Shown in pieces: positions 1 through 64,000 of a stretch of 64,000 bases of DNA. The notes under the pieces were generated by a model. That model had not been told where the DNA came from and searched no databases. It saw only the letters and a list, made by a program, of their open reading frames with translations. Both the position numbers and the translations under genes were made by a program. The DNA comes from Bacillus multifaciens (GTDB lineage: Bacteria > Bacillota > Bacilli > Bacillales > Bacillaceae_G). Each line of letters starts with the position of its first letter. Position 1 is the first letter of the stretch. The DNA is taken from positions 1 through 64,000 of the forward strand of contig NZ_JAVBXD010000025.1 of NCBI RefSeq assembly GCF_030756675.1, given 5' to 3'.

Positions 1-72
1 CACGGAAGTTAAGCTCTCTAGCGCCGATGGTAGTTGGGACTTTGTCCCTGTGAGAGTAGGACGTTGCCAGGC
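1..72 (+). rRNA. rrf: 5S ribosomal RNA, 3' part
   Basis: The first 72 bases read as the 3' two thirds of a Bacillus 5S rRNA, including the conserved GAAGTTAAGCTC segment near the start and the closing helix strand ending GTTGCCAGGC. The 5' part lies outside the window, so this is the tail of an rrn operon. No tRNA gene follows it; a rho-independent terminator comes immediately after. Confidence 0.93.
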
Positions 73-73
73 A

Positions 74-105
74 AAAACCTAAGTCGTTTCGACTTGGGTT
101 TTTTT
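74..105 (+). terminator. rrn operon terminator
   Basis: An 8-bp stem (CCTAAGTC with GACTTGGG, one G-U pair) around a short loop is followed by a run of seven T, directly after the 5S rRNA end. Confidence 0.88.
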
Positions 106-718
106 GTGTTCATTTTTATCCCGTATTAACGAGCGGTTAATCAGTGGGGAATGAAGATGCTGTTTAAAATAATAGCAATTTGTTTTGGCTTTCCAGGTTT
201 TCCGAAAGAACCTAAAATAATTCCGATGATGGGACTGATTATTTCTACAAAAAGTCAGATGTTATAAAAGAGGATGCAATAATTGCAGCAGTTATTGCGA
301 TAGAAAAACATAAATATGACAATATGTTAAGTTTCCTCATACCGACAGAAAAGCATTTATTTAAATGGGCGAGAGAGACTGGCGATGCATAAGAGCGGTC
401 AGTGCCTTTTCCTGCCACGTGCAAGGTTTGAAAACAAAAGTAGACAATAAGTGCAGGCTCCTGCCCTTGTTTGCATGACAGCAGTCTATATGCCAAAGAA
501 TGAATTTATAATAATAGTATCATAGGCGATGCTTAAATATACAAAAGGTAGTTCCTGCTATATCTCCAATCGCAATAACTTTGAATTGTTTTTGAATGTA
601 ATCCTTCCTATTTATATAGTGAATGGTTATGCGAGTTAAATTGCATATATTCTCGCATTTCTTCTTTAATTCCCTTCCTTTTTTGCATATTTTTTCGGTT
701 CTTCTTTTTATTATAACT
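106..718. other. Intergenic region with decayed sequence
   Basis: No intact gene is seen in these 613 bases. Positions 118-160 look like an internally deleted copy of the repeat found at 45.9 and 62.5 kb. A plus-strand frame without a credible start runs from about 209 to 391 and ends inside a bcr1-like repeat. A minus-strand open stretch at about 529-600 also lacks start and context. These look like leftovers of genes or repeats and cannot be named. Confidence 0.5.
345..515 (+). repeat. bcr1-like repeat, long variant without terminal repeats
   Basis: This stretch is closely similar to the interior of the elements at 15742-16010 and 57562-57829, from GCAGTCTATATGCC-type sequence back to AGAAAAGCATTT, but it lacks their GTAACTACTCAG ends. 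It shares the core (GGCGATGCATA, AGCGGTCAG, CCTTTTCCTGCCACGTGC) with the shorter bcr1-like repeats elsewhere in the window. Confidence 0.75.
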
Positions 719-762
719 AAAACACGAACGTTATAATGTACTGGGTAAAAAACATTCGATTA
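719..762 (+). promoter_or_regulatory. Paired PurBoxes, PurR operator
   Basis: Two divergent copies of the Bacillus PurBox core are visible: CGAA at 725-728 within AAACACGAACGTTA, and its inverse TTCG at 755-758 within AAACATTCGATT. Taken as 14-bp boxes they lie about 16 bp apart, the arrangement PurR uses in B. subtilis. They sit just upstream of the promoter, so repression relieved by PRPP is inferred. Confidence 0.75.
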
Positions 763-766
763 TTTA

Positions 767-796
767 TTGACATGTTTGAATAACACCTGTTAATAT
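767..796 (+). promoter_or_regulatory. pur operon sigma-A promoter
   Basis: A perfect -35 TTGACA (767-772) and a -10 TAATAT (791-796) are separated by 18 bp. They lie between the PurBoxes and the guanine aptamer, as expected for the pur operon promoter. Confidence 0.75.
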
Positions 797-820
797 AACG
801 GTAGAAACAATATTATATCG

Positions 821-892
821 CACCTCATATAATCGCGGGGATATGGCCTGCAAGTCTCTACCTAACGACCGTTATTCGTTAGACTATGAGGG
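821..892 (+). ncRNA. Guanine riboswitch aptamer (pur operon)
   Basis: The conserved purine-aptamer cores are present: TATAAT in J1/2, GATATGG in loop 2, TCTACC in J2/3, and GACTATGAG closing P1. The specificity base in GACTAT is C, the guanine/hypoxanthine type rather than adenine. The P1 3' strand and bases after it (883-896) can pair with 947-960, so the same segment can form an antiterminator when ligand is absent. Confidence 0.93.
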
Positions 893-932
893 AAAGTCAC
901 TCGGTATTTTTCTATTCACATGAGATACTTAT

Positions 933-992
933 GCCTGAGTAGAGCGCTTTCTCTCATAGTAAAAGAGAAAATGTTCTATCTCAGGCTTTTTT
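933..992 (+). terminator. Riboswitch-controlled terminator
   Basis: GCCTGAG (933-939) pairs with CTCAGGC (980-986) around an imperfect internal helix, followed by a T run. Bases 947-960 inside this hairpin are complementary to 883-896 of the aptamer P1 region, with one G-U pair, which gives the expected mutually exclusive antiterminator. Confidence 0.85.
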
Positions 993-1016
993 TATTTGAA
1001 TCGGGGGGATTCTAAT

Positions 1017-1502
1017 ATGAAATCACTAGTTGGAATCATAATGGGAAGCACGTCAGACTGGGAAACAATGAAATATGCTTGTGACATTTTAGAAGAATTA
1101 AACATTCCGTATGAGAAGAAAGTTGTATCTGCTCATCGGACTCCAGATTATATGTTTGAATATGCAGAAACAGCTCGTGAACGTGGATTAAAAGTTATTA
1201 TTGCTGGAGCTGGCGGAGCTGCTCATTTACCAGGGATGGTTGCAGCGAAGACAAATCTTCCTGTAATCGGTGTTCCTGTTCAATCAAAAGCGTTAAATGG
1301 TTTAGATTCGTTACTGTCTATCGTTCAAATGCCAGGAGGGGTTCCGGTGGCGACTGTTGCGATCGGTAAGGCTGGTGCAACAAACGCAGGACTACTTGCA
1401 GCACAAATACTCGGATCATTTCATGATGATATACATGATGCATTAGAATTGAGAAGAGAAGCAATCGAGAAAAATGTGCGTGAAGGTAGTGAACTGATAT
1501 GA
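1017..1502 (+). CDS. purE: N5-carboxyaminoimidazole ribonucleotide mutase PurE
   Basis: Class I PurE moves the carboxyl group of N5-CAIR to carbon 4 to give CAIR in IMP synthesis. The 161-residue length is usual for the family. The nucleotide-binding segment GSTSDW is at residues 10-15 and the active-site SAHRTPD at about 38-44. The ATG at 1017 is chosen because a GGGGGG Shine-Dalgarno stretch lies 7-14 bases upstream; an in-frame TTG at 996 has no such site. It is the first gene of the operon, and its last four bases overlap the purK start. Confidence 0.97.
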
Positions 1503-2650
1503 CAAGAATCATTTTACCTGGAAAAACAATTGGAATTATTGGCGGTGGCCAGCTTGGAAGAATGATGGCGCTAGCAGCGAAGGAAATGGGTTATAAAATT
1601 GCTGTACTAGATCCGGCAGAGCATTCGCCATGTGCACAAGTTGCTGATATTGAAATTGTTGCAGCATATGATGATTTGAAAGCGATTCAGCATTTAGCGG
1701 AAATAAGCGATGTTATCACATATGAATTTGAAAATATAGATTATAGATGTTTACAATGGCTTGAAAAACATGCGTATTTACCACAAGGTAGTCAGTTGTT
1801 AAATAAAACGCAGAATCGTTTTACAGAAAAGAATGCAATCGTAAGTGTTGGCTTACCAGTTGCACCATATAGACTCGTGCAGACGCAAGATGCACTTTTA
1901 GAAGCAATTACGGAACTTTCCTTTCCCTGTGTGTTAAAAACAACAACAGGGGGATATGACGGGAAAGGGCAAGTTGTTTTAAGAAGCGAAGCGGATGTTG
2001 TAAGAGCAAGGGAACTTGTAAATCAAGCTGAATGTATTCTTGAAAAATGGGTGCCATTTGAAAAAGAAGTATCAGTTATTGTCATTCGCAGTGTTAGTGG
2101 TGAAACGAAGGTATTTCCAGTAGCTGAAAATATTCATGTAAATAACATTTTACATGAATCCATCGTACCAGCTCGCATCACAGAAGCACTTTCCCAAAAA
2201 GCAATTGCATATGCACGGGTACTTGCGGATGAACTTCAGCTTGTGGGAACACTAGCGGTAGAGATGTTTGCTACGGCAGATGATGAGATTTATATTAATG
2301 AATTAGCACCAAGACCTCACAATTCAGGACATTATACAATCGATGCATGTGAAACGAGTCAATTTGGGCAACATATTCGAGCAATCTGTAATTTACCTCT
2401 AGGAGAAACAAATTTGTTAAAACCAGTTGTCATGGTAAACATTTTAGGCGAACATATAGAAGGGGTCCTAAGACAAGTGAATAGATTTACCGGGTGCTAT
2501 TTACACTTGTATGGAAAAGAAGAAGCAAAAGCGCAGCGTAAAATGGGGCATGTAAATATTTTAAATGAAAATATTGAAGTTGCTTTAGAAAAAGCGCAGA
2601 GTTTGCATATTTGGGACCATCAAGAACAACTTTTGGAGGGAAAAAGATGA
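1499..2650 (+). CDS. purK: N5-CAIR synthetase PurK
   Basis: PurK is the ATP-grasp enzyme that carboxylates aminoimidazole ribonucleotide with bicarbonate and ATP, handing N5-CAIR to PurE. The N-terminal glycine-rich loop GGGQLGR is at residues 15-21. The ATP-grasp core follows ([13 protein letters not shown]), and the metal-binding region [12 protein letters not shown] is in the C-terminal half. The length of 383 residues is typical. It overlaps purE by four bases and its TGA overlaps the purB start, which points to tight translational coupling. Confidence 0.97.
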
Positions 2651-3948
2651 TTAGTCGTTATACACGCCCTGAGATGGGTGCGATTTGGACGGAAGAAAAT
2701 AAATTTAAAGCATGGTTAGAAGTTGAAATCTTAGCTTGCGAGGCATGGGCTGAGCTTGGCGATATTCCAAAAGAAGATGTGAAAAAGCTTCGTGAAAATG
2801 CATCTTTCGATATTGATCGTATTTATGAAATTGAACAAGAAACACGTCATGATGTTGTAGCATTTACTCGTGCTGTATCAGAAACACCAGCATTAGGCGA
2901 AGAACGCAAATGGGTTCATTATGGTTTAACATCTACAGACGTAGTAGATACAGCTTTATCTTATATCTTAAAACAAGCAAATGACATTCTACTAAACGAT
3001 TTAGAAAATTTCATTACTATTTTAGCTAACAAAGCAAAAGAACATAAATACACAATTATGATGGGCAGAACGCACGGTGTTCATGCAGAACCAACAACAT
3101 TTGGTTTAAAACTTGGTCTTTGGTATGAAGAAATGAAACGTAACTTAGAACGTTTTAAACAAGCAGCTGATACAGTTCGCGTTGGTAAATTGTCTGGTGC
3201 AGTTGGTACATTCGCGAACATTAATCCATTCGTAGAAAAATATGTTTGTGAAAACTTAGGGTTAGAAGCAGCTCCGATTTCAACACAAACATTGCAACGT
3301 GATCGTCATGCACATTACATGTCAACACTTGCATTAATCGCAACATCTATTGAGAAAATGGCAGTTGAAATTCGCGGTTTACAAAAGAGTGAAACACGTG
3401 AAGTGGAAGAGTCATTTGCGAAAGGACAAAAAGGTTCTTCTGCAATGCCGCATAAACGAAATCCAATCGGTTCTGAAAATATGACTGGTTTAGCTCGTGT
3501 TATCCGTGGTTATATGATGACATCTTACGAGAATGTTCCATTATGGCATGAGCGTGATATTTCACACTCTTCTGCAGAGCGCGTTATTTTACCAGATGCA
3601 ACAATCGCGTTAAATTACATGTTAAATCGTTTCGGTAATATCGTGAAAAACTTAACGGTATTCCCAGAGAACATGAAACGCAACATGGAAAGAACATATG
3701 GCTTAATTTACTCTCAGCGCGTAATGCTTACGTTAATCGACAAAGGTATGGTACGTGAAGAAGCTTATGATATTGTACAACCTAAAGCGATGGAAGCATG
3801 GGAAACACAAGTACAATTTAAAGAGCTTGTAGAAGCTGACGAGCGTATTACAAGCAAGTTAACACAAGAAGAAATCAATGAATGTTTCAACTATGAACAT
3901 CACCTGCAACATGTTGATACAATTTTTGAACGTCTTGGATTAAACTAA
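2647..3948 (+). CDS. purB: Adenylosuccinate lyase PurB
   Basis: PurB is a cytosolic tetramer of the fumarase/aspartase superfamily. It acts twice in purine synthesis, cleaving SAICAR to AICAR and adenylosuccinate to AMP, with fumarate released each time. The superfamily signature [11 protein letters not shown] is at about residues 263-273, and the HGVHAEPT catalytic-histidine segment near residue 141. The ATG at 2647 overlaps the purK stop and has GGAGGGAAAAAG just upstream; an upstream in-frame start at 2611 would lie inside purK. Length is 433 residues. Confidence 0.97.
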
Positions 3949-3963
3949 GCTGATAATTTTATA

Positions 3964-3991
3964 TGGCACAGAATCGTTTCATTCTGTGCCA
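3964..3991 (+). terminator. Hairpin between purB and purC
   Basis: A perfect 11-bp stem (TGGCACAGAAT with ATTCTGTGCCA) has a 6-base loop. No real T run follows (ATTCTTTATA), so it is more likely an mRNA stability or partial attenuation element than a full terminator. Confidence 0.55.
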
Positions 3992-4042
3992 TTCTTTATA
4001 AACATACTATTCACATTTTTCAAACTACAGGGGGCTTGCGAA

Positions 4043-4762
4043 ATGCAAAAGCTAGAATTGCTGTATGAAGGTAAAGCAAAAAGAATTTATCGTACAGAAG
4101 CAGCAGATATGGTTTGGGTAGAGTATAAAGATAGTGCTACTGCTTTCAATGGGGAAAAGAAAGCGACGATTACAGGAAAAGGTCGTCTGAACAACGAGAT
4201 TACAACTCTTCTATTCAGAAAGTTACAAGAAGTGGGAATTAAAACACACTTTGTTGAGAAAATATCAGAAATAGAACAAATTGTAAAAAAAGTAAGCATT
4301 ATTCCATTAGAAGTTGTCACAAGAAATGTGATTGCGGGTAGTCTTTCAAAACGACTAGGTATGGAAGAAGGTATTACACTTACAACACCAATCGTCGAAC
4401 TTTACTACAAAGATGATGATTTAGGGGATCCTCTTGTAACAGAAGATCATATTCGTGTGTTGAACGTTGCAACGCCAGAGCAAGTAAGCATACTACGAGA
4501 AAAAGCTCTACAGATCAATCAAGTATTGATTGATCATTTCGCAAGCTGTCGTGTAAGATTAGTAGATTTTAAACTAGAGTTCGGTGTAACAGAAAGTGGA
4601 GAAATTATATTAGCGGACGAGATTTCACCAGATACATGCCGTTTATGGGATGAAACGAGCAATGAAAAATTTGATAAAGATGTATTTCGCCGCGATCTTG
4701 GTAATTTAACAGAGGCTTATGAAGAGATTTTAAAACGATTAGGGGGAGCTTCACATGTATAA
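4043..4762 (+). CDS. purC: SAICAR synthetase PurC
   Basis: PurC joins CAIR and aspartate with ATP to give SAICAR. The protein has 239 residues, the usual bacterial length. Family motifs are visible: YEGKAKRIY near the N terminus, VVTRNVIAGSL in the middle and the magnesium/substrate region LADEISPDTCRLWD near the C terminus. The ATG at 4043 follows an AGGGGG site at 4029-4034; the longer in-frame start at 3986 would overlap the preceding hairpin. Its end overlaps the purS start by eight bases. Confidence 0.97.
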   Translation: MQKLELLYEGKAKRIYRTEAADMVWVEYKDSATAFNGEKKATITGKGRLNNEITTLLFRKLQEVGIKTHFVEKISEIEQIVKKVSIIPLEVVTRNVIAGSLSKRLGMEEGITLTTPIVELYYKDDDLGDPLVTEDHIRVLNVATPEQVSILREKALQINQVLIDHFASCRVRLVDFKLEFGVTESGEIILADEISPDTCRLWDETSNEKFDKDVFRRDLGNLTEAYEEILKRLGGASHV

Positions 4763-5009
4763 AGTAAAGGTATATGTAACGTTAAGAGAAAGTGTATTAG
4801 ATCCACAAGGAACAGCGGTAAAAGGAGCGCTTCATAGTCTTTCCTTTACAGAAGTACAAGATGTTCGTATTGGTAAATATATGGAACTAACAATTGATAA
4901 ATCAGTTACAGATATTGATGCAATGGTAAAAGAAATGTGCGAAAAATTATTAACGAACGTAGTGATTGAAGATTATTGCTATGAAGTTGAGGAGGTTGTC
5001 GCGCAGTGA
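4755..5009 (+). CDS. purS: FGAM synthase subunit PurS
   Basis: PurS is the small structural subunit that joins PurQ and PurL into the active formylglycinamidine ribonucleotide synthase of Gram-positive bacteria. It has 84 residues, typical for the family. The start overlaps purC and the stop overlaps the GTG start of purQ, so the three subunit genes are translated as a coupled series. No catalytic residues are expected in this subunit. Confidence 0.96.
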
Positions 5010-5689
5010 AATTTGCCGTAATCGTTTTCCCAGGTTCGAACTGTGACGTAGATATGTTTCATGCAATTAAAGATGAGCTTGGCCAAGATGTAGACTACGT
5101 TTGGCATAGTGAAGAAAACTTAGATCAGTACGATGCAATTTTACTACCAGGTGGTTTCTCTTACGGAGATTACCTTCGCTGCGGAGCTATTTCACGTTTT
5201 GCAAATGCAATGAAAGGTGTAAAAAAAGCAGCTGAAGCAGGAAAACCAATCTTAGGTGTATGTAACGGATTTCAAATTTTAGTAGAGTCTGGACTATTGC
5301 CAGGTGCATTAATTCGCAATAAAAACTTAAAGTTTATGTGCCGTACTGTTCAGCTTCGTGTTGAAAATAATACAACAATGTTCACATCACAATATGAGAA
5401 AGATGAAGTGATCGATATTCCAATCGCTCATGGTGAAGGAAACTACTACTGTGATGAAGCAGCGTTGAAACAGTTAGAAGAAAATAATCAAATTGCCTTC
5501 CGTTATGTAGAGAATCCAAACGGAAGCGTTTCAGATATTGCAGGGATTGTAAATGAGCAAGGAAATGTACTTGGTATGATGCCGCATCCAGAACGTGCTG
5601 TGGATGAATTACTTGGATCCGCGGATGGTCTAAAAGTATTTCAATCTATTTTGAAACATTGGAGGGAAACATATGTCGTTACTGCTTGA
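5006..5689 (+). CDS. purQ: FGAM synthase glutaminase subunit PurQ
   Basis: PurQ is the class I glutamine amidotransferase subunit that releases ammonia from glutamine for FGAM synthase. The nucleophile is Cys86 in GVCNGFQ, and the His-Glu pair lies in MMPHPERA near the C terminus. The oxyanion region [13 protein letters not shown] is also present. Translation begins at GTG 5006, with GAGGAGG 10-17 bases upstream. It overlaps purS by four bases and purL by 17. Length is 227 residues. Confidence 0.97.
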
Positions 5690-7892
5690 ACCAAATCCAA
5701 CTCAAATTAAAGAAGGGCGCATTTATGCGGAAATGGGATTAACAGACGAAGAGTTTGCCATGGTTGAAAAGATTTTAGGACGTCTGCCAAACTATACAGA
5801 AACAGGATTGTTCTCTGTTATGTGGTCAGAGCATTGTAGTTATAAAAATTCTAAGCCAGTTCTTCGTAAGTTTCCAACGACTGGTGAACGTGTACTACAA
5901 GGTCCTGGTGAAGGTGCTGGAATCGTAGATATCGGTGATAATCAAGCGGTAGTATTTAAAATGGAAAGTCATAACCATCCATCTGCAATTGAGCCATATC
6001 AAGGTGCAGCGACAGGGGTTGGCGGTATTATCCGTGATGTGTTTTCTATGGGAGCACGTCCAATTGCGATGTTAAATTCACTTCGCTTCGGTGAGCTAAA
6101 ATCACCGCGCGTAAAATATTTATTTGAAGAAGTTGTAGCAGGTATTGCAGGATACGGTAACTGCATTGGTATTCCAACTGTTGGCGGTGAAGTACAGTTC
6201 GATCCATGCTATGAAGGAAATCCACTTGTAAATGCAATGTGCGTTGGGTTAATTAATCATGAAGATATTAAAAAAGGGCAAGCGCACGGTGCTGGTAATA
6301 CAGTAATGTATGTTGGTGCTTCAACAGGACGTGACGGTATTCACGGTGCAACGTTTGCATCAGAAGAGCTATCTGAGGATTCTGAAGCAAAACGTCCAGC
6401 AGTGCAAGTAGGCGATCCATTTATGGAGAAGCTTTTAATCGAGGCGTGCTTAGAGCTTGTAAAATCTGACGCACTTGTTGGTGTTCAAGACATGGGAGCG
6501 GCAGGCTTAACATCATCTTCTGCAGAGATGGCAAGTAAAGCAGGTATGGGTATTGAAATGTATTTAGATGATGTACCGCAGCGTGAAACAGGTATGACGC
6601 CTTATGAGATGATGCTTTCTGAATCACAAGAGCGTATGCTAATTGTCGTGAAAAAAGGTAGAGAACAAGAGATTGTAGAGTTATTTGAAAAATACGGCCT
6701 TGCAGCAGTAACAATGGGGAAAGTAACAGAAGATAAAATGCTTCGTTTATTCCATAAAGGTGAAATGGTTGCGGAAGTGCCAGCTGATGCATTAGCAGAG
6801 GAAGCACCTGTTTATCATAAGCCTTCAAAAGAAGCAGCGTACTTTGCAGAGTTCCAACAAATGAAGATGGAAACACCAAAAGTAGAAAACTATAAAGAAA
6901 CATTACTTTCTTTACTTCAGCAGCCAACGATTGCAAGTAAAGAGTGGGTATATGATCAATATGATTATCAAGTACGCACAAACACAGTTGTTATACCAGG
7001 ATCTGATGCAGCAGTTGTTCGTGTACGCGGTACAAATAAAGCATTAGCAATGACAACAGATTGTAACTCTCGCTACATTTATTTAGACCCAGAAGTAGGC
7101 GGGAAAATTGCTGTAGCAGAAGCAGCACGTAATATTGTATGTTCTGGCGGTGAGCCACTTGCAATTACAGATTGCTTAAACTTTGGTAACCCAGAAAAGC
7201 CAGAAATCTTCTGGCAAATTGAGAAGTCAGTAGATGGTATGAGTGAAGCGTGCCGCACCTTAAATACACCTGTTATTGGTGGAAACGTATCAATGTACAA
7301 TGAGCGCAGTGGGGAAGCAGTATACCCAACACCAACTGTTGGTATGGTTGGTCTTGTACATGATGTAAAGCATGTAACAACGCAAGAGTTTAAGCAAGCT
7401 GGTGATCTCGTTTATGTAATCGGTGAAACAAAAGCGGAGTTCGGCGGCAGCGAATTGCAAAAGATGGTGTATGGGAAGATTTTCGGTCAGGCACCAAGCA
7501 TCGATTTAGAAGTAGAAGAAAAACGTCAAAAGCAATTATTAGCAGCGATTCAAGAAGGTCTTGTACAATCAGCGCATGATGTTGCAGAAGGCGGATTAGC
7601 AGTTGCGCTCGCAGAAAGTGCAATGGGAGCAAACGGATTAGGCGCAGATGTGAAGTTAACTGGGGAAACGACAGCGATGCTATTTGCAGAATCCCAATCT
7701 CGCTTTATTGTTACAGTAAAACGCGAGCAAAAAGAAGCGTTTGAAAATATGGTAGACGCACTTTGTGTTGGGGAAGTAACAAATACAAATCAATTAACAA
7801 TTCGTAATGAAGAAAATGAAGTGTTGCTTACAGCGGATGTTGATGAAATGAGAACGGCTTGGAAAGGGGCTATTCCATGCTTAATGAAATAA
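5673..7892 (+). CDS. purL: FGAM synthase large subunit PurL
   Basis: PurL converts FGAR, ATP and ammonia to FGAM. At 739 residues this is the small, Gram-positive form that needs separate PurS and PurQ, both encoded just upstream. Two repeated AIR-synthase-like halves are visible. Family motifs include [11 protein letters not shown], the ATP/Mg site [12 protein letters not shown] and [10 protein letters not shown] in the first half, and [14 protein letters not shown] in the second. The start at 5673 has GGAGGG just upstream inside purQ. Confidence 0.97.
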
Positions 7893-9292
7893 AGGGGCTA
7901 AATGAAGAATGCGGCGTTTTCGGAATTTGGGGGCATGAAAATGCAGCACAAGTTACGTATTATGGGCTGCATAGCTTGCAGCACCGTGGTCAAGAAGGCG
8001 CTGGCATTGTTGTTGATAATGGGGAGAAAATCGTTGGTCATAGAGGGCTTGGTTTAATATCAGAAGTGTTTTCACGCGGTGAGTTAGATGATTTAAACGG
8101 AAGATCAGCGATTGGACACGTTCGTTATGCGACAGCGGGCGGCGCTGAAGTGGCGAATGTTCAACCGTTGTTATTCCGCTTTTCAGACCATAGTATGGCA
8201 TTAGCGCATAACGGTAATTTAATTAATGCTAAAATGCTTCGCCGTGAATTAGAGGCAGAGGGAAGTATTTTTCAAACAAGTTCGGATACAGAAGTATTGC
8301 TTCATCTAATTAAACGTAATACAAAAGGTACATTAATTGAAAGTGTAAAAGACGCATTAAACAAAGTAAAAGGTGCTTTTGCCTATTTGTTATTAACAGG
8401 AAACGAAATGATTGTTGCATTAGATCCGAATGGGTTCCGTCCACTTTCGATTGGAAAGATGGGAGATGCATACGTTGTAGCATCTGAAACATGTGCATTT
8501 GATGTTGTTGGTGCAACATACATTCGTGATGTAGAGCCTGGAGAAATCATTGTTATCAATGATGAGGGAATACACGTAGATCGCTATACAAATGATGTAG
8601 AGCATGCGATTTGCAGCATGGAGTACATTTACTTCGCGCGCCCTGATTCAAACATTGCTGGCGTTAACGTTCATGCCGCACGTAAAAACATGGGGAAATT
8701 ATTAGCGAATGAAGCGCCAGTTGAAGCAGATGTTGTAACTGGTGTACCAGATTCTAGTATTTCAGCGGCAATCGGCTATGCAGAAGCAACTGGAATCCCT
8801 TATGAATTAGGTTTAATTAAAAATCGTTATGTTGGACGTACGTTTATCCAACCTTCTCAAGAGTTGCGTGAACAAGGGGTAAAAATGAAACTTTCGGCAG
8901 TACGCGGTGTTGTTGAAGGAAAACGTGTTGTTATGATTGATGATTCGATTGTGCGTGGTACAACAAGCAAGCGAATTGTTCGCATGCTTCGCGAGGCTGG
9001 GGCAACAGAAGTGCACGTAAGAATTGCTTCGCCGCCTCTTAAGTATCCGTGCTTCTATGGAATTGATATTCAAACAAGAAAAGAATTAATTGCAGCAAAT
9101 CATTCGATAGAAGAAATTCGTGAGATCATTGGAGCAGACTCTTTAACATTTTTAAGTGAAGAGGGCTTAATCGATGCAATTGGCCGCCCGTATGAAGGGA
9201 AATATGGCGGTTTATGTATGGCTTACTTTAATGGGGATTATCCAACTGCTCTTTATGATTACGAACAAGAGCTTTTAGAAAGCATGAAATAA
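7877..9292 (+). CDS. purF: Amidophosphoribosyltransferase PurF
   Basis: PurF catalyses the committed step, transferring glutamine nitrogen to PRPP to give phosphoribosylamine. The Ntn-type nucleophile is Cys12; in B. subtilis PurF an 11-residue propeptide is cut off to expose it, and the same spacing is seen here. The N-terminal glutaminase half is followed by the phosphoribosyltransferase half with the PRPP loop [14 protein letters not shown]. The ATG at 7877 is preferred because GGAAAGGGG precedes it. Its 5' end overlaps purL. Length is 471 residues. Feedback inhibition by nucleotides is known for the family. Confidence 0.97.
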
Positions 9293-9308
9293 AGTAAAGA
9301 TATATAAG

Positions 9309-9490
9309 TTGAAAAACGACATAAAAACCCTTTTCTTTTTAGGGAGGGGCGAGAGCATCTGGCCGTGCATAGAAGCGGTCAGGGCCTTTTCCTACCACAT
9401 GCAAGGTTTAAAACAAAGGGAGCGAGCAAGTGTAAGTCATTTTTTGTCTGCACAGCAGCGACCTATATGTCGAAAAAATTTATATAGAGT
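9309..9490 (+). repeat. bcr1-like repeat between purF and purM
   Basis: About 180 bases match the repeats at 32.9, 33.4, 38.4 and 41.6 kb: AAAACGACATAAAAACC, then GCGAGAGCATCTGGCC, GCATAGAAGCGGTCAG, CCTTTTCCTACCACATGC, and a closing CTATATGTCGAAAAA-type segment. It sits inside the pur operon, in the 319-base gap between purF and purM, and carries no convincing gene. Confidence 0.82.
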
Positions 9491-9506
9491 ACGATAAGAA
9501 AGTATA

Positions 9507-9545
9507 GCAGCTTCTACTATATGCTATGTAGAAGCTCGCTTTTTC
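9507..9545 (+). terminator. Hairpin between purF and purM
   Basis: AGCTTCTAC (9509-9517) and GTAGAAGCT (9528-9536) form a 9-bp stem, with CGCTTTTTCTT following. Being inside the operon it could attenuate transcription of the distal genes purMNHD. Confidence 0.65.
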
Positions 9546-9611
9546 TTACAGTTACTGCCCAGTAGGCGAGAGAAATTCTTTCAGTATAAAAAGACGAGGT
9601 GTATAGAAACG

Positions 9612-10652
9612 ATGGCGAATGCATATAAGCAAGCAGGAGTAGATATTGAAGCTGGATATGAAGCGGTATCTCGCATGAAAAAACACGTGCAAACAACGAT
9701 GAGAAAAGAAGTGCTAGGCGGGTTAGGCGGTTTTGGAGGAATGTTTGATCTTTCAAAATTTGCACTAGAGGAGCCAGTATTGGTATCTGGAACAGATGGT
9801 GTAGGAACAAAATTAATGCTTGCCTTCATGATGGATAAGCATCACACAATCGGTATTGATGCAGTTGCAATGTGTGTGAACGATATTGTTGTTCAAGGGG
9901 CAGAGCCACTTTTTTTCCTTGATTATATTGCTTGCGGTAAAGCAGAACCTAGTAAAATTGAAAACATCGTCAAAGGAATTGCAGAAGGATGCCGTCAAGC
10001 TGGTTGTTCATTAATCGGCGGGGAAACAGCTGAAATGCCAGGGATGTATTCTGAGGAAGAATACGATTTAGCTGGTTTTACAGTTGGTATTGTCGATAAA
10101 AAGAAAATTGTTACAGGACAATTGATTGAAGCGGATCAAGTATTAATTGGACTTGCTTCTAGCGGAATTCATAGTAATGGTTATTCTCTTGTCCGTAAAG
10201 TGTTATTAGAGGATGGACAACTTTCACTTGATCGTATTTATGGTCGTTTAGAACTACCACTTGGTGAAGAATTATTAAAACCAACAAAAATTTACGTCAA
10301 ACCTATTTTAGAACTATTGAAGAAATATAACGTAACTGGTATAGCTCACATTACTGGCGGCGGATTTATTGAAAATATTCCACGTATGTTGCCAGAAGGT
10401 ATTGGAGCACAAATTGAACTTGGTTCTTGGTCAGTTCACCCAATTTTTGATTTACTGCAAGAAGTTGGTGAATTAAAGAAAGAAGAAATGTTCAATATTT
10501 TTAACATGGGTATTGGTATGGTAGTAGCGGTCAAAGCAGAAGATGCAGAAGGTGCTATGAAACTTCTAGAAGAACAAGGGGAAATAGCTCATATTATCGG
10601 ACGCACTGTGAAAGGGTCAGGTGTTACTTTTGCTGGAGGAGCAGTATTATGA
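9612..10652 (+). CDS. purM: Phosphoribosylformylglycinamidine cyclo-ligase PurM
   Basis: PurM closes the imidazole ring of FGAM with ATP to give AIR. It has 346 residues with the usual AIR-synthase fold motifs: [10 protein letters not shown] (ATP/metal), [11 protein letters not shown] and the C-terminal [17 protein letters not shown] lies 10-18 bases before the ATG. The gap to purF holds a bcr1-like repeat and a hairpin, so distal-gene expression may differ from that of purE to purF. The stop overlaps purN. Confidence 0.97.
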
Positions 10653-11227
10653 GCCGATTAGCAATTTTTGCTTCGGGAAGCGGTTCTAATTTTCAAGCGA
10701 TTGTGGATGCTGTAGAAGCTGGGAGATTAGATGCACAGCTTAGTTTGCTTGTATGCGATCAGCCAGACGCACGTGTTGTAAATCGTGCAAATGATCATCG
10801 TGTTCCTTGCTTTTCCTTTTCAGCGAAAGCGTATGAATCAAAGGAAGCATTCGAACAAGAAATAGTAACGAAATTGCAAGAATACGAGATTGATTGGATT
10901 ATTTTAGCGGGGTATATGCGCTTAATTGGTCCGACATTGCTAACTGCTTATGGAGGGAGAATCGTTAACATTCATCCTTCACTATTGCCAAGCTTTCCTG
11001 GAAAAGATGCAGTTGGACAAGCAATTGAAGCTGGTGTGAAAGTAACAGGTGTAACAATCCATTACGTTGATGCAGGGATGGACACTGGGCCAATTATCGC
11101 ACAAGAAGCAGTAACAGTTTCTGAAGATGATACACGAGAAAGTTTACAAAAGAAAATTCAACTTGTCGAACATAGATTGTACGTGGATACGGTGAAATCT
11201 TTATTACATTCTGAAGTAAGGTCATAA
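10649..11227 (+). CDS. purN: Phosphoribosylglycinamide formyltransferase PurN
   Basis: PurN transfers a formyl group from 10-formyltetrahydrofolate to GAR. The N-terminal phosphate-binding loop [11 protein letters not shown] and the catalytic Asn-His-Asp set are visible: [12 protein letters not shown] carries Asn and His, and DAGMDTGPI carries Asp. The length of 192 residues is normal. It overlaps the purM stop by four bases. No ATP-dependent formate-using PurT is seen in the window. Confidence 0.96.
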
Positions 11228-11263
11228 GAGCAGCCATTTAATACAACTAGGGGTGGGGAATAA

Positions 11264-12799
11264 ATGAAAAAGCGTGCATTAGTAAGTGTTTCAAATAAAG
11301 CTGGAGTTGTAGAATTTGTAAAAGGATTACTTGAGCAAGGTATTGAGGTTATTTCAACAGGCGGGACGAAAAAATTACTAGAAGAAAACGGCTTACAAGT
11401 AATTGGTATTTCTGAAGTAACTGGTTTTCCAGAAATTATGGACGGTCGTGTGAAAACATTACATCCAAACATTCATGGTGGACTTCTTGCTGTACGTGAT
11501 AATGAAACGCATGTAGCGCAGATGAATGAATTAGGCATTCAGCCAATCGACTTTGTTGTTGTAAACTTATATCCATTTAAAGAAACAATTGCAAAGCCAG
11601 ATGTGACATTTGCTGATGCAATTGAAAATATTGATATTGGCGGCCCAACGATGATTCGTTCTGCTGCGAAAAACCATGAGTTTGTAACAGTTATCGTTGA
11701 TCCAACAGACTACGATGTTGTATTAGGAGAACTAAAAGGAAGCGGAGACGTTTCAAAAGAAACAAAACGTAAATTAGCAGCAAAAGTATTCCGTCATACA
11801 GCGGCATATGATGCATTAATCTCAAACTATTTAACAGAACAAACAGGAGAAGAAAGTCCTGAAACGTTAACTGTTACGTTTGAGAAAAAACAAGACTTAC
11901 GTTACGGTGAAAACCCACATCAAAAAGCAACATTTTATAAAGCACCGTTTGCAGCAGCTTCTTCTGTTGCTTATGCAAAACAATTACATGGAAAAGAATT
12001 ATCTTATAATAACATCAATGATACAGATGCAGCGCTTAGCATCGTGAAAGAATTTACAGAGCCGGCAGTTGTAGCGGTAAAACATATGAATCCGTGCGGC
12101 GTTGGTGTTGGAGCTGATATTCATGAAGCATATACACGTGCTTACGAAGCAGATCCAGTATCAATTTTTGGCGGCATTATTGCAGCAAACCGTGAAATTG
12201 ACAAAGCTACCGCAGAAAAACTGCATGAGATTTTCTTAGAAATCATTATTGCACCTTCTTTCTCAAAGGAAGCTCTAGAAGTCTTACAAAGTAAGAAAAA
12301 CTTACGTTTGTTAACAGTGGATATCGCTAAAGCAGAAGCAGCAAGTAAAAAACTAACGTCAGTACAAGGTGGTTTACTTGTACAAGAAGAGGATACATTG
12401 TCATTAGATGAAGGTACAGTAACAATTCCAACAAAACGTGAACCAACAGAGCAAGAGTGGAACGATTTGAAATTAGCATGGAAAGTTGTGAAACACGTAA
12501 AATCTAATGCGATTGTTTTAGCGAAAGATAATATGACGATCGGTGTTGGTGCAGGGCAAATGAACCGCGTTGGCTCAGCGAAAATTGCCATTACACAAGC
12601 GGGTGAGAAAGCACAGGGTAGCGCACTTGCATCTGATGCCTTCTTCCCAATGCCAGATACAGTAGAAGAAGCAGCTAAAGCCGGCATTACAGCAATCATT
12701 CAACCAGGCGGATCTATTCGTGATGAAGAATCCATTCAAAAAGCGGACGAGTATGGCATCACGATGGTGTTCACTGGCGTCCGTCATTTCAAACATTAA
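11264..12799 (+). CDS. purH: Bifunctional AICAR transformylase/IMP cyclohydrolase PurH
   Basis: PurH carries out the last two steps to IMP: formylation of AICAR and ring closure. The N-terminal MGS-like domain (about residues 1-195, with STGGTKKLL and [10 protein letters not shown]) is the cyclohydrolase. The remainder is the transformylase, with the Lys-His pair in AVKHMNPCG. The length of 511 residues is typical. AGGGGTGGGG precedes the ATG. A strong hairpin follows, so part of the transcript may end here before purD. Confidence 0.97.
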
Positions 12800-12813
12800 T
12801 TGAGGAACAAAGG

Positions 12814-12850
12814 AGATGACCAAAAGTCCACTTTTGGGTCATCTTCTTCT
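12814..12850 (+). terminator. Terminator-like hairpin between purH and purD
   Basis: A 14-bp stem (AGATGACC-AAAAGT with ACTTTT-GGGTCATCT, one bulged G) is followed by TCTTCTACTTTT. It may end a fraction of transcripts, leaving purD under reduced read-through or its own start. Confidence 0.65.
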
Positions 12851-12870
12851 ACTTTTGAATATGATCTAGC

Positions 12871-13003
12871 TTGCGTGTCGAACATCGTCGAAGGGTCTTT
12901 AAATCGTGTCGAAGCGCCGATATATGTTAAAGAACGGTCGATATATTGTGAAAGTCGCCGATAAATGCACCATTTCCGCCGATATATCGCGAAGGGACTG
13001 GGT
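12871..13003 (+). repeat. CGCCGATATA-type intergenic repeat
   Basis: This unit carries repeated CGCCGATATAT or close variants (about 12916, 12937, 12956, 12978), preceded by GTGTCGAA segments. The same order of blocks occurs in inverse orientation at 25649-25754, so this is a dispersed repeat family. It lies between purH and purD and has no coding potential. Confidence 0.7.
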
Positions 13004-13027
13004 TTTAACTTGAATAATGGAGGATGA

Positions 13028-14293
<1,266 letters not shown>

Positions 14294-14310
14294 ATACTGG
14301 CGATGATGTA

Positions 14311-14352
14311 AGGCCTCAAAGTGAAAGTACATTTCGCTTTGGGGTCTTATTT
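14311..14352 (+). terminator. pur operon terminator
   Basis: A 13-bp stem (CCTCAAAGTGAAA with TTTCGCTTTGGGG, G-U pairs allowed) is followed by TCTTATTTAATTTT. Confidence 0.85.
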
Positions 14353-14592
14353 AATTTTGCAAGTGCGTTTAGTGAAAACAAAGAACAATCTGAGAAGGAA
14401 ATGGAGTAAATGATGACGACAACTCTTGTTAAGAACTTGTCTGATAAAGATGCGGTAATGGCGACCCGTGAAGTTACGCTGAACTTAAAGAAAGACAAGG
14501 ACGGTAACTATAAAATTGTTTCTGATGAAAACTTACAGGAAGCATTGCTTGCAAACTCAAAATCAATAGATAAAATGTTTGGCAATAAATAA
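14353..14592 (+). pseudogene. C-terminal remnant of a lipoprotein-like gene (possibly DUF5105)
   Basis: A frame running from the purD terminator reads NFASAFSENKEQSEKEME, meets TAA at 14407, and continues from ATG 14410 as a 60-residue ORF with KNLSDKDAVMATREVTLNLKKD-like content and a DGNYKIVSDENLQEALLAN tail. The sense of the sequence is continuous across the stop, so I read it as the 3' end of a decayed gene rather than a complete small gene. The tail resembles, from memory, the end of DUF5105 secreted lipoproteins of Bacillus; this is unconfirmed. If translated, the piece from 14410 would make a 60-residue peptide. Confidence 0.5.
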
Positions 14593-14611
14593 TTGCGGTA
14601 CATATAAAAGG

Positions 14612-14652
14612 AAAAAGAGTCCTATTCATTAAAAAGTTAGGACTCTTTTTTT
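14612..14652. terminator. Bidirectional terminator
   Basis: AAAAAGAGTCCTA and TAGGACTCTTTTTTT form a long stem with T runs in both directions. It overlaps the last codons of the minus-strand small protein and can serve both sides. Confidence 0.85.
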
Positions 14653-14795
14653 ATCTTACCCTTTTGCTTTGCCATCTCGCGAAGTAAATATTCAATATGA
14701 GCATTTACACTTCGAAATTCGTCGTTTGCCCATTTTTCAATAACTGCGTACAATTCGGGATCGATTCGTAATGGGAAGCTTTTCTTTTTAGCCAT
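14637..14795 (-). CDS. Small ribbon-helix-helix (Arc-type) DNA-binding protein
   Basis: The 52-residue product begins [22 protein letters not shown]. An FPLRIDPEL beta strand followed by two helices ([11 protein letters not shown] and [16 protein letters not shown]) is the pattern of Arc/MetJ-type ribbon-helix-helix repressors. The start lies 15 bases after the stop of the SPFH gene on the same strand, and the stop lies inside the terminator hairpin. SPFH plus Arc-like gene pairs are common in bacteria. Autoregulation through the palindrome at 15670-15703 is my inference. Confidence 0.82.
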
Positions 14796-14810
14796 GATTA
14801 CCTACAACCT

Positions 14811-15656
14811 TTAGTAGAGACTTCCTGTATTAATAACGGGTTGTGCTCCTTTATCTGAGACGATGGCAACTAATAAGTTATTAACCATATTTGCTTTTCT
14901 TTCGTCATCTAGATCAAGTATACCCTCTTCATCGAGTTTTTGAATAGAATCTTTCGCCATTTGTACAGCACCTTCTACAATTTCTTTTCTTGCAGCTAAT
15001 ACTGCTTTTGCTTGTTGACGCTGAAGCATTGCATGGGCAATTTCAGTTGCGTAAGCTAAGTGCGTTAAACGAGTTTCGATTACTTCTACGCCTGCAATTT
15101 CTAAACGTGCTTCTAATTCGCGTTTTAATTCTTCGGAAATTTCTTCTGAGTTTCCGCGCAGTGTAATACTGTTTTCATCTTGGAAATTATCATATGCATA
15201 TTTCGTTGCCACGTGGCGAATTGCTGTTTCACTTTGAATTTCCACGAAAGCATCATAATGCTCAACACCGAAGATTGCTTTTGCTGAGTCGACAACTTTA
15301 TAAACAACAACAGCTGCAATTTCAATTGGATTCCCCTCGACATCGTTTACCTTTAATTTTTTACTATTAAAGTTTTCAACACGTAGTGAAACGGTTTGAC
15401 GAAATGCAAATGGAACTGTTAAAAATAGGCCATTTTCACGAATGGTTCCTAAATAGTTACCGAAAAATGTAATCACTTTTGCTTGGTTTGGCTGTACCAT
15501 GCCAATGCCGCTTACAAGGATTGCTGCTAATAAAAAAGAAGGAATACCAATAGCAAATAGTTCATTAATAAGGCTTACTAAACCAACTCCAATTAAAACT
15601 AAAACTGCAAGCAGTCCTAAAAATCCATTTACATGAAATACTTGTTTTTCTTTCAT
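14811..15656 (-). CDS. SPFH/Band-7 domain membrane protein
   Basis: This 281-residue protein has two hydrophobic N-terminal segments (about residues 10-30 and 38-52), then a prohibitin-like SPFH domain starting at QPNQAKVITFFGNYLGT, and a helical C-terminal tail with RQQAKAVLAARKEIVEGA. Such proteins form large membrane-bound rings or scaffolds; the exact job is unknown. AAGGAGGCGAGATC precedes the ATG. It is first in a two-gene unit with the ribbon-helix-helix protein. The promoter region carries a long palindrome. Confidence 0.88.
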   Translation of the reverse strand: MKEKQVFHVNGFLGLLAVLVLIGVGLVSLINELFAIGIPSFLLAAILVSGIGMVQPNQAKVITFFGNYLGTIRENGLFLTVPFAFRQTVSLRVENFNSKKLKVNDVEGNPIEIAAVVVYKVVDSAKAIFGVEHYDAFVEIQSETAIRHVATKYAYDNFQDENSITLRGNSEEISEELKRELEARLEIAGVEVIETRLTHLAYATEIAHAMLQRQQAKAVLAARKEIVEGAVQMAKDSIQKLDEEGILDLDDERKANMVNNLLVAIVSDKGAQPVINTGSLY

Positions 15657-15669
15657 GATCTCGCCTCCT

Positions 15670-15711
15670 TTTGATATAAAAATGATATCACTTTTATATC
15701 AAAGATGACAA
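15670..15711 (-). promoter_or_regulatory. Promoter with overlapping palindromic operator (SPFH unit)
   Basis: On the minus strand, -35 TTGTCA (plus 15706-15711) and -10 TATCAT (plus 15682-15687) are 18 bp apart. A perfect inverted repeat with 12-bp arms, TTTGATATAAAA and TTTTATATCAAA (15670-15681 and 15692-15703), around a 10-bp centre containing TGATATCA, covers the spacer and -10. This is a classic repressor site position; the ribbon-helix-helix product is the obvious candidate. Confidence 0.65.
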
Positions 15712-15741
15712 TAGGTTTCTGTTATAATTTTTAGAAAAAAC

Positions 15742-16010
15742 GTAACTACTCAGCTATACCTTTTAGAAATTTAGAAAAGGGTATGATTCTAGTGAAGATG
15801 TGTCTCTCTATTACTTATAAATTCATTTTTTTGCATGTAGACTGCTGTCATGCAAACAGGGTAGGAGCCTGTACTTATTGTCTACTTTTGTTTTCAAACC
15901 TTGCACGTGGCAGGAAAAGGTCCTGATCGCTCCTATGCATCGCCAGTTCCTCTCGCCCATTTAAAAAAATGCTTTTCTGCCTTTTTTTCATAAAGTAACT
16001 GAGTAGTTAC
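15742..16010 (-). mobile_element. MITE-like element with IS66-type ends (copy 1)
   Basis: The element is 269 bp, bounded by perfect 12-bp inverted repeats GTAACTACTCAG and CTGAGTAGTTAC. The flanks are GAAAAAAC (15734-15741) and GAAAAAAT (16011-16018), a 7/8 match that fits an 8-bp target duplication. It is nearly identical over its length to 57562-57829 in the other orientation. Its middle is a long bcr1-like sequence. GTAA ends and 8-bp duplications are known features of the IS66 family; no transposase is encoded. The remaining gap to 16137 holds only a terminator. Confidence 0.75.
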
Positions 16011-16071
16011 GAAAAAATAAAATTTCAGTAAATAGAACATTAGTTCTTGTTTGTGATAAAATAAAATAAAA

Positions 16072-16112
16072 GAAAACTTAGCCGCCCACTGCAGCGACTA
16101 AGTTTCTTTGAG
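16072..16112 (-). terminator. Terminator of the DUF2892 gene
   Basis: Read on the minus strand, ACTTAGTCGC and GCGGCTAAGT form a stem followed by TTTTCTTTTATTTTATTTTATC. Confidence 0.75.
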
Positions 16113-16137
16113 AGCATCTTGCATGTTGACAAATGAT

Positions 16138-16521
16138 TCAAAGCGGTTTGGATAGAAGAGCCTTTTCGAGTTCAGACTCAATTTCCTTATCAGAAGCATC
16201 ATAACTTCCATGACTTGTCTTTTCGTCTTTATGAGAAGTAGGAGGTGCTTCTTGTTTATTAGACTGTCCATTCTTCATAAAATCCATGCCTGGCATTTTT
16301 AAATCTGGCATGTTCATATATTTACTAAGTTTGCATGCTTCGACAATAGGACAGAAACGAATGATGCCCTCTGCGATTCTCATTGCTCCGACCCAAAGCA
16401 TAATCTTCGACCAAGTACACCATGGTTTTCTTACAAGCTTTGCAGTGCTGCAGCTAAGTAGTACAAAACCAAGTGTAATACGAATAAGAGCATTGATTGT
16501 GCCGATGTTTTGCTTGCTCAA
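16138..16521 (-). CDS. DUF2892 (YgaP-like) membrane protein
   Basis: The product of 127 residues starts SKQNIGTINALIRITLGF and continues with KPWCTWSKIMLWVGAMRIAEGIIRFCPIVEACK. This is the two-helix DUF2892 pattern also found at the C terminus of rhodanese-like YgaP. Two membrane segments are expected at about 10-27 and 38-58, followed by a charged, soluble tail rich in Lys, Glu and Ser. I prefer the TTG at 16521 because AAGGAG lies eight bases upstream; a GTG at 16530 is too close to that site. Function is unknown. Confidence 0.8.
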   Translation of the reverse strand: MSKQNIGTINALIRITLGFVLLSCSTAKLVRKPWCTWSKIMLWVGAMRIAEGIIRFCPIVEACKLSKYMNMPDLKMPGMDFMKNGQSNKQEAPPTSHKDEKTSHGSYDASDKEIESELEKALLSKPL

Positions 16522-16716
16522 GACATTCACTCCTTTTCATCAGCTTTGAAATAGGTTTATCCATTTCAAGAGTTATTGTTCCTTGCATGCTTTTTCTGTA
16601 TACAATCCAACATTTGACGTAGAAAAAGATGTTGGATGGGACGTGTGTCAGCAGCTTATTTTTTGTTATAATGAAAGAATGTGTAAAGACGATTAGAGAA
16701 AAGAAAGGGTGTTTTC

Positions 16717-17406
16717 ATGTACGATATTTCACAGTGGAAACATGTATTTAAGCTTGATCCAAATAAGGAGTTAAGCGATGAACATTTAGAGCTTATTTGT
16801 GAATCGGGAACGGACGCTGTTATTGTTGGCGGAAGTGACGGAATTACAATTGATAATGTATTACACATGCTAGTAAGCATTCGTAGATATGCGGTTCCTT
16901 GTGTATTAGAAGTTTCAACGCTGGATTCGATTACACCAGGATTCGATTTTTATTACATCCCAAGTGTATTAAACAGTCAAAAGGTAGACTGGGTAACAGG
17001 TCTTCATCATGCGGCATTGAAAGAATATGGAGATATTATGAACTGGGATGAAATTTTCATGCAAGGATATTGTGTGTTAAATCCAGAAGCGAAAGTAGCA
17101 AAGTTAGCGGAAGCAAATTGTGAACTATCAGAAGATGATGTGATTGCATATGCACGTATGGCAGATAAACTTCTCCATTTACCAATTTTCTATTTAGAAT
17201 ACAGCGGCACGTATGGAGATGCGGAACTTGTAAGAAAAGTGAAAGCTGAGCTGCAGAGTGCAACATTATATTATGGTGGCGGGATTGCAAATGCAGACCA
17301 AGCGAAAGAAATGGCACAATATGCAGATACAGTTGTCGTTGGAAATTTAATTTATGAAGATATAAAGAAAGCTTTAGCAACAGTACAAGCTGTAAAAGGA
17401 AAGTAG
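16717..17406 (+). CDS. pcrB: Heptaprenylglyceryl phosphate synthase PcrB
   Basis: PcrB transfers a heptaprenyl chain from heptaprenyl diphosphate to sn-glycerol-1-phosphate, giving an archaeal-type ether lipid precursor in Bacillus. The TIM-barrel phosphate-binding segments VGGSDGIT, LEYSGTYGD and YYGGGI are visible, and 229 residues is the usual size. GAAAGGGTG lies 7-15 bases before the ATG. It heads the pcrB-pcrA-ligA-camS order that is conserved in Bacillus; pcrA begins just after its stop. Confidence 0.96.
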   Translation: MYDISQWKHVFKLDPNKELSDEHLELICESGTDAVIVGGSDGITIDNVLHMLVSIRRYAVPCVLEVSTLDSITPGFDFYYIPSVLNSQKVDWVTGLHHAALKEYGDIMNWDEIFMQGYCVLNPEAKVAKLAEANCELSEDDVIAYARMADKLLHLPIFYLEYSGTYGDAELVRKVKAELQSATLYYGGGIANADQAKEMAQYADTVVVGNLIYEDIKKALATVQAVKGK

Positions 17407-17418
17407 GTGGCCGAATAC

Positions 17419-19647
17419 ATGAGTATAACAGAAAAATTATTAACAGGATTAAATCCGCAGCAACAAAAGGCTGTCCAATCAACGTCTGGACCATTGTTAC
17501 TTATGGCGGGAGCAGGTAGTGGTAAGACGCGTGTGTTAACGCACCGCATTGCTTATTTACTTGGCGAAAAAGGTGTTGCACCGTGGAATGTACTTGCGAT
17601 TACGTTTACAAATAAAGCGGCGCGTGAAATGCGTGAGCGTATTGATAAACTTGTTGGTCCAGAAGCAGAGGATATTTGGATTTCAACATTCCACTCTATG
17701 TGTGTGCGCATTTTACGACGAGATATTGATCGCATTGGTATTAATCGTAACTTTACAATTTTAGATGCAAGTGATCAATTAACAGTTGTGAAAAAAATTA
17801 TGAAAGAGCGCAATATTGATCCGAAGAAATTTGAACCGCGTTCTATTCTTGCGGGAATTAGCAATGCGAAAAATGAATTGTTATCTTCAGAAAAATATGC
17901 GAAAAAAATTACAATTGCAGATCCATACGAAAAGTTGACGAGCGATGTGTATACAGAATACCAAAAGCGTCTTCTTAAAAATAGTGCACTTGATTTTGAT
18001 GATTTAATTATGACGACGATTCAATTATTTGAGCGGGTACCAGAAGTACTGGAGTTTTATCAACGTAAATTCCAATATATTCATGTTGATGAGTATCAGG
18101 ATACGAACCGTGCTCAGTATATTCTTGTTAATCAATTGGCAGCGCGCTTTAAAAATCTTTGTGTAGTTGGTGACTCAGATCAGTCGATTTATCGCTGGCG
18201 CGGAGCCGATATTTCGAACATCTTGTCATTTGAAAAAGATTATAACAATGCACAAGTTATTTTATTAGAACAAAACTATCGCTCAACGCAAAGTATTTTA
18301 AATGCAGCAAATGCGGTTATTGAAAATAATACAAATCGTAAACCGAAAAAGTTATGGACGGATAATCAAGTAGGAAGTAAAATTTCGTATTACCGCGCTG
18401 CAACTGAAAAAGATGAAGCATATTTTGTTGCGAAAAAGATTCGTGATGAAATTCAAATGGGAAATCGAAAGTATACAGACTTTGCAGTATTGTATCGTAC
18501 GAACGCCCAGTCCCGTATGGTCGAGGAGATTTTCTTAAAATCAAATATTCCATACAAAATTGTTGGCGGCATTAAGTTCTATGACCGTAAAGAGATTAAA
18601 GATATGTTGGCGTATTTGCGTTTAATTGCAAACCCGGATGATGAAATTAGCTTTGCGCGTATTATTAATGTGCCAAAACGTGGTGTTGGAGCAACATCTA
18701 TTGATAAGATAATTAATTATGGGGTGCAAAATGGTCTTTCATTGACAGCTGTATTAGATGAAATTGAGCATGTTGGTGTAAGTGCCAAAATTGCGAAGAC
18801 AGTAGCAGAATTTGCAAAGCAGCTTCATAATTGGGTAAACATGCAAGAATATTTATCTGTAACAGAACTTGTAGAAGAAGTGTTAGAAAAAACAGGTTAC
18901 CGTGATGCGCTGAAGAATGAACGTACGTTAGAATCAGAGGGGCGTTTGGAAAACTTAGATGAATTTTTATCTGTTACACAAACGTTTGAATCACAAAGTG
19001 AAGATAAGAGTCTTGTTGCGTTTTTAACCGACTTAGCACTTGTTGCTGATATTGATCGTGTAGATGAAGATCCAACTGCTGGTGAAGAAGTCATTTTAAT
19101 GACGATGCACTCTGCAAAAGGATTGGAATTCCCTGTCGTTTTCATTTTAGGATTAGAAGAAGGGATTTTCCCGCATACTCGTTCTTTAATGGAAGAAGAT
19201 GAAATGCAAGAAGAACGCCGCTTAGCATACGTTGGGATTACACGTGCAGAAGAAGAGCTGTACGTAACGAATGCCCAAATGCGAACGATATTTGGTAGAA
19301 CGAGCATGAATAAAGAATCTCGTTTCATCTCGGAAATTCCTGAGGAGCTTATTGAAACGCTTCATGAAGTAAAACCAAAGCGGGAAACTTTTGGTACAAA
19401 GTCTAAGCCTGCAACTACAACAACAGTTCGCTCTCGTTCAGCCTTTGTTCGTCCAGCTGCGAAAACAACAGGCGGTGAGCAAATTGGCTGGTCAGTTGGT
19501 GATAAAGCATCACATCAAAAGTGGGGGATTGGCACGGTAGTGAGTGTGAAAGGCGAAGGAGATGGGAAAGAATTAGACATCGCGTTCCCAAGTCCGATTG
19601 GCATTAAACGATTAATGGCTAAATTTGCGCCAGTGACGAAAGTGTAA
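17419..19647 (+). CDS. pcrA: ATP-dependent DNA helicase PcrA (UvrD/Rep family)
   Basis: PcrA is the essential 3'-5' superfamily 1 helicase of Gram-positives, used in repair, rolling-circle replication and clearing RecA filaments. Motifs run in order: QQKAV (Q motif), [14 protein letters not shown] (Walker A), HVDEYQDTN (Walker B), [25 protein letters not shown], and [13 protein letters not shown] near the end of the core. The C-terminal 100 residues are the RNA-polymerase-binding, Tudor-like tail. ATG at 17419 is preferred over GTG 17407 because AGGTGG is eight bases upstream; 742 residues result. Confidence 0.96.
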
Positions 19648-21672
<2,025 letters not shown>

Positions 21673-21688
21673 GAGGTGCAAAGTTACC

Positions 21689-22864
21689 ATGAAAAAAGTG
21701 ATATTAGCAGCGTTAAGCCTTGGATTACTTCTTAGTGGATGTGGTATGGGGCCAAAAAAAGAAGAAAAAATCGTAGAAAAAGGGAATTCGAAAGAGAAAT
21801 CAATTATTTCGAAATACTCGATTTCTGATGATTATTATAAAACGGCAGTTCCGTTTGAAAAAGGATCGGCACGAGGATTAGCTGTGAAAGGATTAAATAG
21901 CCGTTTAGATGTTGATGAATTTGAAACGGGATTAATGCGTATTGCGAAAGAATCATATAGTACGAAAGATTATATATTTCAGGGCGGAAAGTATTTAGAT
22001 AAAGATACGATACAAGCATTAATTGAGAGAAAACGTACACCCGAGAAGCAAAAAGATTTAGAAAAAGCGTTGAAGAAGAAATTGCCGAATGGTTTAAATC
22101 CAGAGCTACCACCAGGAGAACCGGAAACACTAGAAGCGAGAAATCAAAAGAGTCCAATGTATTTATCGCAAATTCTAGAACAAGATTACTTGAAAATAAA
22201 AGGTGAGAACCAAGCAGAATTAGGTGGAGTTGTTATCGGCCTTGCGATGAATTCTGTTCATTATTATACGGAGCAGCATGGTTATCCGCGTGAACAAAAA
22301 ATTGATGATAAAACATTGCTAGAAGAAGGGAAAAAAATGGCGCAAGAAATCTTACCACTTCTGCGCCAAAAAGATGAATTGAAAAATGTTCCAATTACGT
22401 TTGCAATCTATAGACAGGAAGCGAAATCTTCACTTGTCCCAGGCTCCTTTGTATCATATACAACAGTTGATAAAGGAAGCGATAAAGTAGATGATTGGAA
22501 AGCGTTGGACGAAAAGTATTATTTATTCCCTTCTAACGAAGCAGAAAAAGATTATCGTGACGATGCAACAAATGTAAAGAACTTCAATGCGAGCATAGCG
22601 AATTATTTTACGGGTGATTATACTGCGGTTGTAGGTAGAGGATTTTATAAAGACGGTCAATTAAAAGAATTGAAGCTTGAGATTCCAGTCCAGTTTAGTG
22701 GAAAGGCAGAGGTCATTGGATTTACACAATATGTAGCTGGGGCTGTTATGGATTTCCCTAATTATATTAAAGTGCAAGTTACAATTAAATCTGTAGACCG
22801 TACAGAAGCAATTATTATTCGCGACGTGAAACAAGATAAGCCGTTTGTTCAAATGTTAGATTAA
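21689..22864 (+). CDS. camS: CamS family sex-pheromone-type lipoprotein
   Basis: The 391-residue product has a lipoprotein signal peptide (MKKVILAALSLGLLLSGC) with the lipobox cysteine at residue 18. The family is named after the Enterococcus-active cAM373 pheromone of S. aureus, released from its signal peptide; whether this signal gives an active peptide is unknown. The mature domain reads as CamS throughout, with LEARNQKSPMYLSQILEQD in the middle. The ATG at 21689 follows AAGAGGTG. It is last in the pcrB-pcrA-ligA-camS unit and has a clear terminator. Confidence 0.92.
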   Translation: MKKVILAALSLGLLLSGCGMGPKKEEKIVEKGNSKEKSIISKYSISDDYYKTAVPFEKGSARGLAVKGLNSRLDVDEFETGLMRIAKESYSTKDYIFQGGKYLDKDTIQALIERKRTPEKQKDLEKALKKKLPNGLNPELPPGEPETLEARNQKSPMYLSQILEQDYLKIKGENQAELGGVVIGLAMNSVHYYTEQHGYPREQKIDDKTLLEEGKKMAQEILPLLRQKDELKNVPITFAIYRQEAKSSLVPGSFVSYTTVDKGSDKVDDWKALDEKYYLFPSNEAEKDYRDDATNVKNFNASIANYFTGDYTAVVGRGFYKDGQLKELKLEIPVQFSGKAEVIGFTQYVAGAVMDFPNYIKVQVTIKSVDRTEAIIIRDVKQDKPFVQMLD

Positions 22865-22865
22865 G

Positions 22866-22901
22866 AAAAGTCGTTCCTCTTTATGAGGAACGACTTTTTT
22901 G
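22866..22901 (+). terminator. Terminator after camS
   Basis: A 12-bp stem (AAGTCGTTCCTC with GAGGAACGACTT) and TTTTTTG follow the stop at once. Confidence 0.92.
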
Positions 22902-22956
22902 TACATAAATCCATTTGGATTATTAGTATATAAATTGCTGTTATTCAGACACTTTC

Positions 22957-23018
22957 GTATTGCACGTGGCGACCGCTTCTATGCAGGGCCAGATGCTCTC
23001 GCCCATCTAAATAAAAGA
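22957..23018 (-). repeat. Truncated bcr1-like repeat
   Basis: The segment GCACGTGGC, GACCGCTTCTATGC, GGCCAGATGCTCTCGCCCAT is the core of the bcr1-like repeat in reverse orientation. The AGGAAAAGGCCCT block present in other copies is missing between the first two parts, and both outer arms are lost. Confidence 0.65.
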
Positions 23019-23042
23019 AAATGATTTTTAAGTCGTTTTTAT

Positions 23043-23083
23043 TAACAACATTAAAAATTTTGTTATAATTTTTAATGTTGTTA
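23043..23083. promoter_or_regulatory. Perfect 17-bp inverted repeat over a -10 sequence
   Basis: TAACAACATTAAAAATT (23043-23059) is exactly inverted at 23067-23083 with a 7-base loop. TATAAT at 23064-23069 lies in the centre. It is 30 bases upstream of the transporter gene, so it could be an operator across the promoter. Confidence 0.5.
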
Positions 23084-23112
23084 TATAAAAAGGGGATCGA
23101 GGGAAAGTACAG

Positions 23113-23898
23113 ATGGAAGATTTAAGTTTGCAAGTCATTATACTACTTATAGCTTTCGGTTTTTTAGCATCATTTATTGACTCTATTGTTGGAGGAGGCG
23201 GTTTAATTTCGCTTCCGGCACTTATGTTTGTAGGGTTACCTCCAGCTTCGGCAATCGCAACAAATAAATTGGCGGCAACAATGGGTTCGTTTACGAGTAC
23301 AATGTATTTTATTCGTTCTAAAAAAGTAGATTTTCGCATTGTAGGAAAACTGATTCCCTTCACAATTGTTGGAGCAGTTGCAGGGGCATTTGTTGTAAAA
23401 TTCATTCCACCGGATGTGTTGCGTCCTCTTGTATTAGTTTTACTTGTATTAGTTTTACTTGTATTAATTGCTATTTATATTATTGTAAAAAAAGATTGGG
23501 GTAGTGTATCTACTTATAAAAAAATGACGAAGGGAAAAACATTTTTATTTTATCTAGTCATTTTGATTATTGGATTTTATGATGGTTTTTTTGGACCAGG
23601 TACAGGTTCATTTTTAATTTTTGCATTTTTATTAATTGGTTTGGATTTTATCCGCGCGGCTGCCGCTGGTCGAATTTTAAATTTTGTTAGCAATATTGTA
23701 TCATTGATTACATTTTTATTTTTAGGAGCAATTCAATTTAAATACGGATTAATTATGGGTGTATCAATGGTTGCAGGGGCATATTTTGGTTCGAGATTTG
23801 CTGTTCAAAAAGGTGTAGGGTATGTACGGGTTTTATTTTTAGTAGTAACAATTTTATTGATTGGTAAAAATTTCTGGGAATATATTCATATTTCATAA
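23113..23898 (+). CDS. TSUP (TauE/SafE-like) membrane transporter
   Basis: The 261-residue, very hydrophobic protein has about eight membrane segments. Both TSUP half motifs are visible: IDSIVGGGGLISLPAL near the N terminus and DGFFGPGTGSFL after the central loop. The family exports or imports small sulfur- or carbon-containing anions, but the substrate cannot be told. A 15-base tandem repeat at 23428-23472 encodes a Leu/Val run in the fourth membrane segment. GGGGATCGAGGGAAAG precedes the ATG. It is a single-gene unit. Confidence 0.9.
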   Translation: MEDLSLQVIILLIAFGFLASFIDSIVGGGGLISLPALMFVGLPPASAIATNKLAATMGSFTSTMYFIRSKKVDFRIVGKLIPFTIVGAVAGAFVVKFIPPDVLRPLVLVLLVLVLLVLIAIYIIVKKDWGSVSTYKKMTKGKTFLFYLVILIIGFYDGFFGPGTGSFLIFAFLLIGLDFIRAAAAGRILNFVSNIVSLITFLFLGAIQFKYGLIMGVSMVAGAYFGSRFAVQKGVGYVRVLFLVVTILLIGKNFWEYIHIS

Positions 23899-23929
23899 CA
23901 TGATGCTTATGCATCATGTTGTTTTTTTA
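23897..23929 (+). terminator. Terminator after TSUP transporter
   Basis: A 10-bp stem (AACATGATGC with GCATCATGTT) is followed by GTTTTTTTAT. Confidence 0.85.
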
Positions 23930-23981
23930 TTTATTATATTTTAAAAATTATTTAATTTTAAAAATATAAGTCTAAGAATAT

Positions 23982-24037
23982 TTGAATAAATCGAAATTAT
24001 CGTGTAGAATAATGTTGTATTTATGTAAACGCTTTTT
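23982..24037 (+). promoter_or_regulatory. rocA promoter and cre-like site
   Basis: A -35 TTGAAT (23982-23987) and -10 TAGAAT (24005-24010) are 17 bp apart. TGTAAACGCTTTTT (24024-24037) matches the catabolite-response element consensus with one mismatch. Lying just after the expected start site, it would allow CcpA to block transcription when preferred sugars are present. No sigma-54 element is seen here. Confidence 0.6.
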
Positions 24038-24057
24038 TCTAAGGGGAGGCTAAAATA

Positions 24058-25605
24058 ATGGTAGTAGCATACAAACATGAGCCATTTACAGATTTTACGG
24101 TAGAGGCAAATAAAGTTGCATTTGAAGAAGGTTTAAAGAAAGTAGAATCTTATCTTGGACAAGACTATCCATTAATTATCGGGGGAGAAAAGATCACTAC
24201 AGACGAGAAAATCGTTTCTGTAAATCCTGCAAATAAAGAAGAAGTCGTTGGCCGCGTTTCAAAAGCAAGTCGTGAATTCGCAGAGCAAGCAATGCAAGTA
24301 GCGGATGAAACATTCCAAACTTGGAGAAAAACGAAACCAGAAATGCGCGCAGACATTTTATTCCGTGCAGCTGCAATCGTTCGCCGCAGAAAACATGAAT
24401 TTTCCGCAATTCTTGTAAAAGAAGCAGGTAAGCCATGGAATGAGGCAGATGCTGATACAGCAGAAGCAATTGATTTTATGGAGTATTATGGTCGTCAAAT
24501 GTTGAAATTAAAAGATGGCATTCCGGTAGAAAGCCGTCCAATTGAATATAATCGTTTTTCTTACATTCCATTAGGAGTAGGTGTTATCATTTCTCCTTGG
24601 AATTTCCCATTTGCTATTATGGCAGGTATGACAACAGCTGCATTAGTGTCTGGTAACACTGTATTATTAAAACCAGCTAGTACAACACCTGTAGTAGCAG
24701 CGAAGTTTATGGAAGTATTAGAAGAAGCTGGATTACCAGCAGGCGTAGTAAACTTCATTCCTGGTAGCGGTTCTGAAGTTGGTGACTACTTAGTAGATCA
24801 TCCTCGTACACGCTTCATCAGCTTCACTGGATCACGCGATGTTGGTATTCGTATTTACGAACGCGCAGCAAAAGTAAATCCAGGACAAATTTGGTTAAAA
24901 CGCGTTATCGCTGAAATGGGCGGTAAAGATACAATCGTTGTTGATAAAGAAGCAGATCTTGAATTAGCAGCAAAATCTATCGTTGCATCTGCATTTGGAT
25001 TCTCAGGACAAAAATGTTCTGCATGTTCTCGTGCAGTAATCCATGAAGATGTATACGATCACGTATTAAACCGTGCAATTGAATTAACAAACGAATTAAC
25101 AGTAGGAAACCCAGAAGAAAAAGGTATCAACATGGGACCTGTTAATGACCAAGCTGCATTTGATAAAGTAATGAGCTACGTTGCGATTGGTAAAGAAGAA
25201 GGTAAACTTGTAGCAGGTGGCGAAGGTGATGATTCTCAAGGTTGGTTCATTAAACCAACAATCATTGCTGACGTTGCAGAAGATGCTCGTCTTATGAAAG
25301 AAGAAATCTTCGGACCAGTTGTAGCATTCTGCAAAGCAAAAGACTTTGATCATGCACTGGCAATTGCGAACAATACAGAATACGGTTTAACAGGAGCTGT
25401 TGTTACTAATAACCGTGAACATATCGAAAAAGCACGTGAAGACTTCCACGTTGGTAACTTATACTTCAACCGTGGATGTACTGGTGCAATCGTAGGTTAC
25501 CAACCATTCGGTGGCTTTAACATGTCTGGTACAGACTCTAAAGCAGGTGGCCCTGACTACTTAGCACTTCACATGCAAGCAAAAACTACTTCTGAAACTC
25601 TATAA
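24058..25605 (+). CDS. rocA: 1-pyrroline-5-carboxylate dehydrogenase RocA
   Basis: This enzyme oxidises pyrroline-5-carboxylate/glutamate semialdehyde to glutamate in proline and arginine breakdown. The 515-residue aldehyde dehydrogenase has the catalytic Cys in [11 protein letters not shown] and the general-base Glu in [15 protein letters not shown] marks the NAD-binding region. The N-terminal opening ([14 protein letters not shown]) is typical of Bacillus RocA/PutC. A GGGGAGG site precedes the ATG, and a cre-like site lies upstream. It is transcribed alone here. Confidence 0.95.
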
Positions 25606-25616
25606 GAAGTATAAGG

Positions 25617-25649
25617 AAGACCTTCTCGTAATCGAGAAGGTCTTTTTTC
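25617..25649 (+). terminator. Terminator after rocA
   Basis: A 12-bp stem (AAGACCTTCTCG with CGAGAAGGTCTT) is followed by TTTTCAG. Confidence 0.92.
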
Positions 25650-25754
25650 AGCGTTTTTTCAAATATATCGGCGGAAATGCTTCGTTTATCGGCGCTTTTT
25701 CGAATATATCGGCGATTCGACACAGTATAAAGACCGTTCGTCAGTATTCGACAT
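25649..25754 (-). repeat. CGCCGATATA-type intergenic repeat, second copy
   Basis: Read on the minus strand this has the same block order as 12871-13003: GGTCTTTA, GTGTCGAA, CGCCGATATAT, CGCCGATAAA, TTTCCGCCGATATAT. The two copies differ by many substitutions, so the family is old. It fills most of the gap between rocA and the bPH gene. Confidence 0.7.
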
Positions 25755-25773
25755 GCACGTGCAGACTCCTAGG

Positions 25774-26190
25774 TCAGATCTTATTCTTGTTTAGAAGCGG
25801 ACACTTCTCTTGCATTGTTTTCATAAATAAATCGGGGTCTTTTGGTAACGATATAAGAGCTATATCATAATTGCTATAAGTAATTTCTACGCGCTTAAAC
25901 GTCCAGGCAGGTGCGGAAAGCAAGTTGTAAGTATATCTGATGCTCGTTATTTCATGGAGCGGAATCATAATTTTGGTGAAACCAAATACAGCAATGAGAT
26001 GTGTGCTTGTAATCTCGTGATAAGAATGAAATAGTGCCCATAGAAGCATAAGTATAATGAGCAACATAATGATTCCTCCTATAATGGAGCCTGTATCAGC
26101 TTCCTTTGCAAAAAAGAGAATAAAAGGTATGGGGCATAATGCAATAATTAATAGAGAAAGCAGTGGATTTCGTTGAATTGGAATTTTCAT
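25774..26190 (-). CDS. Bacterial PH-domain (bPH) membrane protein
   Basis: This 138-residue protein has two membrane segments (about 10-28 and 35-57), then a soluble part with EITSTHLIAVFGFTKIMIPLHEITSIRYTY. This resembles the bPH_4/DUF1200 family of short bacterial pleckstrin-homology-like domains. No function is established. The ATG at 26190 is chosen because AAAGGAGGTG lies nine bases upstream; a GTG at 26199 falls within that site. Confidence 0.75.
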   Translation of the reverse strand: MKIPIQRNPLLSLLIIALCPIPFILFFAKEADTGSIIGGIIMLLIILMLLWALFHSYHEITSTHLIAVFGFTKIMIPLHEITSIRYTYNLLSAPAWTFKRVEITYSNYDIALISLPKDPDLFMKTMQEKCPLLNKNKI

Positions 26191-26298
26191 GAGTGGCACC
26201 TCCTTTATTATCAGTTTACCTTATTTTGGATTATTACGCTTAATTTAAATAAAAACGCACAAAATGACTAGAAAATTTTACCCGTTCGTCATATTTCT

Positions 26299-26405
26299 TT
26301 GTATAAATTTTATAAATTTCCTGTATAATACAATTTGAAGGAAAATCTATGATTAGACAAGAAGACACCGCTTTCAGTTTGCTCGCTGAAAGCGGTGTTT
26401 TTTTA
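26299..26405 (+). ncRNA. Possible very short transcript with 22-codon ORF
   Basis: TTGTAT (26299-26304) and TATAAT (26324-26329) could form a promoter with a rather long 19-bp spacer. About 35 bases on, a perfect 13-bp hairpin with a T run (26365-26405) would end a transcript of roughly 70 bases. GAAGGA precedes an ATG at 26349 opening a 22-codon frame (MIRQEDTAF...) that runs through the hairpin. Expression is not shown. The hairpin alone could be the terminator of the minus-strand gene at 26442. Confidence 0.35.
26365..26405. terminator. Strong hairpin terminator
   Basis: ACACCGCTTTCAG and CTGAAAGCGGTGT form a perfect 13-bp stem followed on the plus strand by TTTTTTTAC. Downstream on the minus strand it also follows the cysteine hydrolase gene. 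Confidence 0.85.
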
Positions 26406-26441
26406 CATATACTTTAAGAAAAATAGAAACAATTTCTTTTG

Positions 26442-27005
26442 TTAAGTCTGGAGGGATTGCTCGCGTTGTAAAAATTCCGCCCCGCTGATTACCTCAGCAT
26501 ATACGTCATTTAAGGAAGCTAGAATTGTATTGTGAATGTATACAGCGGGAATCGAAACATTTTTAAAGATTAAATCTTTCGTTGCACACGCATCATGCAC
26601 GACTGTGCATGTAAAGCCAAAATCAAAGGCAGCTCGTACGGTAGCATCAATGCACATATGAGTCATCATCCCGCATACGACGACTTGTTCAATTTGTAGA
26701 TTTTGCAATTCTTGTAATAGTGGCGTCTCTCGAAAGCTATTCGGAAAATGCTTTAGTATGACCGTTTCCTGTTGAAAAGGACGAACACTTTCATGAATAT
26801 GTACGCCTTCTGTATTCGGCAGGAAAAACGTTGCATTTTCTTGCATGGAAACATGTTGAATATGAAAAATAGGCTGGTTTGTTTCACGGAAATGTTGAAG
26901 TATGCGCTTTGCATATTCACTTGCTTCATCGGCGTTTCGCAGTTCCATCTTTCCATTTGGAAAATAATCATTTTGGATATCAACGAGTAAAAGAGCAGTT
27001 TTCAT
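26442..27005 (-). CDS. Isochorismatase-family cysteine hydrolase
   Basis: The 187-residue protein has the catalytic triad of the family: Asp9 in LLVDIQNDY, Lys85 in VILKHFPNSF and Cys118 in GMMTHMCID, with the cis-peptide region just before the cysteine. Members hydrolyse nicotinamide, isochorismate, N-carbamoyl amino acids and similar amides; the substrate here is not clear. GGGGGCTGTAACTGAA precedes the start. It is divergent from the met riboswitch operon with about 130 bases between the promoters. Confidence 0.88.
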   Translation of the reverse strand: MKTALLLVDIQNDYFPNGKMELRNADEASEYAKRILQHFRETNQPIFHIQHVSMQENATFFLPNTEGVHIHESVRPFQQETVILKHFPNSFRETPLLQELQNLQIEQVVVCGMMTHMCIDATVRAAFDFGFTCTVVHDACATKDLIFKNVSIPAVYIHNTILASLNDVYAEVISGAEFLQREQSLQT

Positions 27006-27137
27006 TTCAGTTACAGCCCCCCAATTTTCAATTTTGTATTCGTTTAATTATTCCATTACTTTAGAGAGTTTTCCTTTTAAAAAATGTGAGATAAAGAAAT
27101 TTACATAAAATTAAAACTGAAAAGTTAAAGTTTTTTG

Positions 27138-27166
27138 TTGACTCTTACTTTTTAGAGTTTTATAAT
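27138..27166 (+). promoter_or_regulatory. metNIQ sigma-A promoter
   Basis: TTGACT (27138-27143) and TATAAT (27161-27166) are separated by 17 bp, about 35 bases before the SAM aptamer. Confidence 0.8.
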
Positions 27167-27202
27167 AAAAAACAATTAAATGACAACTAAATCAATATGA
27201 AT

Positions 27203-27311
27203 TCTTATCCAGAGAGGTGGAGGGACTGGCCCTATGATACCTCAGCAACGGATTCCTTTGAATACCGTGCTAATTCCAGCAAGCTTTTTGAAAGCTTGGA
27301 AGATAAGAGGA
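27203..27311 (+). ncRNA. SAM-I (S-box) riboswitch
   Basis: The S-box consensus is clear: CTTATC...AGAGGTGGAGGGACTGG-type sequence near the start, CCTATGATACCTCAGCAAC in the middle, GTGCTAATTCCAGCAAG, and GGAAGATAAGAGG closing P1. The P1 strands are about 27203-27209 and 27302-27308. SAM binding is expected to favour the terminator downstream. Confidence 0.97.
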
Positions 27312-27330
27312 TGTGAGCGTGTATATTCAA

Positions 27331-27378
27331 ATGCTCTTCTTCTTATGAAATTGGATAAGAAGAAGGGCATTTTTTATT
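27331..27378 (+). terminator. S-box terminator
   Basis: ATGCTCTTCTTCTT (27331-27344) pairs with AAGAAGAAGGGCAT (27357-27370, one G-U pair), followed by TTTTTTATTTG. It ends 37 bases before metN. Confidence 0.93.
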
Positions 27379-27414
27379 TGCTTCAAGTTGTTCCAACGAA
27401 TAGGAGGGAGTAGG

Positions 27415-28434
27415 ATGATTTCATTCGACAGAGTGAGTAAAGTGTATGAATCGGGCGGTCAATCAGTACATGCGGTAGAAGATGTATCTTTAACGATTGA
27501 GCAAGGTGAAATTTTCGGCATTATCGGTTTTAGTGGTGCTGGAAAGAGTACATTATTACGCTTAGTTAATATGTTAGAGCGACCAACGTCAGGTGTTGTA
27601 TCTATTAATGAAAAGGATATTACATCGTTGTCGACAAGGGAGTTGCGACAGTTGCGTCAAAGGATTGGAATGATCTTTCAAAGCTTTAATTTGTTCAATT
27701 CACGAACGGTGTATGGAAATATTGCGTATCCGCTCAAGTTGGCGAGATTACCAAAGGATGAAATTAAAAGGCGTGTCACGGAATTATTGCAATTTGTCGG
27801 ATTAGAGGATAAGGCAAATTATTACCCGGAGCAATTATCTGGTGGACAGAAACAGCGCGTTGGTATCGCAAGAGCATTGGCTACATACCCAGATGTATTA
27901 ATTTGTGATGAAGCTACATCTGCACTAGATCCAGAAACAACGTCAGAAATTTTAAATCTATTAAAAAAGGTAAATAAAGAATATAAAGTTACGATTCTTC
28001 TTATTACCCATGAGATGCACGTTGTAAAAGAGATTTGCGACAGGGTTGCTGTTATGGAAAAGGGAAAGGTGATTGAAGAAGGTACGATTTTTGATGTATT
28101 TACAAGCCCGAAAACAAAAACGACACAAAACTTTGTAAGGTCTGTTATTAATGATCACTTACCAGAGAGCGTGATTGCTAAAATTCAAAATGGAGGCTTC
28201 ATTTATCGTATAACATTTACCGGTGAAGCAACAGGACAGCCGCTATTATCTTATATTGCCAAACATTATAACGTTGATGTAAATGTACTCTATGGAAATA
28301 TTATTGAATTACAAGGTATTTTATTTGGTAATCTTCTCGTTGAACTACAAGGAGAGACGAAAGAAATTCAGAAGGCGCTTCAACATCTACGCTTGCAAGT
28401 TCAGTTGAAGGAGGTTGAAAGTCATGCAAGTTGA
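27415..28434 (+). CDS. metN: Methionine ABC transporter ATP-binding protein MetN
   Basis: MetN energises methionine uptake. It has 339 residues: an ABC domain with Walker A GFSGAGKSTL, signature LSGGQKQRVGIARAL and Walker B VLICDEATSALD, then a C-terminal NIL domain (about 260-339) that binds methionine and inhibits transport in characterised homologues. The ATG at 27415 has GGAGGG upstream. A SAM riboswitch controls the operon, which fixes the methionine assignment. The metI start overlaps its end. Confidence 0.96.
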   Translation: MISFDRVSKVYESGGQSVHAVEDVSLTIEQGEIFGIIGFSGAGKSTLLRLVNMLERPTSGVVSINEKDITSLSTRELRQLRQRIGMIFQSFNLFNSRTVYGNIAYPLKLARLPKDEIKRRVTELLQFVGLEDKANYYPEQLSGGQKQRVGIARALATYPDVLICDEATSALDPETTSEILNLLKKVNKEYKVTILLITHEMHVVKEICDRVAVMEKGKVIEEGTIFDVFTSPKTKTTQNFVRSVINDHLPESVIAKIQNGGFIYRITFTGEATGQPLLSYIAKHYNVDVNVLYGNIIELQGILFGNLLVELQGETKEIQKALQHLRLQVQLKEVESHAS

Positions 28435-29089
28435 TTGGAGTACATTTTGGCCGCGGATTGTAGATGCGACAGGGGATACGGTATTAATGGTTATTGCCAC
28501 CCTTATATTCGCTACAATTCTCGGTATACCTCTAGGTTTGCTTTTATATGTTACGAGAAAAGGGAATTTTTTAGAAAATAAACTGGTCTTTTCTATTCTT
28601 AATCTTGTTATTAATACGATTCGTCCTATTCCGTTCATTATCTTTTTAGTAGCTCTTAGCCCTGTGACGCGTGCTGTTATTGGAACAACGATTGGAACAG
28701 CTGCTGCAATTTTTCCAATGACGCTCGTTGCTTCTATTGGGATTGCAAGGATGGTAGAAACAAATCTTGTTTCTGTTCCAAAAGGAGTTATTGAGGCAGC
28801 TCAAGCGATGGGGGCTTCCCCGTTAAGAATCGTTTTTGAGATTCTTGTCCCAGAAGCGTTAGCACCATTAATTTTAGGAGTTACGTTTATGACAGTTGCT
28901 TTAATCGAATTTTCAGCAGTTGCCGGTCTTGTTGGTGGCGGTGGCCTCGGCGATTTATCAATGACATACGGTTATCAACGTTTTGATACATCCGTGATGT
29001 TTGTAACAGTTGTATTATTAATTCTTCTTGTGCAAGTTGCACAAAACTTAGGAAACTATTTTGCGAAGAGATTTTTACGTAGATCATAA
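28424..29089 (+). CDS. metI: Methionine ABC transporter permease MetI
   Basis: MetI is the membrane permease, 221 residues with about five membrane segments. The binding-protein-dependent permease EAA loop is visible in EAAQAMGASPLRIVFEILVPEA. The start at 28424 overlaps metN by 11 bases and has GAAGGAGG eight bases upstream. It pairs with MetN and the lipoprotein MetQ. Confidence 0.96.
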   Translation: MQVDWSTFWPRIVDATGDTVLMVIATLIFATILGIPLGLLLYVTRKGNFLENKLVFSILNLVINTIRPIPFIIFLVALSPVTRAVIGTTIGTAAAIFPMTLVASIGIARMVETNLVSVPKGVIEAAQAMGASPLRIVFEILVPEALAPLILGVTFMTVALIEFSAVAGLVGGGGLGDLSMTYGYQRFDTSVMFVTVVLLILLVQVAQNLGNYFAKRFLRRS

Positions 29090-29116
29090 AACAGAAAAAG
29101 AAAAGAGGGAAATGAA

Positions 29117-29971
29117 ATGAAAAAATTATTAGCATTTGCATTGTCGGCGGTTGTGAGTGTATCGGTATTAAGTGGCTGCGGTAAGGATTCAACAGAAGCT
29201 GGAGCGAAGGAAAAAGTCGTTCGCATTGGTGTAACAGGAACGGATGGGGAATCATGGAATATTCTCAAAAAGAAAGCTGAAAAAGAAGGGATTCAAGTTA
29301 AGTTAGTTGAGTTCTCTGACTATACAACACCTAATAAGGCACTAGCAGATGGAGATATTGAACTAAATGCCTTTCAGCATATCGCGTTTTTAGAGCAGTT
29401 TAAAAAAGAGCATAAATTAGATATTACAGCAATTGGTACAACGCAAATTGCGCCGATGGGATTATTCTCAGAAAAGTATAAGAAACCAAGCGAAATTCCA
29501 AATGGTGCAGAAATTGCAATCCCGAATGATCCAACAAACCAAGCTCGTGCGTTAAAACTTCTTGATGCAGCTGGACTATTGAAATTGAAAAAAGACTTCG
29601 GTTTATTCGGTGATCCAAGTGGCATTGCTGAAAATCCGAAAAAATTAAAAATTACACCAGTTGTCGCACAGCAAACACCGCGTGTATTAAAAGACGTGGC
29701 AGCATCTGTTATTAACAATGGTGTAGCGGGCCAAGCAAATCTGAATCCAGTGAAAGATGCTATTTTCTTAGAAGATCCAAAGAATGATAGCGCAAAACCA
29801 TACTTAAACATTATCGCAGCTCGTACGAAAGAGAAAAATAACGCAACATATAAAAAGATTGTTGAATTGTATCACTCTAAAGAAGTAGAAGAAGCGCTTC
29901 AGAAAGAAACAAAGGGCGGATCTATTTCTGTGAATCTTCCATTGAAAGAGATTGAGAAGATTACGAAATAA
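29117..29971 (+). CDS. metQ: Methionine-binding lipoprotein MetQ
   Basis: MetQ is the extracellular substrate-binding lipoprotein of the NlpA family. It begins with a signal peptide and lipobox VLSGCG, with the cysteine at residue 21. Ligand-binding segments include VTGTDGESWNILKKKAEKEG, QHIAFLEQFKK and AIPNDPTNQARALKLL. The length of 284 residues is normal. GAAAAGAGGGAAATGAA precedes the start. It completes a three-gene SAM-regulated operon. Confidence 0.96.
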   Translation: MKKLLAFALSAVVSVSVLSGCGKDSTEAGAKEKVVRIGVTGTDGESWNILKKKAEKEGIQVKLVEFSDYTTPNKALADGDIELNAFQHIAFLEQFKKEHKLDITAIGTTQIAPMGLFSEKYKKPSEIPNGAEIAIPNDPTNQARALKLLDAAGLLKLKKDFGLFGDPSGIAENPKKLKITPVVAQQTPRVLKDVAASVINNGVAGQANLNPVKDAIFLEDPKNDSAKPYLNIIAARTKEKNNATYKKIVELYHSKEVEEALQKETKGGSISVNLPLKEIEKITK

Positions 29972-29984
29972 TATTGGGTTTAAT

Positions 29985-30022
29985 TAATTATCAGATGAAC
30001 CCCCTTTGCTGATAATTAGTTT
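29985..30022 (+). terminator. Weak hairpin after metQ
   Basis: TAATTATCAG and CTGATAATTA form a perfect 10-bp stem, but only AGTTTGG follows. The better terminator is at 30097-30132. Confidence 0.45.
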
Positions 30023-30096
30023 GGCATATAGTACCTAACAGACAATACCCTAATTTGTACTCTTTAATTCTGTGAAATATATGTTAGGTATAATAA

Positions 30097-30132
30097 GTAG
30101 AAGAGACTAGGATTTTTCCTAGTCTCTTCTAC
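30097..30132. terminator. Long perfect hairpin, likely bidirectional terminator
   Basis: GTAGAAGAGACTAGGA and TCCTAGTCTCTTCTAC form a 16-bp stem with a T-rich loop. It lies between metQ and the HXXEE gene, which converge on it. A related hairpin lies on the other side of that gene at 30775-30806. Confidence 0.7.
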
Positions 30133-30181
30133 GTGCCTGTTAGCGTAATATATAGTCTCGATAAATTGATTTTTTTAGTTT

Positions 30182-30667
30182 TTAATTAAACTGTTTAGAA
30201 ATAGATCTTCCTATTTTAAATAGAGAGGGAATTAAACTTAATAACACTCCTGCTACTATAAGTGTTGATAAAAATAACTCTCTAAAAGTTAACTCGTTGT
30301 TTTTAAAAAATTGATAAATAATCAAACTATTAATAGGAATATTTAATAACAAACCGGTTAAAAGGCCTGGTGCATATCTTTTTAACACGATGTTTGCAAG
30401 TAAATGAGGAAAAATAGCATTAATAATCATTGAACCCATGAAGCCAATAAGAATATATTTAGCCAGACTTGAATTTGGGAAGAATAGATAATAAAAAGTT
30501 GAGAGGTAAGCCAAAGAAGTAATAACAATAACTGCAAAATAAAATTCGTCTTTCCCTACAGGTTTGTGGAAGTTTGGGGCGTAATTTGACCACGCTGGTA
30601 ACCATACTGCTTCTTCTAAATTATGCAACGTAATAGCAAATAAAAATAAAATAACCAATTCTTCCAA
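30182..30667 (-). CDS. HXXEE-domain membrane protein
   Basis: The 161-residue protein carries HNLEEAVWLPAW near its N terminus, the His-x-x-Glu-Glu signature that names this family, and has four to five hydrophobic segments. Function is unknown for the whole family; the conserved His/Glu residues suggest metal binding or catalysis within the membrane. GAGGGGGTTTTTC precedes the start. It is isolated, and two similar hairpins lie on its two sides, which may mean the gene was inserted here as a unit. Confidence 0.78.
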   Translation of the reverse strand: MEELVILFLFAITLHNLEEAVWLPAWSNYAPNFHKPVGKDEFYFAVIVITSLAYLSTFYYLFFPNSSLAKYILIGFMGSMIINAIFPHLLANIVLKRYAPGLLTGLLLNIPINSLIIYQFFKNNELTFRELFLSTLIVAGVLLSLIPSLFKIGRSISKQFN

Positions 30668-30774
30668 TAGAAAAACCCCCTCTGTTTAATCTGTTTCTAT
30701 TAAATAATTATTGTGTATTGCGAAGTGAATGCATTCTTAATTTTTCATGTAATTAAAACTAAGAAGTTCAAGTA

Positions 30775-30806
30775 GAAGAGACCAGAGTTTTTCCTGATCT
30801 CTTTTT
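30775..30806. terminator. Hairpin related to 30097-30132
   Basis: AAGTAGAAGAGACCAGAG-TTTTTCCTGATCTCTTTTT repeats the sequence of the hairpin 680 bases upstream with some mismatches, so the stem is imperfect. A T run follows on the plus strand. Confidence 0.55.
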
Positions 30807-30812
30807 ATACAT

Positions 30813-31007
30813 TTATTCGATTATCACACGTTTTAAAGAGGTTTCGGCAGGTTGTTTCTGCTCTTGTATATAAGAAGTGAGTTCTTCCTGAAATATGTTT
30901 AATAATCCTTTTGCTCGCTGCTGAAGCGGGGCAGGTAATTCGTTTATCATATACGCTCCGACTTCAATTTTCGTTCGAATCATTTTGCGTAGTAAGTCTT
31001 CACGCAT
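30813..31007 (-). CDS. Small helical protein downstream of arsA-like gene
   Basis: The 64-residue product starts MREDLLRKMIRTKIEVGAYM and is predicted helical and charged; I do not recognise a family. The ATG at 31007 lies inside the end of the ArsA-family gene, overlapping it by eight bases, with GGAGGTGTCGTTC as ribosome site, so it is translationally coupled. A longer start at 31049 would overlap more and lacks a site. It may work with the ATPase. Confidence 0.75.
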   Translation of the reverse strand: MREDLLRKMIRTKIEVGAYMINELPAPLQQRAKGLLNIFQEELTSYIQEQKQPAETSLKRVIIE

Positions 31008-32181
31008 GAACGACACCTCCAAATCGAATGTTGAGGACATCACCTTCAAATTTTGCTCCTTGAATGGATAAATGCGTTAATGTTTTTGGCAATGTAATGT
31101 TTCGTTTGACGGAACCGGCGCGAATAATAAGTTCATCACCTTTTTGATTTAATGAGAGTTCACTTTTATCGGAGAACGGGATGGAAAGGATAAAGATATA
31201 TTCATCTCCGTTCTTTGTGACATACTGCGTACGACCGTTGAATTTTACCGCAGTTGGATCTGGATCATTTTTAAATAAAGCATCGCCGACACGCTCTAGC
31301 ATAGATAAGCCAACGACTTCTTGTTCAAACATTGGTGCCTCGTAAATAGGAAGCGGTTGAAAACTATCTTGAATTAATGCTTTATATTTCTTTTGAGCGT
31401 CTTTCCATGCTTGAAAATACGAATCTGTTACAGTATCGGGAATGATGCGATTAATCATGATGGCATCAACGTTGTAGTCATATAAATTTAAATATGTGAA
31501 GCTGTGCTGTGCTTCTTTAATCACCATTTTTTCTGGATTTACAACAACGCGAATGCTCGTTACTTCTCGGTTCGATAAAATATCTCTCATTTCACCGAGT
31601 TGTTCGAGAGTATTTGTTAATTCTTCCATCGTATCGTCGGTAGGAAGGGGGAACCCGATAAGCGGCTGTGCAACAGGACGGACAACTTTTAATATTTTAC
31701 GTTTAATTGGGAATAGTTTTTCCATCCACCAGCCGAGCATATCAGGAAAGCTTAACATTGCTAGTGTTTCACCGGTTGGAGCGCAGTCAATAATGATGAC
31801 GTCATATGTTTTTTGTTTATAGTAATCTAATACACGCAGTAAACTAATTAAATCTTCCATACCTGGGAACATCGTAAGTTCCTCTGTCGTAATATCGTCA
31901 GCCGCTTTTGACGTAAATAACAATGTGATATATTTTTGTAGCTTGCCCCAGCCTTTTTCCATTTCATAGATTGTATTAATTTCTTGTGCCCATAGGTTTT
32001 CACAAATTTCTTGCGGTTCTGATGAAAGTTTCATACCAAATGAATCTCCTAAGCTATGGGCAGGGTCTGTGCTCATGACTAACGTTTTTAATCCTTGCTT
32101 TGCACTTTGCATCGCTGTTGCTGCTGAAATACTTGTTTTTCCCACGCCGCCTTTACCTGTGTACAAAATAATTCTCATCAT
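31000..32181 (-). CDS. ArsA/GET3-family ATPase with HSP20-like C-terminal domain
   Basis: The 393-residue protein has the deviant Walker A GKGGVGKTS (residues 9-17), the switch I segment STDPAHSLGDSF and a second motif IIDCAPTGETLAML, as in arsenite pump ATPases and eukaryotic GET3. The last 80 residues (FILSIPFSDKSELSLNQKG onward) look like the ArsA_HSP20 beta-sandwich domain. No arsB-like pump is next to it, so an arsenic role is doubtful; protein targeting or an unknown client is possible. It follows a marR gene by 76 bases, with a shared operator motif. Confidence 0.88.
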   Translation of the reverse strand: MMRIILYTGKGGVGKTSISAATAMQSAKQGLKTLVMSTDPAHSLGDSFGMKLSSEPQEICENLWAQEINTIYEMEKGWGKLQKYITLLFTSKAADDITTEELTMFPGMEDLISLLRVLDYYKQKTYDVIIIDCAPTGETLAMLSFPDMLGWWMEKLFPIKRKILKVVRPVAQPLIGFPLPTDDTMEELTNTLEQLGEMRDILSNREVTSIRVVVNPEKMVIKEAQHSFTYLNLYDYNVDAIMINRIIPDTVTDSYFQAWKDAQKKYKALIQDSFQPLPIYEAPMFEQEVVGLSMLERVGDALFKNDPDPTAVKFNGRTQYVTKNGDEYIFILSIPFSDKSELSLNQKGDELIIRAGSVKRNITLPKTLTHLSIQGAKFEGDVLNIRFGGVVHA

Positions 32182-32208
32182 TCATATCCCCTTTATTTCG
32201 GTAGTCGA

Positions 32209-32229
32209 ATATTACGAGAGTCGAAATAT
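32209..32229. promoter_or_regulatory. MarR-type operator, copy 1 (marR-arsA gap)
   Basis: ATATTACGA-GAG-TCGAAATAT is a near-perfect 21-bp palindrome in the gap between marR and the ArsA-family gene. The same sequence, with a different 3-base centre, lies in the marR promoter region at 32757-32777. Confidence 0.68.
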
Positions 32230-32257
32230 ATCTTTGAATAAAAACCCGCAGAGGGGT

Positions 32258-32740
32258 CTATTCAATCGGAATGTTTTTGATCTTAGGTGAAGTAAGCTTT
32301 TCTTCTGTTTTTGGTTGTGATGTAGCAATATGATTCATAATTTTTTGGAAGATCTGTAGTAAAAATGCTTTTTCTTCTTCTGATAGCGCTTCTGTTACAA
32401 GGCTAAAGTAATAAGCAGCATTTTGTTTTACTTCCTCTACAAGCTCTAGACCAGTTTCTGTTAAACGAATCAATACAATGCGACGATCACTGTCATTTCG
32501 GTAGCGCTCGATATATCCCTTTTTTACAAGACGATTGACTACACCTGTTGTTGTACTCATTGGAATATCGAGAAGTTCCGCAATTTTACTCATCGTGATG
32601 TCTGTATTTCGCTCCATCCAAAGCAAGCAAAATACTTCCGTTTTTGAAAGTGATAAATCAAGGCTTACCCATTCTTCTGGATAGAAAAGCTTCTTGGCGT
32701 TATCAAGCAGTAAGTCTAAAAAATGTTCGTATTGCAGCAA
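32258..32740 (-). CDS. MarR-family transcriptional regulator
   Basis: The 160-residue protein has the winged helix of MarR: SKTEVFCLLWMERN, then TMSKIAELLDIPMSTTTGVVNRLVKKGYI (recognition helix) and the wing ERYRNDSDRRIVLIRLTETG. Translation starts at TTG 32740, with GGGAG ten bases upstream. A pair of matching palindromes in its own promoter region and in front of the ArsA-family gene suggests it represses both. The inducer is unknown. Confidence 0.9.
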   Translation of the reverse strand: MLQYEHFLDLLLDNAKKLFYPEEWVSLDLSLSKTEVFCLLWMERNTDITMSKIAELLDIPMSTTTGVVNRLVKKGYIERYRNDSDRRIVLIRLTETGLELVEEVKQNAAYYFSLVTEALSEEEKAFLLQIFQKIMNHIATSQPKTEEKLTSPKIKNIPIE

Positions 32741-32756
32741 TTATTTCCACTCCCGT

Positions 32757-32777
32757 ATATTTCGAGGTTCGTAATAT
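32757..32777. promoter_or_regulatory. MarR-type operator, copy 2 (marR promoter)
   Basis: On the plus strand ATATTTCGA-GGT-TCGTAATAT; its reverse complement is ATATTACGA-ACC-TCGAAATAT, the same as copy 1 apart from the centre. It starts about nine bases downstream of the -10 of the marR promoter. Confidence 0.68.
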
Positions 32778-32785
32778 TTATTTTT

Positions 32786-32814
32786 ATTCTATGTTTCATC
32801 CAAATAAATGTCAA
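32786..32814 (-). promoter_or_regulatory. marR sigma-A promoter
   Basis: On the minus strand, TTGACA (plus 32809-32814) and TAGAAT (plus 32786-32791) are 17 bp apart, directly upstream of the operator. Confidence 0.75.
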
Positions 32815-32851
32815 ATGATTTTTAAAATTTTTCAGACTAAATAAATCCAAG

Positions 32852-33040
32852 TTAAAAAAACGACATAAAACCATCTTTTTTAGGTAGACGAGAGCATCTG
32901 GCCATGCATAGAAGCGGTCAGGGCCTTTTCCTGCCACATGCGAAGTTTAAACAAAGGGAGAAAGCGAGTGGCAGCTCTGTTTTTCTGCATAGCAGCAATC
33001 TATATGTCGGAAAATCAAAATGGATTCATATAAATCCATT
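32852..33040 (+). repeat. bcr1-like repeat
   Basis: It carries the core blocks ACGAGAGCATCTGGCC, GCATAGAAGCGGTCAG, CCTTTTCCTGCCACATGC, AAACAAAGGGAG and GCAATCTATATGTCGG. It fills most of the 430-base gap between marR and the YiaA-like gene. Only a ribosome site and a possible promoter for the latter follow it. Confidence 0.82.
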
Positions 33041-33170
33041 TCGTTCTTTATAAAGAATTATATATATGCTAGAGTAATACAAAAGATAGATTATTTCACA
33101 TATTTTTGCATAATATGGATAATAATCCCTTCATCTAATGATGAATTGAGCCATAATAAGGAGGATACTA

Positions 33171-33422
33171 ATGAGAAGAAGAAACACCCAAGCATTCACA
33201 TTTTTAGCATGGACATCTTTCGTTTGTGCGCTTTCTGGCATGTTAATTGGTATTTATACGTTAGAGGAACCGCTCAGTGTAAAAGGCTATTATTTAATTG
33301 GTACATTATTTTTAACAATGTCTAGTTTTGTACTGCAAAAAACAATTCGTGATAATGAAGAGGATAATGCAAACAACATTCATACTGAACCAGTTTCTAA
33401 AAAAGAAACAATCGAGAAGTAA
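33171..33422 (+). CDS. YiaA/YiaB-like two-helix membrane protein
   Basis: The 83-residue product has two membrane helices (about 9-28 and 40-56) in the pattern FTFLAWTSFVCALSGMLIG and YYLIGTLFLTMSSFVLQK, which matches the YiaAB two-helix domain. The C-terminal tail is acidic and soluble. Function is unknown. AAGGAGG stands seven bases upstream of the ATG. It lies between two bcr1-like repeats in direct orientation. Confidence 0.82.
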   Translation: MRRRNTQAFTFLAWTSFVCALSGMLIGIYTLEEPLSVKGYYLIGTLFLTMSSFVLQKTIRDNEEDNANNIHTEPVSKKETIEK

Positions 33423-33424
33423 GA

Positions 33425-33585
33425 ATGGACTCTTTTAAAACCTCTTTCTTTTTAGGGGGGGACAAGAGCATCTGGCCGTGCATAGAAGCGGTTAGGGCCT
33501 TTTCTTGCCACGTGCCAAGTTTAAAACAAAGGGAGCGGGCAAGTAGCGACTTATATGTCGGAAAATCAAAATGGATTTATATAGC
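33425..33585 (+). repeat. bcr1-like repeat
   Basis: The core GAGCATCTGGCC, GCATAGAAGCGGTTAG, CCTTTTCTTGCCACGTGC and ACTTATATGTCGGAAAATC is present, with a small deletion before the last block. It is in direct orientation to the copy at 32852-33040, the YiaA-like gene between them. The rest of this 305-base gap to gatC shows no gene. Confidence 0.8.
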
Positions 33586-33728
33586 GAATTGATAAGGGAG
33601 GCGAAAGCCTTTCTTTTTTTATGTAAAAATGCTGTAAGTCTCGTGTGTTGACTTGCTTGAACTACTGAAAATTTGGTATCATCAATAGTATTGTAGATTG
33701 TACGATATATTATGGAGGTGGCCTAGCC

Positions 33729-34019
33729 GTGTCAAGAATTTCCGTTGAGAATGTAAAGCACGTTGCCCATTTAGCACGTCTTGCGATTACAGATCAAGAA
33801 GCAGAAAAATTTCAAAAACAACTCGATGCAATTGTTACATTTGCAGAGCAGTTAAATGAATTAGATACAACAAATGTAAAACCAACAACTCACGTACTAG
33901 ATATGAAAAATATTATGCGTGAAGACGTACCTGAAAAAGGTTTACCAGTTGAAGAAGTATTAAAAAATGCACCGGATCACAAAGAGAATCAAATCCGTGT
34001 TCCAGCAGTATTAGAATAG
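33729..34019 (+). CDS. gatC: Asp/Glu-tRNA amidotransferase subunit GatC
   Basis: GatC is the small subunit that wraps around GatA and stabilises the GatCAB complex, which turns Glu-tRNA(Gln) into Gln-tRNA(Gln) and can act on Asp-tRNA(Asn). It has 96 residues starting at GTG (33729) after GGAGGTGG. The conserved HVAHLARL and the [17 protein letters not shown] segment are visible. It heads gatC-gatA-gatB with short gaps. Confidence 0.96.
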
Positions 34020-34034
34020 AGGAGGGGAATTTCG

Positions 34035-35492
34035 ATGTCATTATTTGATCATTCTGTATCAGAGTTACATAAAAAATTACATAGCAAAGAAATTTCCGTT
34101 ACGGATTTAGTAGAAGAATCTTACAAACGTATTGCGGATGTTGAAGGTAACGTACAAGCTTTTCTTACATTAGATGAAGAAAATGCACGTGCAAAAGCGA
34201 AAGAATTAGATGCGAAGTTAGGCGCTGAAGATAATGGTTTACTATTCGGTATGCCAATTGGTGTGAAAGATAACATCGTAACAAAAGGTCTTCGTACAAC
34301 ATGTGCGAGCAAAATTTTAGCAAATTTTGACCCGATTTATGATGCAACAGTTGTGCAAAAGCTAAACGCTGCTGACACAATTACAATCGGTAAATTAAAC
34401 ATGGACGAGTTCGCGATGGGTTCTTCTAATGAAAACTCTGGTTTTTATGCAACAAAGAATCCATGGAATTTAGATTATGTTCCAGGTGGATCTAGCGGTG
34501 GTTCTGCAGCTGCAGTGGCGGCAGGAGAAGTATTATTCTCTTTAGGTTCTGATACAGGTGGTTCGATCCGTCAACCAGCTGCATATTGCGGCGTTGTTGG
34601 TTTAAAACCAACATACGGACGTGTATCTCGCTTCGGTTTAGTTGCGTTTGCATCTTCTCTTGACCAAATCGGACCGATTACGCGTACAGTGGAAGACAAT
34701 GCATACTTACTGCAAGCTATTTCTGGTGTGGACCGTATGGATACAACTTCTGCAAACATTGAAGTTGGCAATTATTTAGCTGGTTTAACAGGCGACGTAA
34801 AAGGTTTACGCATCGGTGTACCAAAAGAATACTTAGGTGAAGGTGTTGGCGAAGAAGCTCGTGAGTCTGTACTAGCAGCTTTAAAAGTGTTAGAAGGCAT
34901 GGGCGCAACTTGGGAAGAAGTTTCGCTTCCACACTCTAAATATGCATTAGCAACGTATTACTTAATCTCTTCTTCTGAAGCGTCTGCAAACCTTTCACGC
35001 TTTGATGGCGTACGTTACGGCGTTCGTTCTGATAATGTGAATAATTTAATAGACCTTTATAAGAATACGCGTAGCGAAGGCTTCGGTGATGAAGTAAAAC
35101 GTCGTATTATGCTTGGTACATTTGCACTTAGCTCTGGTTACTATGATGCATATTACAAAAAAGCACAACAAGTACGTACATTAATTAAAAATGACTTTGA
35201 AAATGTATTTGCAAACTATGATGTTATTATTGGACCAACAACGCCAACTCCAGCGTTTAAAGTGGGCGAAAAAATTGATGATCCAATGACAATGTATGCA
35301 AATGACATTTTAACAATTCCAGTAAACTTAGCAGGTGTTCCGGCAATTTCTGTTCCATGTGGCTTCGGTTCTAACAACATGCCACTTGGTTTACAAATTA
35401 TCGGTAAACACTTCGATGAAGCAACAATTTATCGCGTTGCACATGCGTTTGAGCAAGCAACAGATTATCATACAAAAAAAGCAAGTCTGTAA
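34035..35492 (+). CDS. gatA: Asp/Glu-tRNA amidotransferase subunit A GatA
   Basis: GatA is the glutaminase of GatCAB and belongs to the amidase signature family. The Ser-cisSer-Lys triad is present: Lys in PIGVKDNI, and the serines in [13 protein letters not shown] and [11 protein letters not shown]. Ammonia made here is passed through a channel to GatB. The 485-residue length is standard. GAGGGGAATTTCG precedes the ATG, and gatC ends 15 bases before. Confidence 0.97.
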
Positions 35493-35506
35493 GGAGGCGA
35501 GCATAG

Positions 35507-36937
35507 ATGAATTTAGAAACAATTATCGGTTTAGAGGTTCACGTTGAGTTAAAAACAAATTCGAAAATTTTCTCTGCGAGTCCAACAGAATTCGGAGCGG
35601 ATCCAAATACACAAACAAGTGTAATTGACTTAGGATATCCTGGGGTGCTTCCAACTCTAAATAAAGAAGCAGTTAACTTTGCAATGAAAGCTGCAATGGC
35701 ATTAAACTGTGAAATCGCAACAGAAACAAAATTCGACCGTAAAAACTATTTCTATCCAGATAACCCGAAAGCGTACCAAATTTCTCAATATGATAAACCA
35801 ATTGGGGAAAATGGTTGGATTGAAATCGAAGTAGACGGCAAAAAGAAACGTATCGGTATTACACGTCTTCATTTAGAAGAAGATGCAGGTAAATCAACGC
35901 ATACAAGCGAAGGCTACTCATTAGTTGATTACAACCGTCAAGGTATGCCGTTAATCGAGATCGTATCTGAGCCAGATATGCGTACACCAGAAGAAGCGTA
36001 TGCATACTTAGAAAAATTAAAATCAATCATTCAATATACAGGCGTATCTGATTGTAAGATGGAAGAGGGTTCCCTTCGTTGTGATGCGAACATTTCCCTT
36101 CGTCCAGTTGGACAAGAAAAGTTCGGTACAAAAGCAGAACTGAAAAACTTAAACTCTTTCACTTACGTTCAAAAAGGTCTTGAGTTTGAACAAGTGCGTC
36201 AAGAAAAAGAGCTATTATCAGGTGGTATCATTCAACAAGAAACACGCCGTTATGATGAAGCGACGAAGAAAACAATCTTAATGCGTGTAAAAGAAGGATC
36301 TGACGATTACCGTTACTTCCCAGAGCCAGATTTAGTTGAACTTTACATCGACGATGAGTGGAAAGAGCGCGTTCGTGCTTCTATCCCTGAGCTTCCAGAT
36401 GCTCGTAAAGTACGTTATGTTGAAGAGCTTGGCTTACCAGCTTATGATGCACACGTATTAACGTTAACGAAAGAGATGTCTGATTTCTTCGAAGCAACAG
36501 TTGCAGACGGTGCAGACGCGAAATTAACATCAAACTGGTTAATGGGTGAAGTATTAGCATACTTAAACAAACAACAAAAAGAATTACAAGATGTAGCACT
36601 AACACCAGCTGGTCTATCTAAAATGATTCAATTAATTGAAAAAGGTACAATTTCGTCTAAAATTGCGAAAAAAGTATTTAACGAATTAATTGAAAAAGGT
36701 GGAGACCCAGAAGAAATCGTAAAAGCAAAAGGTCTTGTTCAAATTTCTGACGAAGGAGCGCTTCGTAAAGTCGTAACAGAAATTCTTGATAATAACGAAC
36801 AATCTATTGAAGATTTCAAAAACGGTAAAGACCGTGCAATTGGCTTCTTAGTTGGTCAAATTATGAAGGCAACAAAAGGACAAGCAAACCCGCCGCTTGT
36901 TAATAAAATCTTACTTGAAGAGATTAACAAGCGATAA
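35507..36937 (+). CDS. gatB: Asp/Glu-tRNA amidotransferase subunit B GatB
   Basis: GatB activates the tRNA-bound glutamate with ATP and performs the transfer. It begins [33 protein letters not shown] and [10 protein letters not shown] are the catalytic metal-site region. The C-terminal YqeY-like tail (about 330-476) binds the tRNA. The length of 476 residues is normal. AAGGAGGCGAGC lies before the start. It ends the operon; a repeat and a hairpin follow. Confidence 0.97.
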
Positions 36938-36940
36938 TAA

Positions 36941-37062
36941 CGAAAAGCGGAGGCGGCTCGATTAGAACGGGAAGGCATTGGAGCTTTCGACAGAGAAGCG
37001 CTTTTTGCTTCGTCGGAGGAGGCGAAATGACTGACTGTTCTAGCCACCGGAGCTAGACAGTA
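36941..37062 (+). repeat. GCGGAGGCGGCTCG-type intergenic repeat
   Basis: Blocks in order are AAAGCGGAGGCGGCTCG, GGAGCTTTCGACAGAGAAG, GCTTCGTCGGAGGAGGCGAA and TAGCCACCGGAGCTAGACA. The same blocks in inverse order and orientation occur at 45933-46052, where they interrupt another repeat. Confidence 0.75.
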
Positions 37063-37078
37063 ACAACAACGATTAGCC

Positions 37079-37107
37079 AGAAAAACACCCATATATGGGT
37101 GTTTTTC
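37079..37107. terminator. Terminator after gatCAB
   Basis: AAAAACACCCA and TGGGTGTTTTT form an 11-bp stem around a 4-base loop, with T runs on both strands. Confidence 0.85.
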
Positions 37108-37110
37108 TGA

Positions 37111-37164
37111 GTTAATCAAACGTTTGTTTAAATGGCATTTCGTTTAAACAAACGTTTGATTAAC
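37111..37164. repeat. Perfect 22-bp inverted repeat
   Basis: The arm from 37111 (GTTAATCAAACGTTTG then TTTAAA) to 37132 is exactly inverted at 37143-37164, with a 10-base centre. Each arm contains the smaller palindrome CAAACGTTTG, the kind of sequence bound by TetR-type repressors. No TetR gene is nearby. It may be a double operator or a fold-back element. Confidence 0.65.
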
Positions 37165-37345
37165 TGACAAACATAAGGAAAATACTGTCATGTTAAGTAT
37201 GGTAAGATAGTTGCAAAAAACTTGTAATAATGATAAATCTAAGTTTAGAGAGAATTTTTTCATCACATGAAATAAATAGTGCCTTAATGTGAAAAATGAA
37301 GTTATATGACTTAGTGAGAGTGAAAAATGGAAGGAGGGTATGCAT

Positions 37346-37390
37346 AGGAATGCTAAGTGAGCGCTTAGCGGCTATTCCTTTCCCTTTTTT
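37346..37390 (+). terminator. Attenuator-like hairpin before dagK
   Basis: AGGAAT-GCTAAG pairs with CTTAGC-(GGCT)-ATTCCT and is followed by TTCCCTTTTTT. It lies over the start of a 32-codon ORF that overlaps dagK, so translation could open it. Confidence 0.5.
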
Positions 37391-37448
37391 GATGAATGAG
37401 GGTTTTCCTGTGCTAATGCTATATGAAACGTGCAAGAATTATTTATAA
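37350..37448 (+). CDS. Putative 32-codon leader ORF coupled to dagK
   Basis: ATG 37350 follows AAGGAGGG (37331-37338) by 11 bases and opens MLSERLAAIPFPFLMNEGFP and 12 more residues, ending at TAA 37448. It overlaps the dagK start (37423) by 26 bases in another frame. dagK has no good ribosome site of its own, so this short ORF may deliver ribosomes to it, and reading it would also melt the hairpin at 37346-37390. No family is recognised and the peptide may have no function of its own. Confidence 0.45.
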   Translation: MLSERLAAIPFPFLMNEGFPVLMLYETCKNYL

Positions 37449-38325
37449 TCCGACTTCTGGTCGGGAGTTATTTAAGAAAAACTTACCAGAAGTACTACAA
37501 AAATTAGAACAAGCAGGGTATGAAGCATCATGTCATGCGACGACGGGTCCTGGAGATGCGACTGTAGCGGCGAGGCAAGCGGCAGAGCGTAAGTTTGACG
37601 TTGTAATCGCAGCAGGCGGTGACGGTACATTAAATGAAGTGGTAAATGGGTTAGTTGGAAATGAACATCGCCCAAAGTTTGGGATTATTCCAGTTGGAAC
37701 AACGAACGACTTTGCTCGTGCGATTGGTGTACCTCGTTCCATTGAAGAAGCTGTTGATATCATTTGTGCTGGCCAAACGGTACCTCTTGATCTTGGAAGA
37801 GCGAATGATACATACTTTATTAATATTGCAGGCGGTGGCCGCATAACTGAATTAACATATGAAGTACCAAGTAAGTTAAAAACAGTACTTGGACAACTTG
37901 CGTATTATTTAAAAGGGATTGAAATGTTACCATCCTTACATCCAACATATGTAGAAATTGAATATGATGGAAAATTACTGCAAGAAGAAATTACAATGTT
38001 TTTAATTACAAATACACGATCAGTCGGTGGCTTTGAAAAAGTAGCGCCATATGCTTCTATTAATGATGGTTTGTTTGATCTGTTAATATTGAAAAAAGGA
38101 TCAATTGCCGACTTAATTAAAGCAGCGACACAAGCGCAGCGCGGTGAGCATATCAATAATCCGAAAGTGTTATATACACAAGCGAATCGAATTAAAGTAC
38201 ATTCAACAGAAAAATTAATGATTAATTTAGATGGTGAATACGGCGGTGATGCACCGATGGAGTTTGAAAATGTGTATCACTGTTTGGAATTGTTTATTCC
38301 AGAACAGCAGGAAACTACCTTGTAA
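37423..38325 (+). CDS. dagK: Diacylglycerol kinase DagK
   Basis: DagK phosphorylates diacylglycerol left over from lipoteichoic acid synthesis, returning phosphatidic acid to lipid synthesis. It has 300 residues and opens MKRARIIYNPTSGRE as B. subtilis DagK does. The nucleotide-binding GGDGTLNEVVNGL, GTTNDFARAIG and the C-terminal beta sandwich (NLDGEYGGDAP) are all present. The start lacks a good Shine-Dalgarno site; the nearest GAGGG is about 20 bases away. In Bacillus it normally follows gatB, as here. Confidence 0.95.
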   Translation: MKRARIIYNPTSGRELFKKNLPEVLQKLEQAGYEASCHATTGPGDATVAARQAAERKFDVVIAAGGDGTLNEVVNGLVGNEHRPKFGIIPVGTTNDFARAIGVPRSIEEAVDIICAGQTVPLDLGRANDTYFINIAGGGRITELTYEVPSKLKTVLGQLAYYLKGIEMLPSLHPTYVEIEYDGKLLQEEITMFLITNTRSVGGFEKVAPYASINDGLFDLLILKKGSIADLIKAATQAQRGEHINNPKVLYTQANRIKVHSTEKLMINLDGEYGGDAPMEFENVYHCLELFIPEQQETTL

Positions 38326-38339
38326 GAGGTAGTTTTTTT
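38312..38339 (+). terminator. Terminator after dagK
   Basis: AAACTACCT and AGGTAGTTT form a stem that includes the dagK stop codon, followed by TTTTG. Confidence 0.85.
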
Positions 38340-38362
38340 GTGAAGAAGGGAAAATAAATATA

Positions 38363-38530
38363 AATTGAAAAAACGATATAAAAACCTCCTTTTTTAGATG
38401 GGCGAGAGCATCTGGCCGCGCATAGAGGCGGTCAGGGCCTTTTTCTGCCACGTGCCATGTTTAAAGCAAAGAGAGGAAGCGAGAGCAGATCATGTTGTGT
38501 TTTGCATAGCAACGATTTATATAGAGAAAC
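38363..38530 (+). repeat. bcr1-like repeat
   Basis: The core GGGCGAGAGCATCTGGCC, GCATAGAGGCGGTCAG, CCTTTTTCTGCCACGTGCC and GCAACGATTTATATAG is present. It lies between dagK and the hairpin upstream of gabT, and has no coding sign. Confidence 0.8.
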
Positions 38531-38535
38531 CTTTT

Positions 38536-38584
38536 AAATAAGTCATTAAAGACTCGTGATAAGTCTTTAATGACTTATTTTTGT
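38536..38584. terminator. Perfect 19-bp hairpin terminator
   Basis: AAATAAGTCATTAAAGACT (38536-38554) is exactly inverted at 38562-38580 with a 7-base loop, followed by TTGTG. It should isolate the sigma-54 promoter of gabT from read-through. Confidence 0.8.
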
Positions 38585-38626
38585 GTCAAAACGCACGGAA
38601 ACATAAGAGAACCGTGCATTTATAAG

Positions 38627-38644
38627 TTGGCACACATTTTGCAT
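38627..38644 (+). promoter_or_regulatory. Sigma-54 (SigL) promoter of gabT
   Basis: TTGGCAC-ACATT-TTGCAT contains the -24 TGGCAC (38628-38633) and -12 TTGCA (38639-38643) with the exact 5-base spacing of sigma-54 promoters. A sigma-54 activator gene lies just downstream. GCACGG (38593-38598) and CCGTGC (38612-38617) form a small inverted repeat upstream that could bind a regulator. Confidence 0.88.
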
Positions 38645-38681
38645 TATAAAAGGCAAATGACTAAAAGAGGTGGAGAATATC

Positions 38682-40043
38682 ATGAAAACAAATTTTGCGA
38701 AAGTAAATCAAAATATTCCGGGTTCAAAAGCAGCTTCTTTATTTGAACGCCGTCAAAATATTGTACCAAGAGGAGTAAGTAATGGAATTCAAACATTTGT
38801 ACAATCTGCTCAAGGAGCACTTGTGACAGATGTGGATGGAAATCAGTTTATCGACTTTGCAGGGGCAATCGGTACAATTAACGTCGGACATTGTCATCCG
38901 ATTGTTACGGAAGCTCTTCATAAGCAAATCGATCAATATATTCATACAGGTTTTAACGTAATGATGTATGAGTCGTATATTGAATTGGCAGAAAAGCTAG
39001 CTGCGCTCGCACCAGGTGACTTTGATAAGCAAGTTTTGTTTTTAAATAGCGGAGCGGAAGCAGTTGAAAATGCAGTGAAAATTGCTCGAAAGTATACGAA
39101 GCGAACAGGGATTATTGCCTTTACAAAAGGGTTTCATGGCCGCACATTAATGACGATGACAATGACAAGTAAAGTAAAGCCATATAAAAATGGATTTGGT
39201 CCATTTGCACCAGAAGTGTATAAAGCTCCATTCCCTTACGAATATCGTCGACCAGCTGGATTAACAGAAGAGCAATATGAAGATTTCATTATTGAAGAGT
39301 TTAAAAATTTCTTAATTACAGAAGTTGCACCAGAAAGTATTGCTGCTGTTGTAATGGAGCCTGTACAAGGAGAAGGCGGTTTTATTATACCTGGTAAAAA
39401 ATTTGTAAAAGAAGTACACCGTTTATGTGCTGAACACGGTATTTTGTTCGTTGCTGATGAAATTCAAACAGGATTTGGCCGTACGGGGAAATACTTTGCG
39501 ATTGACCATTACGATGTCGTACCGGACTTAATTACGGTATCAAAATCGCTAGGGGCAGGCGTGCCAATTAGTGGTGTAATTGGCCGGAAAGAAGTAATGA
39601 ATGAGGCAGCGCCAGGTGAATTAGGCGGAACGTATGCTGGAAGTCCATTAGGATGCAGCGCTGCATTAGCTGTTCTTGAAGTAATGGAGAAAGAAAATTT
39701 AAATGAAAGAGCTGTGCAGATCGGAAAAGTAGTGATGGATCGTTTTCATCAAATGGCTGGAAAATATGAATGCATTGGTGATGTTCGCGGATTAGGAGCG
39801 ATGTGTGCCTTTGAATTAGTGAAAGACAAAATGACGAAAGAGCCGAATAAAGAACTAGCTGGCAAGCTTATTGCAGAAACAAATAAGAGAGGCTTACTTT
39901 TATTAACGGCAGGTACGTACGGAAATGTTGTGCGCGTTTTAATGCCGCTTGTAATTACGGATGAGCAACTTGAAGAAGGGCTTATGATTTTAGAAGAGTC
40001 GCTTCAAGCTTGTTATGGAACAGTAGATAAAGCACACGTGTAA
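38682..40043 (+). CDS. gabT: 4-aminobutyrate aminotransferase GabT
   Basis: GabT transfers the amino group of GABA to 2-oxoglutarate, giving succinate semialdehyde and glutamate. It is a PLP class III aminotransferase. FLNSGAEAVENAVKIARKYT, KGFHGRT, the PLP aspartate in FVADEIQTGFGRTG and the Schiff-base lysine in TVSKSLGAGVPISG are all seen. The ATG at 38682 has AGAGGTGGAG upstream; a GTG at 38670 falls inside that site. Length is 453 residues. It is under a sigma-54 promoter. Confidence 0.95.
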   Translation: MKTNFAKVNQNIPGSKAASLFERRQNIVPRGVSNGIQTFVQSAQGALVTDVDGNQFIDFAGAIGTINVGHCHPIVTEALHKQIDQYIHTGFNVMMYESYIELAEKLAALAPGDFDKQVLFLNSGAEAVENAVKIARKYTKRTGIIAFTKGFHGRTLMTMTMTSKVKPYKNGFGPFAPEVYKAPFPYEYRRPAGLTEEQYEDFIIEEFKNFLITEVAPESIAAVVMEPVQGEGGFIIPGKKFVKEVHRLCAEHGILFVADEIQTGFGRTGKYFAIDHYDVVPDLITVSKSLGAGVPISGVIGRKEVMNEAAPGELGGTYAGSPLGCSAALAVLEVMEKENLNERAVQIGKVVMDRFHQMAGKYECIGDVRGLGAMCAFELVKDKMTKEPNKELAGKLIAETNKRGLLLLTAGTYGNVVRVLMPLVITDEQLEEGLMILEESLQACYGTVDKAHV

Positions 40044-40075
40044 GAGCCTCTTTCTTTTTAAGAGTATTTGACCGT
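40042..40075 (+). repeat. Fragment resembling the bcr1-like repeat
   Basis: GAGCCTCTTTCTTTTTAAGAG followed by ATTTGACCGT recalls the first part of the repeat at 33425. The rest is missing. Confidence 0.35.
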
Positions 40076-40257
40076 ACTTGAAGCTGTATTAAATCTATAT
40101 TTTAAAAACTTGTTTGCCACTGTTCCCATTCTCCCTGTTATATAATGATAAGAAAGCATTATATAAATTGGACGTGTTTGCATATTAGTAACTCTGAGGT
40201 ATTTCAACACAGGGTTATGAAACTTTTAAAATATTTAAACCTCAGGGAGTGACTGGG

Positions 40258-41634
40258 ATGGTGGCGGAAAAGGAACGAGCGTTTATGGATTTGAAAGATG
40301 TATTTGAATACGCTTTTGATGAAATTTTTGTAACAGATGAGAAAGGCATTGTTGTTCGTGTAAACAGCATGTGTGAAAGACATTACCAGTTACCGGCGGA
40401 ACAATTAATTGGTAAGAGCGTAAAAGAGCTGCAAAAGGACGGGATTTTTTATCCGTCGGCAACTCTTGAGGTGATTGAAAAACAGAAGCCGATTGAACTT
40501 GTGCAAACAATAAAATCGGGAGAATATTTACATGTTCGTACGCGACCAGTTTTTGATGACCAGGGCAATTTACGGAGGGTCATTAGCTATTCGCGTGATT
40601 TAACAGAGCTCTATCAATTGCGTCAGCAGGTAGAGACAATGACCGATCAATTAAAAACGTATAAAAAAGAATTACGAGAAACATATGAACATGAAGGACT
40701 TATTTTTAAAAGTGCAGCTATGGAGAGAATAGTTGGAACAATAAAAAAGGTATCTGTAGTCGATAGTACAGTTCTTGTTTTAGGAGAGACCGGAGTTGGG
40801 AAAAGCCGACTAGTACGCCATTTACATGAACTAAGCCATCGGAAAAATGAAATGTTTTATGAAATTAATTGTGCCGCTTTGCCAACGAATTTAATTGAAT
40901 CCGAACTGTTTGGATATGCAGGCGGTTCTTTTACAGGCGCGCATCGTGAAGGGAAAAAAGGGATTTTAGAACTGGCTCATAAAGGAACGCTCTTTTTAGA
41001 TGAAATCGGAGAAATGCCTCTTGAAATTCAAGCGAAGCTTTTACAAGTATTACAAGAAAAATCGTTTCGTGCAGTCGGAGGCAGAGAATTAAAAAAAGTA
41101 GATGTTCGCATTGTAGCTGCAACAAATAGAAACTTGCAAGAGATGGTGAAGCAGGGAACGTTTCGAAAGGATTTATATTATCGCCTTAACGTTATTCCTA
41201 TTTATATTCCGCCTTTACGTGAGAGGCAGGAAGACATTTTACCACTCGTTTCGTATTACTTGCAGCATTTTAACGAGAAGTATGGGCGCAATGTGACATT
41301 ATCCCCGCATGTGTTGCATGCATTTTTAGAATATCCGTGGGAAGGAAACAACCGCGAAATAGAAAATGTAATGGAACGTGTTGTCATTACTGCAGATGAG
41401 CTTGTAACAATGGACGATTTACCATTATCTATGCAAAAATCGACGATTGAGCAATCGGGGAAAAGTTTGTATGAAATGTTAGAAGAAGTAGAGCGCAGCA
41501 TTATTTTAAAGGCATATAAAGTGCACGGGTCAAGCTATAAAGTAGCGGAATCGCTAAAAATTAGTCAGTCGGCAGCAACGAGAAAAATTAAAAAGTTTAT
41601 TGAAGAGGAAGAAGTATCGATAAATATAAATTGA
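40258..41634 (+). CDS. gabR: Sigma-54-dependent activator with PAS domain (GABA utilisation)
   Basis: The 458-residue protein has an N-terminal PAS domain (about 12-120), a linker helix, an AAA+ domain with Walker A GETGVGKS near residue 176, the sigma-54 contact loop as GSFTGA near 223-228 instead of GAFTGA, Walker B GTLFLDEIGEMP, and a C-terminal Fis-type helix-turn-helix (YKVAESLKISQSAATRKIKKF). Between gabT and gabD it is the natural activator of the gabT sigma-54 promoter; this GabR type is unrelated to the MocR-like GabR of B. subtilis. ATG 40258 has AGGGAG eight bases upstream. A CTGAGGT/ACCTCAG helix could cover that site. Confidence 0.88.
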   Translation: MVAEKERAFMDLKDVFEYAFDEIFVTDEKGIVVRVNSMCERHYQLPAEQLIGKSVKELQKDGIFYPSATLEVIEKQKPIELVQTIKSGEYLHVRTRPVFDDQGNLRRVISYSRDLTELYQLRQQVETMTDQLKTYKKELRETYEHEGLIFKSAAMERIVGTIKKVSVVDSTVLVLGETGVGKSRLVRHLHELSHRKNEMFYEINCAALPTNLIESELFGYAGGSFTGAHREGKKGILELAHKGTLFLDEIGEMPLEIQAKLLQVLQEKSFRAVGGRELKKVDVRIVAATNRNLQEMVKQGTFRKDLYYRLNVIPIYIPPLRERQEDILPLVSYYLQHFNEKYGRNVTLSPHVLHAFLEYPWEGNNREIENVMERVVITADELVTMDDLPLSMQKSTIEQSGKSLYEMLEEVERSIILKAYKVHGSSYKVAESLKISQSAATRKIKKFIEEEEVSININ

Positions 41635-41795
41635 GAAAACCGACATAAAAACCGCCTTTTTTGGAGGGGGCGAGAGCAACTGGCCATGCATGGTAGCGGT
41701 TAGTGCCTTTTCCTGCCACATGCCATGTTTAAAACAAAAGGAGGAAGCGAGAGCGGGTTATGTAGTGTTTTGCGAGGTCGCGAGCATCTCATTTT
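41634..41795 (+). repeat. bcr1-like repeat
   Basis: It carries ACCGACATAAAAACCGCC, GGGCGAGAGCAACTGGCC, GCATGGTAGCGGTTAG, CCTTTTCCTGCCACATGCC and AGGAAGCGAGAGC. The 3' end diverges. It lies between the activator gene and gabD. Confidence 0.78.
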
Positions 41796-41847
41796 TTATG
41801 TTACATAAAAAGGTATATCATAGTAAATATAAGGGAGGACGAACAAA

Positions 41848-43290
41848 TTGGATAAAAAAGCAATGTTAGATAAGAAAGCGATGTACATAAATGGAGAGTG
41901 GATTCATTTGCATGAGCAAATTGAAATTAACAATCCTGCTACGCAATATGTGTTTGCTACTGTTCCGAAAGGCGGGGTAACAGAGGCGAAGCAAGCAGTG
42001 GATGCGGCGCATGATGCATTTAAGACTTGGTCAAAGTTAACAGCAGCAGAGCGTGCGAACAAATTGAAAAAGTGGTTTACATTAATTGATGAGCATAAAG
42101 AAGAAATTGCCGCTATTATGACAAAGGAACAAGGAAAACCGTTTGCGGAAGCACTTGGTGAAGTAAACTATGCAAATAGTTTTGTAGAATGGTATGCGGA
42201 AGAAGGAAAGCGTGTATATGGTGAAATGATCCCTGCTTCTCACCCGAATAAACGAATCCTTGTATCGAAACAACCTGTTGGTGTCATAGCAGCAATTACG
42301 CCGTGGAACTTCCCGGCAGCAATGATTACAAGAAAAGTAGCGCCTGCATTAGCGGCTGGTTGTACGGCAGTTGTAAAACCAGCAAGCCAAACGCCATTAA
42401 CAGCATTAAAATTAGCTGAGCTTGCGCATGAAGCAGACATTCCAAAAGGTGTTTTAAACATTGTAACAGGCAGCGCGAAAGCAATTGCGGATACATGGAT
42501 GAATGATGGACGTGTGAGAAAGGTATCCTTTACAGGATCAACGGAAATTGGTAAAGAATTAATGCGCGGTGCGGCAGAAACAATGAAAAAAGTTTCCCTA
42601 GAGTTAGGTGGCCATGCACCGTTTATTGTAATGAATGACGCGGATTTAGATAAAGCTGTCGAAGCGGTAATCGGTTCGAAATTCCGTAATGCTGGTCAAA
42701 CGTGCATTTGTACAAATCGCGTGTTTGTGCAAGAAGATGTATATGAAAACTTCGTAGAGAAGTTCCAAAAAGCTGTAGGAGAATTACAGGTAGGTGACGG
42801 TTTTGCAGAAGGGACAACTGTCGGGCCGCTTATCGATCAATTAGCTGTTGAAAAAGTACAAGAACATATAGAAGATGCCATTCAAAAGGGTGGAAAGGTA
42901 CTGAACGGAGGGCAAAAGGTTGCAGAATTAAATGGTCACTTTGTTCAGCCAACTGTAATCGGTGAAGCGAATGATGAGATGTTATGTATGACAGAAGAAA
43001 CATTTGGGCCGCTTGCACCTGTTGCGAAATTTAAAACAGCTGAAGAAGTCATTGAGCGTGCGAATAACACGCCGTATGGCCTAGCAGCATATGTCTTTAC
43101 AACGAATATTAGCCAAGCGTTTCAAATTAGTGAAGCATTGGAATACGGAATTATTGGTTTAAATGACGGTCTTCCATCGGTTGCACAAGCGCCATTTGGT
43201 GGATTTAAAGAAAGTGGTATCGGCCGTGAAGGTGGTCACTTTGGCATTGAAGAGTATATAGAAATTAAATATATTTCGTTAGGACTATAA
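41848..43290 (+). CDS. gabD: Succinate-semialdehyde dehydrogenase GabD
   Basis: GabD oxidises succinate semialdehyde, the product of GabT, to succinate. The 480-residue aldehyde dehydrogenase has the catalytic Cys in AGQTCICTNR, the Glu in LELGGHAP and the cofactor region TPWNFPAAM. The CICTN context is typical of GabD, where two cysteines are thought to form a redox switch. Translation starts at TTG 41848, with AAGGGAGG about ten bases upstream. I see no sigma-54 site in front of it, so its control may differ from gabT. Confidence 0.94.
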   Translation: MDKKAMLDKKAMYINGEWIHLHEQIEINNPATQYVFATVPKGGVTEAKQAVDAAHDAFKTWSKLTAAERANKLKKWFTLIDEHKEEIAAIMTKEQGKPFAEALGEVNYANSFVEWYAEEGKRVYGEMIPASHPNKRILVSKQPVGVIAAITPWNFPAAMITRKVAPALAAGCTAVVKPASQTPLTALKLAELAHEADIPKGVLNIVTGSAKAIADTWMNDGRVRKVSFTGSTEIGKELMRGAAETMKKVSLELGGHAPFIVMNDADLDKAVEAVIGSKFRNAGQTCICTNRVFVQEDVYENFVEKFQKAVGELQVGDGFAEGTTVGPLIDQLAVEKVQEHIEDAIQKGGKVLNGGQKVAELNGHFVQPTVIGEANDEMLCMTEETFGPLAPVAKFKTAEEVIERANNTPYGLAAYVFTTNISQAFQISEALEYGIIGLNDGLPSVAQAPFGGFKESGIGREGGHFGIEEYIEIKYISLGL

Positions 43291-43327
43291 AAAAATCGCA
43301 TCAACGAAAACGTTGATGCGATTTTTT
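43291..43327. terminator. Bidirectional terminator between gabD and ampS
   Basis: A perfect 16-bp stem (AAAAATCGCATCAACG with CGTTGATGCGATTTTT) lies between the convergent genes, with A and T runs at both ends. Confidence 0.92.
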
Positions 43328-43334
43328 ATTCTTA

Positions 43335-44564
43335 TTAAAGTGCCCAATTCCCTTTACGGAAGATTGGTTCATGAGTACCATCTGCTGTAATACCATCGAT
43401 ATCTAGTTCACCAGAACCGATCATAAAGTCTACGTGTGTAATACTAGAGTTTGCACCGTTTTCTGCAAGTTCTTCTTTTGACATTGTTTTACCGCCGTCT
43501 AAGTTGAAAGCATAAGTGTTACCGATTGCTAGATGGCATGATGCATTTTCGTCAAATAATGTATTGTAGAACAAAATATTTGTATTCGAAATAGGTGAAT
43601 CGTGCGGTACTAATGCAACTTCTCCTAAGAAGTGAGAACCTTCATCTGTTTCAACTAAGTGTTTTAATGTTTCTTCGCCAACTTTAGCTTTACAGTCTAC
43701 AATGCGTCCATTTTCAAATGTAAGTGTGAAGTTATCAATTACATTTCCGGCATATACTAATGGTTTTTTACTTGTTACATAGCCGTTTACGCCTGTTTTT
43801 AATGGCATTGTAAATACTTCTTCAGTTGGAATGTTTGCCATGAATGGTACATTCTTTTCGTTAACGCTACCAGCACCAACCCATAAATGTTTCTCAGGAA
43901 GTTCGATTGTTAAATCTGTGCCTGGTCCTTTGTAAGATAATGCTTTATAGTGTTTATCGTTTAAATAGTGTACTTTCGTATGTAAGTTATCGTTATGTTC
44001 GTTCCATGCTTCAACAGGATTTTCTAAGTTCGCACGAGTAGCTTGGAAAATCGCATCCCATAATTTTGCGACTTGCTCTTCTTTTGGTACATCTGGGAAT
44101 ACTTTTGCCGCCCATTCTACTGTTGGAACAGAAATTACACACCAGCTTACTTTGTCAGCTTGCATATATTCGCGAACTGTTTTCATCGCTTCTCCAGCTG
44201 CTCGGTTTGCGCTCGCAATACGCTTTGGATCTACACCTTTTAATAAATCAGGATTTTCTGCGTAAATAGACATAAATGCTGCGCCTTCTTTTGCTAGTTC
44301 TTCACGTGCACGTGCTTTCCAAGCAGGGAATTCAGCAAACGCTTCTTCTGGTGCTAAATCAAATTTTAAGCGTGATAATTGCTCATCTACAAAGTCAACG
44401 TATACATGTTTTGCTCCAGATTCATAAGCTTTTTTTGTAACAAGACGAACGAACGGGGCAGCTTCAATTGGTGCACCAATACTTAATGTTTGTCCCGGTT
44501 GAATATTAACTCCGATATTTACCGCTAGTGAAGCGTACTTTTCTAACGTTTGCTCAAATGACAT
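43335..44564 (-). CDS. M29-family metallo-aminopeptidase (AmpS-like)
   Basis: The 409-residue protein is a thermophilic-aminopeptidase-type (M29) enzyme that trims N-terminal residues from peptides with a pair of metal ions. Visible family segments are GVNIQPGQTLSI near the N terminus, MANIPTEEVFTMP in the metal region, and SHFLGEVALV and THVDFMIGSGELDIDG near the C terminus. AAAGGAG precedes the ATG. It stands alone, converging with gabD. Aminopeptidase II, AmpS and PepS are used as names for this group. Confidence 0.93.
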   Translation of the reverse strand: MSFEQTLEKYASLAVNIGVNIQPGQTLSIGAPIEAAPFVRLVTKKAYESGAKHVYVDFVDEQLSRLKFDLAPEEAFAEFPAWKARAREELAKEGAAFMSIYAENPDLLKGVDPKRIASANRAAGEAMKTVREYMQADKVSWCVISVPTVEWAAKVFPDVPKEEQVAKLWDAIFQATRANLENPVEAWNEHNDNLHTKVHYLNDKHYKALSYKGPGTDLTIELPEKHLWVGAGSVNEKNVPFMANIPTEEVFTMPLKTGVNGYVTSKKPLVYAGNVIDNFTLTFENGRIVDCKAKVGEETLKHLVETDEGSHFLGEVALVPHDSPISNTNILFYNTLFDENASCHLAIGNTYAFNLDGGKTMSKEELAENGANSSITHVDFMIGSGELDIDGITADGTHEPIFRKGNWAL

Positions 44565-44626
44565 ATGTATTCTCCTTTGTTTAAATATTTCTTATATCCA
44601 TAATACAGGAAAATTCTGAATTTATA

Positions 44627-44657
44627 AATAGACCCCGATTGTAATCGAGGTCTATTT
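44627..44657 (-). terminator. Terminator of the first deacetylase gene
   Basis: Read on the minus strand, AATAGACCTCGATT and AATCGGGGTCTATT pair with one mismatch, followed by TATAAATT. Confidence 0.7.
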
Positions 44658-44659
44658 TC

Positions 44660-45751
44660 TTATTTAATTGCTAAGGCAAACTGCTCTACAGTCGTGTTGT
44701 TATGAATACGGACACGTTTCATGCGTAATAACTCATCTGCTTCACCTTTTGTAATAAATTGTCCAGGTTTCGTTGTTGTCGCAAATTGATAATACTTTTT
44801 CGTCTCTGCAACAACTTGATCATTTACATGGCCAAATGGATAAGCAATCGCCATAACAGGTTTTCCAGTAACTTTTTCGAGTTTCTCCTTCGAACCTTTT
44901 AACTCTGCTTCATAGTTTGTGATTTTTGGTAAATCTGCATGTGTTGCTGTATGAGATTGAACAGAAAAAATGCCGGAGTTTACCATTTCTTTTATATCAG
45001 CTGTAGATAGAGAACCTTCTGTATCGATAGAATCGGCAATCATGTACTCTGTTGCAGTTGGTTTAAATTTGTCATCTTTCAGCTTTTGTAAAATATGAAA
45101 CGCGTTTAAATTGTTTTTCATCCCATCATCAAATGTAACGAAAATCGGCTTATTTACTTTGTTAATATCGTTCCAACGTTCAAAAGTTAGAAGTGTATAG
45201 CCGTTGTCTTTTAAATACTTCATTTGCGCTTCAAAGTTGGCAGGGGAGACAAATAGGTCTTTAATACCGTCGCCTTCCTTATAATCATCAATCGCATGAT
45301 ACATGAGAATCGGTACGTGCTGCTGAAAGGCAATTGCTGATTTTGTAAGTGGAATCGTTTTTCCGTCTTCCTTTACACCAGTTGCTTCAATTTGATATTC
45401 CCCGCGTTTTCCTTCAAACTCTTTCAGATCAAACGGTAAAGAAAAATGATTTTCTTTTTCTTTAGAAGAAAATGTTTTTACACTTTCTTTTCCATCCGCA
45501 GTGCGCCAAATTTTATATTGCACCTCTGTAAGGGGATCTTTTACATCTTTTGTATAGATAACAGTATTTGTTGATTCGTGTGTAATCGGATTCCACGAAA
45601 TGGATCCTTGCGGCTGCACTTTCTCTTCTGTTTTCTTAGCTGTTTGCTGCTTGGAAGCCGTCGCTTCTTTTTTCGGTTCTGTTTGCGTCGAATTACTACA
45701 ACCAGCGATGAACAGAGTAGAGAGTAGTATAGTAGAAATATATTTTTTCAT
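44660..45751 (-). CDS. Polysaccharide deacetylase lipoprotein (1)
   Basis: The 363-residue product has a lipoprotein signal (FIAGCSN, Cys18), a fibronectin-like N-terminal region (about 50-145), then a NodB/CE4 domain from about 148. The metal and catalytic motifs TFDDG, SHTATH and the arginine region LLRMKRVRI are present. Members remove acetyl groups from cell-wall sugars. It and the gene at 46161 are a paralogous pair, which from memory corresponds to BA0330/BA0331 of B. anthracis. A repeat-filled gap separates the two, so they are likely transcribed separately. Confidence 0.9.
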   Translation of the reverse strand: MKKYISTILLSTLFIAGCSNSTQTEPKKEATASKQQTAKKTEEKVQPQGSISWNPITHESTNTVIYTKDVKDPLTEVQYKIWRTADGKESVKTFSSKEKENHFSLPFDLKEFEGKRGEYQIEATGVKEDGKTIPLTKSAIAFQQHVPILMYHAIDDYKEGDGIKDLFVSPANFEAQMKYLKDNGYTLLTFERWNDINKVNKPIFVTFDDGMKNNLNAFHILQKLKDDKFKPTATEYMIADSIDTEGSLSTADIKEMVNSGIFSVQSHTATHADLPKITNYEAELKGSKEKLEKVTGKPVMAIAYPFGHVNDQVVAETKKYYQFATTTKPGQFITKGEADELLRMKRVRIHNNTTVEQFALAIK

Positions 45752-45878
45752 AGTATAAGCATCCTTTACTCAAAGTATAAGAAGAGGCTGTTTTGTTCAT
45801 AAAAACAGCCTTACAATATATAAATTCATGTTCATTTTTCCACATATCAGTCGTTGTTATGCGGCAGGAATTTGCATG

Positions 45879-46154
45879 TATCCCGCTATTCGTGGGCAGT
45901 AATACCCCCACCTCAAAATTTGGCGAAAGCAATGTCCAGCTCCAGTGGCTAGAATGTTTGGTGGCTTCGCTTCTTCCTACGAGGTAAAAAGCACCTCTAC
46001 GTCAGAAGCTCCATCCCCCTCACATTCTGAACGAGCCACTTCCGCTTTTCTTAAGAAGTTAGGTGAGAGATAAACTGCCCGTAAAAGCCCGATTGGTGAG
46101 GGCTGATAATCAGTGGGGGATGAAGAAAACCCCCACTGATTAAAGTTTCACTTT
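45879..46154 (-). repeat. Composite intergenic repeat with an internal insertion
   Basis: The outer blocks ATCCCGCTATTCGTGGGCAG, ACCCCCACCTCAA, then after 46052 AGGTGAGAGATAAACTGCCCG, AAAAGCCCGATTGG, ATCAGTGGGGGATGAAG and CCCCCACTGAT match, in the same order, the inverse of 62457-62609. Between them lies an unrelated 120-base unit (45933-46052). The CAGTGGGGG...CCCCCACTG hairpin lies just after the second deacetylase gene and could end its transcript. The gap between the two deacetylase genes holds nothing else. Confidence 0.72.
45933..46052 (-). repeat. GCGGAGGCGGCTCG-type repeat inserted in another repeat
   Basis: The blocks GTCCAGCTCCAGTGGCTAGA, GCTTCGCTTCTTCCTACGAGG, CGTCAGAAGCTCC and CGAGCCACTTCCGCTTTT are the inverse of 36941-37062. 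The unit breaks the repeat at 45879-46154 in two. Confidence 0.72.
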
Positions 46155-46160
46155 ATATCA

Positions 46161-47279
46161 TTAATTGCGCTCTCTTACCAATGCTGTAAATTCACCCATT
46201 GTTGTTTTAGGTCCGACAAAATGGCGTTTAATTAAATATTGCTCGTTCGGTGAACCTTTTGTCAGATGATTGCCATGATCTGTTGTTACGGCAAATTCGT
46301 AGTATTTTTTTGTTTCTGCAACAGCTTGATCGTTATAAGAACCTACTGGATACGCAAGAGCAATGATTTTCTGACCAGTAAGATTTTGAATTTTCTCTTT
46401 TGAAACGCGTAATTCTTCATCGTAATTGTTTGAAAAGGCCATCATCGCATGAGTAGATGTGTGCGATTGGATAGAGAAAATACCGGAATCAACCATCTGT
46501 TTAATTTCATCTTTGGAAAGACGATTTGGTGCATCAATATCATTGGCAACGATAAACTCTGTCGCTGCTGGCTGGAATTTATCATCTTTTAAACCTTGTA
46601 AAATTCTAAGGGCATTCATATTATTCTTTCGCCCGTCATCTAACGTGATAAAGACAGGCTTATTAACACGATTGATATCACCCCAACGTTCAAAAGTCAG
46701 CAATGTATACCCGTTATCTTTTAAGTATTTCATATGTGATTCGAACTGTTCTGGCGGTACATACAAACCTAACTCACCGTCACCCGGTCCAGAGTATTTT
46801 TCAATTGCATGATACATTAGAATTGGTACAGATTGTTGGAATGTAATTGTAGATTTCGCAAGAGGTACTTGTGAGCCATCTTCTTTTAATCCCGTTGTTT
46901 CAATTTGATACTCTCCGCGTTTCAAATTGAAAGCTTTTAAGTGGAATGGGAAAGCAAAATTATGTTCTTTTTCCTTTGAGGAAAATGTTTGTTTGCTTTC
47001 AGGGCCATCAGCAGTGCGCCAAACGTGGTATTGTACTTCTGTAAACGCATCCTTTAAATTGTTCATATAGAGCACAGTGTTTTTTGCATCAGGTGCAAAA
47101 GGCTCCCATGTTACATTCCCTTGTGTTAAAGGAACGTCGACTGTTTTCGCTTCAACTTTCTTCGTTTCTTTTTGCTTCTCGGCAGCTGCCTCTTTTTTCT
47201 GTTTATCACTAGTTACACTAGTGTTACAGCCTACGAGAATAGTAGAAGAAAGTAAAGCCAATAGTGCGTATTTCTTCAT
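46161..47279 (-). CDS. Polysaccharide deacetylase lipoprotein (2)
   Basis: The 372-residue paralogue of the gene at 44660 has a lipobox ILVGCN, a Lys/Glu-rich linker, the same fibronectin-like region and a NodB domain with TLDDG, SHTSTH and LAYPVGSYND. The aspartate pair and the two histidines of CE4 enzymes are kept, so activity is possible. I chose ATG 47279 (MKKYALL); an ATG three bases upstream is equally possible, and GAAGGA lies before both. Earlier in-frame starts at 47321 and 47288 are less likely. Confidence 0.88.
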   Translation of the reverse strand: MKKYALLALLSSTILVGCNTSVTSDKQKKEAAAEKQKETKKVEAKTVDVPLTQGNVTWEPFAPDAKNTVLYMNNLKDAFTEVQYHVWRTADGPESKQTFSSKEKEHNFAFPFHLKAFNLKRGEYQIETTGLKEDGSQVPLAKSTITFQQSVPILMYHAIEKYSGPGDGELGLYVPPEQFESHMKYLKDNGYTLLTFERWGDINRVNKPVFITLDDGRKNNMNALRILQGLKDDKFQPAATEFIVANDIDAPNRLSKDEIKQMVDSGIFSIQSHTSTHAMMAFSNNYDEELRVSKEKIQNLTGQKIIALAYPVGSYNDQAVAETKKYYEFAVTTDHGNHLTKGSPNEQYLIKRHFVGPKTTMGEFTALVRERN

Positions 47280-47413
47280 CATATCCATCCTTCTATTGTG
47301 TATTATATCCTTGTTAATCATATCACTCTCAAATGGAGAGGGGAATATCCTTTTTTGGATAATTACGGCAAGGATACTGAATTTTTGTGATTTATTAGGG
47401 GGATGTTTTTATA

Positions 47414-47505
47414 TCAGTTAAAAAATAGCATAAAAGATTCTTTCTGTTTAAGGGGGGGAGCTGTCCTACATAGTAGTAACTATATGTAGAAAAATGGAAT
47501 CAAAA
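47414..47505 (+). repeat. Degenerate bcr1-like repeat
   Basis: The outer parts AAAAAATAGCATAAAAG, TTTAAGGGGGGGAG and AGTAACTATATGTAGAAAAATGG remain, with the whole central core deleted. Confidence 0.5.
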
Positions 47506-47529
47506 TTTCTCTGTTTGCCATCTCGTTAA

Positions 47530-47814
47530 TTACATAAGGAGATCAGCAAACGTCATTGTTATGAATTTGGAGTTTTGTTCATATATTGCATACAATATAA
47601 ACCCAATATAGTAACTTAAATTAAACATTGCAAGCATAACGTGTTGATAAGTCTTAACGGCCCCAGCTGCAAATATAGCCCCTGCAAGAGGTGCAAATAT
47701 CCCGATTTTCCAAAAGATATTTGCTGAGCCGCCTATTTCTAATGTAGCTTCATTCCATACAGTTAGAAGAGCAAAAGGTACACATGATAGAGATAATATA
47801 GCCCACTTGTTCAA
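47530..47814 (-). CDS. Small hydrophobic membrane protein, unknown
   Basis: The 94-residue protein has about three membrane segments (residues 2-20, 35-55 and 62-80) with little charge. I do not recognise a family. The TTG at 47814 is chosen because GAGGTGGTGCT lies directly upstream; a TTG at 47832 has no site. It stands alone between two degenerate repeats. Confidence 0.65.
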   Translation of the reverse strand: MNKWAILSLSCVPFALLTVWNEATLEIGGSANIFWKIGIFAPLAGAIFAAGAVKTYQHVMLAMFNLSYYIGFILYAIYEQNSKFITMTFADLLM

Positions 47815-47935
47815 AGCACCACCTCTTTTCAATTTTTTTATATGAATAGAATGTTAACCATATCTATAAGGTTATTATATATACCAAAAATTTTTTTAGG
47901 CAAATGCTGATTGGTTCTATTGCAAAGTTTCACCA

Positions 47936-48032
47936 TAAAAGAACATCCGCAGCGAAAACCAAAAAGAGCAAACAAGTGCAGGTTCCTTTTTTCATAGTAG
48001 CAATCTATATGTAAAAAAAAAATTTGGATTTA
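47936..48032 (+). repeat. Degenerate bcr1-like repeat
   Basis: Remnants AAAAAGAGCAAACAAGTGCAGG, TAGTAGCAATCTATATGTAAAAA and GGATTTATATATA recall the 3' half of the repeat; the 5' core is lost. Confidence 0.45.
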
Positions 48033-48054
48033 TATATATGTTTTGTGAAGAAAA

Positions 48055-48092
48055 TAAAAAATAGCTTCCTATTTTAAAAATAGGAAGCTATT
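48055..48092 (-). terminator. Terminator of the nucleoside transporter gene
   Basis: Read on the minus strand, AATAGCTTCCTATTT and AAATAGGAAGCTATT form a 15-bp stem followed by TTTTATTTTC. Confidence 0.88.
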
Positions 48093-48099
48093 CACACAG

Positions 48100-49296
48100 T
48101 TAAATAAATAACCCTGCAATTGTCGCAGATAAAATAGAAGCTAATGTGGAAGCGCAAAGGAGTTTCCAACCAAAGCGTGATACAACGCTCCCTTGTTTTT
48201 CAGATAGAGCACGAATTGTACCAACGATTGCGCCGATTTGGCTAATGCTTGCGAAGCTAATTAAGAATACTGTCACAATCCCAACTGTGCGCGGGGATAA
48301 TGTTGTCATGATTTTCTTTAAATCTAAAATCGCAACAAATTCGTTTAATGCAATCTTTGTTCCCATAATACCGCCAGCAGAAATAACATCATGTGCTGGA
48401 ATTCCCATTAAGAACGCAAATGGTGAAAGAATGTAACCGAAGATTTGTTGTAGTGTAATTTTATAACCAATCGCACCTGAAGCAGAAGAGATTACGAAGT
48501 TTACAACTTCCATTACACCAATGAAAGCAATCATTAATGCCGCAACAATTCCAGCTACTTTTAAACCGTCTAATGCACCGTTAATCATTGCATCGATTAA
48601 GCTGTTGCCAAACATATTTTTATCGAACTTTTGGAGCTTTTCATCTTCTTGAAGCGTATCAACTGGTGTTAATAATGAACAAACGATAAGACTAGAGAAT
48701 AAGTTTAGCGGCAAGGCTACTAATACGTATTTTGTATCTAACATCATTACATAAGATGCTGTGACAGAAGCTGATACAGAACTCATTGCCGAACAGCAAA
48801 TGATAAACATACGGTTTGCATTAAAATGCTGCAAATCATTTTTAATAACAAGTAATGCTTCACTTGATCCAAAGAAGACCGAGTTTACAGCGTGGAACGA
48901 TTCCACACGCGGTAAACCTGTAATTTTTGAAATCGCACCGCCAACAACGCGAACGATAAAAGGTAAAACACCGAGATAACTAAAAATAGAAAGTAGTGCA
49001 GAGAAAAAGACGATAATTAATAATACATTAAAGAAAAAGACAAAATCTTTATGAATGCCGTTAAATAAAAAGTCTACACCTGTCGTACCAAGTTTAATTA
49101 ATTTATTGAAGGCTTGACCGATGAAAACGATGATTTGCTGACCAGTCTTTGTTCCAAATACAAACCAACCAATTAAAATTTGGAAAACAAGCATAATAAT
49201 AATAGCGCGGAAATTCACTTTTGCTCTGTTGGTAGAGAAAGCAAAACAAATTCCTAATACGGCAAGAATGCCGATAATACTCATTACATAGTGCAC
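48100..49296 (-). CDS. CNT-family nucleoside transporter (NupC/NupG)
   Basis: The 398-residue protein has about eight to ten membrane segments and the concentrative nucleoside transporter motifs AFNKLIKLGTTGVDFLF, FFSALLSIFSYLG and the serine-rich NSVFFGSSEALLVIKND segment. A guanine riboswitch in its leader points to purine nucleosides as cargo, so it most resembles B. subtilis NupG in role and length. GAAAGGAGCAAATTTTG precedes the ATG. It is a single-gene unit and senses the same ligand as the pur operon. Confidence 0.92.
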   Translation of the reverse strand: MHYVMSIIGILAVLGICFAFSTNRAKVNFRAIIIMLVFQILIGWFVFGTKTGQQIIVFIGQAFNKLIKLGTTGVDFLFNGIHKDFVFFFNVLLIIVFFSALLSIFSYLGVLPFIVRVVGGAISKITGLPRVESFHAVNSVFFGSSEALLVIKNDLQHFNANRMFIICCSAMSSVSASVTASYVMMLDTKYVLVALPLNLFSSLIVCSLLTPVDTLQEDEKLQKFDKNMFGNSLIDAMINGALDGLKVAGIVAALMIAFIGVMEVVNFVISSASGAIGYKITLQQIFGYILSPFAFLMGIPAHDVISAGGIMGTKIALNEFVAILDLKKIMTTLSPRTVGIVTVFLISFASISQIGAIVGTIRALSEKQGSVVSRFGWKLLCASTLASILSATIAGLFI

Positions 49297-49392
49297 AAAA
49301 TTTGCTCCTTTCAGATGCTGTTAAGTAAATAGATGAGTTATCCTCAAAGGTTCTAAGTCATACGTACGATGTCTGACCTTTAAAATAAAATA

Positions 49393-49454
49393 AAAAAAAG
49401 ACCCATACAGATCGACTTTCTTCTATGCGAGAAAGCTAATCAATATGAGTCTTT
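49393..49454 (-). terminator. Riboswitch terminator of the nucleoside transporter
   Basis: On the minus strand AAGACTCATATTGAT and ATCTGTATGGGTCTT pair around a further internal helix (AGCTTTCTCGC with AGAAAGTCG-type bases), followed by TTTTTTTATTTTATTTT. Confidence 0.87.
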
Positions 49455-49490
49455 ATATATATAATAAAAAAGCTAATATTCATTAGTTTT

Positions 49491-49559
49491 CCCCATAGTC
49501 CAGCAATTTCCGGTTGCCAGGTAGAGACTCTCGATCCATATCATCAAGTATATATGAGG
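49491..49559 (-). ncRNA. Guanine riboswitch aptamer (nucleoside transporter)
   Basis: On the minus strand the sequence runs CCTCATATATACTTGATGAT, GATATGG in loop 2, TCTACC in J2/3, ACCGGAAATT in loop 3, and GGACTATGGGG closing P1. The key base in GACTAT is C, giving the guanine class. The expression platform terminator lies 40 bases downstream. The remaining bases up to 49698 hold only the rlmCD leader. Confidence 0.93.
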
Positions 49560-49698
49560 TAACACCATCCGTATGCAATTAGTAGTAGCGTATCATTTAT
49601 AAAGAATTGTCGTCAATAGATTTTTTCTTCCAATGGCTAAAGAGCGAGGGAATATGGTAAAATGTAACGCAGTGTTATGAAAAAAGAGAGGTCGGAAA

Positions 49699-51075
49699 AT
49701 GGTTAACAAAATGACGCCACCAGTTGAAAAAAACGAGTTTATAGATGTAGTGTTTGAAGATTTAACACATGACGGTGCCGGTGTTGCGAAAGTAGAAGGC
49801 TATCCTATTTTCGTCAAAAACGGATTACCAGGTGAAGAAGCGCAAATTAAAATCATTAAAGTGAAAAAGAACTTTGCCTTTGGTCGTTTAATGAAGCTTC
49901 ATAAAGAAAGCCCATATCGCAAAGACGCAGAATGCCCAGTATATAATCAGTGCGGCGGTTGTCAGCTTCAGCATTTAACATATGAAGGACAACTACAAGC
50001 AAAGGAAAAACAAGTGCAAGGCGTAATGCAGCGCATCGGCGGACTACATGATGTACCGGTTCACCCTGTTCTTGGCATGGAACATCCATGGGTATATCGA
50101 AACAAAGCACAAGTACCAATTGGCGAACGTGAAGGCGGACTTGTCGCTGGATTTTACCGCCAAGGAACGCATGACATCATCAATATGGAAACATGTTTAA
50201 TCCAAGCGGAAGAAAACGATACATTAATTCAAGAAGTAAAACGCATTTGTGAAAAGCACGGCATAACAGCGTACAACGAAGAACGCCACAAAGGCACGCT
50301 TCGTCACGTCATGGCTCGCTACGGACAAGTTACAGGGGAAATCATGCTTGTCTTTATCACACGCACGGCAGAACTTCCAAACAAACAAGCAATCATCGAA
50401 GAAATCACGGCGAAGTTCCCAAGCGTAAAATCAATCGTCCAAAACGTAAACAACAAGCGTACAAACGTCATTTTTGGCGATACAACAACAGTCCTGCACG
50501 GATCAGAATATATTTATGACTTGATTGGCGATATTAAATTTGCCATTTCAGCACGTTCATTCTATCAAGTAAACCCGGCGCAAACGAAAGTGCTATATGA
50601 CAAAGCGCTAGAGTACGCAAAACTAGATGGAAACGAAACAGTCATCGACGCATATTGCGGCATCGGAACAATCTCCTTATTCCTAGCGCAAAAAGCAAAG
50701 AAAGTATACGGCGTTGAAATCGTCCCAGAAGCAATCGAAGACGCAAACCGAAACGCAGAACTAAACAACATGACAAACGTCGAATTTGGCGTAGGAGAAG
50801 CAGAAGTAGTCATCCCAAACTGGTACAAACAAGGCATCATCGCCGACACAATCGTTGTCGACCCGCCTCGTAAAGGCTGCGATGAAGCATTACTAAACAC
50901 AATTATCGACATGAAGCCAAAGCGTGTTGTATACGTATCATGTAACCCAGCGACACTTGCTCGTGATTTGAAAGTGCTTGAAGAAGGTGGGTATAAGACG
51001 CAGGAAGTTCAGCCTGTTGATATGTTCCCGCATACTACGCATGTGGAGTGTGTGGCTTGGTTAGAGTTAGTATAA
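49699..51075 (+). CDS. rlmCD: 23S rRNA (uracil-5-)-methyltransferase RlmCD
   Basis: The enzyme methylates U747 and U1939 of 23S rRNA in Bacillus. It has 458 residues: a TRAM domain (about 10-65), the iron-sulfur cysteines in [14 protein letters not shown], the SAM-binding [14 protein letters not shown], and the catalytic cysteine in [13 protein letters not shown] following [22 protein letters not shown] site precedes the ATG. In B. subtilis it follows dagK; here the gab and other genes lie between. Confidence 0.94.
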
Positions 51076-51080
51076 TTAGG

Positions 51081-51125
51081 AAAGCAGTTGATATAGAAAA
51101 GATCTATAACATCTGCTTTTTTGTT
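51081..51125 (+). terminator. Terminator after rlmCD
   Basis: AAAGCAG and CTGCTTT form the base of an imperfect stem continued by GATATAG/CTATAAC, followed by TTTTTG. Confidence 0.75.
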
Positions 51126-51203
51126 TATAAAAATACCATTCAGGAACGATTTTAGTTAAAATAAACATTGCCGATTTTCACAACGAGAGGATTTGAGTTT
51201 GAA

Positions 51204-52181
51204 ATGATAGATAATTTTTGGCGTGATTTACCACGACCATTTTTTGTACTTGCACCAATGGAAGATGTGACAGATGTTGTTTTTCGTCACGTAGTAAGTG
51301 AAGCCGGTCGACCGGATGTATTTTTCACAGAGTTTACAAACTCGGATAGCTATTGTCATCCAGAGGGTATGAAAAGTGTGCGTGGCCGTTTGATTTTTAC
51401 AGAAGATGAACAGCCAATAGTGGCACATATTTGGGGGGATAATCCCGAATATTTCCGTCAAATGAGTATTGGCATGGCAGAGCTAGGATTTAAAGGCATC
51501 GATATTAATATGGGCTGCCCTGTACCGAATGTGGCATCGAGAGGGAAAGGTAGTGGCCTTATTCTGCGTCCAGACGTTGCGGCAGAACTTATTCAAGCAG
51601 CAAAAGCGGGCGGACTGCCTGTCAGCGTGAAAACACGACTTGGCTTTAAAGAGTTAAATGAGTGGGAGGATTGGTTAACGCATATTTTAAAACAGGATAT
51701 TGCGAACCTTTCTATTCATTTACGTACAAGAGAAGAAATGAGCCAGGTAGATGCGCATTGGGAGCTAATTCCGGAGATCAAAAAATTACGTGACCGTATC
51801 GCACCAAATACGCTACTAACAATCAATGGAGACATCCCTGATCGTCAAACTGGAATGGAACTTGCTGAAAAGTACGGTATTGATGGCGTTATGATCGGAC
51901 GAGGTATCTTTAAAAATCCGTTTGCTTTTGAAAAAGAGCCGAGAGAGCATAGCAGTAAAGAACACCTTGATCTTTTAAGACTACAGCTTGATCTTCAAGA
52001 TCAATATGCGGAAGTACTGCCACGTTCAATCACAGGGCTTCATCGCTTTTTCAAAATTTATGTAAAAGGATTCCATGGAGCTGCTGAATTAAGAAATCAA
52101 TTGATGAACACGAAATCAACAGATGAAGTGCGTGCATTGCTTGATAAATTTGAAAAAGACGGGGACAGTGAAATGATGTAA
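51204..52181 (+). CDS. tRNA-dihydrouridine synthase (Dus family)
   Basis: The enzyme reduces uridines in tRNA to dihydrouridine using FMN and NADPH. The opening [12 protein letters not shown], the catalytic-cysteine region [26 protein letters not shown] and [15 protein letters not shown] are family motifs. It has 325 residues from ATG 51204, the start that fits known Dus proteins. GAGAGG lies about 13-18 bases upstream; a TTG at 51168 would add 12 residues. It is a paralogue of the DusB next to the folate genes in Bacillus, so I give no number. Confidence 0.92.
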
Positions 52182-52616
52182 CTCTCAAAAAGTTAGAGGG
52201 AACTGAATTACATCGAATCATGTGTACTTATTTTATTCAGTCAGCCGACAACTTTTGTTTTGAGAAAGTCTGTTTTCTGAAAGAAGAAGGTCTTAAGAAT
52301 GTAATAAAACCACCAGTACCTACACTCTGGATATGTGGAGTGTGTGGCCTGGTTGAGTTTAAAATAAGCGTAGATCTGGAAAAGAACAGTGTATTTGAGA
52401 AATCAAAGCACTGTTTTTTTCTTTTAGTTAATGTTATGAGAGAAATCTTTTTATAGGCATACAACAAACACGTAAGCGATCCATAGATACAATGATGAAG
52501 AAAAGGTCGGGTAAGACTACAAAACCTACCTCTAAAATGTTAAAGTATTAATTTAACGACATTAATTTATACATGCTAAAAGCATTATTATATTTAACAT
52601 TTCAGGAGGAAAAACA
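52182..52616. other. Gene-free stretch with an rlmCD-like 3' remnant
   Basis: No intact gene is seen in these 435 bases. ATGTGGAGTGTGTGGC at 52332-52347 repeats the rlmCD bases at 51044-51059 that encode its HVECVAW end; GGTTGAG against GGTTAGAG follows. It is probably the tail of a lost paralogue or a partial duplication. A terminator hairpin at 52380-52425 comes next. Then AATGTTAAAG and TTTAACATT segments around 52536-52602 form loose inverted repeats ahead of the DUF1456 gene. Confidence 0.45.
52380..52426 (+). terminator. Hairpin terminator in the gene-free stretch
   Basis: AAAAGAACAGTG and CACTGTTTTTTT form a stem with a long loop, followed by CTTTT. Confidence 0.65.
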
Positions 52617-53147
52617 ATGGCAATGAGCAACAATGATATATTAAAAAGAGTAAGATATGCTATGGATATAAAAGATATAGATATGGTCGAAATATTTAAA
52701 CTTGGTGGTATGGAAGTAACGAAAGAAGAAGTAGTTGATATGCTTACAAAAGTAAAGAAAAGTCCACAACATGAAGCTGAAAATGCTGATGTAGTCGAAG
52801 ATGATTACGTATTAACATGCGATATGATGATGTTAGAGTCGTTTTTAAATGGATTTATTACTTTAAAAAGAGGAAAGCAAGATCCGAAACCAGGGCAACC
52901 AGCTGAACAAGCGATGCCTTTACAGAGTAATGAAAGTGCCAATAACCTTCTTTTAAAGAAAATGAAAATAGCACTATCATTAACGAGTGAGGATGTACTA
53001 GATATATTAGATAGCGTAGGAGTTAAGGTGACAAAAGGAGAGTTAGGCGCTCTATTAAGAAAGAAAGGCCATAAAAATTACAAAGAGTGCGGCGATAGAT
53101 ACGCAAGGAATTTTGTAAAGGGATTAGCTGTAAAGTATAGAGGCTAA
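52617..53147 (+). CDS. DUF1456 (YehS-like) protein
   Basis: The 176-residue protein consists of two related helical units of about 65 residues: NNDILKRVRYAMDIKDIDMVEIFKLGG near the start, and NLLLKKMKIALSLTSEDVLDILDSVG in the second half, each followed by VTKxE. This is the tandem DUF1456 layout of E. coli YehS. Function is unknown. AGGAGG lies eight bases before the ATG. Single-gene unit with its own terminator. Confidence 0.88.
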   Translation: MAMSNNDILKRVRYAMDIKDIDMVEIFKLGGMEVTKEEVVDMLTKVKKSPQHEAENADVVEDDYVLTCDMMMLESFLNGFITLKRGKQDPKPGQPAEQAMPLQSNESANNLLLKKMKIALSLTSEDVLDILDSVGVKVTKGELGALLRKKGHKNYKECGDRYARNFVKGLAVKYRG

Positions 53148-53197
53148 TGAATAAGCTTTGTAACATTTATGTTGAAACAGTAAATGATATAATAGAT

Positions 53198-53229
53198 AGA
53201 GTAGGATGTTTGTAGCCTACTCTTTTTTA
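53198..53229 (+). terminator. Terminator after DUF1456 gene
   Basis: AGAGTAGG and CCTACTCT form an 8-bp stem followed by TTTTTTAT. Confidence 0.8.
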
Positions 53230-53268
53230 TTTGTAAAAATATAATGAACAAATACGCTAGGTGATGAA

Positions 53269-53976
53269 ATGATACATACATATTTAGGTGAGACAATTAA
53301 TTTTCATATAAATTATAAGAAGAAAAAATCAGTACGTCTTTATGTAGATTCTTATGGAAATGTTGAGGTGCAAGCTCCGAAAGGTACACCTGTTGAATAT
53401 ATAATTCAGCTGTTAGAGGAGAAATGGGATTGGATTCATAAAACACGTAAGGAAATGCAGGAGCGAGTGCTTGGACCACAGGAAAAGGCTTATGATCAAG
53501 GAGAGGGCTTTCTGTATTTAGGAAACACGTATCCGATACAGATTTCTCAAGATGCAAGCATTGAGCAGGACAAGGCTGTATTTGAAGGAGGTAAGCTGCA
53601 TATATATGTGAAAGAGCTTGAAGATGAGAAAATAAAACAAGCTTTAAAACGATTTTATTATAAGCAGTGTAAAGTGTTAGTAGAGAAGAGTATCAAATCC
53701 TATCAAAGTAACTTTAAAACAAAGCCGCGTTCCATTCGTATTACAGATAGTAGCCGTACATGGGGAACTTGTGATTCAAATCTACAGTTAACGTTTAATT
53801 GGAAGCTAGCAATGGCACCACAGCAGGTAATTGACTATGTAGTCGTTCATGAAATGTGCCATATGGTTCATTTAAATCATGATCGATCTTTTTGGCGTCT
53901 TGTCGGGAAGATAATGCCTGATTATAAGGAAATGGAAAACTGGTTAGCGTTATCAAGTTGGAAGATGACTGTTTAG
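53269..53976 (+). CDS. YgjP-type zinc metalloprotease-like protein
   Basis: The 235-residue protein belongs to the M48-related YgjP/DUF45 group. The zinc motif is HEMCHMVHLNH (His-Glu-x-x-His plus a later His), preceded by TWGTCDSNLQLTFNWKL, as is usual for the group. The substrate is unknown. It begins at ATG 53269, after AGGTGATGAA. A marR gene follows by 56 bases, and a MarR operator-like sequence lies in that gap. Confidence 0.9.
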   Translation: MIHTYLGETINFHINYKKKKSVRLYVDSYGNVEVQAPKGTPVEYIIQLLEEKWDWIHKTRKEMQERVLGPQEKAYDQGEGFLYLGNTYPIQISQDASIEQDKAVFEGGKLHIYVKELEDEKIKQALKRFYYKQCKVLVEKSIKSYQSNFKTKPRSIRITDSSRTWGTCDSNLQLTFNWKLAMAPQQVIDYVVVHEMCHMVHLNHDRSFWRLVGKIMPDYKEMENWLALSSWKMTV

Positions 53977-53995
53977 CATGTTATGTTATTATCAT

Positions 53996-54017
53996 TTTAA
54001 ACAATATAATGTCTAAG
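53996..54017. promoter_or_regulatory. MarR-type operator, copy 1 (before marR)
   Basis: TTTAAACA-ATATAA-TGTCTAAG is a near-palindrome just ahead of the marR start. It matches the perfect palindrome before the ABC transporter (reverse orientation, TTTAGACA-ATATAA-TGTCTAAA) in all but two positions. Confidence 0.65.
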
Positions 54018-54032
54018 AAGAAAGGGGATATT

Positions 54033-54593
54033 ATGGACACTTATAGAGAGCTATTTTTAATGCAGCAAACTTACGGAACACTTTTTTCTCTTGCAAATAA
54101 GCTTCAGGTACAAGGCGATAAATACTATGACAAATTAACATCGCGACAGTATATGACAATGATCGCAATAGCTCATTTGCCGGAAGATGAAACAACAATT
54201 AACAATATTGCTAAAAAGTTAGGTACCACGAAACAGAGTGTGAAACAGCTGATAACGATTATAGAAAATAAAGGATATGTTACGACTGTGCCAAGTCAAA
54301 AGGATAAACGGGCTGTTAATGTTAAAATTACGGAGGCTGGAAAACAAGTAGCAGTGGAATGTGCTGAAGGTGGAATTAATTTTTTTCTAGATCTTTTTGA
54401 AGATTTCAAAACTGAAGAAATGGAAATATTGTGGCGGTTATTGAAGAGACTGTATTCTTTTGACGGTGAGGAGCAAGATGGCTTTGAAGAAGAAGTTGAA
54501 TTAGAAATGGGTGAAGATGTGAAGGACGTGGAGGCGAGACTATTAAAGGAATTTGAAAGACGAAGAAGCCATTCTAGAAATGAGAAAAGATAA
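54033..54593 (+). CDS. MarR-family transcriptional regulator
   Basis: The 186-residue protein has the MarR winged helix: LTSRQYMTMIAIAHLPEDETTINNIAKKLGTT with KQSVKQLITIIENKGYV as recognition helix, then the wing TVPSQKDKRAVNVKITEAG. A long acidic C-terminal extension (EEQDGFEEEVELEMGEDV) is unusual for the family. The ATG at 54033 follows GAAAGGGG. It probably represses itself and the ABC-2 transporter downstream, as both have the same palindrome. The inducer is unknown. Confidence 0.9.
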   Translation: MDTYRELFLMQQTYGTLFSLANKLQVQGDKYYDKLTSRQYMTMIAIAHLPEDETTINNIAKKLGTTKQSVKQLITIIENKGYVTTVPSQKDKRAVNVKITEAGKQVAVECAEGGINFFLDLFEDFKTEEMEILWRLLKRLYSFDGEEQDGFEEEVELEMGEDVKDVEARLLKEFERRRSHSRNEKR

Positions 54594-54612
54594 AAACATA
54601 GTAAAGAAACGA

Positions 54613-54650
54613 AGAAGTCATAATTAAGTTTATGGCTTTTTAATTTTGTT
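54613..54650 (+). terminator. Terminator after marR
   Basis: AAGTCATAA and TTATGGCTT (one G-U pair) form a stem followed by TTTAATTTTG. Confidence 0.75.
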
Positions 54651-54684
54651 AAATTTAAGTTCGTTTTGATTTTCCTACATTCAA

Positions 54685-54724
54685 CTCCTGCTATTTGCGG
54701 GTAGTAATGCTCCCGCCTAAAAAG
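54685..54724 (+). repeat. Fragment of the GGGCAGTAATACCCCCACC-type repeat
   Basis: CTCCTGCTATTTGCGGGTAG, TAATGCTCCCGCCTAAAA corresponds to the first block of the composite repeat at 45879 (CCCGCTATTCGTGGGCAGTAATACCC). The rest is missing. Confidence 0.5.
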
Positions 54725-54793
54725 AAACGGATGTTGGTTTTCCAATTGGTATTTATAATAGGTGACGGCATCCGTCTTAAAAAAGACAGTATA

Positions 54794-54849
54794 TTGACCA
54801 ATAAAGATTATTGTGATATCGTTCATTTAGACATTATATTGTCTAAATG
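54794..54849 (+). promoter_or_regulatory. ABC transporter promoter with perfect MarR-type palindrome
   Basis: TTGACC (54794-54799) and TATCGT (54817-54822), 17 bp apart, form a weak promoter. Directly after it, CATTTAGACA (54824-54833) and TGTCTAAATG (54840-54849) form a perfect palindrome with a 6-bp centre, the same site as at 53996-54017. Confidence 0.68.
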
Positions 54850-54863
54850 AGGGGGATGGAAAA

Positions 54864-55802
54864 ATGAACAGTATTGTTACGGTTGAAAAACTAGAAAAAA
54901 ATTATCATGAGAAAAAAGCTGTTGATGGCATCAATTTTGTAGTTAATAAGGGGGAAATCCTTGGATTATTAGGTCCGAATGGAGCAGGGAAAAGTACAAC
55001 GATAAATATTTTGGCTACTGTATTAGCAGCTGATAATGGCGAAATAACGATTTTGGGGCATGACTTAAGAAAAGATGTAAAACCGATAAAACAGGGGATT
55101 GGAATTGTTCCTCAGGATTTAGCAATTTATGAAGAAATTTCTGCCGAGAAAAATGTACGTTTTTTTGCAAGTCTTTATAAAGTAAAAGGAAAACAACTAG
55201 ATAGTATAGTCAAGGAGGCTTTGGAACTAGTAGGGCTTTATGATAAAAAAGACGATAAGCCCAAGACCTTTTCAGGCGGTATGAAACGAAGATTAAATAT
55301 TGCTTGTGCAATTGCCCATCAGCCACAACTTATTATCATGGATGAGCCGACAGTGGGTATTGATCCTCAATCAAGAAATCATATTTTAGAATCAATTAAA
55401 ACATTGAAAAATAGAGGCGCAACGGTTATCTATTCCACACACTACATGGAAGAAGTGGAAGCAATTTGTGATCGAATTATTATTATGAACGAGGGAAAGA
55501 TTATTGCAGAGGGGACAAAAGAAGAATTAAACCAAAAAGTGAGTGATGAAATTACTTATTATTTTTGTGTTAAAAATTTAAATAGATTAAGTGAACAGCA
55601 GTTGTATGAAATGAATGGGATAACAAAGGTTAAATTACTTGAGAATATGCTTGAGATAACTGCTGAAAAATCCAATGATAATCTAAATAGCATTATATCT
55701 TTAATGTTGGCAAGTGGTTGTGAAATTGAAAGCATGAGTAGTAAAGAGGCATCTTTAGAAACTACTTTCTTAGAATTGACAGGAAGAAGTTTAAGGGATT
55801 AG
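54864..55802 (+). CDS. ABC-2 type transporter ATP-binding protein
   Basis: The 312-residue protein has Walker A GPNGAGKSTT, the Q-loop region GIVPQDLAIYEEISA, signature FSGGMKRRLNIACAI, Walker B LIIMDEPTVGIDPQ and the H-loop STHYMEEVEAICDR. The C-terminal extension after residue 220 is typical of DrrA/CcmA-like drug or lipid exporters. AGGGGGATGG precedes the ATG. First of a three-gene exporter operon under a MarR-type operator; export of an antimicrobial or toxic compound is a plausible guess. Confidence 0.92.
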   Translation: MNSIVTVEKLEKNYHEKKAVDGINFVVNKGEILGLLGPNGAGKSTTINILATVLAADNGEITILGHDLRKDVKPIKQGIGIVPQDLAIYEEISAEKNVRFFASLYKVKGKQLDSIVKEALELVGLYDKKDDKPKTFSGGMKRRLNIACAIAHQPQLIIMDEPTVGIDPQSRNHILESIKTLKNRGATVIYSTHYMEEVEAICDRIIIMNEGKIIAEGTKEELNQKVSDEITYYFCVKNLNRLSEQQLYEMNGITKVKLLENMLEITAEKSNDNLNSIISLMLASGCEIESMSSKEASLETTFLELTGRSLRD

Positions 55803-55814
55803 GGGGATACATAG

Positions 55815-56558
55815 ATGAACTTTATAAAAATAATAAAATTTGATTTTATGAATATCCTTAGAAATCCAGCATTGTTAATTACCAATACGATATTCCCATT
55901 TATACTCATAGGAGTTATGGGGTTCGCAACAAAAGGTGGCTATGGCTCAGGGCCGATAAGTTCCTATGATTATTACGGAGTCACGATGATGATTTTTACC
56001 GCATTATTGATTGCCATGACAGCTACGAATACGTTTATGGAAGAAAAGGTTAAGATGGGGAATACCCGCATTACATATGCACCAGTTTCTAAAACAGAAA
56101 TATATTTATCCAAATTAATCTCTACTTATATGTTAGGCACTATTTCATACAGTGTCATATTGTTTGTAGGTCAATATCTCCTTCACATTAATTTTGGGCA
56201 GGAAAACTTTCTATACATCATGCTGTTAATGAATATGCTGACACTATTTGGCTGTTCTCTCGGCACAATGTTCTGTAGTATTTTCAAAAATGAAGGAGTT
56301 GCAAATTCAGTCATGCAAATTCCAATATTAGTGTTTGTCTTTTTTGGTGGCAGCTTTTTTCCTATAGCAAGTCTCGGAAAAATCGTAGAGAAAATATCCT
56401 ATATATCGCCAATAAAGTGGGTTACAGAATGTGCCTTTAAGGTTATTTATGACCATGACTTCAGCACGTATATACCTACTCTTTCCTTTTTGCTGTTTGC
56501 TTCGATCGTTTGCATGATAGTATGTCAAATAACTTTTAAGCCGGAGGAGTATGTATGA
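55815..56558 (+). CDS. ABC-2 type transporter permease (1)
   Basis: The 247-residue protein has six membrane segments in the ABC-2 arrangement. An N-terminal amphipathic region (MNFIKIIKFDFMNILRNP) is followed by the first helix, and the conserved FFGGSFFPIASLGKIVEKISYISPIKWV-type region lies late in the sequence. The ATP-binding gene ends 12 bases before. It overlaps the next permease gene by four bases. It probably forms a heterodimer with that protein. Confidence 0.9.
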   Translation: MNFIKIIKFDFMNILRNPALLITNTIFPFILIGVMGFATKGGYGSGPISSYDYYGVTMMIFTALLIAMTATNTFMEEKVKMGNTRITYAPVSKTEIYLSKLISTYMLGTISYSVILFVGQYLLHINFGQENFLYIMLLMNMLTLFGCSLGTMFCSIFKNEGVANSVMQIPILVFVFFGGSFFPIASLGKIVEKISYISPIKWVTECAFKVIYDHDFSTYIPTLSFLLFASIVCMIVCQITFKPEEYV

Positions 56559-57541
56559 TGAATGTAATTCACATATTTAAAAATAATTTTAATAGGATTT
56601 TAGCCCAAAAAGTGGTGATCATAGTGGCATTTATAGTTATCCCAATTATGATTGGACTTGCAGTATTTTTTACGGAAAAAACAGATATAAAGGGCAACAT
56701 AGCTTTTATTTCAAATAATGAACAGAGCATTCCAAAAGATAATAGGATTAAAATTGAGGTAATCAATAAAAAACCAGCCATTTCAGAGCTTCTTTCGGGA
56801 AAGTATATTGCCATTGTGGAAGAGAAAAATAATGGCAACTATGATATAACAACTTTAAAAAACAAAAATGATGAAAAAATTATAGAAACCTTTTTTAAAA
56901 CAGGTGAAATTTCAGAAAACAAGCAAGTAGAAAACAAGAAAAGAGGTGTTGGAACAAACGTTTTAGGATTTATTTTAATGATCCTTTTCATGCAAGGTGT
57001 TGCATTGATAACCCTTTATACAGAGGACAGGGATAAAAAAATCTTCAAACGTGTATTAACGGCGCCGGTAAGTGAAAGGCAATATATTTTTGCACATGGG
57101 ATTTTTACATTCTTATGGCTTTATATACCGTCATATTTAGCGCTCATTATCACAAAGGTTGCTTTTAATGTAGACATCGGATTTAGTTATGGAATGTTGG
57201 CGATATTAATAGGAATTCTTTGTGCCCTCGCAACGGCATTAGCTTTATTCATTGCAACAATTATTGAACATAACTACTCTGTAGTGGCCAGTGGAATTTA
57301 TGTTATAACTTGTATATTATCAGGCTGCTATATTTCTTTTACAGGGGAAAATACAGTTTTAAATAAGATTTGTAACGTTTTACCACAAAAATCATACATG
57401 ACGTTGGCTCAAGGAATAGAAAATGGACATGACCTATTAGAGTTTAAAGGACAGCTTATATATTTACTTACTTGGATTGTTGTACTTTGGCTCTTTGGGA
57501 GTATGATTACTAAAAGGAAAATGAAGCAAGGGATGTATTAA
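56555..57541 (+). CDS. ABC-2 type transporter permease (2)
   Basis: The 328-residue permease has one N-terminal helix, a soluble extracellular loop of about 130 residues (residues 40-145), then five more helices with KRVLTAPVSERQYIFAHG and SGCYISF-type segments, as in ABC-2 permeases of the YhgE/Pip-like and DrrB-like kinds. Two ATG codons in a row (56555 and 56558) are possible starts. Downstream lies a MITE-like element and no clear terminator. Confidence 0.9.
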   Translation: MMNVIHIFKNNFNRILAQKVVIIVAFIVIPIMIGLAVFFTEKTDIKGNIAFISNNEQSIPKDNRIKIEVINKKPAISELLSGKYIAIVEEKNNGNYDITTLKNKNDEKIIETFFKTGEISENKQVENKKRGVGTNVLGFILMILFMQGVALITLYTEDRDKKIFKRVLTAPVSERQYIFAHGIFTFLWLYIPSYLALIITKVAFNVDIGFSYGMLAILIGILCALATALALFIATIIEHNYSVVASGIYVITCILSGCYISFTGENTVLNKICNVLPQKSYMTLAQGIENGHDLLEFKGQLIYLLTWIVVLWLFGSMITKRKMKQGMY

Positions 57542-57561
57542 CTTTAAATGATTTATAAATC

Positions 57562-57829
57562 GTAACTACGCAGTTACTTTATGAAAAAAAGGCAGAAAAG
57601 CATTTTTTAAAATGAGCGAGAGGGACGGCGATGCATAGGAGCGGTCAGTGCCTTTTCCTGCCACGTGCAAGGTTTGAAAATAAAAGTAGACAATACGTGC
57701 AGGCTCCTGCCCGGTTTGCATGACAGCAGTCTATATGCCAAAAAATGAATTTATAAGTAATAGAGAGACACATCTTCACTAGAATCATACCCTTTTCTAA
57801 ATTTCTAAAAGGTATAGCTGAGTAGTTAC
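57562..57829 (+). mobile_element. MITE-like element with IS66-type ends (copy 2)
   Basis: The element is 268 bp, bounded by GTAACTACGCAG and CTGAGTAGTTAC (11 of 12 positions match). Exact 8-bp repeats TATAAATC flank it (57554-57561 and 57830-57837), a clear target-site duplication. The sequence is nearly the same as that of copy 1 at 15742-16010, which lies in the opposite orientation. Its core is the long bcr1-like repeat. It encodes no transposase. Confidence 0.8.
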
Positions 57830-57950
57830 TATAAATCAATTGTAATGAAGAGTGCCATTAACAATTATATACGGAAGTCTTTACAAACAGCGGTAAAGAT
57901 TGTTCCAAAAGAATTTCATAATACGCTCGTGGTATAAGCCGTTATATATA

Positions 57951-57988
57951 ACCAAAAGCTTCCTCATCATAACGAGGAAGCTTTTGGT
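57951..57988. terminator. Perfect 15-bp hairpin in the kinase remnant
   Basis: ACCAAAAGCTTCCTC and GAGGAAGCTTTTGGT pair exactly around an 8-base loop. It covers the stop codon of the minus-strand kinase remnant. T content after it is low. Confidence 0.6.
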
Positions 57989-58158
57989 AAGCATATATCC
58001 ACCTTTTTTCCCTTTCCAATTTCGGAATGTACTTCTAATGTAGCTCCATGGAGAGTAGCGATTTGTTTAGCGATGCTCATGCCAAGGCCGACTCCTTCTG
58101 TTTGTTCATCTGCATTTTTTAGATCAGTTGAAGTGTTAAAAGCCGAAACAAGAACACA
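57967..58158 (-). pseudogene. Histidine kinase remnant (C-terminal ATPase end)
   Basis: The minus strand has an open frame reading AFNTSTDLKNADEQTEG and then GVGLGMSIAKQIATLHGATL, EVHSEIGKGKKVDICLPK and a stop at 57967. The GVGLGMSIAKQI segment is the G2 box of two-component histidine kinases, with the usual distance to the LP-type end. The frame has no start and no N, G1 or H box before it meets the GNAT gene at 58189, so only the last 60 or so residues survive. No response regulator gene is nearby. Confidence 0.75.
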
Positions 58159-58188
58159 TCCAGATATTAGGGAGTAAGAGCTATATTT

Positions 58189-58884
58189 CTACTTCCCAAA
58201 CCAAACCCAATATTCCCCGTCCTGATCTTCCATCTCATACCCACGATATCCATCCCCCAGCAACCTTTTCTGCCCAGCAATATCACCCATAAGAAGCTTT
58301 TCTACATTCATCCATTCTTTCTGCCTCTCACCCTGAAACTCTTTCACAAAAACATACCGTAACCGATCGCTATACTTCTCCTTCAGCGCAGCAATCTCCA
58401 TCCCTTGCGCAAACTTATCTTTTAAACTAGGAATATTAAAAGGTGCAACAGTACAGCAAACATATCCATAGTTGTGATCAGACTGTTTTAATTGCTCCAT
58501 AATCACTTTCGCTAATATTTTTTGAAGTCCGTTTCCTTGATAATCTGGATGAACATTTGATACTTCTTGATAGATGACACGTTTTAATTCCTCACCTGTT
58601 AAACCAATATCCAATCCTAAATGCTCCTCATCCAGCGGCGGAACTAAGAGCGCACGAAAGGCAATGAGTTGTTCGCCTACGAATGCACCGATCATGAAGC
58701 CATTTCCGCTTAATATATTTTCAAATTCTTCTACTGTAAGAGGCTGCAAGTTTTCTTTGTTTTCGAGCGCTTCAATGACAGCATCTTGTACGGATAAGAT
58801 TTGTTCGATGTACTCTGAAGATAATGTTGCAACTTTGAATGATTGTTTTGTTTGTTTCAACGTTCCTTCATATAGAATATTCAA
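58189..58884 (-). CDS. GNAT-family N-acyltransferase
   Basis: The 231-residue protein has the acetyl-CoA-binding loop of GNAT enzymes in VSNVHPDYQGNGLQKIL (Q-x-x-G-x-G/A type) and a following beta strand with YVCCTVAPFN. It starts 13 bases after the end of the racemase gene on the same strand, so the two are co-transcribed. In the Geobacillus N-succinylamino-acid racemase operon a GNAT protein acts as a succinyl-CoA:D-amino acid transferase; I infer the same role here. GAGGCCACCGC precedes the ATG. Confidence 0.85.
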   Translation of the reverse strand: MNILYEGTLKQTKQSFKVATLSSEYIEQILSVQDAVIEALENKENLQPLTVEEFENILSGNGFMIGAFVGEQLIAFRALLVPPLDEEHLGLDIGLTGEELKRVIYQEVSNVHPDYQGNGLQKILAKVIMEQLKQSDHNYGYVCCTVAPFNIPSLKDKFAQGMEIAALKEKYSDRLRYVFVKEFQGERQKEWMNVEKLLMGDIAGQKRLLGDGYRGYEMEDQDGEYWVWFGK

Positions 58885-58897
58885 GCGGTGGCCTCCT

Positions 58898-60007
58898 TTA
58901 CCGAACTATGTCTTGAAAAACAGTTAATTCATTTAATATATTTTCATCGATATCAACGCCTAGTCCCGGTTTTTCTGTTAAGCGAATAAACGGTACGTTG
59001 TAAGAGAGATTTCCGATATCTTTTGTGAATTTTAGAGGTCCTGTTAGTTCGACGCTTGTGATAATTTTTTTCGAGAAAGCGACGTGGAATCCTGCGGAAG
59101 AGGCGACAGAGGACTCGACCATAGAGCCAATTTGACACTCTATTCCAGCCAGTTCTGCTTGATGGGCTAGTTTGACAGCTGGGTGGATTCCGCCGCACTT
59201 CATTAGTTTAATGTTTACTTTATCAGCTGCTTGCTTTTGAATAATTTGACGCATTTCACGTGGCCCTTTTAAACCTTCGTCGATCATAAGCGAAAGGTCC
59301 GTTTTGGAGCGAATGTAAGCCATTGCGTCAATATCGTCGGCGATAACAGGTTGTTCAATCCAGTCGATGTCTAAATGTTTTAGCGAACGTAATGCAGTTA
59401 ATGTTGTCGCACTGTTTTTCCAGCCTTGGTTTACGTCAACACGAATGGCAATATCAAGTCCGACTCGTTCACGTACAGCTTCAATTCTTTCCACATCTTT
59501 TTTTACATCTGTGCCGACTTTCATTTTGAAGGATTGGTATCCTTTATTCATCATAGAAGCCGCTTCCTCTGCCATGTTTTCTGGAGTATCGATGCTTAAC
59601 ACATGCGTAATTGGGAACTCTTCATGATAGCGCCCGCCGATGAGTTGATACACAGGTTGTCCAAGTTTTTTCCCCATTATGTCAAAGCAAGCGATATCAA
59701 GCGTAGCTTTGGCAGTAGGTACGCCGTAAATGGTTTGATTCATGATGTCATGTATTTTCTCGATATTCATTGGGTTCTTACCTAATAAGGCAGGAGCTAA
59801 TGTGTGTTTTAAAATATGAAAGGTACTTTCCCACGTTTCGCCTGTAACATGTTCGTCAGCTACTCCTTCTCCGTAACCGACAATGCCTTCATCTGTTTCG
59901 ATTTTGACAATAATAGAAGGCATATCAGGATATGTGCCGTAGCTTACAATAAACGGATTTTGCAGTGGCAAACGAATGGCATAAAGATGAACGGCTGTAA
60001 TTTTCAA
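58898..60007 (-). CDS. Enolase-superfamily racemase, probable N-succinyl-Arg/Lys racemase
   Basis: The 369-residue protein is of the muconate-lactonising subgroup of the enolase superfamily. The catalytic set is visible: Lys-x-Lys in SFKMKVG, the metal ligands in RVDVNQGW, WIEQP and MIDEGLKG, and the opposing Lys in VNIKLMKCGG. It strongly recalls B. cereus BC0371, known to racemise N-succinyl arginine and lysine. TTG at 60007 follows AAAGGGG; a start at 60079 would overlap the promoter. It is followed by the GNAT gene and is divergent from an M20 deacylase. Confidence 0.88.
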   Translation of the reverse strand: MKITAVHLYAIRLPLQNPFIVSYGTYPDMPSIIVKIETDEGIVGYGEGVADEHVTGETWESTFHILKHTLAPALLGKNPMNIEKIHDIMNQTIYGVPTAKATLDIACFDIMGKKLGQPVYQLIGGRYHEEFPITHVLSIDTPENMAEEAASMMNKGYQSFKMKVGTDVKKDVERIEAVRERVGLDIAIRVDVNQGWKNSATTLTALRSLKHLDIDWIEQPVIADDIDAMAYIRSKTDLSLMIDEGLKGPREMRQIIQKQAADKVNIKLMKCGGIHPAVKLAHQAELAGIECQIGSMVESSVASSAGFHVAFSKKIITSVELTGPLKFTKDIGNLSYNVPFIRLTEKPGLGVDIDENILNELTVFQDIVR

Positions 60008-60067
60008 TGAAAAGACCCCTTTCTGTTTACAATGCTTTTGTGAATTTCTTTCCCAGTGTTTTCTCAT

Positions 60068-60096
60068 ATTATATTTCAAAAGAAATGTGAGGACAA
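60068..60096 (-). promoter_or_regulatory. Racemase gene promoter
   Basis: On the minus strand, TTGTCC (plus 60091-60096) and TATAAT (plus 60068-60073) are 17 bp apart. Confidence 0.68.
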
Positions 60097-60120
60097 TTAT
60101 GAATTATCAGTGTTTATTTC

Positions 60121-60149
60121 TTGACATTTAAAAGAATATTGAATATGTT
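60121..60149 (+). promoter_or_regulatory. M20 deacylase gene promoter
   Basis: TTGACA (60121-60126) and TATGTT (60144-60149) are separated by 17 bp. It is back to back with the racemase promoter, 24 bp between the two -35 boxes. Confidence 0.68.
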
Positions 60150-60208
60150 TTGGGGAAACATGATTGTTATGAATAAATGGTTGCGATGTGAGAAGGGAGA
60201 GCACGACG

Positions 60209-61315
60209 GTGAAAAAAATAGATTTGCAGGATCGGTTAAGCGAGATTTTTCAACATTTACATGAGAATCCTGAAGTGAGCTGGAAGGAATATAATACGAC
60301 TGCCTATATTACGAAATTTTTAGAGGCAGAAGGCATTTCCTATAAAACGTTTGATGATTGTCCTGGTGTAATCGCAGAAATGGGGAGCGGGAAACCGGTT
60401 GTTGCGGTTCGAGGTGATATGGACGCATTATGGCAAGAGGTGGATGGAGAGTTTAAAGCAAATCATTCATGCGGTCATGATGCGCATATGACAATTGTGA
60501 TGGGGCTCATTTTACAGTTAAAACAAGCGAATTGGCAAACGGGAACAGTTCGATTTATTTTCCAGCCGGCAGAAGAAAAGGGAAGCGGCGCTCTCAAAAT
60601 GGTGGAGAAAGGTGTTGTGGATGATGTTGATTTCCTATTTGGCATTCACTTACGGCCAATAGAGGAATTATCATTGAAACAAGCAGCACCATCTATTCGG
60701 CACGGGGCAGCTGACTTTTTAGAAGCTCATATCGTTGGAACTGATGCTCACGGTGCACGCCCACATCAAGGTACGAACGCAATTGATGTCGTTACGATGA
60801 TTAATATGGGACTAAAAAATATATGGTTTTCGCCGCAATCTTCTTATTCCGTTAAAATGACGAGATGCCAAGCAGGCGGTGAAAGTTTAAATATTATTCC
60901 TGGGAACGCTCATTTTGCTTTAGATGTAAGGGCAGAGAACAATGGATTGTTGGAAGAGTTAAAGAAAAAGATCGAACACGTGATTCAATCAGCCGAATCA
61001 ATGGGTGTCAAGATTTCTTATGATTGGGTCGATTATGTACCTGGAGCAGTAGTATCAGAAGAAGCGGAACAGTTCCTTCGTAAGGGAATTCTGCAAACAT
61101 ATGGAGTAGAGGGCTGCACTCCGCCGCTTCGCACAGCGGGAAGTGATGATTTTCATTATTATACGGTGAAAAAGCCTCATTTAAAAGCAGTAATGCTAGG
61201 ATTAGGTGCGAATTTAAAACCGGGGTTACACCATCCTCACATGACATTTGATCGATCCTGTATATTAGATGGCGTAGAAATCTTGAAGAACACGGTATTA
61301 GAAGTTTTGAAATAG
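60209..61315 (+). CDS. M20-family amidohydrolase (N-acyl amino acid deacylase)
   Basis: The 368-residue zinc amidohydrolase has the metal ligands of the M20D group: VRGDMDALW, NHSCGHDAHM, QPAEEKGSGA and the C-terminal HHPHMTFD. The dimer-domain His lies in GTDAHGARPHQGT. Relatives cleave hippurate, N-acetyl or N-succinyl amino acids. Its place opposite the racemase and GNAT genes suggests it releases L-amino acids from N-succinyl forms. GTG 60209 is chosen because GGGAG lies about ten bases upstream; a GTG at 60188 precedes that site. Confidence 0.9.
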   Translation: MKKIDLQDRLSEIFQHLHENPEVSWKEYNTTAYITKFLEAEGISYKTFDDCPGVIAEMGSGKPVVAVRGDMDALWQEVDGEFKANHSCGHDAHMTIVMGLILQLKQANWQTGTVRFIFQPAEEKGSGALKMVEKGVVDDVDFLFGIHLRPIEELSLKQAAPSIRHGAADFLEAHIVGTDAHGARPHQGTNAIDVVTMINMGLKNIWFSPQSSYSVKMTRCQAGGESLNIIPGNAHFALDVRAENNGLLEELKKKIEHVIQSAESMGVKISYDWVDYVPGAVVSEEAEQFLRKGILQTYGVEGCTPPLRTAGSDDFHYYTVKKPHLKAVMLGLGANLKPGLHHPHMTFDRSCILDGVEILKNTVLEVLK

Positions 61316-61334
61316 TAAGATGGAATAAAAGTAA

Positions 61335-61370
61335 AAAAACAATCCTTCATTAAAAGAGGATTGTTTTTTT
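61335..61370. terminator. Terminator between M20 gene and aqpZ
   Basis: AAACAATCCT and AGGATTGTTT form a stem followed by TTTTATC. It lies between convergent genes. Confidence 0.85.
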
Positions 61371-61391
61371 ATCTCATAAATACTGAAGATT

Positions 61392-62057
61392 CTATTTTTC
61401 AGTATTTAAAATAAATTTCCCTACAAGAGCTGCTACAATGCCACCAAGGATTGGAGCAACGATGAATACCCATAGTTGAGAGAGTGCTTCGCCGCCAACG
61501 AATATAGCTGGTGCAATGCTGCGTGCAGGGTTAACAGATGTTCCAGTTAACGGAATACCTAATAAGTGAACTAATACTAATGTGAAACCAATTACAAGTC
61601 CAGCTAAAGCAGGATTTCCTTGTTTACCCGTTACAGCAACAATAACTAGAATGAACACGAATGTTAAAATGAATTCTACTAAAAATGCTCCACATACATC
61701 TAAACTTCCAAAACTATTTTGTCCTAAATTATCTAAAGATAGAGTAGTAGATTTTAAAATCGTTATTAGTGTTACAGTCCCTAATAAAGCACCTGCAATC
61801 TGAGCTAATACATAATAGATAAGTTCTGTTGCGTCTATTCTTTTATTGATAAACATAGCAACTGATACTGCTGGATTAATATGACATCCAGAAACTGTTC
61901 CGATGCTATAGGCCATTGCGACGATAGATAATCCGAACGCCATTGCGATTCCCAGTGTTCCGATCCCTTCAATTCCACCACCAATTACAGCTACTCCAGT
62001 TCCGAATAATACAAGTACAAATGTACCAATAAATTCAGCGATTGTCTTTTTTACCAT
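61392..62057 (-). CDS. aqpZ: Aquaporin Z-like MIP-family channel
   Basis: The 221-residue protein has six membrane segments and the two half-helix NPA motifs, GCHINPAVS (first half) and GTSVNPARS (second half) with the selectivity-filter arginine right after the second. AEFIGTFVLVLFGTG opens the chain as in AqpZ. The absence of the Asp found after the second NPA in glycerol facilitators (Arg-Ser here) fits a water channel. ACAGGAGG lies nine bases upstream of the ATG. Confidence 0.92.
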   Translation of the reverse strand: MVKKTIAEFIGTFVLVLFGTGVAVIGGGIEGIGTLGIAMAFGLSIVAMAYSIGTVSGCHINPAVSVAMFINKRIDATELIYYVLAQIAGALLGTVTLITILKSTTLSLDNLGQNSFGSLDVCGAFLVEFILTFVFILVIVAVTGKQGNPALAGLVIGFTLVLVHLLGIPLTGTSVNPARSIAPAIFVGGEALSQLWVFIVAPILGGIVAALVGKFILNTEK

Positions 62058-62914
62058 AATTTACCTCCTGTTGATACGCATGAGACGTAATTATAACATA
62101 AGTATCAGCCATTTAAAGCGTAAACGATAATAAACCACTATTCGAATAATTCAAGACAAGGGAGCTTGATCCGAATTGTCTCTTAGTGGATTTCTTGTGG
62201 TTCTTCATTTTAAAGATAAAAATGAAATATCTAGAATCGTTGGTCCGTTGACCAGAAGAGAATAATATATATGAAAAATAGTTCTAAGATATAAGAAAAA
62301 TAATTCTTAATTATTATATTCTGATTCTAGATGAAATGGACGTGTAGACGGAATAACTTTATCTTTGAAGCTTAAAAAGGTAGAAAAGGTACACTTTTAC
62401 AAATAGGTTTATTCCTTATAAAAAGATATTCGTAAATTTTCTATACCTTTACAAATAAAGTGAAACTTCCATCAGTGGGGGTTTTCTTCATCCCCCACTG
62501 ATGGTTAGTTGAACCAATCGGGCTTTTACGGGCAGTTATCCCCCACCTATCTTCTTCGCTTCTCTCTGAATCTTGAGGTGGGGGTCTTACTGCCCGTTAA
62601 TGCGGGATAAACTCTCAAAGACAATTGTTTTGGGTAAATAGGTATTGAATTAGTTACTTTAATAATGTGACATCAGCTTTATAATTACTTTGCGCTTTCT
62701 GGCACATTTGAACCTTACACTCCGATAACCAAATTTTCAAATAGACTAAGCACAAAAAACAATCTTTAAATCTTATTTTTTCATAACCTAGTTTTTTATT
62801 GGTTTCAAAATTCTAAAAAAATATTATTTTCAAACTATAATTTGACAAGAAAACTCTTTTATGGAAAAATATACATTGTGATAATTTTCTAATTAATGAG
62901 AGAAGATGAGAAAA
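62058..62914. other. Gene-free stretch before the peptide gene
   Basis: These 857 bases contain no gene I can support. 62457-62609 is a dispersed repeat. The AT content rises sharply after 62620. TTGACA at 62842-62847 is a good -35 for the small peptide gene at 62915, but the -10 is unclear (AAATAT at 62867). A TGGCAC at 62700 is not followed by a proper -12. Confidence 0.5.
62457..62609 (-). repeat. GGGCAGTAAGACCCCCACC-type intergenic repeat, intact
   Basis: Read on the minus strand: TCCCGCATTAACGGGCAGTA, ACCCCCACCTCAAGATTCAG, GATAGGTGGGGGATAACTGC, AAAAGCCCGATTGG, then a CAGTGGGGG...CCCCCACTG hairpin and GGAAGTTTCACTTT. This is the uninterrupted form of the repeat at 45879-46154; fragments occur at 118-160 and 54685-54724. 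Confidence 0.72.
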
Positions 62915-62995
62915 ATGAAAATTTTTAAACCTAGCGAAAGCGAGTACACAAATCGTGTTAATTCAGAACATGGTGAGACTTCTCCATCAAAATAA
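62915..62995 (+). CDS. Candidate RiPP precursor peptide
   Basis: The 26-residue frame starts MKIFKPSESEYTNRV and ends NSEHGETSPSK; an ATG at 62906 would add MRK. The N-terminal part is charged and could be a leader, the C-terminal part is rich in Ser, Thr, Glu and Gly and has no Cys. Positioned 86 bases before a SagB-type oxidoreductase, with an attenuator hairpin between, it fits a peptide that is modified after translation. The ribosome site (GAAGATGAG) is modest. No family match can be claimed. Confidence 0.5.
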   Translation: MKIFKPSESEYTNRVNSEHGETSPSK

Positions 62996-63006
62996 TTGAA
63001 TTGCTT

Positions 63007-63040
63007 AAATGACTGCTCTAGTAGGGCAGTCATTTATTGT
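63007..63040 (+). terminator. Attenuator-like hairpin between peptide gene and SagB-like gene
   Basis: AAATGACTGC and GCAGTCATTT form a perfect 10-bp stem with a 9-base loop, followed by ATTGTT. A weak T run suggests partial termination, which would give more peptide mRNA than enzyme mRNA. Confidence 0.7.
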
Positions 63041-63081
63041 TAAAAAAGATATACATATTTTTTAAGTAGGGAGACATTGAT

Positions 63082-64000
63082 ATGAAGTTGAAAATATCTG
63101 AAAATATGATATATTTTTGGAAAAATGGTCATCTCATAATAGATGATTTTGTTAGACACGAACAATATAGCCTAGAGCTTTCGGTTTTCCCTATCTTAGG
63201 TTTATTCAAAGAATGGAACGACCCTGATAGTGCGTATCTACAGCTACAGAAAGATCAAACTTTATCTTTAACAAGAAACGAAATGACGGAAATAATTAAA
63301 AATCTTCGAGAAGTCCATATATTAATAGAAAAAGAAAGTCCAGAGGATATGAAGCTTACAAATTGGAAAGAATGGGGAACGCCTGCTAAATACTTTCATT
63401 TTAATAGAAGACTGCTTCATAAAGATAATTATTTAGATGTAAATCAAGACTATGAAAGATTAATCAATAAGAAGCAAAATGTAAAAGCACCGTCTATATA
63501 TAAAATATATGATAATGTAGAAGAAATACCATTACCTACTCCTGATTTTAAAAAAGAAGGAAGCTTCCTAGATGTCCTTTTGAAAAGACAAACTATACGA
63601 TCTTTCTCAGAAAAACCTATTACTCTAATTGAATTATCTTCAATTCTTTATTTTGTTTGGGGAGCACAGTCTTGTAAAAGAGATTTTGGAGTTGGTGCAA
63701 CTTTCTTTAAAACGAGCCCTTCTGGTGGTGCTAGACATCCTATAGAAGTATACCCTTATATATCTAACGTAACAGGAATAAAAGAAGGTTTATATCACTA
63801 CAATGTTCAAAATCATTCATTGAATGTGATTAACAAAGAAAAAATAACAGATATTATTGATATGGCTGCAGGACAGAAATATGTAAAAGGTGCATCTGTA
63901 CTCTTTTTTTATACAGCATGTTTAGAACGACCTATGTGGAAATACAAAACTCCAAGGGTATATCGTATTGTTATGATGGATGTAGGTCATTTAAGTCAAA
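63082..64000 (+). CDS. SagB/McbC-type FMN oxidoreductase (peptide maturation), 3' end cut
   Basis: The frame from ATG 63082 stays open for 306 codons to the window edge. The first 150 residues are a separate domain with no family I recognise. From about 175 comes the nitroreductase-like SagB fold: LLKRQTIRSFSEKPI, then the hallmark SPSGGARHPIEVYPY and LYHYNVQNHSLNV. RVYRIVMMDVGHLSQ near the edge is the usual helix of this family. SagB enzymes oxidise azolines to azoles or otherwise dehydrogenate peptides. AGGGAG precedes the start by eight bases. It lies after a short peptide gene; partners would lie to the right. Confidence 0.88.
   Translation, partial: MKLKISENMIYFWKNGHLIIDDFVRHEQYSLELSVFPILGLFKEWNDPDSAYLQLQKDQTLSLTRNEMTEIIKNLREVHILIEKESPEDMKLTNWKEWGTPAKYFHFNRRLLHKDNYLDVNQDYERLINKKQNVKAPSIYKIYDNVEEIPLPTPDFKKEGSFLDVLLKRQTIRSFSEKPITLIELSSILYFVWGAQSCKRDFGVGATFFKTSPSGGARHPIEVYPYISNVTGIKEGLYHYNVQNHSLNVINKEKITDIIDMAAGQKYVKGASVLFFYTACLERPMWKYKTPRVYRIVMMDVGHLSQ

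Follow-up and report, generated by a model that had tools for sequence, protein, structure and literature searches.

A short open reading frame conserved upstream of a SagB-type oxidoreductase in Bacillus multifaciens: a possible minimal RiPP operon

SagB-type enzymes have mostly been interpreted as azole finishers that act after a YcaO protein. A 2025 preprint, in the part available, terms YcaO-free nitroreductases rare and functionally uncharacterised and shows that one of them makes dehydrophenylalanine (PMC12636437). What, then, might be the role of a SagB-type gene that is preceded by a tiny open reading frame (ORF) and a hairpin? Such an arrangement lies at the right edge of a 64,000-nt stretch of Bacillus multifaciens DNA (contig NZ_JAVBXD010000025.1, positions 1 to 64,000; "the window"), and all features given below are on its forward strand. 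We propose, with a probability of about 0.5, that a minimal RiPP operon has its left end here, with the enzyme desaturating a 26-aa precursor and an MFS transporter exporting the product.

The short ORF and its counterpart in Priestia sp. J2

The predicted precursor ORF, read in the sequence at 62915..62995 (26 codons, MKIFKPSESEYTNRVNSEHGETSPSK), is present as an earlier note on this DNA had claimed. An in-frame first ATG at 62906 would add MRK (62906-62995, 29 aa); the Shine-Dalgarno-like AGAGAAG at 62899..62905 is better spaced for the second ATG (9-nt gap to 62915), in agreement with the start chosen in that note. A tblastn search with the 26 residues (E limit 10) covered 72,556 plasmid records and matched a single one, that of Priestia sp. 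J2 (E 9e-5, 26/26 residues aligned, 19 of them identical, i.e. 73.1%). The matching ORF, which is unannotated, lies about 100 nt upstream of the Priestia SagB gene, and AAAGGGGG stands at the position of the window's Shine-Dalgarno site.

The two peptides are equal in length and frame, no indels or stops separate their ORFs, and the last nine residues are identical within a conserved C-terminal half N-x-EHGETSPSK. Five synonymous and seven non-synonymous changes were counted (pS 0.32, pN 0.11; Fisher p 0.06 on rounded counts, from the single pairwise comparison of window and Priestia). At the DNA level the peptide gene is more conserved than SagB (85% identity in the short ORF vs 75% in the SagB part), and the two species do not differ over 21 nt around the stop codon. 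Retention of the frame beside the oxidoreductase, which the earlier note had set as a test, was thus seen in the one close relative (1/1) in the collections searched, and conservation here means one comparison. On this reading of the sequences the 26-codon ORF is very likely a real gene. Thr22, Ser23 and Ser25 are among the last five residues of the window peptide, which has no Cys as the note had stated; the Priestia peptide carries Cys7, so that lack of Cys is not a conserved feature.

The Priestia operon is located on plasmid pA (NZ_CP086209.1, 24703-27215) in the order peptide, hairpin, SagB, MFS exporter, and it shares promoter-like site, hairpin and gene order with the window as far as the latter reaches. 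It sits between nickel-transport operons and adjoins an opine-metallophore gene set and a permease/TIGR03943 pair. Neither a leader peptidase nor an ATP-grasp protein is annotated beside the Priestia genes; the sole ATP-grasp-named protein of the plasmid is encoded at a distance of about 61 kb on the circular molecule.

Promoter-like site, hairpin and enzyme

Upstream of the short ORF a promoter-like site was read at 62842..62870 (TTGACA, 17 nt with TG before the second hexamer, AAAAAT; 10/12 consensus matches), and it aligns with a site of the same layout at positions 11750-11778 of the Priestia locus (L002). "Promoter-like" here denotes consensus match alone, with 6 matches in the window stretch vs 3.1 in shuffles and 2 vs 3.7 in Priestia.

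Between precursor ORF and enzyme gene lies an attenuator-like hairpin (63006..63036; 14-bp stem, 3-nt loop, weak T tail), and the perfect 10-bp stem with a weak T run described in the earlier note is right for the window. With -18.6 kcal/mol (z -4.64) it was matched in stability by 0/200 shuffles. The window hairpin does not pass the terminator rule applied, while the Priestia hairpin in the same place does. A search of 61300-64000 against Rfam gave no match up to E 0.5. As background, 4/97 upstream gaps of the Priestia plasmid satisfied a loose rule of ORF (ATG), Shine-Dalgarno sequence and hairpin; these include the SagB gap, whose hairpin is the strongest of the four.

The enzyme gene (63082..64000) encodes the first 306 residues of a SagB/ThcOx-family FMN oxidoreductase, carries the SPSGGARHPIEVYPY stretch and is open at the window end. 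Its assignment to SagB, also made in the earlier note, is borne out by TIGR03605, where the 306-aa partial protein scores 93.2 bits and the Priestia enzyme 136.7 bits (cut-off 78.4), and PF00881 matches the window enzyme with 25.1 bits (cut-off 23.5). It is 71.6% identical to the Priestia SagB, whose full length is 369 aa and in which PF00881 is the sole domain above its cut-off; there is no MNIO fusion. R169, R173 and W286-K287-Y288 are invariant in 8/8 aligned sequences, the window enzyme included.

In phage records the oxidase domain had a single distant match, and the first 150 residues of the Priestia enzyme had none. Viral contigs were scanned with SagB proteins (three times) and with a peptide pattern (once), and no relative emerged. 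A genome-contig scan requiring exact short peptide matches returned only a distant SagB from an Adlerbacteria genome. This Adlerbacteria gene adjoins a frame that by eye resembles YcaO.

The earlier note had described about 150 N-terminal residues of the enzyme as an unknown domain. A parallel in length and place is offered by BmdC, which in the available part of its description has a 96-residue RRE-like domain and a 45-residue wrapping loop before the oxidase domain (PMC8795117). By analogy, the N-terminal part of the window enzyme fits an RRE-like domain plus wrapping loop, with a predicted RRE-like winged helix at 63082..63384 (about residues 1-100). Profile searches of 11 N-termini gave one match to Lant_dehydr_N (E 0.0021) and one to a lasso PqqD model (E 0.0041), and DUF4240 scored as well as these RRE-type models (E 0.0018). 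The window N-terminus had no RRE-type match, its best hit being AnfO_nitrog (E 0.013). Searching the N-termini against PDB profiles yielded nothing under E 0.01, and hhalign against three TOMM leader-binding N-termini was negative. AlphaFold run without an alignment gave pLDDT values (31.2 for the 306-aa fragment, 37.8 for residues 1-101) too poor for a fold reading.

Substrate, chemistry and competing explanations

Probably the 26-aa peptide is the substrate of the SagB-family enzyme. The hairpin would then provide more precursor than enzyme transcript. The RRE-like N-terminal domain may hold the N-terminal half of the peptide while the FMN domain takes two hydrogens from a residue in the conserved C-terminal half. 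A general peptidase may trim the modified peptide, and an MFS pump beyond the window, placed there by analogy with Priestia, would export it. Desaturation as the actual chemistry is put forward with considerable reserve, as rather less likely than not. Within this scheme the product is most likely a peptide with a dehydroamino acid (alpha,beta-desaturation of the PflD kind), rather than an azole, because no YcaO accompanies the Priestia copy. The scheme builds on the order of the genes, a peptide frame that is conserved, the hairpin, the enzyme family and the lack of a YcaO match on the relative's plasmid.

An ordinary azole (LAP/TOMM) cluster would have its YcaO and leader-binding protein encoded past position 64,000 or at another genomic site; SagB would oxidise oxazolines on Thr22, Ser23 or Ser25. 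This is the textbook job of SagB according to the available part of PMC8939145, and Thr and Ser are indeed present in the conserved tail. In Nonomuraea a short ORF, SagB, YcaO, TfuA and MFS occur in one gene set, so the layout also exists with YcaO. Against an azole cluster stands the 72%-identical Priestia copy, where an MFS transporter follows SagB and where the 148-kb plasmid, searched by itself, has no YcaO match. Comparable loci, in which a Shine-Dalgarno-led ORF of 25-41 codons precedes a hairpin and then a gene set that includes SagB, came from five more plasmid records (Ligilactobacillus, Maritalea, Roseateles, Streptomyces and Anoxybacillus). YcaO was matched in 0/6 of these plasmid records including Priestia, with a control positive in 5/14 genomes, and the YcaO beside SagB that marks LAP/TOMM clusters was accordingly seen in none of the six. 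An azole cluster is therefore improbable, and oxazole formation was dropped as first choice. The other records, one clear pair excepted, have short ORFs of dissimilar sequence. Visual inspection suggested an E-x-E-Y-x-x-R motif in common with the Ligilactobacillus peptide; it missed the 0.05 limit against shuffles and was discarded.

The short ORF could also be a regulatory leader peptide, with translation or stalling at its conserved end governing read-through of the hairpin into an oxidoreductase-exporter operon that would detoxify a small molecule. A leader ORF, a terminator-like hairpin and an MFS exporter form the familiar layout of induced efflux genes, which the locus matches, and the identical nucleotides around the stop codon would suit such a role. 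Omitting the 3' arm of the hairpin lets parts of the 5' arm pair with upstream RNA, with P reaching 0.57 in the window and 0.79 in Priestia. With the whole hairpin, however, the 5' arm pairs with the 3' arm (mean P 0.97-0.98) and hardly with upstream RNA (at most 0.001); a switch would thus lack an alternative structure to the intact hairpin, and we keep it among the rivals. Base pairing between the end of the ORF and the ribosome-binding region, equalled by 15/1000 shuffles in Priestia, was equalled by 308/1000 in the window and was set aside as evidence. Moreover, SagB-family enzymes normally act on peptides, and no other candidate substrate was seen in the Priestia operon. A leader role consequently appears unlikely.

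More unlikely still is a metallophore, in which cutting the peptide ahead of residue 17 would expose X-E-H at the new amino terminus, a metal-binding pattern known as ATCUN. An MFS rather than an ABC exporter suggests a small cargo, as with MccC of microcin C, and the Priestia operon has the nickel and metallophore neighbours described above. This plasmid neighbourhood may be accidental, though; no cleavage enzyme was seen, and inspection by eye of the window's ORFs of at least 130 codons at 40-62 kb revealed no gene for metal uptake.

PEARL/BhaC1-type chemistry was likewise rejected, BhaC1 being described as a TPR-domain FMN enzyme. A LanB-like protein (PF04738) above cut-off was found in 0/6 records by a search whose control was positive in 0/14 genomes and whose sensitivity is unproven. 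One sub-threshold PF04738 match lies within the N-terminus of the Anoxybacillus SagB itself. Nitrilobacillins, as far as the available part of PMC13060819 goes, have different enzymes.

We thus return to the minimal RiPP operon. Of the peptide-modification operon postulated in the earlier note, the core stands, with a short ORF kept in frame next to the oxidoreductase gene, a hairpin separating the two and, in Priestia, an exporter gene downstream. Its suggestion of oxazoles from Ser/Thr is unlikely given that YcaO was matched neither in the Priestia plasmid nor in the five further records. More speculatively, this would be among the smallest RiPP pathways, with new desaturation chemistry on the Cys-independent tail EHGETSPSK (e.g. 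at His19). It might belong to a wider set of unannotated, YcaO-free short-ORF/hairpin/SagB cassettes, often with MFS, in Bacillota, Pseudomonadota and Actinomycetota, where other second enzymes (ATP-grasp-like, radical SAM plus methyltransferase, more SagB copies) may join. One precursor, one enzyme and one exporter offer a clean setting to learn what lone SagB-type enzymes do, and genome mining could seek unannotated 25-40-codon ORFs before lone SagB genes.

Comparison with known systems

In a graspetide survey, the available part of which describes an ATP-grasp "branch 6", precursor clusters 367 and 1115 are without known leader motifs and most loci have a SagB-like nitroreductase (PMC8939145). 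The Ligilactobacillus locus (L003) resembles these branch 6 loci. The Priestia operon differs, as the ATP-grasp ligase beside the precursor that marks graspetides is not annotated there.

BmdC (the bacillamide oxidase) and ThcOx (the cyanobactin oxidase) have RRE-like N-terminal domain(s) before the FMN oxidase domain, and there are sequence matches to the oxidase domain. In contrast to the window locus, BmdC serves an NRPS and ThcOx belongs to cyanobactin (patellamide-type) biosynthesis.

The Priestia pA operon is like the window in precursor (73%), enzyme, promoter-like site, hairpin and order. It differs in its plasmid location beside nickel and metallophore genes and in Cys7 of the peptide, and is itself uncharacterised.

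Strain Os17 has a gene annotated as SagB-type, and homologues of sagA, sagC and sagD were not found there according to the available part of PMC7726476; we take this gene to be the counterpart of PflD. PflD, of the Pseudomonas pfl cluster, is an MNIO-nitroreductase fusion whose nitroreductase domain makes Z-dehydrophenylalanine without YcaO, as described in the available part of PMC12636437. It differs from the window and Priestia enzyme in this MNIO fusion and in the HEXXH and GNAT genes of its cluster. As a flavin nitroreductase that acts on a RiPP precursor in a YcaO-free setting, PflD is, from that same part of its description, the closest precedent for the locus.

Operon in the window and its counterpart in Priestia

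A promoter-like site with a consensus TTGACA (at 62842, plus strand) precedes a 26-codon ORF at 62915-62995, predicted to encode a precursor peptide. This plus-strand ORF is followed by a hairpin (63006-63036, plus strand) and by a SagB-family oxidoreductase frame running on the plus strand from 63082 to the window end. Folding against shuffled sequences gave the hairpin -18.6 kcal/mol and a z of -4.64, with equally stable shuffles in 0/200 cases.

A search with the 26-residue peptide (E up to 10) covered all six reading frames of 72,556 plasmid records. The only matching record was Priestia sp. J2 plasmid pA (E 9e-5, 73.1% identity, 26/26 residues covered), where the ORF is unannotated and lies about 100 nt upstream of a SagB gene. 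The window SagB matched 84 plasmid records, and only the Priestia enzyme was more than 60% identical to it (71.6% over 306/306 residues). Over 27 codons, stop included, the two ORFs are separated by four synonymous changes, seven non-synonymous changes and no indels; Nei-Gojobori counts are 5/15.5 synonymous against 7/62.5 non-synonymous sites (Fisher p 0.06, from rounded counts). DNA identity is 85.2% in the ORF versus 75.2% in the SagB part. The nine C-terminal residues, EHGETSPSK, are identical in both peptides, and the aromatic residues Phe4, Tyr11 and His19 are conserved. Promoter-like site and hairpin occupy matching positions, the Priestia hairpin passing a terminator rule that the window hairpin fails because it has too few T residues. 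The conservation of ORF, promoter-like site and hairpin is that of one comparison, window against Priestia.

The association of peptide ORF, hairpin and SagB, which the earlier note took for the edge of a RiPP cluster, is real, and its kind was correctly read. That note also held the system to be unclassifiable, in part for want of Cys in the peptide. This ground is weak, since the residue at position 7, Ser in the window peptide, is Cys in the Priestia one, and the Cys-free state is thus not conserved.

To the left of the window operon, Pfam searches assigned one minus-strand gene to the aquaporin type (PF00230) and others to an M20 peptidase and an enzyme of the mandelate racemase type, and left a 231-aa protein without a match at E 0.001; an ABC ATPase gene lies at 54864. 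Inspection by eye of the window ORFs of at least 130 codons between 40 and 62 kb revealed no RiPP genes. The gene content resembles that of a chromosome from the Bacillus cereus group. A palindrome-rich dispersed element (62453-62611) lies between the operon and the aquaporin-type gene and is presumably the right-hand end of an IS605/TnpB element that lacks the gene; a Pseudalkalibacillus plasmid carries an 82.7% identical copy (3 places), and two plasmids of Peribacillus and one of Klebsiella contain shorter matches.

The Priestia operon (region L002 of plasmid pA) reads peptide, hairpin, SagB (12001-13110) and MFS transporter (13113-14336); after a gap comes an operon for a nickel ABC transporter. 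Its other flank carries a permease/TIGR03943 pair in divergent orientation and a further nickel and opine-metallophore set. Upstream of this pair, at L002:11344-11364, lies a palindromic AACGTAACAGTTACG stretch that resembles a Zur box; the permease is nearer to it than the peptide operon is. In other plasmid records, the protein most similar to the Priestia exporter (33%) is an MFS protein of Deinococcus radiodurans plasmid CP1 (L016:1-7923), encoded with radical SAM, carbamoyltransferase, TldD/PmbA and hypothetical proteins.

YcaO and the layout of other SagB loci

No YcaO is annotated among the 162 features of the 147,924-bp Priestia plasmid, whose sole proteins named radical SAM or ATP-grasp lie near arsenic genes, about 60 kb away round the circle. 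A YcaO profile search confined to six plasmid records found a match in 0/6 (Priestia, Ligilactobacillus, Roseateles, Streptomyces, Maritalea, Anoxybacillus). In Nonomuraea, YcaO adjoins SagB (219.5 bits) and is accompanied by TfuA, so the layout also occurs where YcaO is present.

Eighteen regions around SagB matches or remnants in plasmid records were chosen by hand (L002-L005, L008-L015, L018, L019, L023-L026). The upstream gap was scanned in ten, ORFs being picked by eye from listings that include weaker ORFs. An SD-led ORF of 25-42 codons stands directly before the cassette in 7/10 (Priestia, Ligilactobacillus, Maritalea, Roseateles, Streptomyces NBC_01281, Nonomuraea and Anoxybacillus, the last with a GTG start before the first of its SagB genes). 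The other three have no such ORF: Halorussus, and R. rhododendri and Rhizobium sp. WYJ-E13, each with a 113-codon ORF instead. When the interval 3' of the short ORF was folded, z was -2.4 or lower in seven of eight cases, window included, and -1.67 in Nonomuraea. A permissive rule asking for a short ATG ORF, an SD and a hairpin at or below -12 kcal/mol picked 4/97 upstream gaps of the Priestia plasmid, among them the SagB gap, with the strongest hairpin.

An MFS gene directly follows SagB in Priestia, Maritalea and Streptomyces; it comes after YcaO and TfuA in Nonomuraea, and Roseateles has no adjoining one. The Ligilactobacillus salivarius plasmid (L003:6732-10259) encodes a 41-aa ORF, a hairpin, an MvdD-like ATP-grasp protein (PF21068 25.0 bits, below the cut-off of 27), SagB, a single small 92-aa protein and an MFS protein (PF07690 71.1 bits). 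The Anoxybacillus amylolyticus locus (L023:4515-10488) holds several SagB paralogues: a 39-aa ORF and a very strong hairpin (z -10.7) precede SagB, an IS630-type gene, another full-length SagB, a 277-aa protein called SagB-like by eye and a membrane protein without a Pfam match. Two Rhizobium plasmids, one annotated pTi6.2, are alike (L004:7537-11396, L009:5503-9381), with the 113-codon ORF, SagB, a protein whose end resembles an amidase (in L004, 27.7 bits on PF01425, cut-off 27) and MFS. On an archaeal Halorussus plasmid (L026:1-5729), two adjacent SagB/nitroreductase genes lie beside divergent carbamoyltransferase and MFS genes, near siderophore genes.

Apart from window/Priestia and Maritalea/Streptomyces, the short peptides are mutually dissimilar. 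The unannotated ORFs of Maritalea (L013:5423-5500, before SagB/MFS) and Streptomyces sp. NBC_01281 (L011:3406-3507, before radical SAM, methyltransferase, SagB and MFS genes) have a common C-terminus, LD(V/L)NGxC, whose last residue is Cys (shuffles 0/1000, 28 pairs tested), which makes them, by sequence, a candidate precursor family of their own. One further pair scored 0.02, as 28 pairs can yield by chance.

The oxidoreductase

On TIGR03605 the 306-aa window fragment reaches 93.2 bits, above the cut-off of 78.4; on the exception model TIGR04511, 'putative peptide maturation dehydrogenase', it reaches 115.9 bits, below the cut-off of 240. Among solved structures its oxidase domain matches 3eo7, ThcOx/CyaGox (5lq4, 8pz5), BmdC (7ly4-7ly7) and McbC (6gos). 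R169, R173 and W286-K287-Y288 are invariant in an eight-sequence alignment that includes the window's; McbC-type enzymes have a Lys-Tyr pair. The Trp and Lys are not universal, because Anoxybacillus SagB1 has YRY, one Halorussus enzyme has AKY, and the second enzyme of each of these loci is more divergent still. In BmdC, FMN is bound via Arg145, Arg146, Ser147 and Arg149, and Tyr260 is a conserved residue of the active site (PMC8795117); Tyr288 of the window enzyme is probably its counterpart.

The N-terminal domain was the other ground for calling the system unclassifiable, also a weak one given a likely parallel in BmdC. BmdC consists of a 96-residue RRE-like winged-helix domain, a 45-residue wrapping loop and an oxidase domain at 142-325 (PMC8795117), and the window enzyme has the same layout, judged by length. 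Dehydrogenases of cyanobactin, LAP and thiopeptide clusters are reported with fused RREs, which may be vestigial (PMC7470986). Among 11 N-termini scanned with profiles, one matches Lant_dehydr_N (E 0.0021), another matches a lasso PqqD model (E 0.0041), and DUF4240 at E 0.0018 does as well as these RRE-type matches. The window N-terminus matches only AnfO_nitrog (E 0.013) and a lanthipeptide-leader model (E 0.023); a LanB profile falls on that of the Anoxybacillus SagB (E 3.9e-4, under cut-off). PDB profile searches with the domain returned no match under E 0.01; the chains above it are a radical SAM protein, transcription regulators and cullins, which we take to be winged-helix folds, and also unrelated ones, TRIM proteins and ribosomal L23 among them. 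When its profile was compared with those of three TOMM leader-binding N-termini, the result was negative, and AlphaFold without relatives gave an unusable prediction for the window enzyme. Since these direct fold tests are weak or negative, the domain is named RRE-like by place and length only.

Proposed working and known systems

The observed gene order, peptide conservation, hairpin, enzyme family and lack of a YcaO match in the relative's plasmid frame the following proposal. Most transcripts would end at the hairpin, so that precursor would be abundant and enzyme scarce. The N-terminal half of the peptide would be held by the enzyme's N-terminal domain, and the FMN domain would act on a residue of the conserved C-terminal half, removing two hydrogens. 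The product would then be exported by the MFS pump, perhaps after trimming by a general peptidase.

The open-access literature in PubMed Central, judged by titles, abstracts and selected passages, yielded no description of this peptide family or of a peptide-SagB-MFS operon. A survey of B. cereus group strains mentions standard LAP clusters (PMC10672896). The distinguishing trait is a tiny conserved precursor next to SagB, without YcaO beside SagB in the single relative seen. The Ligilactobacillus locus resembles loci that a graspetide survey describes, with ATP-grasp and SagB-like enzymes and precursors without known motifs (PMC8939145). For the proposed removal of two hydrogens, the best precedent is PflD, the MNIO-nitroreductase fusion of the Pseudomonas pfl cluster: its nitroreductase domain forms Z-dehydrophenylalanine (-2 Da), and its authors suggest that other YcaO-free nitroreductases may make other dehydroamino acids (PMC12636437).
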